Under the pieces are notes generated by a model, which saw nothing but the letters and a program-made list of their open reading frames with translations, was not told the origin of the DNA and did not search any database. Below, piece by piece: positions 1-37,708 of a stretch of DNA of 37,708 nt (the first letter of the stretch is position 1; every line of letters begins with the position of its first letter). The stretch is from a virus: IMG/VR virus record IMGVR_UViG_3300035698_015117, positions 1 through 37,708 of that record; one strand, given 5' to 3'. The translations under genes and the position numbers were made by a program.

Positions 1-396
1 CACTTCTTCTTCGGCTTCCTCGCGACTCATACCTTGATCAGATTGGAGCAATTCTATAATCACTTCATCGTCGTCGATACTTGATAAGAAATCACTCTCT
101 ATTGCGTCCGTGACCCGTTCATTGATTTCTGAGACGGCTGCTTGGACCTCGACTCGCCATCCGAAGTGTTCGGTCATACTGTCTTTGAATGATTCCCAAG
201 TCCGATCATCTATATCGTCATCAGATGATTCGTTATCAGATGATTCGTTATCACCTTCTGGAAGATCGAATACCAGTTCAGCTTCAAACCCAATAGTGAA
301 GCCGCCAGTATTAGCAGCAGTCAGAGCTTTTTCAAGAGAACTGGGACTCATTTTCAGTTCAGTAAGTGGAGTGTTTAATAATTCAAACAGTTTCAT
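1..396 (-). CDS. Partial virion-cargo candidate, amidoligase-like N-terminus
   Basis: The reading frame is open from an ATG at 396 to the window edge, giving 132 residues of a longer protein. It begins MKLFELLNTPLTE, a short amphipathic leader ending in L-T-E, which fits the T4 prohead-protease site (I/L)-x-E. After the leader comes TIGFEAELVF (about residues 34-43), similar to the opening G-(V/F)-E-x-E motif of amidoligase-2-like proteins. A very acidic Ser/Asp tract follows, encoded partly by a 15-bp tandem duplication. The start overlaps the stop of the upstream 2H phosphoesterase gene (ATGA). Leader and overlap are seen directly; the amidoligase identity rests on one motif and is tentative because the C-terminal part is outside the window. 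Confidence 0.6.
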   Translation of the reverse strand, partial: MKLFELLNTPLTELKMSPSSLEKALTAANTGGFTIGFEAELVFDLPEGDNESSDNESSDDDIDDRTWESFKDSMTEHFGWRVEVQAAVSEINERVTDAIESDFLSSIDDDEVIIELLQSDQGMSREEAEEEV

Positions 397-821
397 CGGT
401 CTTCCTCAATGTCTTCTACGACCACTCGATCAAATACTAATTTGAAATGTGGTAACAACATGGGCATAAATGCGGGGCCATGGTATTCGGGGTCAACGGT
501 TAGATGACAGAGATAGGTGGGATAATCACTCGTAGCCCCTGTATTCATCATGATTTTATTGATTCTCTCTGCTTCTGGGAAATCCAATAATAATACCAGA
601 GAATTTTCACCTAGTATTCTCCATTCAATTGGTGTCGCGCCTACATTTACTGCTAATCCATTAAACTGTTTGAGTTCGTGGACGGGCCGAGTAGAATACA
701 ATAGCGTACAATGCATCTGGTCGCTAGGTTGGTGCGCCATTTCATGAAAATCTAACCATCCACACAATTGAGAGGCAGATGCCGGATCCATATAGAAGGC
801 TGCGTAGGTACCGTTTTCCAA
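393..821 (-). CDS. 2H phosphoesterase, Acb1-like (possible anti-CBASS protein)
   Basis: This 142-residue protein has two H-x-T motifs, HCT at 37-39 and HLT at 106-108, each in a hydrophobic strand (MHCTLLYS and YLCHLTVD). That is the signature of 2H phosphoesterases. Size and the 69-residue spacing between the histidines match what I recall of T4 Acb1 (gp57B, H44 and H113), which degrades cyclic oligonucleotides to block CBASS immunity. A TTG start at 821 follows directly on the upstream TAA and has an AGAGA ribosome site; starting there keeps the early Tyr-rich strand (GTYAAFYM) typical of the family. It sits between two candidate ejected-protein genes. The alternative is another 2H member such as an RNA ligase/cyclic phosphodiesterase; the fold is well supported, the anti-CBASS role is inferred. 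Confidence 0.65.
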   Translation of the reverse strand: MENGTYAAFYMDPASASQLCGWLDFHEMAHQPSDQMHCTLLYSTRPVHELKQFNGLAVNVGATPIEWRILGENSLVLLLDFPEAERINKIMMNTGATSDYPTYLCHLTVDPEYHGPAFMPMLLPHFKLVFDRVVVEDIEEDR

Positions 822-1715
822 TTATCGATCTCTCTTTTTTCTTTCTGATCGAGTTACTGTCTCTTTGTCTTCATACCATTTTCTTTTGATCACTTGACGA
901 TCAGGTAGTAACTCGGAGTCGATGTGATGATTTTTAGCAGTGGTTAGATAATTGACGAAATCTCTAATACTTTCAAAACCAAACGTTTTTGATACTTCGG
1001 TTGCGATATTCAGAGGATGTCGGTCAGCGTTTTTCAAATCACTTGCCAATTGCTTATACATTCTAGCAGCTCGTGGATATTGATTTCGATCTTTATGATT
1101 GAAAGCGCGTGACATTACGCCTACTAGACCGCCAGTTTCTTCTAATGACTCATTATATACGTCTAAGTGTTGCTTAACAAGATCAAAATAATGTACCCCG
1201 TTTATTTCTGTATCGTGGTCGACCCCAGCAGTACGATAGAATTCTTCGACGTTGTTATCAGCTACGGCTTGTCGCAGTTGAGTAGCGCTGCTTAATCTAG
1301 GAGTCTGGACTGGCACGATTGCTTTAAATTGATAAAACCCATGTTTGCCTTCCACTCCATTATATTTGACAATACCATCCATCGCCCATTGCTCGTCAGT
1401 GTACACTCTCAACTCGGAATCTGGCATCATCTGGTAAGCTTTGGTTGCTAACACAAACCAATCTTGTTCAGGAATAACGTGGCCACGAGTGAATGGTGCA
1501 ATTGAGTCGATAACTGATAGTTTAACATCTAAGGGCAGTGGGTTTTTCTTGTTATGGGTACCGGGGTGAGTACCGATTAACCATTCCTCATTCTCATCGG
1601 CCATCATTTTCCAGGCAGCAATATGTCCTCGATGAGGAGGGTTCCATCTACCAAAAATTATCCCGATGCTGTTGGTTCGGTCTTCTTGTAGATCATAGAA
1701 TTCATCAAGTCTCAT
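822..1715 (-). CDS. nadM: Nicotinamide-nucleotide adenylyltransferase with capsid-targeting-like leader
   Basis: Residues about 17-35 carry IGIIFGRWNPPHRGH, the ATP-binding GxFNPxHxGH-type motif of the nucleotidyltransferase alpha/beta-phosphodiesterase superfamily. Near residue 142, LSSATQLRQAV resembles the C-terminal ISST-x-(I/L)R motif. Together they indicate an NMN adenylyltransferase (NMN + ATP to NAD + PPi). The N-terminus MRLDEFYDLQE precedes the catalytic core and ends in L-Q-E, a T4 gp21-type cleavage site. About 100 extra residues with no recognised domain follow the core. A late-type TAAATA lies 27 nt upstream of the ATG at 1715. Sister cytidylyltransferases are possible, so the substrate is probable rather than proven. 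Confidence 0.75.
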   Translation of the reverse strand: MRLDEFYDLQEDRTNSIGIIFGRWNPPHRGHIAAWKMMADENEEWLIGTHPGTHNKKNPLPLDVKLSVIDSIAPFTRGHVIPEQDWFVLATKAYQMMPDSELRVYTDEQWAMDGIVKYNGVEGKHGFYQFKAIVPVQTPRLSSATQLRQAVADNNVEEFYRTAGVDHDTEINGVHYFDLVKQHLDVYNESLEETGGLVGVMSRAFNHKDRNQYPRAARMYKQLASDLKNADRHPLNIATEVSKTFGFESIRDFVNYLTTAKNHHIDSELLPDRQVIKRKWYEDKETVTRSERKKRDR

Positions 1716-1742
1716 AAGTAGCGGTTCCTGTATTTGTTGTTT

Positions 1743-1748
1743 TATTTA
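1743..1748 (-). promoter_or_regulatory. T4-type late promoter core TAAATA
   Basis: Minus-strand GGTAAATAAAAC lies 27 nt upstream of the NMN adenylyltransferase start, in the short gap after the preceding gene. It matches the TATAAATA-like late core seen before other structural genes here. Confidence 0.45.
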
Positions 1749-1756
1749 CCTGTACC

Positions 1757-2848
1757 TTATTTGAAATTAGCAGCACTGAATTTGAACCGGTTTACTAACT
1801 TGATAGGTCCAGTCTTAGAATGAACAACGTATCCCTCATGTCCGGGGTCATCACCGGTATGAGCTACTAGATCTCCAGAATGACTGTCCAAGTAATCTAC
1901 AATCTCATTCTTAACTGAGGAGATTTCGGTAAATGCGGTAAAGAACCCAGTTAATCCTCGCTGATTTTGACTAAGGTGCTCAATGATTTTTTGCCCCATC
2001 GCAGCCGAAGAATTAGGCTTGACCCACTCTAAGAACCCCGATGCTATATTTTCAAAACTACGGTCTCGTACTCTGCTATTGATGTACTTGAGTAACAACC
2101 CAGGAAGAGCCTTTATTTTCAGTTGAGTTAAGGTTTGGTCGTCCAACATCTTTTCAATATCGTTACCGTACCTTCCGGTTAGTCCGTCTAATTTAGACAC
2201 GGAAGATGGAGGCGAAGTCTGAGGGGCAGCTCCTATCTTGTCATCCATAATTAGCAGCTTTCCTGTTGGAATCACTCCGGGAATCTGTTCAATATCTTTG
2301 ATGTGCTTACCGACCGAGCTACCTGCTGGGAGATAAGTATGGACTACAATCCCGGCAGAGCTTTTCGCAATCTTTCCGCCTAACTCGCTGTTAGAGTTTA
2401 CTGTATACGTTACGGTGTTTGGTTTAATAACAAAAACCCCGTTCTTCATTGGCGGGGTACTGGTATACATCAGATCACCAAAAAGTAATCCGTCAATACG
2501 AGGAACGCTGGCTTCAAAGGTTTTCCATATTGCTGAATATAACCCAATGAGATCCTCTCGCCCGCCGCCGCGACGAGCGGACAGCACTGCGGCAATGTCT
2601 TCTGGCGAACGCGGTACTGGGTTCATAAACTTATCGCCCATAACAAACTCACCATTAATTCGGCCCCATTTGATTGCCGGCTTACCGTCTGGTTTGAAGC
2701 TTGCTGAATTGCTATCCGATAACGCAGATTTCAAAGACGCAATAGCGGTTTGAATGCCTCTTTTCCCGTACAACACCAAATCTTCGGGATGGTCTATTCG
2801 AGCTTTACTGGTATCGTAATTCTCTTCGAGTAATTCGTTAATCTTCAT
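1757..2848 (-). CDS. Covalent nucleotidyltransferase (DNA/RNA ligase fold) virion-cargo candidate
   Basis: The 363-residue protein shows ligase-superfamily motifs in order. KPDG at 52-55 fits motif I KxDG with K52 the candidate AMP-accepting lysine, followed by IKWGR. DGLLFGDLMY at 119-128 resembles motif III. GIVVHTY at 166-172 may be motif IIIa. HEGYVVHS at 337-344 fits motif IV, and IKLVNRFKF at 349-357 fits motif V. The gap between IIIa and IV is unusually long, so an insert is likely. No OB-fold is obvious after motif V. The leader MKINELLEE contains L-L-E, a prohead-protease-type site. The start overlaps the previous gene's stop by 4 nt (ATGA). Similar proteins in marine T4-like phages are, as I recall, uncharacterised; ligase, RNA-capping or adenylylating activity are all possible. 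Confidence 0.6.
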   Translation of the reverse strand: MKINELLEENYDTSKARIDHPEDLVLYGKRGIQTAIASLKSALSDSNSASFKPDGKPAIKWGRINGEFVMGDKFMNPVPRSPEDIAAVLSARRGGGREDLIGLYSAIWKTFEASVPRIDGLLFGDLMYTSTPPMKNGVFVIKPNTVTYTVNSNSELGGKIAKSSAGIVVHTYLPAGSSVGKHIKDIEQIPGVIPTGKLLIMDDKIGAAPQTSPPSSVSKLDGLTGRYGNDIEKMLDDQTLTQLKIKALPGLLLKYINSRVRDRSFENIASGFLEWVKPNSSAAMGQKIIEHLSQNQRGLTGFFTAFTEISSVKNEIVDYLDSHSGDLVAHTGDDPGHEGYVVHSKTGPIKLVNRFKFSAANFK

Positions 2849-3735
2849 CCTAGTCCCTCATTTTTCATCACACACTGATTCAGTCTCTTTTCTACTGCGG
2901 TCAGTAATTCTGCTACCAACGCTGGTTTGTTGTCAACGTTGGTTAGTCGTATTACTCTCGGGTCATCAGCTAGGAGATATCTAAACTCTGAGAAATCGTT
3001 TCCTTCTGCTGCGGTTTCAATATAAACAATAGCATCTAGATTGATTCTTAGATCATCTATCCATTGAAGATCCCGCGATGTCCGAGGGTAATCGGTCAAT
3101 ACGTAACCTGCTTCGTCTACCACACGGTTGTTTACTAGACTTGCTATTAGATTAGGAGGAACAGCTGATCGGGAGGCATAAGCAGACACCAGTTCACCTA
3201 TCTTGCTGTTTTCATCGATGGCATATGCTAGCAAGTTTTGATAGTCGAGAGCAGGTATTCTGTACGTTTTGCTCAGTAATCTACTAATTTGATTTGATAA
3301 CTGACTATCTGCACACACTATTGAAAATTGCGGTTTAGCTTCTGCCGCCGGTGAAATGGTTTCCCAGTTCTTCACCTCAAGAAACATGGGAAGTTCGCTG
3401 TAGCAATCTGGACCACGTATAACTGGTCTGTCGATTTCCGCCGACAACGATTGACTGTCGCCCATAGTTTTTCCAGGTATAAGAACAATATCAGTGCCTT
3501 CTAGGTCTGATATTTGATTCCGGATCATATCAGTAGTGATCCAGGCGGCTACTGCTACGTCAAGCGTCTGAATAGAGTAGGTGAAATCTTCTGGGTCGAT
3601 TGCTTCCATGACCCGTCGTAGACCTTTTTCGGCCAGCGAGCCGGTTATCATACGAACGTGCATTCCAGACTCTGGTTGCCATTCATTCAACCATTCTGTT
3701 GACTCAACTATGTGTATGAATTCTAGTAATCGCAT
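2845..3735 (-). CDS. DUF6513-like domain fused to degenerate adenylate-kinase-like domain
   Basis: The leader MRLLEFIHIVE ends in I-V-E, a prohead-protease-type site. Residues about 24-120 (RMITGSLAEKGLRRV, VAVAAWITTDMI, DIVLIPGKTMGD, IRGPDCYSELP) follow the pattern of DUF6513, otherwise found beside dihydropteroate-synthase-like domains. Residues about 136-285 read like adenylate kinase: FSIVCADSQLSNQISRLL stands where the P-loop should be, then KTYRIPALDYQNLLAYAI, PPNLIASLVNNRV and GYVLTDYPRTSRDLQ (the GFxxDGFPRT region). The GxPGxGK loop is lost, so phosphotransfer is unlikely; binding or a structural role is more likely. The domain matches are by eye. The pairing is unusual and no function is assigned. 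Confidence 0.55.
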   Translation of the reverse strand: MRLLEFIHIVESTEWLNEWQPESGMHVRMITGSLAEKGLRRVMEAIDPEDFTYSIQTLDVAVAAWITTDMIRNQISDLEGTDIVLIPGKTMGDSQSLSAEIDRPVIRGPDCYSELPMFLEVKNWETISPAAEAKPQFSIVCADSQLSNQISRLLSKTYRIPALDYQNLLAYAIDENSKIGELVSAYASRSAVPPNLIASLVNNRVVDEAGYVLTDYPRTSRDLQWIDDLRINLDAIVYIETAAEGNDFSEFRYLLADDPRVIRLTNVDNKPALVAELLTAVEKRLNQCVMKNEGLG

Positions 3736-3767
3736 TATACAACTACTTACCTAGACTCTTCTAGATG

Positions 3768-4211
3768 TCAGAGATTCTCAAGCAACCACAGATACGCAGG
3801 GCTGGTGAACTTGAGTTCCCATCGACCATTCCACCCAAAGTCTAAACAGTTCTTTACAATACCACGAGGAGCATATAAATTAGTTTGGTTAGGGAAAAAC
3901 TGTCCTTCACGATAAGGTAAGTATCCTAATTCGATACCGTCGAACCGTACTGATCGAATGGTTAATAGTACATCTCGGATAATTGCGCCATCATCGTCCT
4001 GAACAGTGTCGGAATCTTGTTTGTTGATTAATTCGACCGCAATTGTATGTTGAGTATCTTCGGCTAAATCTGCGGAGTACTTTACAGTAACGTCATCTGC
4101 TACTTGTCCTTCAAAGATCAGCACATCATCAAAATATACCATCGCTTGTGGTGCACGGTCGTCCCAATATTTGCTACCTAGATCAACCTCAATTTCTATA
4201 TTTTCGTTCAT
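3768..4211 (-). CDS. Putative beta-sandwich virion protein (carbohydrate-binding-module-like)
   Basis: The 147-residue protein alternates short beta strands: IEIEVDLGSKYWDD, MVYFDDVLIFEGQV, TVKYSADL, HTIAVELINKQ, ILTIRSVRFDGIELG-type segments. This resembles the small jelly-roll or xylan-binding-like modules (strand order, an SDT-x-x-DDG-x-I-I-R turn) of marine phage virions. No catalytic motif or signal peptide is visible. AGAGGTAAAAT precedes the ATG at 4211. It lies with two other small virion-like genes. A role in decorating the particle or binding host glycan is inferred from fold resemblance only. Confidence 0.5.
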   Translation of the reverse strand: MNENIEIEVDLGSKYWDDRAPQAMVYFDDVLIFEGQVADDVTVKYSADLAEDTQHTIAVELINKQDSDTVQDDDGAIIRDVLLTIRSVRFDGIELGYLPYREGQFFPNQTNLYAPRGIVKNCLDFGWNGRWELKFTSPAYLWLLENL

Positions 4212-4214
4212 ATT

Positions 4215-4547
4215 TTACCTCTGATAGCCTATTTTGTTAATTGCTCCACTGGAGAATTGACTTACCTTAACTCTTACCCAACTAAAATTCCCAACGAAGG
4301 TTCGATATACAGGAGTATTTAAAATGGTACTCCCATCACCATACTGAGTAGCAGGTATAGAAAACCAATCTTCTTCTAAGGGGTCTGCTGCTAGAGTGGC
4401 CTGAATTTCAATAACCCCTACAAAATTGTTGACAAAATACGCAACCGTGTGGTCGCCATCTCTTGCGCCATACGCTCCATCACCTGCTGCTTTTTCGCCG
4501 GTTAGAGCTGGTCCTTCAGCTGATGCGGTTGAATCTAACAGTATCAT
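4215..4547 (-). CDS. Small beta-rich virion-like protein
   Basis: This 110-residue protein has a Gly/Ala-rich N-terminus and a beta-rich C-terminus ending FVGNFSWVRVKVSQFSSGAINKIGYQR. That NF-x-WVRVKV pattern is common in small structural proteins of marine T4-like phages. The start ATG at 4547 overlaps the stop of the upstream 56-residue gene (ATGA), so the two are probably translationally coupled. No enzyme motif. A virion role is inferred from pattern and neighbours. Confidence 0.5.
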   Translation of the reverse strand: MILLDSTASAEGPALTGEKAAGDGAYGARDGDHTVAYFVNNFVGVIEIQATLAADPLEEDWFSIPATQYGDGSTILNTPVYRTFVGNFSWVRVKVSQFSSGAINKIGYQR

Positions 4548-4714
4548 TCAGATGTTTCGATCTCGATTAACACGTTTTCAGCGTCGACAATTTCGGATAG
4601 CACTGCCTTAATCGCAGCGATTTTTTCAGAATCTAATAATTCATTCGCTGGATCATGGTCACGTAGCATTTGACTAATTTTTACCACCATCACTGTTTCA
4701 TTGAGTTTTGCCAT
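4544..4714 (-). CDS. Small acidic protein of unknown function
   Basis: A 56-residue protein begins MAKLNETVMVVKISQML. A longer frame exists upstream but would run into the preceding gene. The ATG at 4714 has a good ribosome site (GGAGG, 6 nt spacing) and a late-type TAAATA 22 nt upstream, so this start is preferred. The product is largely helical and acidic (AAIKAVLSEIVDAENVLIEIE). No family recognised. Confidence 0.6.
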   Translation of the reverse strand: MAKLNETVMVVKISQMLRDHDPANELLDSEKIAAIKAVLSEIVDAENVLIEIETSE

Positions 4715-4736
4715 AGTATACCTCCAAGTTACGGTA

Positions 4737-4742
4737 TATTTA
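4737..4742 (-). promoter_or_regulatory. T4-type late promoter core TAAATA
   Basis: Minus-strand GATAAATATACC lies just past the stop of the 105-residue gene and 22 nt before the ATG at 4714. Same core as the other late-promoter candidates in this window. Confidence 0.45.
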
Positions 4743-5060
4743 TCATTCGCGCACCTTAGGTTTCCGACCACGCTTTTTACCGGGTGCGCGAACTTCACCG
4801 TTGATTCGAATGTTATACACGCTGGCTAATCGACCTGGTTCCATTCCATCAATGTACTTGATATCTTCAAGCCTAACGCGAAATTGCGACGACGACGCCT
4901 GACATACGAGGCTCCCACGTTCTTTGAGGACCACATTACCTCGTTTGGTTACTCTTTGCGGCATTCCTCCCAGCCCTCGTACAGAAGTAATTCCTTCGAT
5001 CAAGGTTCCAACATTAATTAGGTTACGTTCTACTAGTGTGGTGTACAGATCAGAGTTCAA
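4743..5060 (-). CDS. Unknown protein with basic AT-hook-like tail
   Basis: This 105-residue protein contains a central segment, MPQRVTKRGNVVLKERGSLVC, and ends in PGKKRGRKPKVRE. RGRKP there matches the core of an AT-hook (R-G-R-P-like), suggesting contact with DNA. No enzymatic motif is seen. The start at 5060 overlaps the upstream gene end by 11 nt. Whether it binds DNA is a guess from the tail alone. Confidence 0.6.
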   Translation of the reverse strand: MNSDLYTTLVERNLINVGTLIEGITSVRGLGGMPQRVTKRGNVVLKERGSLVCQASSSQFRVRLEDIKYIDGMEPGRLASVYNIRINGEVRAPGKKRGRKPKVRE

Positions 5061-5739
5061 TGACTTTATCCTCTTTGATTTCTTCTATCATTTGAAATTC
5101 TATTAAGCGAGTAATTGTTCCGGGATGAGATAAACTCATCTGACCTACAAAATTCAACGTATTTACGTCTAAGTAAGGTCTACTGTACCCAAAGTTCTTG
5201 GTGTTGCAATCGGGATCGTAACGAGTTATCAGACTGAATAGTTCTTGTTTAGTTATGTTACGATTTCTCCCAACATCAAAATGAACTCGGTACCGGGCCC
5301 TTGGTTTTCGGATACGGGGAACTGTTTCAATTGGAATATCGCATAGATATTGAATAGAGTCATCGACTTCTGTTTTTAGAGTTCTATTTTCTAATGCGAC
5401 AGGGAGTATAGAGACTGCATCAACCCGAATTGCGAAATCATTGAGGGTACAAACAAATTCAATGACTTTAATCACCCGAACACGGTCAGTATAAATTATC
5501 ACAGATTGGTATGAATAACGACTTTTAACACCGGGGAATTCCTCTTCAATTAACTCACCCAGACGAACACAATAATCATATCGACGACATTTGAATTTGA
5601 CGCTCGCCGACCATCCTTTACGCAGCTTAGTAATAGCTGTTAGTGATGGCACCGTAGTAGTGACAGGAATTGCATCAATTAACTGTTTGCGGTACTCTTT
5701 GAATTCTGCAGAATATAATGAGGTTAATGTGCTAGACAT
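5050..5739 (-). CDS. Unknown protein
   Basis: A 229-residue protein of mixed alpha/beta character, with basic central stretches (PRIRKPRARYRVHFDVGRNRN). It starts at an ATG at 5739, overlapping the clpA stop by 8 nt, so it is likely made from the same message as clpA and dnaJ. I recognise no family, signal peptide or membrane segment. The close coupling to clpA is the only clue. Confidence 0.65.
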   Translation of the reverse strand: MSSTLTSLYSAEFKEYRKQLIDAIPVTTTVPSLTAITKLRKGWSASVKFKCRRYDYCVRLGELIEEEFPGVKSRYSYQSVIIYTDRVRVIKVIEFVCTLNDFAIRVDAVSILPVALENRTLKTEVDDSIQYLCDIPIETVPRIRKPRARYRVHFDVGRNRNITKQELFSLITRYDPDCNTKNFGYSRPYLDVNTLNFVGQMSLSHPGTITRLIEFQMIEEIKEDKVIEL

Positions 5740-7987
5740 AAGACGTTACTCCATTCTTTTCAACAATATCATCTCGAAATTTAATTTCAGTATCCTCCAG
5801 ATACGCCATAACTGTACTACCGGCTGTTAGTTCTGACATCAGAATCATCCGACTAAGTGGAATTCTAATAAGTCGGTCTATTGCTCGATGTAAAGGTCGA
5901 GCTCCCATTTTCTTATTATACCCTTCTTTGATAATTTTGTCAACTGTTTCTTCGGACAATCGCAAATTAATTGACTGTTCAGCTAACTGATTGTTCAATT
6001 CGGTCAATTGTTTTGCTACGATCTGACGGAGGTTCATTTTATCAAGTTGTGAAAATTGTATCACTGCGTCAACTCGATTGCGAAACTCTGGTCTGAAATA
6101 TTGATCATACTCCACTAACTCTTCGCCATCTCTGTTATTCAAAAACCCGGCTGGAGCCTTTTCTGCTTTCTCGGCACCTAGGTTACTGGTCATAATAATC
6201 ACACAATTTCTGGCGTCTGCCTGTCGACCATTCCCTCCGGTAATCTTCCCATAATCAAACAAGTTAAGCATAACGTCACTGATAGCAGGATGGGCTTTCT
6301 CAATCTCGTCAAACAGAATAACACTGTGTGGATTCTGATTAATCTGTTGCACCAATAGTCCGCCACTAACGTTACCATCATCAAACCCAACGTACCCAGG
6401 ACTGGTACCAATTAATCGGCTAACACTGTTTGATTCTTGGTATTCTCCCATGTCAAATCGTAATAGGTTCATGCCAAGATTAGAGCTTAACTGTTTAGCT
6501 AGTTCAGTCTTACCAACACCGGATGGCCCTAAAAATACAAAGACACCTAATGGGCGATCGGGGGAATGAATACCAGCTTTGCTCAGAAATACTCGTTCTA
6601 ATACGGTATCAACTGCTGAATCTTGCCCAAACACTGCGCTTTTGATGTTTCCTTCAATAGCAACTATGTCAGTTTTCTTCTCAGTGTCACCTAGTTGGTC
6701 GCTTGGAATTCCTGTCGCCTTGCTTATTTCGTTTACGATATCAACTCGGTCGATTGTGAAGTCGGTTTCGTTATTAACTCTGCGCCTAGCACACGCACCA
6801 TCAATTAGATCAATAGCTTTATCCGGCAACTTTCGATCACTCTGGTATCTAGCACTCAGTTCTACCGCAGTCTTGATAGCACTGTCAGTAATAATACCAG
6901 TATGAAACGCTTGTAGGTTATCACGCAACCCATGAAGAATCTGGACAGAAGCATCGATGCTGGGTTCATCAACAGTAACTCGATAGAACCGTCGCATCAA
7001 GGCCCGGTCTTTTTCGAAACTAGTATTATACTCTTCCCAAGTAGTGCTAGCAATAACTCGAATTTTGCCTCGAGTCAACGCTGGTTTGATCATATTAGCA
7101 AAGTCAACATCACTACCACCGCCAGAACCTGCTCCTCGCATTTGATGCGCTTCGTCGATAAACAACACACAATTACCTTTGGTTTCTAATGACTTGATAA
7201 CTGCTTTTAGTTTCTCTTCAAATTCACCGCGATATTTACTGCCGGCCAGAAGACTGCCAATGTCAAGGTTATAAACGTTCCATCCTTTAAGAAATTCAGG
7301 AGCTTCACCGTTTACTATATTTCGAGCTAGCCCTTCAGCGATAGCAGTCTTGCCTACCCCGGGGTCGCCTACTAGCAGGACATTGCTCTTATTGCGTTTA
7401 GCTAGTACTTGAGCAATCTCAAACAATTCAGATTCACGAGCAATAACTGGGTCAATCTTTCCGTTTTCTGCTAATCCGTTTAGATTTACGCAGAATTCTT
7501 CTAGGATCTGATTGGCTCGAGCGAGATCACTCTCACCTGTCTTTTGTTCTCGTGTTTGTTGATTGAACAAATTCACCATCTCTTTTCGATCTACCCCGTA
7601 TTTGGAAAAGAAATAGGTAGCAAACGTGTCTGGTTCAGTTGTCATGCCTATATAAATATCAATGTAAGTAATTGTGGACCTAGAAGTCAATTTGAGCTGA
7701 TTGTTGATCTTAACAAATAATCTTTCATACTGACTGCTTTTTTGAACAGTTTCGCCCATAGACGTCATTTGTAGATTACTAGTTTGATCGTCCAAGTATT
7801 CATCTAGGTCTTCGCGAAGTCCTTCAACATCAACTTGATGAGTATATAACAGTTCAACAAATGGTTCGTAAACACACAAAGCCATGGCTAAGTGTTCTAG
7901 AGTAAGAATGTTATGCGCGTATGATTGAGCAATTTCTATACTACTAATGATAAGTCGTTCGGCATCTGGATGTTGACTACCAGCCAT
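5732..7987 (-). CDS. clpA: ClpA-like AAA+ unfoldase
   Basis: The 751-residue protein has full ClpA architecture. A Clp N-domain (about 1-145, with HNILTLEHLAMAL) is followed by AAA-1 with Walker A GDPGVGKT at 207-214 and Walker B VLFIDEA at 274-280, then AAA-2 with Walker A GPSGVGKT at 487-494, Walker B ILFDEIE and sensor-2 region MGARPLHRAIDR near 693. There is no ClpB-type coiled-coil insert, so it should act with a peptidase rather than as a disaggregase. At 613-615, where ClpA/ClpX carry the ClpP-docking IGL/IGF loop, it has AGF, which may still dock host ClpP. No ClpP gene is in the window, but a ClpS adaptor is encoded at 32 kb. It overlaps dnaJ by 11 nt and follows AAGGA. Confidence 0.93.
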   Translation of the reverse strand: MAGSQHPDAERLIISSIEIAQSYAHNILTLEHLAMALCVYEPFVELLYTHQVDVEGLREDLDEYLDDQTSNLQMTSMGETVQKSSQYERLFVKINNQLKLTSRSTITYIDIYIGMTTEPDTFATYFFSKYGVDRKEMVNLFNQQTREQKTGESDLARANQILEEFCVNLNGLAENGKIDPVIARESELFEIAQVLAKRNKSNVLLVGDPGVGKTAIAEGLARNIVNGEAPEFLKGWNVYNLDIGSLLAGSKYRGEFEEKLKAVIKSLETKGNCVLFIDEAHQMRGAGSGGGSDVDFANMIKPALTRGKIRVIASTTWEEYNTSFEKDRALMRRFYRVTVDEPSIDASVQILHGLRDNLQAFHTGIITDSAIKTAVELSARYQSDRKLPDKAIDLIDGACARRRVNNETDFTIDRVDIVNEISKATGIPSDQLGDTEKKTDIVAIEGNIKSAVFGQDSAVDTVLERVFLSKAGIHSPDRPLGVFVFLGPSGVGKTELAKQLSSNLGMNLLRFDMGEYQESNSVSRLIGTSPGYVGFDDGNVSGGLLVQQINQNPHSVILFDEIEKAHPAISDVMLNLFDYGKITGGNGRQADARNCVIIMTSNLGAEKAEKAPAGFLNNRDGEELVEYDQYFRPEFRNRVDAVIQFSQLDKMNLRQIVAKQLTELNNQLAEQSINLRLSEETVDKIIKEGYNKKMGARPLHRAIDRLIRIPLSRMILMSELTAGSTVMAYLEDTEIKFRDDIVEKNGVTSYV

Positions 7988-8828
7988 TTTTTATTTCCTT
8001 TAGTTGTTCGATTTGATTCATTGATAATACGGGTATTGTAATAGATACCTGGAGTAAAAGGTCTCCCCGCTCTGTCTTTTGATATTTATTCATTCCGTGT
8101 TGACGTATCCTCAAAGTCCGTCCAGATTGTGTCCCAGCCGGGACTGTAACTCGAATTTCTCGGCCCTCTATAGTTTTAAACACCTTTTCGGTACCAGTTA
8201 TCGCGTCGATCGCATCAACTGGCAACGTCGCAAGCAGGTTATCACCTTGTCTGCTAAAAATTGGATGTGACATCGTCAATAGTTTGACATAGATGTTACC
8301 AGGTATCGCCCCGGCAATTTCGGTCGACCCTTGCCCATTAAATGTGATAGAGGTGTGATCATTTACCCCTACAGGAATCTTGACTGGTATCATTTTATCT
8401 TTACCATTCAACTGAAACTGTAAGATTTTTTCTCTACCGTAGAATATATCTTCGAGTGTTACATTGACAGCTAATGATATATCTGGATTAACCGCAGGAC
8501 GATATCCCTGCATTCCAAACATCTGATGGAACAGGTCGTCGACATTTGCTGTCGACCACCGTTGTGCTCCGGAATACCTGTATTGATTGTCAAACGGTGA
8601 ACCAGCTGACGATGGTCTAGCCGATCGGTACTGTCTTTCAAGATCATATGCTTGCCGAGACGCTGCGTCTCCTATCACACTGTAGGCGGCACTGATTTCT
8701 TTGAATCGATCAGGGTCGGCAGACGGGTTAACATCTGGGTGATATTCCTTGGCCAGCTTTTTGTAAGCTGACTGTATTTCAGCTTGCGAAGCATCTTCAG
8801 ATACGCCTAGGATTTGATAATGATTCAT
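7977..8828 (-). CDS. dnaJ: DnaJ/CbpA-type co-chaperone
   Basis: The 283-residue protein has an N-terminal J-domain (1-65) with the HPD motif (EYHPDVNPSADPDRF) that stimulates Hsp70. A Ser/Gly-rich linker and C-terminal substrate-binding beta domains (about 115-275, DISLAVNVTLEDIFYGREKILQF) follow. The CxxCxGxG zinc finger of classical DnaJ is absent, so it is CbpA-like. It would recruit host DnaK. It lies 11 nt into the clpA start region as first gene of a dnaJ-clpA message with a sigma70-like promoter just upstream. Confidence 0.92.
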   Translation of the reverse strand: MNHYQILGVSEDASQAEIQSAYKKLAKEYHPDVNPSADPDRFKEISAAYSVIGDAASRQAYDLERQYRSARPSSAGSPFDNQYRYSGAQRWSTANVDDLFHQMFGMQGYRPAVNPDISLAVNVTLEDIFYGREKILQFQLNGKDKMIPVKIPVGVNDHTSITFNGQGSTEIAGAIPGNIYVKLLTMSHPIFSRQGDNLLATLPVDAIDAITGTEKVFKTIEGREIRVTVPAGTQSGRTLRIRQHGMNKYQKTERGDLLLQVSITIPVLSMNQIEQLKEIKNGW

Positions 8829-8836
8829 TATTCTTT

Positions 8837-8865
8837 AATCTAACGTATTACGGTGAGATTGTCAA
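8837..8865 (-). promoter_or_regulatory. Sigma70-like early promoter for dnaJ-clpA
   Basis: On the minus strand, TTGACA (8860-8865) is followed after 17 nt by TAGATT (8837-8842), 8 nt before the dnaJ ATG. The -35 is perfect; the -10 is weak. It overlaps nothing but the end of the gap before the holin-like gene. Confidence 0.5.
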
Positions 8866-8868
8866 GTG

Positions 8869-9282
8869 TTAGTTGCCAGTGGTTGGGAAATCTTCCGGTA
8901 CTTGATCGAGTCTTCTACGGCGGGTGTTCCCTCCTGTCGCATCAGCTGGCGCATCGTCGTCCATCAAATCATTACCCCAGTGTTCTATTCTACTCATTTT
9001 TTCTTGACCACGAGTCCAGGCGGCTACTCCGAGAATAGCGCCCATTGCCATGTGAAACATGCCGCCGGCCTCTAGAGTAAGACTAGTCCATGGGATGAAA
9101 TCAATTTGAGCATAATAAGTGAAAAGCATTCTTCCAGTGGGAGCAATAATAAAATCAAACAGACAAATAGCAATATACGACCACCCTACTGCTGGCCGCC
9201 AACGACTGACCACCCAGTCTTCATATTTGGTTACTGGATCTACTTTATACTGATCTAATGTTCTCTCAGTCGTACGTCCCAT
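8869..9282 (-). CDS. Holin-like 3TM membrane protein
   Basis: In this 137-residue protein, RPAVGWSYIAICLFDFIIAP (about 29-48), a second hydrophobic stretch around MLFTYYAQIDFIPW and GGMFHMAMGAILGVAAWTRG (about 73-92) form two to three membrane segments, followed by a charged tail. The RPxxGW...FDFIxAP and GAILGVxAWxRG patterns match the 3TM holin family (GTA-holin-like) common in marine T4-like phages. It would form the inner-membrane lesion in lysis. No endolysin gene is in the window to confirm this. Confidence 0.65.
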   Translation of the reverse strand: MGRTTERTLDQYKVDPVTKYEDWVVSRWRPAVGWSYIAICLFDFIIAPTGRMLFTYYAQIDFIPWTSLTLEAGGMFHMAMGAILGVAAWTRGQEKMSRIEHWGNDLMDDDAPADATGGNTRRRRLDQVPEDFPTTGN

Positions 9283-9816
9283 CTATTTTCCCGCTAACCT
9301 CTGTAAACTTTCTGCAGCTGGACTAAGGATTGGGTACTCTGACTCGACTGCCAACCCGCTATCTTTCATTAGCAGTTGTAAATCAGGCTCGACATTTATT
9401 TTTCTGTATTCTCGGGGAGTCAATGGCAGTTTTTTTAGGTTACGTAAATTCAGAGGATAGTAAGAGGTCGCACTTGACTCTTTATACGCAAACCGGTAAC
9501 TTTTCTTGTCGTTCTGTGTTACGTATTGTAAATCATCTAGCAGAGAGAGTATCCGGGCAGGAAAACTGGGACGACGTAACGTTTCGACAAAAACTACCCA
9601 ACCACCATCATCAGTGCTACCGCTGCTTACATCAGAGTCTAACACCCAATCATAACCTTTTTCGATAAAATTCATCAGGTCTTGCGCTGGTGCAAGGTAC
9701 TTGGTCTTAAAACTAAAAGTAATGATGTCGCTATCTTTCCCCATCTTGCTCTCATAGCTATCGATGTGAATCTTGGGCGAAACCATATCTCGTAAATCTC
9801 CAGCACTTAATGGCAT
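9283..9816 (-). CDS. Conserved T4-like marine phage protein, probable virion-associated
   Basis: The 177-residue protein opens MPLSAGDLRDMVSPKIHIDSYES, then has LMNFIEKGYDWVLDSDVSSG and WVVFVETLRRPSFPARILSLL. I recall this pattern from conserved proteins in cyanophage and pelagiphage genomes, close to structural genes, without a settled function. It abuts the holin-like gene exactly, and its ATG shares a base with the next gene's stop codon. No enzyme or membrane signature. Confidence 0.6.
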   Translation of the reverse strand: MPLSAGDLRDMVSPKIHIDSYESKMGKDSDIITFSFKTKYLAPAQDLMNFIEKGYDWVLDSDVSSGSTDDGGWVVFVETLRRPSFPARILSLLDDLQYVTQNDKKSYRFAYKESSATSYYPLNLRNLKKLPLTPREYRKINVEPDLQLLMKDSGLAVESEYPILSPAAESLQRLAGK

Positions 9817-10337
9817 TATAAATCACCTGCTTGTTGTTTGGCCGTCATGTCATTGTCCAATCCTCGCTGATAACTCATCTGCAAGTCTTCTAAGTCAAAT
9901 GTTTCATCAGCAATCTCAACACTGCCCCGTTCCATACTGCTAATGATTTCTTGAGGCATACAAATCTTAACCAACCAGATCGGAACGCGTTCGATCTTTC
10001 CTCGACGGGTTCCTGGTTGAAAATCACTTGGATTTTGGATTTCCAACGGCATACGCAGATAACTTTTCTTATAGGTTACCTTACCCCCATACATCAACAA
10101 ACGGGCAGCACCACGCGGATCTGGCATACGATTATATGGCCACATGAAAGTGCAGGTGATCCAATATCTTTCAACTGCTGGTCCGCTGACCAATTCACCT
10201 TCTAACCAATGACGATAAGCATACAGATCTAACTCGTCAAGCACTCTCTCAAAATCAATCAGCACCTCAAGAATACTATCATTAATATAGATATTCTTAA
10301 CGTTCTGGATTACATCTCTAGTATTTACGGTGTTCAT
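9816..10337 (-). CDS. Conserved T4-like marine phage protein, probable virion-associated
   Basis: A 173-residue protein starting MNTVNTRDVIQNVKNIYIN. Longer in-frame starts exist (to 10418), but this ATG fits the usual family start and lies 5 nt after a late-type TAAATA. The core reads YWITCTFMWPYNRMPDPRGAARLL and KIERVPIWLVKICMPQE, patterns I recall from cyanophage proteins of the same size next to the previous gene family. Function unknown; a virion link is inferred from the late promoter and neighbours. Confidence 0.55.
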   Translation of the reverse strand: MNTVNTRDVIQNVKNIYINDSILEVLIDFERVLDELDLYAYRHWLEGELVSGPAVERYWITCTFMWPYNRMPDPRGAARLLMYGGKVTYKKSYLRMPLEIQNPSDFQPGTRRGKIERVPIWLVKICMPQEIISSMERGSVEIADETFDLEDLQMSYQRGLDNDMTAKQQAGDL

Positions 10338-10342
10338 ACTGT

Positions 10343-10348
10343 TATTTA
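10343..10348 (-). promoter_or_regulatory. T4-type late promoter core TAAATA, near-leaderless
   Basis: Minus-strand GGTAAATAACAGTATG places the late core only 5 nt before the ATG at 10337. If transcription starts a few bases downstream, as in T4, the message would be almost leaderless. Confidence 0.45.
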
Positions 10349-10447
10349 CCAACGGCTTCTCGAATATGTATATCATTTCTGTCGACGAATAAAGTATTGT
10401 TATTTTCAAAACCACCAATTCAAGGCGGTAAAAACCAACATACGCCG

Positions 10448-10476
10448 TAAATACTAGTGAAGGAACTTTCCTTCAC
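10448..10476 (+). promoter_or_regulatory. Late promoter core plus 5' hairpin before phoH
   Basis: TAAATA (10448-10453, in TAAATACTAGT) is directly followed by a hairpin, GTGAAGG (10457-10463) pairing with CCTTCAC (10470-10476) around a 6-nt loop. The phoH ribosome site AAAGGAG comes next. The hairpin would form the 5' end of the message and may stabilise it. Confidence 0.5.
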
Positions 10477-10493
10477 TACAAAAGGAGTCGACT

Positions 10494-11219
10494 TTGTCTA
10501 AAAGAATCAAAGGAAGACATAGAATGTCATCGCATCCCCGTCAACTAGTTGATATAAATGAGTATCGACAATTTAATCCAAGTATTGAACTGATACCTCG
10601 AACACGAACACAGGAAAAATATATCTGTAGTTTGTTAGACGAACAGGTTAAGATTGTATTTGGCACTGGACCCGCAGGTACAGGAAAAACCATGCTTGGT
10701 GTATTAGCTGCTCTAAGAGCGCTAAAGAATGGAGACGTAACAAAGATAGTGCTCACCCGACCAGCGGTCGGAGTCGATAACGAACGTCACGGATTCTTAC
10801 CAGGTGACTTGAATGCGAAGATGGAACCTTGGACTAAACCAATTTTTGATGTTATTCATAAACACTTTTCACCACGCGACACTGCTAGAATGCTAGACGA
10901 AGATATTTTGGAGATTTCTCCACTAGCATTTATGCGAGGGCGGTCATTCGATAATTGCTTCATAGTGGCAGATGAATGCCAGAACGCAACACCAAATCAG
11001 CTAAAGATGCTGCTTACTCGCTTAGGCGAAAATACTCGTATGGTGGTGACTGGAGATCTGCAACAATCAGATTTCCAGAAAGACAATGGACTACAGGATT
11101 TCTTGAGCAGATTGACCCAGCACAATCCAAAGCTTATTGATTGGATTGAGTTTGCCTATCATGACATTCAGCGAAGCGAAGTAGTGAAGGAGGTGTTACA
11201 CATTTACGGCGAAGATTAA
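10494..11219 (+). CDS. phoH: PhoH-like P-loop ATPase
   Basis: The 241-residue protein has Walker A GTGPAGTGKT (57-66), KIVLTRPAV, GFLPGDL and the Walker B-like FIVADECQNATPNQLKMLLTR with the following MVVTGDLQQSD, all hallmarks of PhoH. It is a very common marine phage auxiliary gene with helicase/RNase-like homologues, and its role in infection is unresolved. The start is TTG at 10494, chosen because AAAGGAG sits 6-7 nt upstream. It is one of only two plus-strand genes. Its stop overlaps the stop of the convergent 103-residue gene. Confidence 0.93.
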   Translation: MSKRIKGRHRMSSHPRQLVDINEYRQFNPSIELIPRTRTQEKYICSLLDEQVKIVFGTGPAGTGKTMLGVLAALRALKNGDVTKIVLTRPAVGVDNERHGFLPGDLNAKMEPWTKPIFDVIHKHFSPRDTARMLDEDILEISPLAFMRGRSFDNCFIVADECQNATPNQLKMLLTRLGENTRMVVTGDLQQSDFQKDNGLQDFLSRLTQHNPKLIDWIEFAYHDIQRSEVVKEVLHIYGED

Positions 11220-11527
11220 GAACCTGGCGAGGGCGTACTCTTTAGGAATTGATCAATTTCTAGAGAGTACTCCCGGCGGAAATATGCCATCATCTCGCTC
11301 CAGTCAGCCTCATCACCAAACATATTTTTGACAATAACTGGCTTATCTAGATTGATCACGATGTGACTATCACGAATATGTTTCATCTTTTCACCAACCA
11401 TGAAATCAACCATCTCATCAAAACGCATATTGGACTGGTCTTTAATGTATCCAGCTCGACCAGTTTGACTCTTATCTCTTGGTTTTGAGATATAGGTTGC
11501 TAACAGGTATCGATCGCGCCTACTCAA
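11216..11527 (-). CDS. Unknown conserved-looking protein downstream of clamp loader
   Basis: A 103-residue protein with a basic N-terminus (MSRRDRYLLATYISKPRDKSQ) and the stretch DEADWSEMMAYFRREYSLEID. It overlaps the clamp-loader gene end by 8 nt, where T4 has gp62 (small clamp-loader subunit) after gp44. It is much shorter than gp62 (about 187 residues) and I see no certain similarity, so the position alone does not make it gp62. Its stop overlaps that of convergent phoH. Confidence 0.6.
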   Translation of the reverse strand: MSRRDRYLLATYISKPRDKSQTGRAGYIKDQSNMRFDEMVDFMVGEKMKHIRDSHIVINLDKPVIVKNMFGDEADWSEMMAYFRREYSLEIDQFLKSTPSPGS

Positions 11528-12443
11528 TTGTTGTTAACTCCACCATCATTGCTGCTAGATTGATTTCTGGATCAGCTACCAGTGTATGGTTCACCAGAGC
11601 ATCACGAATAATACGAACTGCCTTGTCTTGCCCAGCCTGTGTGTCGCACCATAATTCTAGATTATTATAACACCATCTGATGATATTATCGACGTCGCCT
11701 ACCACCGCATTTGACACAATCAATCGACGACCTTCTGTAATTTTACCATTCTTAAACATGTCAACTGCTTGAACCAGATAATCTTCGGTACTACTTAACT
11801 CGTTTTCGCTAGGCTTGTGTAGTTTGCTGTCATAGCTGTTCTGCTGTAAAGCGTTCAAACATTTTCGCATGTCTGGATATGTTGCTGTTACATAACTGTC
11901 AAGAGTATCCAGATCAAAATCAACTCCTTCGCTAGCAAGTATGGTCGCTGATCTCTCGGTGAATGTGGTTTTATCTAGTTTATCGATCATCATAACATGA
12001 CACCGACTATGAATTGCGGGCATGATCTTATTAGGGTGGTTACATGTTAGAATAAACCGGCAATTGTCAGCGTATTGCTCCATAATTCCTCGTAAACTCG
12101 CTTGTGCGTCGAGCGTCAAGAAATCTGACTCGTCTAGTAGTATAACTTTAAAATCACTGCCCAAGGGTACTGTTCCAGCAAAATTAGTAACCTTGCCTCT
12201 TAACACCTCGATACCGCGTTCTCGACTAGCGTTTAGTTCTATCACATCACCTGGATGAATCCCTAGCTCGGCAATCAACAACCGTGCCAGTGTAGTCTTA
12301 CCGACCCCGGGACCACCACCAAGAAGAATATGGGGGATACCACCATCATTTATCCAACTCTGAATCTGTCGACGTTGTGATGCGTCGCAGTAGATATAAT
12401 CGTTGGCTTTAACGGGTCGCCAAACTTCAGTCCATAATTTCAT
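11520..12443 (-). CDS. 44: Sliding-clamp loader large subunit (T4 gp44-like)
   Basis: The 307-residue AAA+ protein has Walker A GGPGVGKT (43-50), Walker B VILLDESDFL (about 105-114), the sensor-1 region FILTCNHPNKI and the arginine-finger SRCHVMMID segment. LWTEVWRP at the start is typical of gp44/RFC subunits. It loads the replication sliding clamp using ATP. Length matches T4 gp44 (319 residues). A TAAATA core lies 13 nt upstream of the ATG. Confidence 0.92.
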   Translation of the reverse strand: MKLWTEVWRPVKANDYIYCDASQRRQIQSWINDGGIPHILLGGGPGVGKTTLARLLIAELGIHPGDVIELNASRERGIEVLRGKVTNFAGTVPLGSDFKVILLDESDFLTLDAQASLRGIMEQYADNCRFILTCNHPNKIMPAIHSRCHVMMIDKLDKTTFTERSATILASEGVDFDLDTLDSYVTATYPDMRKCLNALQQNSYDSKLHKPSENELSSTEDYLVQAVDMFKNGKITEGRRLIVSNAVVGDVDNIIRWCYNNLELWCDTQAGQDKAVRIIRDALVNHTLVADPEINLAAMMVELTTIE

Positions 12444-12456
12444 AATAGATTCTTTC

Positions 12457-12462
12457 TATTTA
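12457..12462 (-). promoter_or_regulatory. T4-type late promoter core TAAATA
   Basis: Minus-strand CTCTAAATAGAAAG lies 13 nt before the clamp-loader ATG in the gap after the co-chaperonin gene. Replication genes are also driven late in some T4-like phages, but this single core could be chance. Confidence 0.35.
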
Positions 12463-12795
12463 GAGTTTGCCTACATAGCCATCGTTTACTGGTTCGTCAC
12501 TGACCAACAAAATATCCTTAACATCGATCATTCGGATGGTTCTAACGCTGTGGTCGTCGATATCGATACCTCTTGTCCATCGTGCGTGATCGACCAATAC
12601 ATAATCACCGACGCTTACGTCTATCTGATCTTTGCCGACAGAGTACACTCGCCCCCATCGAGGTCTAATTCCATGATCGCGACCATTATCGCTTTTTAGA
12701 ATAATTCCACTGTTCAGTACTCGTTCATCGAAGTTCATCTCTTCGACTAATACGTTATTCTTTAATGGACTAATTCGGCCCTTAACTGGATTCAT
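12460..12795 (-). CDS. GroES-like co-chaperonin (T4 gp31-like)
   Basis: The 111-residue protein has the GroES beta-barrel pattern: ISPLKNNVLVEEM near the start, a mobile-loop region LNSGIILKSDNG, then RWGRVYSVGKDQIDVSVGDYVLVDH. T4 gp31 (111 residues) replaces GroES on GroEL to fold the capsid protein, and this protein is the same length. It overlaps the next gene upstream by 14 nt. Barrel identity is good; direct equivalence to gp31 is inferred. Confidence 0.75.
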   Translation of the reverse strand: MNPVKGRISPLKNNVLVEEMNFDERVLNSGIILKSDNGRDHGIRPRWGRVYSVGKDQIDVSVGDYVLVDHARWTRGIDIDDHSVRTIRMIDVKDILLVSDEPVNDGYVGKL

Positions 12796-13147
12796 TGTCA
12801 GAGTCTCTTTCTACTGCTTGGAGAAATGCTGATTCTTCCTGAACTGGCTCAATTTCTTGTGCTCGGCCACTGGAAGTCGGTACGTCAATTGGTGCATTCT
12901 TACGACCGATATGTTCTGGTAAGTCTGGTCTAGGTTGATATTCGCTGGTGTCTCGGTTAGTGACTGATTGATTGTAATGTTCGGACATCAGTTCTTCTCG
13001 AGTCTTTACTATTTTACCTCCAGGCCCCAGTTGATCGCCTCGGGCATTAACTCGCATGTTACCTACTGCTGGCGTCAATTCATGTTTAAGGACCAATGAT
13101 TCCATATCAACCATTTTGCCTTGTGCTGTTTTATACGTTTTTCCCAT
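12782..13147 (-). CDS. Conserved marine T4-like phage protein of unknown function
   Basis: A 121-residue polar protein begins MGKTYKTAQGKMVDMESLVLKHELTPAVGNMRVNARGD, a pattern I recall from cyanophage and pelagiphage genomes. The C-terminal half is low-complexity and acidic, likely disordered. GGAG lies 6 nt before the ATG at 13147. No domain assigned. Confidence 0.65.
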   Translation of the reverse strand: MGKTYKTAQGKMVDMESLVLKHELTPAVGNMRVNARGDQLGPGGKIVKTREELMSEHYNQSVTNRDTSEYQPRPDLPEHIGRKNAPIDVPTSSGRAQEIEPVQEESAFLQAVERDSDNESS

Positions 13148-13155
13148 AATTCTCC

Positions 13156-13674
13156 TTATCTTAGAAATTCTCGGTAGTCTAAATCGTAGTATAGACTATT
13201 CACGTGGTGTACCCCAATCTTGTATAATACAAAACTACTAACACTACTACCACGGCCTACCCCCCAGACTACATTATTCTCTGTCATCGTGTCAACAAGA
13301 TACTTGAGATAAACTAGTAATCCAGTCATTTCTCTCTTTTCGAATTCTATTAATTCTTCAGCAGCTCGTTGTAATTCTGCTTGAGTGTCGCATTCTTGTA
13401 ATACAAATCTAGCAATGTCAAAAGCAGCATACTCCTGGGGAATGTTCCATCGACGACAGTTCTTTCGATGCCATTCTGTTGGTTCAATATCAATTTCTTC
13501 TAATGAACTGAGTAACGATAATTCGCTATAATTAGCGTTAACTGCTTGATTGTGTTGGTCTCTAACATCAGGGTCTACCCTTAACTTGATGAAATCTAGA
13601 TTTGAATCGACAAACATTCTTTCGATGATTTCATCTGATTGAGATATTACTCGGTTGTATTGATCAACTTTCAT
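13156..13674 (-). CDS. Isolated DNA polymerase III alpha-like fragment
   Basis: In this 172-residue protein the C-terminal part, NVVWGVGRGSSVSSFVLYKIGV followed by LYYDLDYREFLR, matches the PGRGSAAGSLVAYxLGI...YxLLFERFL segment of bacterial replicative polymerases (DnaE/PolC). The segment stops just where the catalytic PDxDxDF motif should follow. The ATG at 13674 is chosen over an earlier frame start because it overlaps the previous gene by only 11 nt. There is no PHP or finger domain. It cannot be a complete polymerase; it may bind DNA or nucleotide, or be a domesticated relic. Confidence 0.65.
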   Translation of the reverse strand: MKVDQYNRVISQSDEIIERMFVDSNLDFIKLRVDPDVRDQHNQAVNANYSELSLLSSLEEIDIEPTEWHRKNCRRWNIPQEYAAFDIARFVLQECDTQAELQRAAEELIEFEKREMTGLLVYLKYLVDTMTENNVVWGVGRGSSVSSFVLYKIGVHHVNSLYYDLDYREFLR

Positions 13675-14272
13675 TGTCGGTTGACACCCCACCTTTGATA
13701 ATAGTCGGCGTCCAACCAGCTTTGACTTTAGTTGATTGATCAAAGTCTAAACTAGTATCTTTCCAACTTTCAATGTATCCTCCCACTTGAGTATCACCTG
13801 TGTGCGTTGAGAACTTAGGTGAACTATCAAAAATCCAATGAGATGGGGTATATGTTTCTGTCATATCAACCGCATCTTCATAGCTCATGCACACTTCAAA
13901 GTCAGTGTAACTGGTAGTTAAAGTAGCGGTATCAACTTGAATTCTATTCTCAGAGATACTATTTAATTTTATTAGCAGTGCTGCTAACATAATTGGTTGA
14001 GTAGCGGGGTCAGGCAAGACAGCAAGTTTGTTTATAGTAGATGCCTGTAACCATTCTAGAGAAGGCGATTCACTGCTTGCCCAACATGCTTGATCCATCT
14101 GAAATTCTAAGAAATATGCTTGGCGCATTAGAGCTATTTCTAGATCATCAAATGCGTATTGTTCTGCGGTATCAGTCGTCATCGAACTCTGAACTGACAT
14201 TTTTATGTCGCATACAGTGATACCGTCATCATCAAGAACCGAGCATAAGAATGATTTACTCACGCTAAACAT
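13664..14272 (-). CDS. Unknown protein
   Basis: A 202-residue protein starting MFSVSKSFLCSVLDDDG. GGAGG lies 8 nt before the ATG at 14272, which overlaps the upstream gene end. Sequence is mixed, with QYAFDDLEIALMRQAYFLEFQMDQ as a helical part and a beta-rich C-terminus. No recognisable motif. It lies between a small conserved gene and the PolIII-like fragment, all overlapping, so co-expression is likely. Confidence 0.6.
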   Translation of the reverse strand: MFSVSKSFLCSVLDDDGITVCDIKMSVQSSMTTDTAEQYAFDDLEIALMRQAYFLEFQMDQACWASSESPSLEWLQASTINKLAVLPDPATQPIMLAALLIKLNSISENRIQVDTATLTTSYTDFEVCMSYEDAVDMTETYTPSHWIFDSSPKFSTHTGDTQVGGYIESWKDTSLDFDQSTKVKAGWTPTIIKGGVSTDNES

Positions 14273-14507
14273 CAATCAAACCTCCAAATGGGTCATCAGA
14301 CTCGCCACTGTCTCTTTTGCGTTGTTCTTCTAATACTTCTTGCATTACCCTACGGTCTTGTTCCCAATAACACTCGTCTAACAGTGTTCTACTCTGATCG
14401 TATACTATCTGTGATCCAGTTCTCATTCGGTTTAGGAGACTATTAATTCGTTTCTCTAAATCAATTTCTGATAGTTGAGTCAAATCTGGCGAAAGAGGAT
14501 TAAACAT
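14265..14507 (-). CDS. Small conserved T4-like phage protein
   Basis: An 80-residue, mostly helical and acidic protein: MFNPLSPDLTQLSEIDLEKRINSLLNRM. A longer in-frame start lies inside mazG. The ATG at 14507 overlaps the mazG stop region by 8 nt and gives the usual start of similar short proteins in marine T4-like phages, so it is preferred. Function unknown. Confidence 0.65.
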   Translation of the reverse strand: MFNPLSPDLTQLSEIDLEKRINSLLNRMRTGSQIVYDQSRTLLDECYWEQDRRVMQEVLEEQRKRDSGESDDPFGGLIDV

Positions 14508-14901
14508 CGCCTGATTGCCGGATTTCACTTTCGGTGACTGAGAACCCACCACTGCTATATCTTTTGTTTAATTTACGAACATTCTCATCAATAACGTCAG
14601 ATATCTCAAGGCCGAGACTGTGACAAGATAGTGCTAGGTAGAAACACACATCACCTAACTCACGTTTGATGTGAAATTTGACATCCTCGTCTAATGGTTT
14701 TCCTTGAAATTTGATTTTCTTGATGATTTCTAATGCTTCACCTGCTTCAGCACATAATCCAGATAACCCGCCGTCTAGCGCAGATATATTAACGTCGGAT
14801 GTATCTCTTAGTTCAATTAGTCTAGCGATAAGATAATCGACGTCCTTATTCTCGTTGCTGGCAAGACTTATTACAAATTGTTGATAGTCAGTTAAATTCA
14901 T
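14500..14901 (-). CDS. mazG: MazG-like nucleotide pyrophosphohydrolase
   Basis: The 133-residue protein has the all-helical MazG pattern: GLCAEAGEALEIIKK (about 48-62, Mg-binding E-x-x-E) and KRELGDVCFYLALSCHSLGL (about 79-98, the E-x-x-D helix). It hydrolyses nucleoside triphosphates and in phages may lower ppGpp or sanitise dNTPs. AGGAG lies 7 nt before the ATG at 14901 and a sigma70-like promoter is just upstream, so it heads an early operon of at least four overlapping genes. Confidence 0.88.
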   Translation of the reverse strand: MNLTDYQQFVISLASNENKDVDYLIARLIELRDTSDVNISALDGGLSGLCAEAGEALEIIKKIKFQGKPLDEDVKFHIKRELGDVCFYLALSCHSLGLEISDVIDENVRKLNKRYSSGGFSVTESEIRQSGDV

Positions 14902-14923
14902 GTATAAACTCCTGTTGAGCTTT

Positions 14924-14953
14924 ATACTAACACGAATGAAATTAACAAGTCAA
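14924..14953 (-). promoter_or_regulatory. Sigma70-like early promoter for mazG operon
   Basis: Minus strand TTGACT (14948-14953), 18 nt, TAGTAT (14924-14929), 22 nt before the mazG start. The same -35, spacer length and -10 recur before clpS. The -35 sits just beside the end of the fibre gene upstream. Confidence 0.6.
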
Positions 14954-14954
14954 A

Positions 14955-15707
14955 TTAGTAAGCACTAAATCCTGCTCTTTTCCAAATCGCAGTGCTGCCG
15001 TCATACTCTCCAGTGCAGATATAAGCGTAGTTGTTGTCAACAGCCAACATACCCGGAGAGTCGCCAGCGGCACCACTGTTAACCGGTGTGCGCTGTTGAA
15101 TCTTGATTTCCGTACTTTCAAACACAGTGCGATTTCGTGAAAGATCATCAATGTGAACACTAGTACCACCATCATCTGTCCAAAAACGAAACTGTCTAAC
15201 ACCTATGGTGCCAAAAGTGATCCGATTCACCCCAGGGTTAATACCAGTAATACCGGTGACGCCTTTGTCTACATTAGATGGAAAAGTTAGAGTGTGTGCA
15301 GTGTTAGTAACCTGAATTTCAAAGGTAACTTCCCCTACTTGACCAGCCGCCGGAAATCCAGTAAAACTTAGCGATACGTTACCGTTTGTGCTAACCGTAA
15401 AATTTGAAGCATCTGAGTAATTTATAGCCAGTGTCCCGCTATTAGTACCAAAGTCAATTCGTTTATGTCGTAGGTCACTCACCAACGCGCCGCTAATTTC
15501 GGCACCAGCTAAGTCGTTATTTAACGTAGTACCGGTGAGAGCACTCTTTAAAAGTACCTTGCCTTGGAGATCTTCGATTTCATTTTTCGCATGACCAAGA
15601 TTGTTTTTGATGTTAGTGAAATTCGATCGAAATCCTTGCGAGTCGTTATCTACCCCCGCGATAGGATACGTTGAATCTATATTGTTTGCATTTATGTTCG
15701 AAGACAA
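14955..15707 (-). CDS. Tail-fibre-like virion protein
   Basis: The 250-residue protein begins SSNINANNIDSTYPIAG, then DNDSQGFRSNFTNIKNNL, the hallmark opening of marine T4-like fibre/whisker proteins. A repetitive beta-rich middle follows. It ends with a module PGMLAVDNNYAYICTGEYDGSTAIWKR that recurs in the 128-residue protein at 21.5-21.9 kb. The start is TTG at 15707, chosen because GGAG lies 7 nt upstream and it gives the full family start. A TAAATA core is 28 nt upstream. Confidence 0.75.
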   Translation of the reverse strand: MSSNINANNIDSTYPIAGVDNDSQGFRSNFTNIKNNLGHAKNEIEDLQGKVLLKSALTGTTLNNDLAGAEISGALVSDLRHKRIDFGTNSGTLAINYSDASNFTVSTNGNVSLSFTGFPAAGQVGEVTFEIQVTNTAHTLTFPSNVDKGVTGITGINPGVNRITFGTIGVRQFRFWTDDGGTSVHIDDLSRNRTVFESTEIKIQQRTPVNSGAAGDSPGMLAVDNNYAYICTGEYDGSTAIWKRAGFSAY

Positions 15708-15735
15708 TGTTTCTCTCCATGTTAGTTGTTATTAG

Positions 15736-15741
15736 TATTTA
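15736..15741 (-). promoter_or_regulatory. T4-type late promoter core TAAATA
   Basis: Minus-strand CATAAATACTAATAAC, 28 nt before the TTG start at 15707 of a fibre gene. Context (virion gene, short gap) supports it. Confidence 0.5.
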
Positions 15742-15987
15742 TGTTTGAACAGGCAACCTAATAGCAGTCAAATCAGCTAAAGTTTGTGCTGACTCAAATC
15801 TACTGTCATCAGTAATTGCCCGCAGGGCTCGTTTGTATTCGGTCACGCTCAGTTGAGTCGCAGAGTCATCATCTTCTAATGCGCGTTGGTATCGGACGTC
15901 AAGTTCGCGAAGAATAGGTGCACGTTGTTCTCGTAATTGAGCTTTGCGTATTTCTCTTGCGCGTTCTATATCAATTTCAATAATCAT
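15739..15987 (-). CDS. Tail-fibre assembly chaperone-like protein
   Basis: The 82-residue protein starts MIIEIDIERAREIRKAQLREQ and continues LDVRYQRALEDDD...EYKRALRAITDD. This helical pattern (R-x-x-x-L-x-x-LD-x-x-x-x-RA ... K-x-x-LRxI) resembles the phage tail-assembly-chaperone family (PF16778-type). AAGGAG lies 7 nt before the ATG at 15987; a longer start is not needed. It is between two fibre genes, which fits a chaperone for fibre folding. Confidence 0.6.
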   Translation of the reverse strand: MIIEIDIERAREIRKAQLREQRAPILRELDVRYQRALEDDDSATQLSVTEYKRALRAITDDSRFESAQTLADLTAIRLPVQT

Positions 15988-15988
15988 C

Positions 15989-16201
15989 TTATCTCTCCTT
16001 ACCGTAACCATCAGGATTTGAAAAATCCGCAGTCCATGCGTCTAACCAAGAGAGATCTGCTGGTAGATCGGTGTCTTCCACTACTAAGAATGGTACTCCT
16101 TCTGGAATGCTTCTTTCTGCAATTTCAGTAACTGATCTACTGCTCCTTGGGTTAGGCGTTAATACTGCTACACGATTTTGATACGGATAAATTATTTTCA
16201 T
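15989..16201 (-). CDS. Small protein paired with tail-fibre chaperone
   Basis: A 70-residue protein: MKIIYPYQNRVAVLTPNPRSS, then RSIPEGVPFLVVEDTDLPAD and LDAWTADFSN. The V-A-V-(L/I)-x-P...VPxGVPFxxV...AW-x-AD pattern is common in small proteins beside phage fibre-assembly chaperones. Biochemical role unknown; likely fibre assembly. Confidence 0.6.
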   Translation of the reverse strand: MKIIYPYQNRVAVLTPNPRSSRSVTEIAERSIPEGVPFLVVEDTDLPADLSWLDAWTADFSNPDGYGKER

Positions 16202-16214
16202 CGGCTATTCTCCA

Positions 16215-18653
16215 TTAGTACCCATACACCACCACACTCATATAGGTGTTGATGTTGCTGCGGGAAGCAGCGTAATCTTCAGTTTCTATTTCGATATATG
16301 TACCGCCTACAGGAAACGTTTGAATATTCATATTGGTTGCACTTCCCATACCAATCACAGCGTAATAGCTACTGTCAGTAAGTGCGTATTCTAAGTTAAT
16401 GCGGTAAACACCGGTGCTCAGTCTAGTAACACTGTCTACGTGATAGCTGTTTAGAATCTGGAAACCACTGCCAGCAGGGATAGAGAGATTCACTGCGAAA
16501 GTGTATCCTAACCAAGGGCCTGTATTATCGCTGGCCGCAGAGAAAGCACCCGGATTAGCGGTTTCTTGTTCAGGGTACCGTCTGAAGCCTACCATAGTTG
16601 ATCCACCTTGGCCGTTAACTGTTCGACCTTCTGCGCCAGCTAATTGAAACCCTGCCGGCGGTGAAACTGAAGGCGGAGCAGCATCATCTAACCAACCAAC
16701 CGCGAACACCAGTGTGTTGTCTTCAGTAGTACTTAATGATGGTGCGTCAGGCATACCACTAGCACCGCTAGCTATCGAAGAGAAATCTCCTATGATATCA
16801 CTTAGATCAACTCCTCTCACCGCAGTAAACACATATTGGTTAGTAGCAGTGAGACCAGAAGCAGTAGTATCGGGAGTACTGGTCATAACTTTGTACGAGA
16901 CTTGGTACGTAACGCTGTTTGACGTACCACTAGTAACTTCTGTATATCCCGATGGGATTGCGGGAGATCCGTCATCACTCCCACTAAAGCAGAAAACAAC
17001 ATCATCTTCTTGAAGTCCGGAAGGTAAACTTCCACTAGTAGCGTTATTTGAGGTAGTACTTCCTACAACTCCGACCCCGCTAGCACTAAGTTGCCCACTG
17101 GTAATATCATCGTCTTGCCATGATACCCAATACTTGGCAGTATTTGCAGCGTACACCGTATTGAAGTCCCCTAGTGTGAGATCACCTGGGTTACTACTTG
17201 ACACTTTAGGTCCAGTAGCGTTTACTAAGACTTGTCCTGTACTGGTGACTCGCAATGCGCTATGACCACTAACTGAGTCATATTGTACTAACAGTTCATC
17301 AGAAACAAAAAGATCATCGTTAACTAACAGATCTCGACTAATCACAGCGTCTACACCGACCACTAGATTAGCGTTCGCTAACAAATTACTGTCAAATTGC
17401 ACTTCACCGTTTTCAAAAGTTGTTCCGTTAGGTACACTAATCGTACCAGCATTTATGGTTACGGTATCACTTAGATCATTTCCTAACACAGTAGCACCGA
17501 GGGTAGTCATAGTCCCTGTGAAGGTAGCTCCGTTTAGAAAGTTGCTGACCCCACTTATATTTGGGGCAGTTAGATTGTTTGGTACCGTTACATTCTGAAA
17601 CACCGCAGTATTACCACTAGCATTACCTGCGAACGCGGTTGCGCTCATGGTACCAATGACTCCAGCACCGCTACTGCTCACAGTCATTCTAACGGTGCCG
17701 CCAGCACTTAGTGCTAGAACATTAGGACCGCTGCGACTAATACCAGTGTCTGGGTCATCTATAAAACTTAGAGCAGGAAGGTTAGCAGTGCCATCCATCA
17801 GTGCTAATTGTTGACTGTCATTTGTCTCGAAGACCTGATTATTAGTATCAGCAAAGAATCTGATCTTTCCACTGTTTACCTTGCGGAAATCGATATTAGC
17901 GCCGTTATACCCTACTTCCAAGTCTCCAGCTGCCCCTACCCGTAACGCTATTGGATTTGTGAAATCAATTGTACCAGCGGCAACGTCAGCAACATCGCTC
18001 CGTAAAAAACTGCCACTGTCTAGTGTATCTAAAGTGTCAGCGTTGGTTGCTGTCCCATGAAGGTGGAAGCCAGTTAAGCTGCTTAGGTTGATACCTCGTT
18101 TGACCGTTGCGAAACCGGTGATAGAATTTCTAGGGGTATATTCAGAATCTCGACTGATAATGGTAGTAGGAATTCCACCCTGGTAAGAGACGACTGCTAT
18201 ATGATTCTGAAAAGAGATATCTGATATAGTCTCTACAAAGAACCCACTTTTTCCTTGGGTTGCGCTATAAGCGGGAGCAATAACTCGCCACTCACTACCA
18301 GTGTACACCTTTAGTTGTTCATCGACTGTGTCATACCATAAATCACCAATCGACGGAGTATTTGGTTGACTGCCGCTAGTGGTATTGATTGATAATGGCA
18401 CAAACCCTGTAGTACGAAAGACGTTCAGTCTCTTGGTGTTCCGGTCAAACCAAAGTTGACCTTCAATCGGTGCCGAAGGTGCTGATGAATCAGCAAAATT
18501 CTCAAGTAATCGAATAAAATTCTCGTTTACTAGTTCGCCATAATTGCGGTACAATCGGCCAATGAATGACAGATCAGTTGTACTAGTATCGATCGCACCA
18601 TCGGCAATTGTTGTGAGTGTTGTCCCGTCAGTTCGATTTATAGTGGTTGACAT
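16215..18653 (-). CDS. Large tail fibre protein
   Basis: The 812-residue protein opens with a fibre-type region (IGRLYRNYGELVNENFIRLLENF, EGQLWFD, GDLWYD), then about 300 residues of repetitive fibre shaft (GTMSATAFAGNASG, LLVNDDLFVSDELLV). Near 505-513 AKYWVSWQD starts a familiar C-terminal domain, but it is interrupted by about 215 residues (515-728: GLQEDDVVFCFSG, YKVMTSTPDTTASGL, VRGVDLSDI) before resuming at FQILNSYHVDSVTRLSTGVYRINL. It should contact the host surface. Downstream lie the chaperone genes. The exact fibre (long or short) is unknown. Confidence 0.85.
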   Translation of the reverse strand: MSTTINRTDGTTLTTIADGAIDTSTTDLSFIGRLYRNYGELVNENFIRLLENFADSSAPSAPIEGQLWFDRNTKRLNVFRTTGFVPLSINTTSGSQPNTPSIGDLWYDTVDEQLKVYTGSEWRVIAPAYSATQGKSGFFVETISDISFQNHIAVVSYQGGIPTTIISRDSEYTPRNSITGFATVKRGINLSSLTGFHLHGTATNADTLDTLDSGSFLRSDVADVAAGTIDFTNPIALRVGAAGDLEVGYNGANIDFRKVNSGKIRFFADTNNQVFETNDSQQLALMDGTANLPALSFIDDPDTGISRSGPNVLALSAGGTVRMTVSSSGAGVIGTMSATAFAGNASGNTAVFQNVTVPNNLTAPNISGVSNFLNGATFTGTMTTLGATVLGNDLSDTVTINAGTISVPNGTTFENGEVQFDSNLLANANLVVGVDAVISRDLLVNDDLFVSDELLVQYDSVSGHSALRVTSTGQVLVNATGPKVSSSNPGDLTLGDFNTVYAANTAKYWVSWQDDDITSGQLSASGVGVVGSTTSNNATSGSLPSGLQEDDVVFCFSGSDDGSPAIPSGYTEVTSGTSNSVTYQVSYKVMTSTPDTTASGLTATNQYVFTAVRGVDLSDIIGDFSSIASGASGMPDAPSLSTTEDNTLVFAVGWLDDAAPPSVSPPAGFQLAGAEGRTVNGQGGSTMVGFRRYPEQETANPGAFSAASDNTGPWLGYTFAVNLSIPAGSGFQILNSYHVDSVTRLSTGVYRINLEYALTDSSYYAVIGMGSATNMNIQTFPVGGTYIEIETEDYAASRSNINTYMSVVVYGY

Positions 18654-18667
18654 GCGCTAAAATTCTC

Positions 18668-21535
18668 CTATTCCCAGATTGTCGCTCTGGGGAATGCCAA
18701 GTATTTATCATCAGTATCTGGCAGCTGGTACACTGTAATATTGTCTACGAAATTGGTATTGTTCTGGTCAAAAGTAGTCGGTATAGCGTCTGAGATAGGC
18801 TGTGTCTTACGCCATCTTGGAACAGTCTCATCTTTATTGAATTGAATAAGCGGCCCATATTGTACTATATACCCTCCGTATTTTCCTCCATCGGTCACTC
18901 GAACAGTATCTCCAGGCGAAATAGCCCGTACAAATTCTAATCTCCAGAGACTTGAATTCCTAAGGTCACGTACAAATCGCCATACACCACCTCGTTGATT
19001 AACAACGTTGTTATTTTGTTGATTGTCATTGTAGCCTGGAATAATCTCGCGGTCATCCCATCCGATATTCAAATGGTCGTCCCACCCATAACTATCGTCC
19101 CAGAGTGTATTGCTTCTGGTCCAACCGTCAAAATCTTCAATGAAGCCAGAGTAACTCTCTTGTTGAGCGAATATGATTTTGATATTTTCTAATGGCCTGA
19201 TTATGCCATCTAATCCACCTAACGTGTTTTCGATGTATTCAGTGGTTTGGCCATCTAAATGGTTGAAAGGAGCACTAACAGCTAACGATACTGTATCAAT
19301 AGGTTCGCCGGTTGAGTAACTTTGTAGAGAGTCAAATACCGTATAAGTGCTGGGAAGATACTCGTCGATTGCGGGATCATACACATCACTAAGATTATTG
19401 TCCCAAACGTATCGATCCATTTCGAACCTAATGTCCCCTGGGTTGATAACGCCGTTATTTCGTTGTATGTTGAAAAGCACTCGGTCACCGGTACCTGGTT
19501 TTAAATATGCTAGTGGTATCGCCGGTTTCCACCCAATGACGCTACCGTCGAGCTGACGCTGTCGCATCCATAACGGTAAAGGCTCGATAATAGATCTTCC
19601 AAGTTCGGTTCGCAACGTTTCTCGCATGTTTGAAAAACTGTTAGGGTATACTACGGTTTCCCCGTTACGGCTACTATATCGTAAATCGGTAGATTTAGAA
19701 GTCGAACCATTACTATTAGATTGATCGTCTGTTACTTCAAAGTACAATACCTCATACAATAATGATCTATCTTGAGCGTAAGCTTTAGCAAGTTTGGCTT
19801 GCCCTAAGCTTGCTCTTTTGCGGTAATGATTCTCTGACATAGCTACCATGTACTCAGCAGCGGTACTAGACTTTAATCCAGCAGCTAGTAACATGGTTAA
19901 GTTCTCAGATTTACCAAAGTACGGGTCACCGTTTCTATACACTGCATCATTAGGAATAATGTCACTGTTATTGATTAGATCGAAAAACAGTTGTTTACCT
20001 TTATTCCCAGGGTGCGCTCGCAGATATACTGACTCATGTGGCTCGAAATCACTAGCTTCTACTGTTATTTGAAAATCTCTAGTTTCGTCAATTTCGCCAC
20101 CGCCGCTAGATACGCGAACCGTAAAGTTATAGATTCGATCAAAAAGCATCTCAGTTACGTTTTCACCAAATTCTCGAACATCACGATTAAATGTAGTATC
20201 ATTCTGGTCAAAAGTAGTAAGCTCAAAACTAGCTCGCCCTACGATTAATCCATTACTCAATAGTTGCAAGCCTTGCGGGAACGCACTACCTGACACCAAC
20301 GAGTAAGTCAGTTGATCGGTAAAAGGACTAACCGCATGTATCTCTAGAGAACTTATGTCGCCAGTGGACACTGAGCCTAGGTCATTGGGTGTACGCCAAT
20401 CCAGGGTTTCGTTAAAATCACCTAATATGACGATTTCATAAAATTTAATCTTGCTCTGTTGTGATGGATCGTCTGTTTTGTAGATATACACACCAAAGCG
20501 GTATGTTTGTCTAGCAGCGGATTGCCGCCCGACATATCCATAAAGCCATCCAGTTTTACCACTAAAGGTGAGACCAGGTGGAAGGCTTAATCCGCCTTGA
20601 TCAAATAACCCACTACCAAACCCATTACCATTTATATCGTCAAACCCAAACCCATCGGAAGTAGTAACGCCATAATTTATGTCATCATTATCAAAATCGA
20701 TTCCTTGGAATTGCAAGGCAAAATAATTATCATGGTCAAATTCGCCTAGAGACCCGGGAGGAGTAACCAGTACTGGTATTCTGCGAGTGTCATGGTCGGC
20801 TCGTAAGAACAGATTATTGTCTGCGGTTAATATAGTAGTGTCGGCGGTAACCAGTGATTTAGAAAATACAGTGAGTTGATATTCAAACTGTGCCTTTTCT
20901 TTACCATCCGACACACCGATCTGAAATTCATAACCTTGACTAACCCAGACTGGAGGATGGCTCCAGGGGAATTCATCCCAACCAGCTTCAGCAGCCCACC
21001 CTACTGTTTCGTCAAAGGCAGAGTTTAGGGTAGGTATCGGATACCCACTTAATAACCCAGTTACTGGGTCAAGCGTGATTCCTGGCGGTAACTCCCCAGA
21101 GTCTACACTCCACGTCAACACTTCTTGATCAAGATCAATTGCCTCAAACTGGTATTGCCAATACTCGCCGTCGAAGATTGAACCTAGATCCCTGTCTCTG
21201 CTCACAATCTCTGGAGAGTCTTGACCAGTTACGGTAAATGAGAAGGTTCGATCATTTATAAACCCGGCAGCGCTGCTAATTCGACAGACAAATTCACTGG
21301 TTAAATCTTCAGCGACTCGTCTAGGTGTTCCCTGGAATTGAAATTCTTTCTTTGGTCGACCTTCGATATTTCCTGATTGTCCTAATGTTAGGCCCGGTGG
21401 CAGATATCCGCTAATAATTTGATAATTGAGGTTACCGCCGTCAGGGTCATGCCCTTCGAGAATTAGCTGATAGAATTCTTCTTCCTGAACAGTGCCGAGG
21501 TTACCAGATTCAGTTATCCATATCGGATTCGCCAT
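18668..21535 (-). CDS. Virion protein with tandem Ig-like (He_PIG) domains
   Basis: The 955-residue protein starts MANPIWITESGNLGTVQEEEFY (ATG at 21535, AGGAG 8 nt upstream; a TTG one codon earlier is less likely). It repeats the putative-Ig signature LPPGLTL...GxIxGxP at least four times: LPPGLTLGQSGNIEGRP, LPPGITLDPVTGLLSGYP, LPPGLTFSGKTGWLYGY and FPQGLQLLSNGLIVGRA. A long Trp/Asp-rich C-terminal half (WDDSYGWDDHLNIGWDDRE) follows. Such Ig-type modules mediate adhesion in phage tails. It lies among fibre genes. No enzymatic motif. Confidence 0.8.
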   Translation of the reverse strand: MANPIWITESGNLGTVQEEEFYQLILEGHDPDGGNLNYQIISGYLPPGLTLGQSGNIEGRPKKEFQFQGTPRRVAEDLTSEFVCRISSAAGFINDRTFSFTVTGQDSPEIVSRDRDLGSIFDGEYWQYQFEAIDLDQEVLTWSVDSGELPPGITLDPVTGLLSGYPIPTLNSAFDETVGWAAEAGWDEFPWSHPPVWVSQGYEFQIGVSDGKEKAQFEYQLTVFSKSLVTADTTILTADNNLFLRADHDTRRIPVLVTPPGSLGEFDHDNYFALQFQGIDFDNDDINYGVTTSDGFGFDDINGNGFGSGLFDQGGLSLPPGLTFSGKTGWLYGYVGRQSAARQTYRFGVYIYKTDDPSQQSKIKFYEIVILGDFNETLDWRTPNDLGSVSTGDISSLEIHAVSPFTDQLTYSLVSGSAFPQGLQLLSNGLIVGRASFELTTFDQNDTTFNRDVREFGENVTEMLFDRIYNFTVRVSSGGGEIDETRDFQITVEASDFEPHESVYLRAHPGNKGKQLFFDLINNSDIIPNDAVYRNGDPYFGKSENLTMLLAAGLKSSTAAEYMVAMSENHYRKRASLGQAKLAKAYAQDRSLLYEVLYFEVTDDQSNSNGSTSKSTDLRYSSRNGETVVYPNSFSNMRETLRTELGRSIIEPLPLWMRQRQLDGSVIGWKPAIPLAYLKPGTGDRVLFNIQRNNGVINPGDIRFEMDRYVWDNNLSDVYDPAIDEYLPSTYTVFDSLQSYSTGEPIDTVSLAVSAPFNHLDGQTTEYIENTLGGLDGIIRPLENIKIIFAQQESYSGFIEDFDGWTRSNTLWDDSYGWDDHLNIGWDDREIIPGYNDNQQNNNVVNQRGGVWRFVRDLRNSSLWRLEFVRAISPGDTVRVTDGGKYGGYIVQYGPLIQFNKDETVPRWRKTQPISDAIPTTFDQNNTNFVDNITVYQLPDTDDKYLAFPRATIWE

Positions 21536-21545
21536 CAAATCTCTC

Positions 21546-21932
21546 CTACCAGCTAGTGAGAGCTGATCTCCGCCAAATTACGGTGCTGCCATCATAATCT
21601 AAAATACAGACGTAAACATAACTACCGTCCCATGCTATCATACCAGCTCGGTCGCCGGCTTCGCCTGTGGCTAGTACTACTGTACGAGACTGCTCAATCA
21701 CTATGCTGTCACTCTCGACGCTAACTTGACCCCCGCCGTTTGGAACCAACTGCACGTCACCGTTGCTGTTTATTGCTACAATACGGTTGTCACTTAAATC
21801 AAAATTGCTACCGGCAGCGCCTCTAGCATATAATTCTGAGAAATTGTCATTAACTTTCTCAAAAGCAGTTCGGTTAGGGTCGCCAGTACCGTCATTAGCG
21901 GCTGCGCCTACGTTTATTATCTGTTGTGCCAT
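21546..21932 (-). CDS. Small fibre-tip-like virion protein
   Basis: The 128-residue protein begins MAQQIINVGAAANDGTGDPNR and continues TAFEKVNDNFSELYA, a typical opening of short phage fibre proteins. It ends GMIAWDGSYVYVCILDYDGSTVIWRR, the same C-terminal module as the 250-residue fibre protein at 15 kb. GAGGTAG precedes the ATG at 21932 and a TAAATA core is 19 nt upstream. Confidence 0.7.
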   Translation of the reverse strand: MAQQIINVGAAANDGTGDPNRTAFEKVNDNFSELYARGAAGSNFDLSDNRIVAINSNGDVQLVPNGGGQVSVESDSIVIEQSRTVVLATGEAGDRAGMIAWDGSYVYVCILDYDGSTVIWRRSALTSW

Positions 21933-21951
21933 ACGTTCTACCTCTTTTATG

Positions 21952-21957
21952 TATTTA
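21952..21957 (-). promoter_or_regulatory. T4-type late promoter core TAAATA
   Basis: Minus-strand GTGGTAAATACATAAAAG, 19 nt before the ATG at 21932, in the divergent gap with the plus-strand protease gene. Confidence 0.55.
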
Positions 21958-22006
21958 CCACGCTGCGCGTAAAGCCAAGTAATCTTCAGTTTGAGGCCAA
22001 CGGTAA

Positions 22007-22012
22007 TAAATA
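22007..22012 (+). promoter_or_regulatory. Late promoter core directly before protease ATG
   Basis: GGTAATAAATACTAGTATG puts the TAAATA core 5 nt from the ATG at 22018. It shares the 11-mer TAAATACTAGT with the phoH promoter. No ribosome site is visible, so the message may be leaderless. Confidence 0.5.
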
Positions 22013-22017
22013 CTAGT

Positions 22018-22992
22018 ATGAAAAATCAAATCATTCATTCATCCTGGGGGGTAGCAATACTAGGCATAATTCTCGGGTTCGCATTCCTAGTTATACCACG
22101 TCAATTTGATCCTGATCAATTTCGAAACAGTGTGGTGCTTCTTGAAAACGGTAATGGTCGTGGAACAGGGGTATTCATAACACCTGATACGTTTGTCACC
22201 AATTATCATGTGTCCGGCGGCGCACCCACTATAACCTTTCGAGTAGTCAGTGACCAATTCAACTACACTGCTGACCGAGTTGCAGATAATGTGCGCTTCG
22301 ACCTTGCGGTTTACAAGATACAGCCAGAATCTAGTAGGCTACTCCAAGAGAGAGATCGATTGATAGTTCCGCTAGAATGGGCAGACAGTTTCGATGTTGA
22401 AATTGGCGACCGAGTATGGAATATAGGTAGCGCATTTGGGTTTGAATTTATTGTTACTAGAGGTATTATTAGTGCACCATTTATATTTGATGAAACTGGA
22501 GCCTTCACTATTACCGATGCTTTGCTTTTTCCCGGCAATAGTGGAGGACCTATGATTGACACTGAAGGACGAATTGTTGGTATCAATACCAAAACGTTAA
22601 GTGTACAACTAGGATTAGCCGGAGCCACTAGTAATCATTTCAATGCTGCTATCCCTGCTAATATAGCAGAGAGAATCTTAAATGATCTATTACAGGGAGA
22701 AACGGGGACGCTTAATACTATTGGGATAATGATAGACATTAATCACAGTAACCACTATCTCACCGCCGTCACAGATAATGACGAGCAGATTGTTCTAGAA
22801 AACGATCAGTTACTTGGATTTATGAGAGAAGAAGACCGTAGATGGAGATATTTCACTAACTCTGGATCTTATATTGTATTGGAACAATCAAGTCAGAATG
22901 GTGATAAGATCAAACTACTAATTGAACGAGACGGAGAACAGATAGAAATAGAAGTCACTGTCGAAGCCTTCGATTTTACACCGCAAAACTAG
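22018..22992 (+). CDS. Membrane-anchored HtrA/DegP-like serine protease
   Basis: The 324-residue protein has an N-terminal membrane segment (GVAILGIILGFAFLVI, 11-26) and a trypsin-fold domain with a readable triad: H64 in VTNYHVSG, D95 in RFDLAVYK and S175 in PGNSGGPMID. The C-terminal about 95 residues look PDZ-like (NDQLLGFM, GDKIKLLIERDGEQIEIEV). It likely faces the periplasm as an envelope protease; targets unknown. The ATG at 22018 is preferred to an in-frame TTG at 21991, which lies within the divergent promoter region. The 3' end overlaps convergent iscA by 17 nt. Confidence 0.85.
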   Translation: MKNQIIHSSWGVAILGIILGFAFLVIPRQFDPDQFRNSVVLLENGNGRGTGVFITPDTFVTNYHVSGGAPTITFRVVSDQFNYTADRVADNVRFDLAVYKIQPESSRLLQERDRLIVPLEWADSFDVEIGDRVWNIGSAFGFEFIVTRGIISAPFIFDETGAFTITDALLFPGNSGGPMIDTEGRIVGINTKTLSVQLGLAGATSNHFNAAIPANIAERILNDLLQGETGTLNTIGIMIDINHSNHYLTAVTDNDEQIVLENDQLLGFMREEDRRWRYFTNSGSYIVLEQSSQNGDKIKLLIERDGEQIEIEVTVEAFDFTPQN

Positions 22993-23311
22993 ATCCGCAG
23001 CCACAACTACTGGTTTCATTTGGGTTGCTTAATGCTAGGTAACTACCACCTAATTCTCTAACATAGTCTAGATGTGTACCTAAGACATACACGAGTGCCA
23101 TGCCATCCACAACGAACTGATGTGATTCACCTAAATCAATTGCGATATCGCCGTCAGATAACTCGTCAATAAAGCTATACTTATAACTGAATCCAGCACA
23201 ACCGCCCCCAAGCACGCTCAGTTTAACTCGTTTATGGCCTTGGTTTTGACATTGTTCTAATAGATACGCAGCGGCAGAGAGACTAACCGTTACGGGGTTA
23301 TTGACATCCAA
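22976..23311 (-). CDS. iscA: A-type Fe-S cluster carrier (IscA/ErpA-like)
   Basis: The 111-residue protein has the HesB/IscA pattern: VKLSVLGGGCAGFSYKYSF with the first conserved Cys, and C-terminal SSCGCGSSF with the C-x-C pair. These three cysteines bind and transfer [Fe-S] clusters. In-frame upstream codons reach a stop quickly, so the start is TTG at 23311. It overlaps the convergent protease gene by 17 nt. Phage copies are known in marine T4-like viruses; the client protein here is unknown, possibly a radical-SAM enzyme such as the partial one at the right edge. Confidence 0.88.
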   Translation of the reverse strand: MDVNNPVTVSLSAAAYLLEQCQNQGHKRVKLSVLGGGCAGFSYKYSFIDELSDGDIAIDLGESHQFVVDGMALVYVLGTHLDYVRELGGSYLALSNPNETSSCGCGSSFAV

Positions 23312-23312
23312 A

Positions 23313-23417
23313 TCACTTCACCATATCTTGAAGACTAGCAAATTTACTGCTTTGGCTTTCAGATGGGGAGGTTTCTGAACCCTGTGGTTTAGTGATATGT
23401 GTTGGTTGATCGGTCAT
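23313..23417 (-). CDS. Small polar protein, tentative
   Basis: A 34-residue frame (MTDQPTHITKPQGSETSPSES ends short of a hydrophobic part) fills the gap before the Fe-S carrier. AGGAG lies 9 nt before its ATG at 23417, inside the end of the 78-residue gene. It ends 1 nt before the iscA start. No family; it could be leader translation coupling. Confidence 0.35.
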   Translation of the reverse strand: MTDQPTHITKPQGSETSPSESQSSKFASLQDMVK

Positions 23418-23625
23418 TTGAGTCATCTCCTGTGATATTTTCATTTATAGAGCGAAGAGTGCTCTCGAGCACGTCTACCATTTCTTTCCGGCTAAGATTC
23501 ATACCACCAATGGTTGCTCCACCGGAGGTATCTAAAACCACAGTTACGAACGCCGAGATGGTCTCACTCTGTTTGCAGATCTCTTCGAAAAGAATAGCAG
23601 CACTTTCTTGTACGTCATCGCTCAT
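23389..23625 (-). CDS. Small acidic protein of unknown function
   Basis: A 78-residue protein, MSDDVQESAAILFEEICKQ, with alternating strands and helices (TISAFVTVVLDTSGGATIGG). GAGGA lies 8 nt before the ATG at 23625 and a TAAATA core is 33 nt upstream. No motif recognised. Confidence 0.6.
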   Translation of the reverse strand: MSDDVQESAAILFEEICKQSETISAFVTVVLDTSGGATIGGMNLSRKEMVDVLESTLRSINENITGDDSNDRSTNTYH

Positions 23626-23657
23626 TATAGATTCCTCTAATCAAATTACTCTCCATG

Positions 23658-24659
23658 TTATTTATCGTCCCATCGGCCGGTTTCAAGAATAACGCACGTT
23701 AGTCCTTGGTTGAAGAAATAACAGTGCCGGAACGGAACAAAGACTACTTCAAATCCTAATCGATCAAATTGATCCAGTAAATAACGATTCTGCTTGTGGT
23801 GATCATACATCATTACTGTGTGTTGGTCAATACTTAACACGTTTACAGTAAGAACAGTGTTGTCTATGTCGTCGTCTTGAAACAAGTCACTGTGCATCAC
23901 CTGACTTACTCGTTGTGCTTCATCATATTCTGGGTTTACTTGAATAATTTCCCAATCTTTAAAAAACTCAGGTAGACGCCATCGAGGGTGATGACTAATG
24001 ATTACTCCTGGTCTAAGTATGTTAAAGTGCGAATCCAAATGGCCAGACATATCATCTACCTGAATGATCTGATACTGATCTGAGAACATCTTAGTAAACC
24101 AGGCCAGTCCCGAAAGATCGCAAGTGTCTTGGGTGCTAACAAACAACACATCGTTGTATTTCACTATGTTTGCGGCGTCAAAGTACATCTCACTCGTAAC
24201 AAAACTCTGATTGCCTAACATAGCAGGGTATGATTGAACAACGGCACGAGGCATACACACCCATTTCTTCCAGTCAAACCGTCGATTAAAGAGTGCCTGA
24301 TAGCATAGGTAATCAAAATAACGCTCTGGTTGCCAGCTTGATGTTTCTAATAAAGTTTCACCTAGCACGATAAAGTTATCTCGCGGACTAAGAGGCATTT
24401 TCAATCCAGGAATCGTGGTAGTAGGCAATTCGACTGGCCGACTAGAATTAGCAGCGATAGTAGGTCGATAAACAGCGACTCCTCTGGAAGTTAGTTCTAT
24501 TGAAATATCATTGAGATCCTGTTCAGTCTCAGAAAACACGGTTTCTAAGACTGCCCGTTCAGACGAATCAACTAACTCAAGTAACCTGAAATCTACTTTA
24601 CCAAGAACTATTGATCGCAATTTATCATAAGAATTACGGCAAAATACTCGTTCTGTCAT
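23658..24659 (-). CDS. Glycine-amidinotransferase-like enzyme
   Basis: The 333-residue protein follows the amidinotransferase/ADI fold: SPRDNFIVLGETLLET, YFDAANIVKYNDVLFVS, SGHLDSHFNILRPGVIISH (the His-x-Asp catalytic segment) and, near the C-terminus, FVPFRHCYFFNQGLTCVILETG, where L-T-C stands for the usual G-G-x-H-C nucleophile segment. The Cys is kept; the GG and His are not. AGAT family members move an amidino group from arginine to an amine. Substrate unknown. It overlaps the upstream gene by 4 nt (ATGA). Confidence 0.7.
   Translation of the reverse strand: MTERVFCRNSYDKLRSIVLGKVDFRLLELVDSSERAVLETVFSETEQDLNDISIELTSRGVAVYRPTIAANSSRPVELPTTTIPGLKMPLSPRDNFIVLGETLLETSSWQPERYFDYLCYQALFNRRFDWKKWVCMPRAVVQSYPAMLGNQSFVTSEMYFDAANIVKYNDVLFVSTQDTCDLSGLAWFTKMFSDQYQIIQVDDMSGHLDSHFNILRPGVIISHHPRWRLPEFFKDWEIIQVNPEYDEAQRVSQVMHSDLFQDDDIDNTVLTVNVLSIDQHTVMMYDHHKQNRYLLDQFDRLGFEVVFVPFRHCYFFNQGLTCVILETGRWDDK
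23659..23664 (-). promoter_or_regulatory. T4-type late promoter core TAAATA
   Basis: Minus-strand CGATAAATAACATGG straddles the stop of the amidinotransferase-like gene, 33 nt before the ATG at 23625. Confidence 0.4.
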
Positions 24660-25135
24660 ATCATCCTATGATCAAAAATTAAAGATCCGGGGGTACCACG
24701 AGCAGTCTTAGTTGGAGAAAATTTACCACTAATAGTGCCGTACCAACCAAAGGTTCCATTATGGGCTATAACTTTATGATGATAATCTGGTATTTGTTTA
24801 GAATCGAGTGATTCTAACCATTCAGGGTCTGGGTGAGGGCGATATACTAACTTTCTAGGTTCTATAGTTGCTCCATTCATCACCAACTGATGAATTTGAA
24901 AAACTCGGCGAGCACTCTCACCTGCACCGCTATATTTGATAACAATTGACTGTTTGCCCCAATGAGACGAAACCACTGGACACTGAAAAATGATAACATC
25001 GCTCCAATACCTGTTTGGAGCGATGTTTATAGAAGCTGATTCTTGAACATTATACCTATCGATCAAAATTTGAATATTAGTTTCGACGTCAGCTACGGCA
25101 GAACAACTCAACATTGTATAATTAGCGAAATCCAT
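24656..25135 (-). CDS. Unknown protein coupled to amidinotransferase-like gene
   Basis: A 159-residue protein with no recognised family. It includes YWSDVIIFQCPVVSSHWGKQ, RRVFQIHQLVMNG and IAHNGTFGWYGTISGKFSP. Its stop overlaps the start of the amidinotransferase-like gene, so a joint role is possible. Its start overlaps the end of a small membrane-protein gene. Confidence 0.6.
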   Translation of the reverse strand: MDFANYTMLSCSAVADVETNIQILIDRYNVQESASINIAPNRYWSDVIIFQCPVVSSHWGKQSIVIKYSGAGESARRVFQIHQLVMNGATIEPRKLVYRPHPDPEWLESLDSKQIPDYHHKVIAHNGTFGWYGTISGKFSPTKTARGTPGSLIFDHRMI

Positions 25136-25238
25136 CTGACCCGCCTAAGATGCACTCGGGACAACACGGACTCCGGGCCGCTATGATAGCAACTGCTATC
25201 AGTACAGCTATCCCTGAAATTATTAAAAATATACTCAT
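25122..25238 (-). CDS. Small single-pass membrane protein with CCxxC
   Basis: A 38-residue protein: one long hydrophobic helix (MSIFLIISGIAVLIAVAII) then a short Cys-rich tail with C-C-P-E-C. AGGA lies 5 nt before the second of two adjacent ATGs (25238), and a TAAATA core is 10 nt upstream. It overlaps the next gene by 14 nt. The three cysteines could bind metal or form disulfides; function unknown. Confidence 0.6.
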   Translation of the reverse strand: MSIFLIISGIAVLIAVAIIAARSPCCPECILGGSDGFR

Positions 25239-25248
25239 CATTATCCTA

Positions 25249-25254
25249 TATTTA
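25249..25254 (-). promoter_or_regulatory. T4-type late promoter core TAAATA
   Basis: Minus-strand AATAATAAATATAGG between the tRNA and the 38-residue membrane protein gene, 10 nt before its ATG. Confidence 0.5.
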
Positions 25255-25263
25255 TTATTCAAG

Positions 25264-25345
25264 TAGTAGGTGCCGGAATCGAACCGGCTCGGTCATTACA
25301 ACAGACGGTTATGAGCCGCCGAGCTCCCCATTTGCTATACCTACT
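25264..25345 (-). tRNA. tRNA with CAU anticodon and long variable arm
   Basis: The 82-nt minus-strand sequence folds as a tRNA. The acceptor AGTAGGT pairs with ACCTACT (7 bp). The D arm is AGC/GCT with GGGG in the loop. The anticodon stem is GGCGG/CCGTC (one G-U) around CTCATAA (anticodon CAT). The T arm GCCGG/CCGGC is perfect around TTCGATT. The variable region is 15 nt and can form GTT/GAC, a type-II feature unusual for a CAU tRNA. It could be Met or lysidine-type Ile. CCA is not encoded. Its 5' end overlaps the stop of the 41-residue gene by 2 nt. Confidence 0.85.
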
Positions 25346-25469
25346 AATTCCAGATTGTTAAGACCAGTAAGAAAAATGCCACCACCCCATATCCCCACAT
25401 AAGGTATTTAACCCCGTCTTGTGTATGGTAAGCACGAATCCACTGATCAATTTTCTTTACGAAAGGCAT
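25344..25469 (-). CDS. Small single-pass membrane protein
   Basis: A 41-residue protein, MPFVKKIDQWIRAYHTQDGV then a hydrophobic helix (about 23-40, YLMWGYGVVAFFLLVLTIW). Its ATG overlaps the stop of the upstream gene (TAATG) and its TAG runs into the tRNA. GGAG is 10 nt upstream. Function unknown. Confidence 0.6.
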   Translation of the reverse strand: MPFVKKIDQWIRAYHTQDGVKYLMWGYGVVAFFLLVLTIWN

Positions 25470-25681
25470 TATATTGATTCTCCAGCTTCTAGATACATTA
25501 GTTCATTTTCTAGGTCAGCAATTTTTTCTAAAAGTCGCTCAATTTCATCCGCAGCTTCATGCTGGATCGGAGGAGATTGAAACTGTCGCCAACCAAACTC
25601 TGGGGCACCATTTGGCACGTGTGGTCCCACGCTATAGTTACCACGTAATCGGGCTACTAAGTTGTCCATGTGAGTAACCAT
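25469..25681 (-). CDS. Small Eaa/Lar-like helical protein
   Basis: A 70-residue protein containing MDNLVARLRGNY, then HEAADEIERLLEKIADLENEL. The pattern LVxRLR...A-x-EIERL matches small accessory phage proteins of the Eaa/Lar type. The ATG at 25681 overlaps the previous stop (TGATG); an ATG 12 nt further in is also possible. Function unknown. Confidence 0.6.
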   Translation of the reverse strand: MVTHMDNLVARLRGNYSVGPHVPNGAPEFGWRQFQSPPIQHEAADEIERLLEKIADLENELMYLEAGESI

Positions 25682-26001
25682 CAAGCTGCGAGTGAACCAG
25701 CAGCGTACTCAGATAGCGTACCATCAGCGACAAAATACAAGTCGCGCTCAATTTTCAGACCAAATGGCCCGCGAATACTCATCAGTTCACTCAAACTAAC
25801 ATACCCTAGCTCAGGTGATTCGTGTCCGAGATCACACAACCCAAATAGAGTGTCACCGTCCGAATCCATTTCAGAAATCAACCAAGTTCCGGCTCCCCAT
25901 GGTACAAAAAACTTAACCACTGGCCGATTCTTGCTGGAATCTCTCACTTTAGACTGTGCGAGCAATTTCTTTTTAATAGGAGCAGTAAGCATTTTCATCA
26001 T
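25681..26001 (-). CDS. DUF2958 family protein
   Basis: The 106-residue protein matches DUF2958: MLTAPIKKKLLAQ, VVKFFVPWGAGTWLISEMD, DTLFGLCDLGHESPELGYVSLSEL and RGPFGLKIERDLYF. This family occurs on plasmids and phages; function unknown. A TTG four codons earlier is rejected because GGAG, the ribosome site, lies 6 nt before the ATG at 26001. It overlaps the upstream stop. Confidence 0.8.
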   Translation of the reverse strand: MMKMLTAPIKKKLLAQSKVRDSSKNRPVVKFFVPWGAGTWLISEMDSDGDTLFGLCDLGHESPELGYVSLSELMSIRGPFGLKIERDLYFVADGTLSEYAAGSLAA

Positions 26002-26270
26002 TAGAAACTCCAATAAGATTCACTAGCGGGGCTCAAGTAACTTGGGCTCGCCGGATCTTCGAGAAAAACAAGACCAGTCATCAAGTTGGTCTTTTCGACC
26101 CACTTGCGAAATTCATAGTATTCACGAGGGGCACTGGACGCAGTCAAATCTTGAACTTTTTCTTCCATCCAATTTGACTCGACGTCCTGGTAGGTGCACT
26201 CACTAACAATGCGGAACCCGTCCTTTGTACGAGCATCGCGGCGCTTAAGAACCAATGTATACGTTGCCAT
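26001..26270 (-). CDS. Small unknown early protein
   Basis: An 89-residue protein starting MATYTLVLKRRDARTKDGF. The ATG at 26270 is preferred to a longer frame start because AGAGGTAGAG lies just before it. It is the first gene after a strong sigma70-like promoter and heads the cluster DUF2958, Eaa-like, membrane protein, tRNA. No family recognised. Confidence 0.65.
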   Translation of the reverse strand: MATYTLVLKRRDARTKDGFRIVSECTYQDVESNWMEEKVQDLTASSAPREYYEFRKWVEKTNLMTGLVFLEDPASPSYLSPASESYWSF

Positions 26271-26302
26271 TTCTCTACCTCTATGCGTGTGTCTATGTTT
26301 GT

Positions 26303-26331
26303 ATAATAGCAACAGCGGAGGCTCCTGTCAA
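26303..26331 (-). promoter_or_regulatory. Strong sigma70-like early promoter
   Basis: Minus strand TTGACA (26326-26331), exactly 17 nt, TATTAT (26303-26308), 33 nt before the ATG at 26270. Close to host consensus, so probably used immediately after infection. The rest of the 137-nt gap shows no gene. Confidence 0.75.
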
Positions 26332-26407
26332 CAGTTATGTTGGCAAATTGTGAAAATAATGGGAGCTAACCGTAGCACCCGGCGAGACTATTTCTGGCGT
26401 CTATCCC

Positions 26408-26647
26408 CTATTTTTGGGAATCGAGATCCCCAAACTCTCTTTCAAGAGATTCTAGAATAACGATGGTCGCAACCAGCGATACCATTCCAATCACTATACC
26501 TACTGCTAGTGAGAGGAAGAATACGGACACCGTTGCTGGGATAACGTAGGTGACCAAGGATACCAGCAACACTCGTTCATCTCTGGGCAATTCCCCTAAG
26601 AATGTTCTGATTATGTCAGTCACTACAATATTGAAAAATTCAAACAT
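26408..26647 (-). CDS. Small two-pass membrane protein
   Basis: A 79-residue protein with two hydrophobic helices: VLLVSLVTYVIPATVSVFFL (about 27-46) and AVGIVIGMVSLVATIVIL (about 48-65), then an acidic tail. GGAG lies 5 nt before the ATG at 26647; a GTG one codon before is less likely. Function unknown; early expression suggests a membrane-level host effect or superinfection role, both guesses. Confidence 0.6.
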   Translation of the reverse strand: MFEFFNIVVTDIIRTFLGELPRDERVLLVSLVTYVIPATVSVFFLSLAVGIVIGMVSLVATIVILESLEREFGDLDSQK

Positions 26648-26659
26648 CACGTCTCCGGC

Positions 26660-26686
26660 GATGGGGAGTCAATACAACTCCCCATC
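26660..26686 (-). terminator. Intercistronic hairpin
   Basis: A perfect 10-bp stem, GATGGGGAGT with ACTCCCCATC, closes a 7-nt loop between two early genes. No U-run follows on either strand, so it may be a processing or stabilising element instead of a terminator. Confidence 0.5.
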
Positions 26687-26695
26687 TGATTATGA

Positions 26696-27004
26696 TTACT
26701 TTTTATAATTAGTGGTCGCGTTGTCGACAAATTCTCGCATACGCTCAGCACCCTTCATTACATCATCCAATGTAGGAATCTGAGGCACCGCATGCGGAGT
26801 ATCAAAATGTAACGTCATGACTCCGTCGATTACGGAGAATGAAGACTTCCACTTTTCAAACTCATAAGTGGTTTTCATTTCTTCCATGTCTTTTGCTAGT
26901 TTTAGCATCTCGAGACGAATTTCGTATCCGTTACGATTGCTTTGTACCTGTGGGATCAGGTTTTTCATTGTTTCCTGAAACTGTTTGATCATTTCTTCTG
27001 TCAT
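26696..27004 (-). CDS. Unknown helical early protein
   Basis: A 102-residue protein MTEEMIKQFQETMKNLIPQ with the segment NGYEIRLEMLKLAKDMEEM, a pattern I recall from small conserved proteins of marine T4-like phages. The ATG at 27004 has AGAAGGAG 7 nt upstream and lies below a sigma70-like promoter, so the longer frame start is rejected. Function unknown. Confidence 0.65.
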   Translation of the reverse strand: MTEEMIKQFQETMKNLIPQVQSNRNGYEIRLEMLKLAKDMEEMKTTYEFEKWKSSFSVIDGVMTLHFDTPHAVPQIPTLDDVMKGAERMREFVDNATTNYKK

Positions 27005-27035
27005 CACTGTTCTCCTTCTGTGTGTGTGATTCTTT

Positions 27036-27064
27036 ACTATACAATTTTCCGTTGATAAAGTCAA
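27036..27064 (-). promoter_or_regulatory. Sigma70-like early promoter
   Basis: Minus strand TTGACT (27059-27064), 17 nt, TATAGT (27036-27041), 32 nt before the ATG at 27004. Confidence 0.65.
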
Positions 27065-27090
27065 GTTCTTCTTCATTATATGGAAACATT

Positions 27091-27255
27091 TTATGCGTCA
27101 CCTCTGTTACGAAGCTTGCGTTTACCTGTTACGGTCTCACGAATCTGTTCTCTGTCGATACCTAAATCACGTAACTGCCAGTCAGTGTATGCCTTAAGAT
27201 CTTTGATGGCTCTTTCATTAGTAAAGTGCTGTTTAATTTTTCTTAGTATATTCAT
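27091..27255 (-). CDS. DUF1127 family small protein
   Basis: The 54-residue protein MNILRKIKQHFTNERAIKDL continues LKAYTDWQLRDLGIDREQIRETV, the DUF1127 (YjiS-like) pattern LxxLxDxxLRDIGIxRxxI. Cellular members are tiny, Arg-rich, most abundant in Alphaproteobacteria and linked to RNA turnover and phosphate/carbon responses. An in-frame start further upstream is rejected in favour of the ATG at 27255, downstream of AAGGAG (12 nt). TAAATA lies 33 nt upstream. Confidence 0.75.
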   Translation of the reverse strand: MNILRKIKQHFTNERAIKDLKAYTDWQLRDLGIDREQIRETVTGKRKLRNRGDA

Positions 27256-27290
27256 GACTCTGTGTCTCTCCTTGTCTGTGTGCTTTGTAT

Positions 27291-27368
27291 TTAAAGCCAC
27301 CCCATTACTGACGGGTGGCGATGTCGTTCTAAACTAACTCGTTCAAATATTCGTACTAGGAATTGCAT
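27291..27368 (-). CDS. Tiny ORF before DUF1127 gene, tentative
   Basis: A 25-residue frame, MQFLVRIFERVSLERHRHPS and five more residues, with GGAG 8 nt before the ATG at 27368. Its start is reminiscent of DUF1127 openings but lacks the rest. Its last codons form a hairpin with the region 27296-27319. Confidence 0.3.
   Translation of the reverse strand: MQFLVRIFERVSLERHRHPSVMGWL
27296..27319 (-). terminator. Hairpin upstream of DUF1127 gene
   Basis: GCCACCC pairs with GGGTGGC (7 bp, 10-nt loop), followed on the minus strand by TTTAAATAC. It could be a weak terminator after the uvdE message or part of the DUF1127 5' region. Confidence 0.35.
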
Positions 27369-27465
27369 TGTTTTTCTCCATCTGCTCGACATAGCAAAAT
27401 GCTGCGCCGCACACTATATTTAGTACTTTTTGGGGGAGAAATCAATAGCTGATGTCGTATACCAG

Positions 27466-28506
27466 TTATGCAATATGGTGACGGCTGCGCCAGTCTGCGA
27501 GAATTCCATGACTGGCTAGGTTCTTGAGCTTTGACTCTGCCATGATGTCTGTGTATTGCCAAAACTCTAACATCAAGTCGTTCAGCGCATAATTGGTGTA
27601 GCTATCGCTATGTGCTCGCAGTTTGCCTCGTGGAGCTCGTTTAATCATCGCGTCCCAATCCGGAAGCTGCCAAGGGTCATCGTCAGCAGTATACACCTCT
27701 CGACTAGCGCTGTAATGCATGACAGGTCGAACTCCTCGCCAACTGTCAACCGCCGTTTTATATCGATCATCAGCTGGACGTAATATCTCACCATGGCTGT
27801 GAATGAAATGATGGTGATTGTCTACCACCAATGGAACCAAATCAGCTAACGTGATCAGTTCATCTAAACCAGTGCTGTATTCGTCATTCTCTAATGTGAT
27901 GGTGTTTCGTACCTCAGGACTGAGATGAGGATAAATTGCTCGTATCCCCGCAGTTCCTCGTCTACCACTCACGTGTACATTGCATTTGAAGTCTTGAAAT
28001 TTAACCCCGTATCCCATCCAACGGATCAGGTCACCGTGGTATTCCATTTCCTCTACACTTCTAGCAACAACCTCATCACGGTCACTAGCAAGACAGGTGA
28101 ATTGCCCAGGATGCATACTCAGTCGTACATCAAGCCGTCGAGCAGCTTCACCTACCTTTCGATAGCTGGTTTCACATAATGTTTGTATGTCTGATCGCTG
28201 CCACCAATCCCGCCAATCGGAATGAGTGTACAAAGGTAGCTGCCCGCTACCAATACGCATCATCCGCAAAGAGGGTTCTTGACTACCGCACCATTCTACT
28301 AGACGTAGTAAGCTGGCAGCATTATTACTGATGATGTCTAACATTCGACTCTCAGCGTCAGCCGGTGGTTGTCTCGCCAACCAAGCACGAGTAGTACTGC
28401 GTTCTCGGTATTGACTTTCGTCCAGTTGGGCATCAGCTTTAGACAACGACGGGTCAGCAACATATTTGCAGGCCCACCCGATTCGTTTTATACTTTGATT
28501 AAACAT
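27466..28506 (-). CDS. uvsE: UV-damage endonuclease (UvdE/UVDE)
   Basis: The 346-residue protein is a TIM-barrel UvdE. It has IKRIGWACKYVA at the start, LRMMRIGSGQLPLYTHSD, RLSMHPGQFTCL (metal-binding His in S-M-H-P-G-Q), GVKFQDFKCNVHVSGRRG, NTITLENDEY and LVPLVVDNHHHFIH. These histidines and acids bind the metal cluster that nicks DNA 5' to UV photoproducts. The ATG at 28506 is chosen since it overlaps the HNH gene by 8 nt; a longer frame would lie inside that gene. It fits a phage of sunlit water. Confidence 0.93.
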   Translation of the reverse strand: MFNQSIKRIGWACKYVADPSLSKADAQLDESQYRERSTTRAWLARQPPADAESRMLDIISNNAASLLRLVEWCGSQEPSLRMMRIGSGQLPLYTHSDWRDWWQRSDIQTLCETSYRKVGEAARRLDVRLSMHPGQFTCLASDRDEVVARSVEEMEYHGDLIRWMGYGVKFQDFKCNVHVSGRRGTAGIRAIYPHLSPEVRNTITLENDEYSTGLDELITLADLVPLVVDNHHHFIHSHGEILRPADDRYKTAVDSWRGVRPVMHYSASREVYTADDDPWQLPDWDAMIKRAPRGKLRAHSDSYTNYALNDLMLEFWQYTDIMAESKLKNLASHGILADWRSRHHIA

Positions 28507-29050
28507 TAACCATTGCTTCTTTTCCTCTAGTTTTACGACCGGGCGTCGCATAATCTTTAGATTTCCAAGACTTAAACGCATGGCAACACTTGCACAGTGT
28601 CTGTAAATTAGTTCGATCATTATGTCGATGATTTCCATCTTTATGATCTACGTCCAGCATACCATTCCAAATACTAGGTAAGGTAACAACCGTCGTAGTG
28701 CATGTGAAGCCTAGTCTTCCATCAATGTTTTCGCAATAATTCACCTCTTCTCGATACCACAGGTACTTGCTACATTTCACTCGGTATTCATACACGGTCA
28801 TACCTAGTTCGGCCGCTCGGGCTTCTAGTTGATCGTGCCGATATTCAGCCACTGTTTTGCCATTTCTTTTCGCAGTAAGTTCTATAGCAGAAGACACCCC
28901 GTGGCGTCTAGCAATTTTATCGCAATGACATTTGTAGCAACACCATCCTTCACCAGGCATGTCTTTGTATTTTCGATATATGGGCTTACCCATTTTATTA
29001 TTTCGAACTTTTGCTGCTGGTTTATCACATGCGGTACATGTTGGTCGCAT
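28499..29050 (-). CDS. HNH endonuclease
   Basis: The 183-residue protein has N-terminal zinc-ribbon-like cysteines (CTAC, CCYKCHC) and a C-terminal HNH core: LDVDHKDGNHRHNDRTNLQT with LCKCCHAFKS. This matches free-standing phage homing nucleases (HNH_3-type). The ATG at 29050 follows GAGAGAAG; one five codons earlier is possible. It has its own sigma70-like promoter and overlaps uvdE by 8 nt, suggesting a mobile-gene insertion that now leads the uvdE message. Confidence 0.88.
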   Translation of the reverse strand: MRPTCTACDKPAAKVRNNKMGKPIYRKYKDMPGEGWCCYKCHCDKIARRHGVSSAIELTAKRNGKTVAEYRHDQLEARAAELGMTVYEYRVKCSKYLWYREEVNYCENIDGRLGFTCTTTVVTLPSIWNGMLDVDHKDGNHRHNDRTNLQTLCKCCHAFKSWKSKDYATPGRKTRGKEAMVNV

Positions 29051-29082
29051 TTTTTCTTCTCTCATTAATTGGTTACTAGACC

Positions 29083-29111
29083 AGTATATGTTGAAGAATA
29101 GGCATTGTCAA
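29083..29111 (-). promoter_or_regulatory. Strong sigma70-like early promoter
   Basis: Minus strand TTGACA (29106-29111), 17 nt, TATACT (29083-29088), 33 nt before the HNH start at 29050. Among the best consensus matches in the window. Confidence 0.75.
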
Positions 29112-29112
29112 C

Positions 29113-29667
29113 CTAAGATGTGAGCCAATTTCTAATCACAGAAAACTGATCCAATTTGATGTTTGATTGTTCACTCCAGCTCTCTGGCATCGGCCATCCT
29201 TCTGATTGAATTTGTATAAAACTCACACGAGGGTGACGGATTGATGTTTGCTGGATTTGATAGATGGAGCACTTAGGGCTCCGATTGCTATTCCAAAGAT
29301 CAAATCCAAGCAGAACCACGACATTGGCAGATTCACTGGCCATCCAAACAGCATGAGTACCGCTTCCCCAATTCAGTTCTCTGTCCCACCCTCTCTGTGG
29401 TGAATAAAGCTCTCGTGGTAAACCACGGATAGGACGTTCATGTGATAACGTATCGGCCCATTCACTGCGAGTCCACAATGTGGTATGAGATGGATATCCA
29501 TTACTAGCAATATCTATAACAGTGTTTCGGTCAACCGCTACGGTGTGATGCGAGCGGTGCCGATATATTCCGGTATTACACGAGTACACAGTTCCTCGAT
29601 CAAATAACCCGTCAAGATTTAGATTGGTTACACTAGCGCCGTTACCGATAACAAACCCAATATTCAT
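29113..29667 (-). CDS. GNG-motif putative glycosyltransferase-like protein
   Basis: The 184-residue protein begins MNIGFVIGNGASVTNLNLDG, then TVYSCNTGIYRH, HHTVAVDRNTVIDIAS and NVVVLLGFDLWNS. The order GNGxS...x-x-x-CN...VxVD...(L/F)GFD resembles DUF115 and sialyltransferase-like (GT29/42 fold) proteins. It abuts the methyltransferase-like gene exactly. A donor or acceptor cannot be named; the fold assignment is tentative. Confidence 0.5.
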   Translation of the reverse strand: MNIGFVIGNGASVTNLNLDGLFDRGTVYSCNTGIYRHRSHHTVAVDRNTVIDIASNGYPSHTTLWTRSEWADTLSHERPIRGLPRELYSPQRGWDRELNWGSGTHAVWMASESANVVVLLGFDLWNSNRSPKCSIYQIQQTSIRHPRVSFIQIQSEGWPMPESWSEQSNIKLDQFSVIRNWLTS

Positions 29668-30339
29668 TTAGAATCGAGCCCAGATGATGTGTTCGGTCGA
29701 CCGGGTCCATGGCTGATTCCAAAAGTAGTCCTTTAACACACCAAATTGAGTACACCCAGCGTCATGGCAGTATTTTGCGATTTGTTTGAAATACAGCGTT
29801 CGTCTCGCACCCACTGATAGATTATAGGTGTTCACATCTTCGTCGATCACAATATTTGTTTGATTCCATTCTTGACGGTCATTAGATGGAAATTGATGGG
29901 CCTCAACAATAATATATCGTCTCTCAGCGGCATACATCGAAACGCTATCGCCTAAGATGCGTTTATGTAGCGGATTATTACGGTAGTCTCGAGTGCTCAT
30001 CAGAATCAACCCGCCTTTTTCTAACTCTGAGAACGCATCGGTCATAATTTGGCGCTGCTTTACTTCACTATCTGAATACGTAAAATACTCATCGAGTGCT
30101 AGTATGGTATCATATTTTCCTTCGGTCTTAACTGTGTCTGATGGGTAAACAGTATTAGCGCCGACTGATTCAAAGTATGAATTGGTGCTTGGATTCTCTG
30201 AAAGATTTAGAACTCGTTTAGGAGAATGACCCAAATCATCAAATATGCCGGAAAAAGTCCTATGAGACTTGGCAGAATAAGTTTGAAGTAGTTCGCTGTC
30301 TTGCCAAGTTAGACGTGCGAATTCATTGAAATTATGCAT
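29668..30339 (-). CDS. Putative SAM-dependent methyltransferase
   Basis: In this 223-residue protein PKRVLNLSENPSTNSYF takes the place of motif I (loosely, without the usual GxGxG), KYDTILALDEYFTY the place of motif II/III, and LEKGGLILMSTRDYRNN the post-motif strand of class I methyltransferases. It directly precedes the GNG-motif gene. Loss of clear glycine-rich motif I lowers confidence; target unknown. Confidence 0.5.
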   Translation of the reverse strand: MHNFNEFARLTWQDSELLQTYSAKSHRTFSGIFDDLGHSPKRVLNLSENPSTNSYFESVGANTVYPSDTVKTEGKYDTILALDEYFTYSDSEVKQRQIMTDAFSELEKGGLILMSTRDYRNNPLHKRILGDSVSMYAAERRYIIVEAHQFPSNDRQEWNQTNIVIDEDVNTYNLSVGARRTLYFKQIAKYCHDAGCTQFGVLKDYFWNQPWTRSTEHIIWARF

Positions 30340-30349
30340 TGATATTCCT

Positions 30350-30379
30350 AGTTGAATGGCAGCTTTGCTGCACTCAACT
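30350..30379 (-). terminator. Hairpin after thyX
   Basis: AGTTGA-G-TG-CAGC pairs with GCTG-CCA-T-TCAACT around AAA, with one wobble and one bulge. It overlaps the thyX stop codon and ends 11 nt before the methyltransferase-like ATG. There is no U-run. Confidence 0.5.
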
Positions 30380-31064
30380 ACTTATCAACGACTAGAGATT
30401 CAATTATTGACGGGAATATTTCTATCATCTTTTCAGAACAGAGGCGAGCAACTGCGGCATGCTCTTCTTGAGTTCCGTTTGACGATCTTAAGTCGATAAA
30501 ATGAATCCAACTGCGAAGAGTGCCATTCATATACAAGCGACTAACTGTGTTGCCTTCTGGTAAGAAACACCGTGCTTGTTCTTTAGCAATGTTGTGTTCG
30601 ATACACCAACGATAATTTGCCATACTCTCGTGAATGTGTTGAGCTTGTCGAAATTCAAACTCGCGCCTAACTTCGTCAGACACACCTGCTGCGACACTGT
30701 TCTGACGATTAGAGGGGTCTTGTAGTCTAGCTTCACGTAACGCAAAACCTAAATCTTCAGTTGGATCGGCATATCTCTGACTAAATTCTTGAAAAGAGAA
30801 ACTACGGTGGCGTAATATTTGACGGGCAATATCACGAGTTGTTTCAATCTCAAGAGTCGCACTTGCCATTTCAAAGGGGCTCCAGTGAGCGTGCTTTTTG
30901 AGGTACTTTAGTAAACGAGAGCTGGACTCGGTGCTCATTTGATTAGCTGGGTTGCTGACACGCGCACAATATGCTACAATATCACCAGCTTCGAAAGTGT
31001 CTGCAAATTCAGCTGTTGGTTGAGTGTATCCAATTACTCTTACTTTTGGATTATAATGATTCAT
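30378..31064 (-). CDS. thyX: Flavin-dependent thymidylate synthase
   Basis: The 228-residue protein carries the ThyX signature RHRSFSFQEFSQRY (85-98, RHRxxSxxxxSxR) and RLYMNGTLRSWIHFIDLR, which help bind dUMP and FAD. It methylates dUMP to dTMP using methylene-tetrahydrofolate and FAD, feeding phage DNA synthesis. Start overlaps the previous gene stop by 4 nt, as third follow-on gene in a clpS-led operon. Confidence 0.95.
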   Translation of the reverse strand: MNHYNPKVRVIGYTQPTAEFADTFEAGDIVAYCARVSNPANQMSTESSSRLLKYLKKHAHWSPFEMASATLEIETTRDIARQILRHRSFSFQEFSQRYADPTEDLGFALREARLQDPSNRQNSVAAGVSDEVRREFEFRQAQHIHESMANYRWCIEHNIAKEQARCFLPEGNTVSRLYMNGTLRSWIHFIDLRSSNGTQEEHAAVARLCSEKMIEIFPSIIESLVVDK

Positions 31065-31459
31065 GATTTTCCTTGTAGGTGTTCGTTATTGTCTGGTGAT
31101 AGATATACGACTGAGTCCCATTCCGCTGATGGTGGGGTGATTCGGAATTGATCGACTCTAGCCTTCATTATGATATAAAAGTCATCTAACACATGATTCC
31201 AACACCCTGTTAGCTCAGTTAGTGCGTCGTCGCAATAATCCCAATTCTGAGTACGGTACTCTTGCATTAGTCCTCGATGAAGACGCACACTTTGTTCTAG
31301 ACGCATCATTTCGTCAAAGGGAATATTCTCAATTACCGCATAAGATGTGATGGGTTCTGCTAACCCATCTTGCATAAAGGTATCTAATTCTAGGACGGTC
31401 ATATTTTTCTCTAAGACTGCCGCAGCATCTGATCCAAAGATTACATTTAACGTATTCAT
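31061..31459 (-). CDS. Unknown helical protein between dexA-like and thyX
   Basis: A 132-residue protein starting MNTLNVIFGSDAAAVLE. The ATG at 31459 overlaps the nuclease stop (ATGA). It is helical and acidic (MRLEQSVRLHRGLMQEYRTQ, LTGCWNHVLDDFYIIMKARV). No family recognised. The tight coupling to thyX and nuclease suggests a role in DNA or nucleotide metabolism. Confidence 0.6.
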   Translation of the reverse strand: MNTLNVIFGSDAAAVLEKNMTVLELDTFMQDGLAEPITSYAVIENIPFDEMMRLEQSVRLHRGLMQEYRTQNWDYCDDALTELTGCWNHVLDDFYIIMKARVDQFRITPPSAEWDSVVYLSPDNNEHLQGKS

Positions 31460-32004
31460 AGTTTGACACCTCGCCATCCGATACGGCGTAATGCCCGTTG
31501 TACTCCGCTTGCTTGGGAAATAGCATCTTCTAACGCATCGTGGTGATTGCTCCTATCCAATGATCCATCTACGAAATTGAACAGTGTTCGGCTGTCGCAT
31601 ATTTGATAATAGCGCCAGGGCGCTGGACGATCCATTTGCTGATACAGGTGTTCCATAATATTCACATCAAAACTACCCTGGCTCCATATATATCCGGCAT
31701 TCCAGCAAAATTTAGAGAGTTCATCCAAACATTCCTCGACGCTCTTTCGGTCATCAGTACTAAAGGCACTCTCAACAATCTCTGGTGAATCTAGTGATTG
31801 TTTCTTCCACCATTTCATAGTGTTGTCACTTATGTCTCTATTGAGGGTCGCAGTCTGCTGGTCAATATCAAATTTCAAATAAATTGACCGATCCCGGTCA
31901 ATTTTAAGTAAGGTGTCGTCAAACTTTACAGCACCTAAGCTTAGAATAACAGCGTTGGTTTCGGTACTAAGTGTCTCTAAGTCCATCATTATTGATTGTG
32001 TCAT
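31456..32004 (-). CDS. dexA: DexA-like 3'-5' exonuclease (DEDDh)
   Basis: The 182-residue protein has SIMMDLETLST with D8 and E10 (ExoI), NTMKWWKKQS typical of the Rv2179c/DexA subfamily, WSQGSFDVNIMEHL (ExoII Asp) and NHHDALEDAISQA with the DEDDh His and Asp (ExoIII). T4 DexA is a 227-residue exonuclease with the same plan. It may degrade host DNA or RNA ends. It overlaps clpS by 4 nt. Confidence 0.82.
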   Translation of the reverse strand: MTQSIMMDLETLSTETNAVILSLGAVKFDDTLLKIDRDRSIYLKFDIDQQTATLNRDISDNTMKWWKKQSLDSPEIVESAFSTDDRKSVEECLDELSKFCWNAGYIWSQGSFDVNIMEHLYQQMDRPAPWRYYQICDSRTLFNFVDGSLDRSNHHDALEDAISQASGVQRALRRIGWRGVKL

Positions 32005-32321
32005 TCGTCTCTTTCTGTAGTTACTCGCAAAGTATGCGAATTCAATACGTTAAGTTTTTCAACCTGTGCTACCTTGAATTCAGCTATCTCAAGTGGCAAC
32101 ACTGCTACGGTCTCTGCGCCTTTCTCATGAACTGAAGCTGCTATCTCATCAGCAGCTTCTAAATCTTTATTGAAGATTTCATGAAGTAACATGACTACGA
32201 ATTCGAATGGAGTCACATCATCGTTATGGAAAATTACTTTATACATTCGTGGCGGGGACAGATCATGTTGAATTTTTGGTTTTGTTTTGGTGTTTTCTTT
32301 AACTGAGACGTCAGCCGACAT
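32001..32321 (-). CDS. clpS: ClpS adaptor (N-degron recognition)
   Basis: The 106-residue protein is ClpS: an extended N-tail, then PPRMYKVIFHNDDVTPFEFVVMLL, VHEKG and KVAQVEKLNVLNSHTLRVT. N33-D34-D35 and H65 correspond to E. coli N34, D35, D36 and H66 that bind the N-degron amino group. The E. coli gate residue M40 is Phe here (F39), which may alter which N-terminal residues fit. It hands substrates to ClpA. First gene of an operon with the DexA-like, unknown and thyX genes. Confidence 0.93.
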   Translation of the reverse strand: MSADVSVKENTKTKPKIQHDLSPPRMYKVIFHNDDVTPFEFVVMLLHEIFNKDLEAADEIAASVHEKGAETVAVLPLEIAEFKVAQVEKLNVLNSHTLRVTTERDE

Positions 32322-32352
32322 AAGGTATCTCCATTTTTCTAATCTCCTTTAC

Positions 32353-32382
32353 ATACTACACAATATCGGACCAATGAGTCAA
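32353..32382 (-). promoter_or_regulatory. Sigma70-like early promoter for clpS operon
   Basis: Minus strand TTGACT (32377-32382), 18 nt, TAGTAT (32353-32358), 31 nt before clpS. Same boxes and spacing as the mazG promoter. Confidence 0.65.
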
Positions 32383-32400
32383 TAATTGATTTTGATGGCA

Positions 32401-32429
32401 AGAGTGGCAGACCCATTGTCTGCCACTCT
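32401..32429 (-). terminator. Strong hairpin between hsp20 and clpS
   Basis: AGAGTGGCAGAC pairs perfectly with GTCTGCCACTCT (12 bp, 5-nt loop), 14 nt after the hsp20 stop. No U-run follows, but its strength and position before a new promoter suggest termination or end protection. Confidence 0.7.
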
Positions 32430-32442
32430 CATTAATCCTAGA

Positions 32443-32868
32443 CTATTGAATTTCGATCTGTCTAGGTTGTAGTTCTTCTGGAACAACCTCTTTGAGTTTG
32501 ATCACAAGAACGCCATCGGTCATCTCGGCATTGGTTACTTCAACGTGAGCAGCCAGTTTGAATCTCTCATTGAACTTGCGAGTAGCAATCCCCTGATACA
32601 AATACTTTCGAGGATTTTCCTCTTCTGCGATTTCGCCAGAAATGCTCAATTGTACGCAATTGTTGAAATCTCGCTCAGTAGTAATCTCAATATTCTCTCG
32701 ACTGAAACCAGCTAGTGCCATTTCAATCTGATAAGAGCCATCGCCTAAATCCACGATATTTCGTGGAGGGAATTTTGATGGGGTAACATTTGAAAGACGA
32801 TCCAATTCGTCTAATATTCTGGTAAAACCGATGCTTTGCGATAGGTAAGGGGTAAGACTTGTTCTCAT
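32443..32868 (-). CDS. hsp20: Hsp20/alpha-crystallin small heat-shock protein
   Basis: The 141-residue protein has the IbpA-like N-terminus (IGFTRILDELDRL), an alpha-crystallin domain (NIVDLGDGSYQIEMALAGFSRENIEI split over strands, YLYQGIATRKFNERFKL) and C-terminal GVLVIKLKEVVPEE with a final R-x-I-E-I motif for oligomerisation. It holds unfolded proteins. Common in marine T4-like phages. AAAGGAG is 8 nt before the ATG. Confidence 0.94.
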   Translation of the reverse strand: MRTSLTPYLSQSIGFTRILDELDRLSNVTPSKFPPRNIVDLGDGSYQIEMALAGFSRENIEITTERDFNNCVQLSISGEIAEEENPRKYLYQGIATRKFNERFKLAAHVEVTNAEMTDGVLVIKLKEVVPEELQPRQIEIQ

Positions 32869-32895
32869 TTTGTTTCTCCTTTTTAAGCAAGAACT

Positions 32896-32927
32896 AACAG
32901 AGGGTCCTTTAAAAGCAACACTCTGTT
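32896..32927 (-). promoter_or_regulatory. 5'-leader hairpin of hsp20
   Basis: AACAGAG (minus strand) pairs with CTCTGTT (7 bp) around 18 nt that include CTTT/AAAG complementarity. It lies between the hsp20 promoter and the ribosome site and does not cover it, so a stabiliser or temperature-responsive element are both possible. Confidence 0.4.
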
Positions 32928-32933
32928 AAATAT

Positions 32934-32962
32934 TATATAGTAACTCCGACAAAGAATGTCAA
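32934..32962 (-). promoter_or_regulatory. Strong sigma70-like promoter for hsp20
   Basis: Minus strand TTGACA (32957-32962), 17 nt, TATATA (32934-32939), about 65 nt before the hsp20 ATG. Confidence 0.7.
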
Positions 32963-33040
32963 GCCTCAATAACGATTTATTTCTCTTTTCTTTATGCTAT
33001 CATCTAGAGGCATATATTCATCGAGATATTTCGTCTCGTG

Positions 33041-33586
33041 CTAATCATCCAAATCCACCTCATCTACCGTGTTATTTTTGTACTGTTGATACATTTGATA
33101 GTAATCTTCATTTGGTTTAAGTTCTCGAATGTCATTGGTCTGAAGAGCAATTAGAGTCACCAATTCTTCTGACGGAATTTCTACTATCAGTTTTGTTGTG
33201 GAACAAACCGCAACAATCCGTTTAATAGGTCCTAAGTCTGTTTTGAGTGATTCTAATAATTTGGACGTTGATTTTGACTCATTTAAAATGTAGACCGGAA
33301 TGAGTTTGTTTTCGATTCGGTTCCAAATTTCAGGTGTTGCTTCATTAATATACGCAACATTTTCGTCATCAATCCTCAAATGAACATTCTTTACGCGAAT
33401 ACTACCCTTGGTGTGACTGTTATCTGGAGATTCTTTTGTTGACCATCCTATCGAACAAACGACGTGATCGACATAGTAAGATTCGCCCTTAGCTGCTATT
33501 TTCCACATTGGAATGCTAGGGTCTTCTAAGTGCTTTTTGTTGAACGAGAAAACTACATCTCGTGCTGTTATTTCTACTCGGTTCAT
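33041..33586 (-). CDS. Unknown protein
   Basis: A 181-residue protein starting MNRVEITARDVVFSFNKKHL. The first half is beta-rich (YYVDHVVCSIGWS, GSIRVKNVHLRIDD), and the end is acidic (NNTVDEVDLDD). No recognised motif. It follows the 50-residue gene closely and precedes the hsp20 promoter. Function unknown. Confidence 0.65.
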   Translation of the reverse strand: MNRVEITARDVVFSFNKKHLEDPSIPMWKIAAKGESYYVDHVVCSIGWSTKESPDNSHTKGSIRVKNVHLRIDDENVAYINEATPEIWNRIENKLIPVYILNESKSTSKLLESLKTDLGPIKRIVAVCSTTKLIVEIPSEELVTLIALQTNDIRELKPNEDYYQMYQQYKNNTVDEVDLDD

Positions 33587-33591
33587 CTAAG

Positions 33592-33744
33592 TCATAGTTT
33601 TTCCTTCTCTGTGGTGTTATCGAGACTGCGAGATAACATCTCTTGTCTCATTTCTACTATCAACTCTTTAATTACTTCGTCTGGAGTATCTCCAAGGTCG
33701 ACCTTGAAAACTTTCTTTCCATCAGCGGTTCCTTCTTCAATCAT
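33592..33744 (-). CDS. Small protein of unknown function
   Basis: A 50-residue protein, MIEEGTADGKKVFKVDLGDT then PDEVIKELIVEMRQEMLS, not part of any longer frame. GGAAAAACC lies just before the ATG at 33744. It ends 5 nt before the next start. The GKKVFKVDLGD-x-PxE opening resembles tiny proteins of marine T4-like phages; function unknown. Confidence 0.6.
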   Translation of the reverse strand: MIEEGTADGKKVFKVDLGDTPDEVIKELIVEMRQEMLSRSLDNTTEKEKL

Positions 33745-33763
33745 TGGTTTTTCCTTTCAAATA

Positions 33764-34138
33764 TTACTGTAAAATTCGATTCAAATTAGAGACACATCTG
33801 ATTAGATTGTTCAGTGCGATATCTGTACTCTCTTGATCGACGGGAGTCAACTCAAATGTCATAACAATGTCTGCGAAAACCTCGCGTACATTATCTCGGA
33901 ACTCATTTTCGTATGTTAGTGTTAGATCGAATGTCAAATCATTCACTACTAGGTCGATCAATATTACCTTCAAAGCTTTATAGTCGTCGACCTGTTGCCA
34001 GCTGATTATCATTGATTGATCTGAGTCGAAAGCTAACCTAGGTGACCTACATTCAGAATAAACTGTGGTTGGAGTGATATATTCTGTCGCTGACACTGTC
34101 GAAGACATTATTAATACAAGTAGTATTACCCATTTCAT
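33764..34138 (-). CDS. Secreted (periplasmic) protein of unknown function
   Basis: The 124-residue protein starts MKWVILLVLIMSSTVSA, a Sec signal peptide with A-x-A-like cleavage after residue 17. The mature part has two cysteines (C29 and C114 region), able to form a disulfide in the periplasm, and beta-rich DLTFDLTLTYENEF. Not a lipoprotein. Start overlaps a 7-codon mini-ORF stop (ATGA). Spanin or superinfection-exclusion roles are possible, without support. Confidence 0.6.
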   Translation of the reverse strand: MKWVILLVLIMSSTVSATEYITPTTVYSECRSPRLAFDSDQSMIISWQQVDDYKALKVILIDLVVNDLTFDLTLTYENEFRDNVREVFADIVMTFELTPVDQESTDIALNNLIRCVSNLNRILQ

Positions 34139-34173
34139 GTTACCTTACTCCTGCTCATGTTACCTTACTCCTG
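34135..34173 (-). repeat. Tandem duplicated ribosome-site/start unit
   Basis: A 19-bp unit (minus strand CAGGAGTAAGGTAACATGA) occurs twice with a 20-bp period (34155-34173 and 34135-34153). Each has its own AGGAG and ATG. The first ATG opens a 7-codon frame (MSRSKVT) whose stop overlaps the second, real ATG. Confidence 0.85.
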
Positions 34174-34294
34174 TTACTTCGCAACCAACAACTAGCACGA
34201 CACCTTCCCAGTTGTTTTTCAATCCGAGGACGAATACATATGCGAATACTGCTAGTACTACCATTTGAATTAACTGTATTGCTTCGATAACCAT
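34160..34294 (-). CDS. Small single-pass membrane protein
   Basis: A 44-residue protein, MVIEAIQLIQMVVLAVFAYV, mostly one membrane helix (about 6-25), with a short tail ending VVGCEVTGVR. CGAGGT lies 7 nt before the ATG at 34294. The stop lies in the first copy of the duplicated ribosome-site unit. Function unknown. Confidence 0.6.
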   Translation of the reverse strand: MVIEAIQLIQMVVLAVFAYVFVLGLKNNWEGVVLVVGCEVTGVR

Positions 34295-34429
34295 TTTAAC
34301 CTCGCTGTGAATAACTTGGCGAGCTTCTCACTCGCCTGAGGGTTCAATCTCCACCCTTAGTTCCCCATGGTATCACAATATCACTATAGTTCAACCACCA
34401 TGTACAATGGATAGATATAGGGGACTTTC

Positions 34430-34506
34430 GCACCTTGGTGCTTCCGGTGGGTACTGACCCCACTCGAATGAGTTTTAGAGACTCATCGACCACCCGGATC
34501 GGAAGC
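34430..34506 (-). ncRNA. Candidate structured RNA after rpsU
   Basis: On the minus strand GCTTCCG (34500-34506) pairs with CGGAAGC (34440-34446), stacked after a bulge on GTGG/CCAC. Inside lies a 9-bp hairpin TCGA-TGAGT/ACTCA-TCGA (one bulge, 7-nt loop). A further hairpin GCACC/GGTGC (34430-34441) shares 2 nt with the outer stem, so the two may compete. It starts 7 nt after the rpsU stop. No known family recognised. The rest of the 218-nt gap (34295-34512) holds a GGCGAG/CTCGCC hairpin (34321-34339 region) but no gene. Confidence 0.45.
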
Positions 34507-34512
34507 TATTCT

Positions 34513-34746
34513 TTATACGCCGTAAAACTCATTTAATTCCTGTTCGCGCTTGCGCCATCTCTTACGAGCTTGGGCACGTTCTCTTTTGCGACGAACACTG
34601 GGTTTTTCGTAGTATTCATGCTTTTGCAAATCCCGCAGAATATTCTCGGACATCATCATCTTTTTGAATTTGCGCAAGGCTCTGTTTACGTCGTTGTTTC
34701 TTACCTCAACATAAACGCCTCGTGGGGTATAATCCCTGTTACTCAT
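34513..34746 (-). CDS. rpsU: Ribosomal protein bS21
   Basis: The 77-residue protein reads VEVRNNDVNRALRKFKKMMM, then LQKHEYYEKPSVRRKRERAQ, the bS21 pattern. bS21 sits on the 30S platform near the anti-Shine-Dalgarno helix and aids initiation. Phage copies may shift translation to phage messages. A longer frame start (115 residues) is rejected: the ATG at 34746 gives the family start and has an extended ribosome site upstream. Confidence 0.93.
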   Translation of the reverse strand: MSNRDYTPRGVYVEVRNNDVNRALRKFKKMMMSENILRDLQKHEYYEKPSVRRKRERAQARKRWRKREQELNEFYGV

Positions 34747-34755
34747 TCGCTTACA

Positions 34756-34766
34756 ATCACCTCCTT
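34756..34766 (-). promoter_or_regulatory. Extended Shine-Dalgarno sequence of rpsU
   Basis: AAGGAGGTGAT matches the 16S rRNA 3' tail over 11 nt. GGAGG is 13 nt from the ATG, longer than usual. It is the most complete ribosome site I saw in this window. Confidence 0.7.
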
Positions 34767-35135
34767 CTAAGCTAAACTGAGTTGTTTTAGAATATACGCA
34801 ACAGGGTCTGCGGTATAATTTCCCCACACACTGTGCGTATCTTCTCTTCCAATATAGCATGATTGATGCCGAGAAATCAAATTACCTTTTAATAAATCAT
34901 TCAATCCAGGCTGTCTTAAATCCATAACTATCACGTCCGCTTGGTCTGCTACTGATAACGCCCACGCTAGGTCAGATTCTGAATAGATGTAGACAACAAT
35001 TCTTTGAGGTACTGCCGCTATAGCCTGAAACAACGCTTGGATTGTTTCAGGATCGATGTCAATCAGTAGTACTGAAAAGCAATCGCCCCAAAATCTATCA
35101 GGAGGAGTAACTGCTAAGTGCTCACTTGGTATCAT
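34767..35135 (-). CDS. Unknown Rossmann-like protein
   Basis: A 122-residue protein with alternating strands and helices: FSVLLIDIDPETIQALFQAI, RIVVYIYSESDLAWAL and DVIVMDLRQPG. No nucleotide-binding motif. It overlaps the large membrane protein gene by 14 nt and its stop codon abuts the rpsU ribosome site. Function unknown. Confidence 0.6.
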   Translation of the reverse strand: MIPSEHLAVTPPDRFWGDCFSVLLIDIDPETIQALFQAIAAVPQRIVVYIYSESDLAWALSVADQADVIVMDLRQPGLNDLLKGNLISRHQSCYIGREDTHSVWGNYTADPVAYILKQLSLA

Positions 35136-36960
35136 CTAACAATCGTTCTATCTGATCTTGTACCACTGGTCTAACATCATCGATGTCAACCGCACCTCGG
35201 CTAATTTGACTGATTACCCATTCAATATACTCATCATCCTGAGCCAACGTATCGTCGATGCGAGATTGTTCTAGCTCGATCCACTTAACACCATTCCATT
35301 TATATGGACGGTTAGGGTAGGCGTCAACTTTAAGAAAGACATCACCACGCTGAGGATCTGAGGGAAATATAGTACCAAAGCTGGCGTGAGTTGACTCTTT
35401 TGAGTTATCAGCGTCTGCCGCAGCCTCTATGGCGTGCCTACGTGCCACCGGCGAGGCTGCTTGAATCCTAGTAGTTTGAGATCCTTTCCCCGCTATGACG
35501 GTATCTTCGCTGGTTTCATAGGATTCATTTTGTCGTGGCGTCAGACGTGGCGTCGAGGGAGGCTCCGCATACTCTGGCTCAGATGGCTTCGTCGGCTCTT
35601 CCAGCTGGACCGGAGAATCTAGGGTGGAGATTGAATCATCGTCGATTACTGACTGAAAGACATGTCGATCTAATACCGGCTCCTCTGGACCCTCGAAATC
35701 GGGAGTTCGATCTTTAGATGACCACTCTTCATCTTCAATAGCTTCTTTCTCGATTCGGACCGGCGCAGCTGATATAATACCACCAGTAGCAGCCAAGATC
35801 ATCATGATTGCTAACGGATCAAATACCCCAACCAAAATTAGAATCAACCACTGTACTGATCGCTCGATCACATCACGGTCAGCAGACCCGTACACCATCT
35901 CAGCAATATAACGAATAGGACCAACTTCTGCTTCTATGTCTCGGATCACACTCTCTAATTCAAATTTCTCATCTAAGAGTTCTTCTTCTCGAATGTCAGC
36001 TGCTGAGATGCTCGATCGTTGTTCACTAATACTATCAGCGATTTCAGTAGACTCGGTCTGCCCAAGTTGAGAGCTAAGAGAACGAATAAGTTCCAAGCTT
36101 TGTGAAACTTGGCTGTCTGCCGCCTGTTGTAAACGTGTTATTTCAGCCTGAGCATCTTGAATAATTTGATTTTGAGCAGAAGAAGTACGGTCAACGGCGG
36201 TACGTAATACGGCTATTCTGCTTTCTAAGTCTAGTCTAAAAGCCGCAATAGCACTCTGGGTTTGATTGCCTAGAATACCATCTGCAGAACCGGTCAACAA
36301 TCCTTGGTTGATTAAATCCTGTTGAACCTGTTCGATCTGGCCCCGGTTGATCGAGTCATTAAATTCAGATAATTGTCTCTCAAGCTCTGTTAGCTCTGTT
36401 AGAGAAGATCCAGTTTCAGTCTCTATGCGTGATCGTGCGTCCTGAATAATCTGATTTTGAGAGTCCAGTCCTGGCTGGATTCTCTGATAGGCAGCATCAA
36501 CTCGTGCTTGTTCACGATCAATCTGTCTCTGTGTCGCAGCATCAGCGCCAGTCTCGCCACTCTCCAACTCATCAATACGAGTCTCTGCTCTTTCTCTATC
36601 TTCATTGAGTCTGAGCAATTCATCGTCAATTCTATCAATACGTGCTTGGGTCTCTTGGCCTACTGCGTCTTGTTGAATGTGCGCTTTGCTTAAGAAGCCA
36701 AAGATGCCCATACTGCTGATAAGCATCAGCACCACTACTGCCGGAGTCATATACACCTTCATCCAGAATCGAGCACGAGCCCAATTCAAATGTAGCCAGA
36801 CGGCAGCGGTAACCTTAGCTAGCTCGAGAGAACCAGCCATCAGTACAATGCTCCAAAATGAGCCACTGAATATCGCAGTTAACCCAATTATACTGTAGTA
36901 CGCACTCATCACACTGATAATGCCGGCGACGAAAAGCGTAAATATATTGAAGAATCTCAT
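35122..36960 (-). CDS. Large membrane-anchored coiled-coil protein with peptidoglycan-binding-like motif
   Basis: In this 612-residue protein, N-terminal membrane segments lie at about 4-27, 32-56 and 72-92; a long coiled coil spans about 100-345; a fourth membrane segment is at 370-398 (WLILILVGVFDPLAIMMILA). QVQQDLINQGLLTGSADGIL (211-230), then GNQTQSAIAAFR, matches PG_binding_1 repeats (LQxxLxxxGLLxxxxDGIxGxxTxxAIxxFQ). The motif QNQIIQDA recurs at 169 and 263, on both sides of it. A disordered acidic stretch and a small C-terminal domain (GDVFLKVDAYPNRPYKWNG) follow. Bracketed by membrane segments, the coil probably lies in the periplasm against the wall. Role unknown. Confidence 0.65.
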   Translation of the reverse strand: MRFFNIFTLFVAGIISVMSAYYSIIGLTAIFSGSFWSIVLMAGSLELAKVTAAVWLHLNWARARFWMKVYMTPAVVVLMLISSMGIFGFLSKAHIQQDAVGQETQARIDRIDDELLRLNEDRERAETRIDELESGETGADAATQRQIDREQARVDAAYQRIQPGLDSQNQIIQDARSRIETETGSSLTELTELERQLSEFNDSINRGQIEQVQQDLINQGLLTGSADGILGNQTQSAIAAFRLDLESRIAVLRTAVDRTSSAQNQIIQDAQAEITRLQQAADSQVSQSLELIRSLSSQLGQTESTEIADSISEQRSSISAADIREEELLDEKFELESVIRDIEAEVGPIRYIAEMVYGSADRDVIERSVQWLILILVGVFDPLAIMMILAATGGIISAAPVRIEKEAIEDEEWSSKDRTPDFEGPEEPVLDRHVFQSVIDDDSISTLDSPVQLEEPTKPSEPEYAEPPSTPRLTPRQNESYETSEDTVIAGKGSQTTRIQAASPVARRHAIEAAADADNSKESTHASFGTIFPSDPQRGDVFLKVDAYPNRPYKWNGVKWIELEQSRIDDTLAQDDEYIEWVISQISRGAVDIDDVRPVVQDQIERLLDDTK

Positions 36961-36971
36961 AGAGGTACTTA

Positions 36972-37235
36972 TCAGGTTCCTGCTAGATCGATGCCGCTAA
37001 CGTTCTCTATTCGAAAACTGCGCCATGCTTTTAATTCAGGTACCCATACACTCATAACCTCAATCCGGCTCTCTTTGATCTTGCGCTCGACCACTGGATT
37101 GGCCACTGGTTGCGGAACAATCGCAGGATCCAACGTACATCGCATCACTCGTTCGGTGCCGTCAATTTTGGTAAATGTAACATCACATACGCCGTTCACC
37201 AAGCTTTCATGCAGGTATTCTCTTGTATATTTCAT
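36972..37235 (-). CDS. DUF2693-like SH3-barrel protein
   Basis: The 87-residue protein has DVTFTKIDGTERVMRCTLDP and VWVPELKAWRSFRIENVSGI, the pattern of DUF2693 (WYL/SH3-like barrel), frequent in marine phages. Likely nucleic-acid or protein binding; unproven. AGAGGAC precedes the ATG at 37235. Confidence 0.75.
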   Translation of the reverse strand: MKYTREYLHESLVNGVCDVTFTKIDGTERVMRCTLDPAIVPQPVANPVVERKIKESRIEVMSVWVPELKAWRSFRIENVSGIDLAGT

Positions 37236-37247
37236 AGGGTGTCCTCT

Positions 37248-37403
37248 CTAATAATCCAAACCGTTAACATCTTTGTCTTTTCTACGTCGTTTAATAATAG
37301 CACCGAGTAACTGATTTTTCAGTGCAATAGCTTGATCAAACTTTCGATTCAATAATAGACTATAGTATTTGAGTCGTTTCTTCAAGAATTTTTTTCTCTT
37401 CAT
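37248..37403 (-). CDS. Small very basic protein
   Basis: A 51-residue protein, MKRKKFLKKRLKYYSLLLNR, ending KRRRKDKDVNGLDY. AGGA lies 7 nt before the ATG at 37403, which overlaps the upstream stop (ATGA). The charge suggests nucleic-acid binding; no family known. Confidence 0.6.
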   Translation of the reverse strand: MKRKKFLKKRLKYYSLLLNRKFDQAIALKNQLLGAIIKRRRKDKDVNGLDY

Positions 37404-37708
37404 TCTGATTTCCTAAACTGTTGTAATAATAGCACATTCGCCACGTTATTATTGATTAGCGTATTTTCCATCGTTTGAGTATACGAATCTTCACTTATTT
37501 TATGCGGCAAGTATTGCTCATTATCAGTTACTAACGAGAGTGTCCAACGACTGAATCCTGCTCGCAGGAGATACTCTCCTAATTCCACTAGATGCTCGAT
37601 ATTATCCCGTTGAAGAACGGTATTACAATGGAGACTGAATCCATGTTCTTTGAATAACCGTACATTCTTTTCAATAGTATCCCACCGACTGTGTCTTCTA
37701 ATTCGGTC
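37400..37708 (-). CDS. Partial radical-SAM-like protein (C-terminal part)
   Basis: The frame is open from the right edge; 102 residues plus stop are visible. RWDTIEKNVRLFKEHGFSLH followed by CNTVLQRDNIEHLVELGEYL matches the later barrel strands of radical-SAM enzymes (W-x-x-xxxNI-x-x-L...xTVxxxNxxxLxEL). The CxxxCxxC motif would lie outside the window. Substrate unknown. Confidence 0.55.
   Translation of the reverse strand, partial: DRIRRHSRWDTIEKNVRLFKEHGFSLHCNTVLQRDNIEHLVELGEYLLRAGFSRWTLSLVTDNEQYLPHKISEDSYTQTMENTLINNNVANVLLLQQFRKSE

Follow-up and report, generated by a model that had tools for sequence, protein, structure and literature searches.

The internal proteins of phage T4 are the textbook example of phage proteins that are packaged in the head and injected, and to our knowledge head-packaged, injected cargoes are few. 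T4 IPI, IPII, IPIII, and Alt are internal proteins that carry a capsid targeting sequence, as described by Black and co-workers (PMC9026906, PMC3012670). In cyanophages, proteins resembling NMN adenylyltransferase (NMNAT) have been reported in purified virions (CsCl) of S-SM1, S-SCSM1, S-SZBM1, and S-CREM2, and their entry into the cell has already been suggested (PMC9602691, PMC10665884, PMC9146016, PMC3037559). The sections of these virion reports available to us draw no link between the cyanophage NMNAT and a capsid-targeting leader, and those covering the MS of the NMNAT homologues give no cleavage-site data. Phages also encode NAD+ synthesis and counter-depletion systems, including NadV, NadM, and NadR (PMC9503650) and NARP1 (PMC12774641); section 3.6 of the former does not mention packaging of NAD+ synthesis enzymes.

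We analyzed a 37.7 kb fragment (the window) of a marine, T4-like phage in which several genes in a row encode predicted enzymes that handle nucleotides and NAD and that begin with a short N-terminal tag resembling those used for head packaging. An earlier note on this DNA had proposed that four minus-strand genes, starting at 396, 1715, 2848, and 3735, encode ejected cargo, and the translations confirmed the four N termini it gave: MKLFELLNTPLTE, MRLDEFYDLQE, MKINELLEE, and MRLLEFIHIVE, respectively. From the sequence, we consider it likely that the row is a virion cargo cassette of a T4-like phage. The computed support consists of the leader, its likeness to the leaders of T4 internal proteins, the fact that homologues either have it whole or lack it, and conserved gene linkage. 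In T4 as in the window, a leader of ∼10 residues ending in (L/I)xE precedes an unrelated soluble domain, a gp21-type protease is found (for the window, in relatives), and a gp57B/Acb1 gene adjoins a gene for a leader protein (in T4, 57B adjoins ipI). The cargoes differ; those of T4 are small basic inhibitors or an ADP-ribosyltransferase, whereas those of the window are predicted nucleotide- and NAD-type enzymes. PADLOC returned no hits.

The leaders could be chance or generic N termini, since many proteins have a short start of the form M-K/R-hydrophobic and (L/I)xE is weak as a motif. All four proteins do have (L/I)xE within their first 13 residues, as claimed (LQE, LEE or LLE, IVE, and LTE at the leader ends), but the criterion is at chance window-wide, with 8/56 genes against 5.1 expected when residues 2 to 13 of the 56 window genes were shuffled (P = 0.10), and we dropped it as a test of the leader because of this. 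The string M[KR][LI]xE[FL] is common to all four leaders and found in 0 other window genes (P about 6e-8, based on the rate of the string inside window proteins and for a motif set post hoc). We also scored N termini with a profile trained on the leaders of 56 NMNAT-like proteins from other phages, with T4 and the window excluded; the usable phage NMNAT leaders have a hydrophobic-x-E ending at residue 6 to 15 in 55/56 cases. In a 50 kb region of T4, the top three by this profile were ipI (18.6), ipII, and ipIII (12.4). In the window, the ORF cut by the contig end came first (14.6) and the DUF6267 protein second (13.8), and 0/959 internal-Met controls scored as high. The leader of the adenylate kinase (ADK)-like protein scored a modest 5.3 (p = 0.017), and that of the window NMNAT scored −2.1 (p = 0.15), which is background level; homologues of the latter do resemble the IPI to IPIII peptides. 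A WYL_2 protein at 37235 has a similar start and a score of 11.5, probably a false positive. The WYL_2 start, the background score of the NMNAT leader, and the chance-level (L/I)xE count all favor generic N termini. Set against these are the blind recovery of the T4 internal proteins, a leader type that stays conserved among homologues that have diverged, and the repetition of the pattern in a second lineage, and we regard chance as a very improbable explanation that is largely refuted for the families. As a general predictor of virion proteins, the profile is weak; compared with the published virion proteins of three cyanophages, it gave 6/44 versus 6/141 at a score of 8 (P = 0.04), and S-SCSM1_30 has a near-perfect leader yet was not flagged in this comparison.

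The earlier note also placed a globular domain after each leader, and this is what we found for three of the four. Internal proteins of the T4 type have a propeptide of 10 to 19 residues ahead of the folded domain; the window leaders are 9 to 13 residues long and domain profiles begin at residues 17 to 26 (cytidylyltransferase/NMNAT from 17–20, DUF6267 from 18, and DUF6513 from 26). In two AlphaFold models (DUF6267 and NMNAT), the leader lies outside the confident fold. The 297-aa protein starting at 1715 (822..1715, minus strand) is NMNAT-like at the family level, as had been claimed: it matches PF01467 (2.9e-7), has the HIGH superfamily motifs HRGH at 28 and SSATQLR (SSATxxR) at 142 and a Rossmann-like fold, and gave as best Foldseek matches NadM and the NMNAT of M. 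thermoautotrophicum, with E values between 8e-6 and 1.5e-5 and a probability of 1.00. NCBIfam NMNAT models match it below their own cut-offs, and a PDB sequence profile search with it returned nothing. NMNAT forms NAD+ from NMN and ATP, and the window protein may do the same or may catalyze another HIGH-superfamily reaction. An NMNAT-like gene is present in 525 records. Among the phage NAD+ systems, the window fold is nearest to NadM-type NMNAT, and in contrast to those systems the row has no Nudix, PRTase, or kinase partner. Its leader MRLDEFYDLQE (1683..1715, minus strand), with a predicted cut after E11 (LQE↓D; the arrow marks the predicted cut throughout), aligns with MRLRELFE↓A and MKLRELFE↓N of close relatives (34–49% identity); in the model, the first ten residues have a pLDDT of 59 and the domain about 95, and a helix is predicted at residues 3 to 11.

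The neighboring gene (1757..2848, minus strand) encodes a 363-aa DUF6267 protein (PF19782, 1.5e-32) whose leader MKINELLEE (2822..2848, minus strand; predicted cut after E8 or E9) is close to MAKINELLRE↓S of T4 gp24. AlphaFold modeled it with a pLDDT of 92, with residues 1 to 8 below 50 and the domain above 90. The assignment as a ligase-fold nucleotidyltransferase stood in part. K52xD54G55 (KxDG, motif I) is invariant in 46 homologues and is shared with covalent nucleotidyltransferases (DNA/RNA ligases and capping enzymes), and Foldseek returned weak, recurrent similarity to DNA/RNA ligases, among them a BFVD phage RNA ligase matched at E 0.01. Unlike established members of that group, it has no confident structural match in the PDB (best E 0.15) and motifs III to V are not established in it; a PDB sequence profile search gave nothing meaningful. 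On motif and model, DUF6267 may be a ligase-type adenylyltransferase.

The 296-aa protein starting at 3735 (2845..3735, minus strand) has the leader MRLLEFIHIVE (3703..3735, minus strand; predicted cut after E11, IVE↓S) followed by DUF6513 (PF20123, 2.1e-20, residues 26–110; TIGR00284 from residue 25) and an ADK-type domain (PF00406, 3.3e-5, under the cut-off, residues 152–242; E 0.003 to PDB adenylate kinases). These matches agree with the proposed ADK-like fusion, but the Walker A P-loop GxxGxGK is absent from the domain, with VCADSQLSNQ in its place and only DYPR (at 215) kept. Since the P-loop is missing, the domain is probably not an active kinase, and we rejected that reading. No close relative of this protein was found in the 20 contigs searched or in phage records; a phmmer search of the ORFs of the loci did recover remote adenylate kinases that bear a leader.

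The fourth leader-bearing gene (1..396, minus strand) leaves the contig end, and 132 aa of its 5' part are present. Its leader MKLFELLNTPLTE (358..396, minus strand; predicted cut after E13, LTE↓L) has the highest profile score in the window. The amidoligase-like identity proposed for it was not borne out: there is no Pfam or NCBIfam match to the residues present, its PHROGs match is sub-significant, and a motif search of the loci for amidoligase homologues gave no convincing match. A fifth member of the row (393..821, minus strand, TTG start) encodes an Acb1/T4 gp57B-like 2H phosphodiesterase, which matches PF23474 over its full length (3.2e-13) with HCT and HLT motifs seen by eye; it has no leader and is not predicted to be cargo. 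Its presence in the same row suggests a counter-defense setting.

Aligning the leaders of homologues, as the earlier note had advised, revealed both leader-bearing and leaderless members in the same families. Single-sequence scans of IMG/VR with the NMNAT, DUF6267, and ADK proteins found nothing, and subsequent alignment queries gave 80 loci each. In other phages, T4-type leaders are recognizable on homologues of three of the window proteins (e.g., MKKFSAFLNE↓A, MRARDFLTE↓A, MKTFRDFIFE↓K). Those of DUF6267 include MRARDFLTE↓A, MRAQEFLFE↓A, MKRFVEYLAE↓A, and MYSFKQYLNE↓A, and those of adenylate kinases MKTFRDFIFE↓K and MKSFKQYFFE↓A. In phage Melnitz, NMNAT, DUF6267, and two neighboring proteins are all leader-bearing. 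Cyanophage DUF6267, the cytidylyltransferases of P-HM1 and RaK2, and L148, L164, and L117 ADK are leaderless. Because the leader is present on some family members and absent from others, we conclude that it is an add-on. It is also seen on folds unrelated to one another, and small basic proteins (at 5980 and 6461 of contig L099) are among its carriers. DUF6267 and NMNAT occur together in 19/20 contigs and are fused in contig L103 and in an S-PM2 deletion-mutant record. In a second lineage, the cassette is repeated with true adenylate kinases bearing the leader, and its genes have a median profile score of 8.95, compared with −4.5 for the remaining genes (P = 3e-8). This homologue comparison gives good support to the central claim of the earlier note, namely that non-structural enzymes encoded in a cluster bear a capsid-targeting leader of the T4 type; its amidoligase assignment is unsupported, and its adenylate-kinase-like domain is probably inactive.

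The four NMNAT-like proteins (T4-GC190) reported from virions by MS belong to the same enzyme family as the window protein and all have the leader (4/4): S-SM1 MKKFSAFLNE↓A, S-SCSM1 MKSFLQFLKE↓A, S-SZBM1 MRFRQFIIE↓A, and S-CREM2 MKNFSSFLTE↓A. They differ in being of another lineage (19–25% identity to the window NMNAT) and in the residue after the predicted cut, which is A in 4/4 but D, N/E, S, or L in the four window proteins; this mismatch counts against the cargo reading. In S-SM1 and S-SZBM1, the DUF6267 gene adjoins the NMNAT gene as it does in the window; the S-SZBM1 DUF6267 protein is leaderless and missing from the published virion list. The earlier note had considered its cargo set undescribed as ejected, but an NMNAT in virions is not new; what appears to be new is the leader-tagged cassette. 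Authors of two of the MS studies cautioned about carry-over after CsCl purification (PMC10665884, PMC9602691), and if the virion signal were carry-over, the leader could be a docking helix that joins the enzymes or binds another partner in the infected cell. The helix predicted in the NMNAT leader would suit such a role, and the DUF6267–NMNAT fusions are consistent with a complex. Docking of this kind is quite improbable in our judgment, given that the leader agrees with the T4 capsid-targeting peptides in its sequence, its spacing, and the glutamate at its end, that it sits on unrelated folds, and that all isolates tested whose NMNAT bears a leader encode the protease.

The gene for this gp21-type protease is not in the 37.7 kb fragment; it is present, with a T4-type head module, in a 161 kb close relative, and Peptidase_S77 is found in S-SM1, S-SCSM1, S-SZBM1, S-CREM2, and Melnitz. 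A protease of this type does not by itself imply delivery: in T4, the enzyme also cuts gp67, gp68, and gp22, which are mostly lost (PMC9026906), and the window leaders could be core-docking peptides whose proteins enter the prohead for assembly or are expelled or degraded, never reaching the host. The low MS coverage of the S-CREM2 cytidylyltransferase (3 peptides) fits such a fate. We consider it improbable, because T4 internal proteins, in which a compact 10-residue leader precedes a folded domain, are kept and injected, and because the catalytic motifs of the NMNAT are intact and such proteins have been reported from the mature particles of four phages. Leaders shared with bacterial homologues would count against the cargo cassette. 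There are 17 matches in bacterial or archaeal assemblies, most of them leader-bearing, yet these are probably phage contigs; the Nonlabens match, the sole one traced to a named phage, has the same N terminus as cyanophage P-TIM40, and a gp21-type protease is present in 6/6 tested assemblies versus 0/14 control genomes (scored at the level of the assembly). On these grounds, we judged a cellular origin unlikely.

The resemblance of the tags to the T4 head-loading tag leads us to propose that, along with its DNA, the phage probably brings finished enzymes into the cell. The leader-bearing proteins would be made during head assembly, and the 9- to 13-residue capsid-targeting peptide would dock each in the prohead core. 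A gp21-type protease would then cut after the (L/I)xE glutamate, and the mature protein would remain among the packaged DNA and exit with it at infection. DUF6267 is usually beside or fused to NMNAT, and if it uses NAD+, the NMN released could be recycled by NMNAT. A possible, though rather unlikely, purpose of the set is NAD or nucleotide repair before phage transcription. We hold only tentatively a broader proposal, itself rather unlikely, in which the capsids of many T4-like aquatic phages contain a preformed kit for NAD/nucleotide repair. It would consist of NMNAT, ligase-like DUF6267, and, in certain lineages, adenylate kinase plus a zeta-like kinase, all with leaders of their own; it would act in the first minutes of infection, ahead of phage transcription, to counter defenses that deplete NAD or cut RNA, with NMNAT recycling NMN from an NAD-dependent DUF6267. 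Should the leader prove to be a packaging tag that can be read from sequence, cargo would be predictable across hundreds of T4-like phages. Such a tag would also account for the recurrent NMNAT-like proteins in cyanophage virion proteomes, and the widespread, unnamed family DUF6267 would gain a concrete role.

In this viral record of 37,708 bases, five consecutive genes, all on the minus strand, occupy positions 3735 to 1: a DUF6513 plus adenylate-kinase-like protein (ADK; 3735-2845), a DUF6267 protein (2848-1757), an NMN-adenylyltransferase-like protein (NMNAT; 1715-822), an Acb1/T4 gp57B-like 2H phosphodiesterase (821-393), and an ORF truncated at the edge of the contig (396-1; the cut ORF). 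Four bear a short N-terminal candidate leader of the T4 capsid-targeting kind, and their N-terminal sequences and coordinates were given correctly in the earlier note. The anti-CBASS phosphodiesterase (393-821) stands without a leader among these genes; in T4, gp57B adjoins ipI. The NMN-adenylyltransferase-like protein has the motifs HRGH and SSATxxR, and its closest structures are NadM and archaeal NMNAT. DUF6267 had been read as a ligase-fold nucleotidyltransferase; its KxDG motif is invariant and its model confident, but its structural likeness to DNA/RNA ligases and capping enzymes is weak, leaving "ligase-like" plausible, not established. The proposed adenylate-kinase-like fusion does contain that domain after DUF6513, but with VCADSQLSNQ in place of the P-loop, so it is probably inactive as a kinase. 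We found no evidence that the gene at 396 is amidoligase-like. Elsewhere, the window holds a chaperone/protease set (5732-8828, 12460-12795, and 32001-32868) with a Pfam-confirmed DnaJ and, by eye, ClpA/B-like ATPase, GroES-like, ClpS-like, and Hsp20-like proteins, and a 195-aa protein (13156-13743) whose sole match covers just part of DNA polymerase III alpha (PF07733, 1.9e-9).

The leader as originally defined, (L/I)xE within 13 residues, did not exceed chance, occurring in 8 of the 56 window genes versus a mean of 5.1 when residues 2-13 were shuffled (P = 0.10). Common to the four leaders and absent from every other window gene start is M[KR][LI]xE[FL] (P ∼ 6e-8 at the internal string rate, for a motif defined post hoc). 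Because this motif was defined after seeing the data, we built an independent test, a position profile trained on 56 leaders from 80 IMG/VR loci with NMNAT relatives, with T4 and the window left out; 55 of these leaders have a hydrophobic-x-E ending at residue 6-15. On a 50 kb T4 region, the top three scores belonged to the internal proteins ipI (18.6), ipII and ipIII (12.4). On the window, the cut ORF ranked first (14.6), DUF6267 second (13.8), and ADK sixth (5.3, p = 0.017), and NMNAT scored at background (-2.1, p = 0.15). Therefore, the leaders of the cut ORF and DUF6267 are supported directly, that of ADK modestly, and that of NMNAT through its relatives only. A WYL_2 protein (36972-37235, 5′ end at 37235), whose N terminus MKYTREYLHE mimics a leader, scored 11.5; it is probably a false positive and makes a handy control for such.

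Homologues having and lacking the extension, which the earlier note had proposed to compare, exist for both NMNAT and DUF6267. NMNATs closely related to that of the window (34-49% identity) start MRLRELFE/A, MKLRELFE/N, and similar (slashes mark predicted gp21-type cuts), and more distant ones MKSFSEFLKE/D or MIKKFSEFVTE/A; leaderless NMNAT-like proteins begin at the catalytic domain, both in locus L148 (first residues MKDKIVFTFGRFNPP) and in L164, P-HM1 GC190, and the jumbo phages RaK2 and EC22.5-2. DUF6267 carries a leader in Melnitz (INFSKYITE/D) and in loci L012 (MRARDFLTE/A), L013 (MRAQEFLFE/A), L091 (MKRFVEYLAE/A), and L162 (MYSFKQYLNE/A); cyanophage members lack one and start MAKNTHLEHLED. 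The cellular family models TIGR00125 and TIGR00284 begin where the phage domain begins, past the leader (position 1 corresponding to window NMNAT residue 17 and ADK residue 25, respectively), and in AlphaFold models the leaders fall outside the confident fold. The leader is thus best seen as an add-on. T4 gp24, cut by gp21 according to the T4 record, begins MAKINELLRE/S, the slash here marking the T4 site, and this start resembles the window DUF6267 leader MKINELLEE. Small basic proteins in close relatives of the window also bear the leader (e.g., L099 at 5980 and 6461). The NMNAT encoded by a 188 kb contig from a Nonlabens xiamenensis assembly (L214) and the one from cyanophage P-TIM40 have identical N termini, so the contig is probably phage sequence within that assembly.

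The available portions of published virion proteomes include an NMNAT-like/cytidylyltransferase protein in S-SM1 (PMC3037559), S-SCSM1 (PMC9602691), S-SZBM1 (PMC9146016), and S-CREM2 (PMC10665884), and contain no cleavage-site data. All four proteins bear leaders (MKKFSAFLNE/A, MKSFLQFLKE/A, MRFRQFIIE/A, and MKNFSSFLTE/A, respectively). The leaderless S-SZBM1 DUF6267 is missing from the virion list published for that phage. RaK2 encodes a gp21-family protease, and its NMNAT-like gene lacks the leader; two predicted nicotinamide-nucleotide adenylyltransferases of the related phage CBB are not listed in the portion of its virion table that was covered. Such proteins might instead outlast CsCl purification as carry-over, according to PMC10665884 and PMC9602691. 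In three cyanophages, profile score tracked virion detection only weakly (at score 8, 6/44 versus 6/141, P = 0.04). An N terminus that looks like a leader is thus not proof by itself. The 106-aa SSCSM1_30 (S-SCSM1 44215-44535, MK867354.2) has a near-perfect T4-type leader, MKTFKQFMSE/S, and is unflagged as a virion protein.

Peptidase_S77, the gp21 family, is encoded by S-SM1, S-SCSM1, S-SZBM1, S-CREM2, and Melnitz (5/5). The 37.7 kb window fragment gave no gp21 match; the gene is present at about 5100-5835 in L178, at 161 kb the largest contig among the close relatives, with a frame break that probably reflects an error in the contig. Genes for portal, core, gp22-like, and gp23-like proteins were also recognised there by eye, and the gp23-like protein has LME/S near residue 42. 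Proteins of ∼85 aa in L101 (10464-10721) and L104 (8475-8735) have a leader and then (S/T)AGATSAxxI, resembling the stretch past that predicted cut.

DUF6267 was present in 19 of 20 contigs, picked mainly for their NMNAT gene, and lies ahead of NMNAT in Melnitz, S-SZBM1, P-RSM6, P-TIM40, P-HM1, and S-SM1. The two are fused in L103 (656 aa), in ∼600-aa proteins from uncultured phages found by structure searches of viral models, and in an S-PM2 deletion-mutant record (591 aa; L011 7995-9770), where the fusion may be a peculiarity of the mutant or its annotation because the cytidylyltransferase of wild-type S-PM2 is listed as an entry of its own (390 aa). Another aquatic lineage, represented by L127, L135, L162, and L167 among others, has a row made up of DUF6267, a genuine adenylate kinase whose P-loop is intact (PF00406, 1.2e-38 and 2.9e-44), a kinase of the Zeta/AAA_33 type, and a large NMNAT-domain protein, with leaders such as MKTFRDFIFE/K, MKSFKQYFFE/A, and MRFKDFIKE/S. 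None of this lineage's cassette leaders were in the profile training, and their median score was 8.95 (n = 32) versus -4.5 for other genes of the same loci (n = 79; P = 3e-8). The Zeta-toxin-like P-loop kinase (AAA_33) directly follows adenylate kinase in L127, L135, L162, L167, L169, L205, and L210; its start is leader-like in several of these seven loci, and it is a further candidate for cargo.

Capsid-targeted internal proteins and NMNAT-like proteins in cyanophage virions are already known. In the openly searchable, non-subscription literature, we found no paper that connects the NMNAT-like protein with a T4-type leader, mentions DUF6267, or describes a leader-tagged cassette. By analogy with T4, the leaders of the window phage would most likely dock the proteins within the core of the prohead, where the leaders would be trimmed off by the protease, and the trimmed proteins would exit with the DNA. 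As a guess, a purpose fitting the conserved pairing would be the repair of NAD and nucleotides as infection begins, where NMNAT would regenerate NAD+ from NMN and an NAD-dependent DUF6267 would close the NMN/NAD+ cycle.
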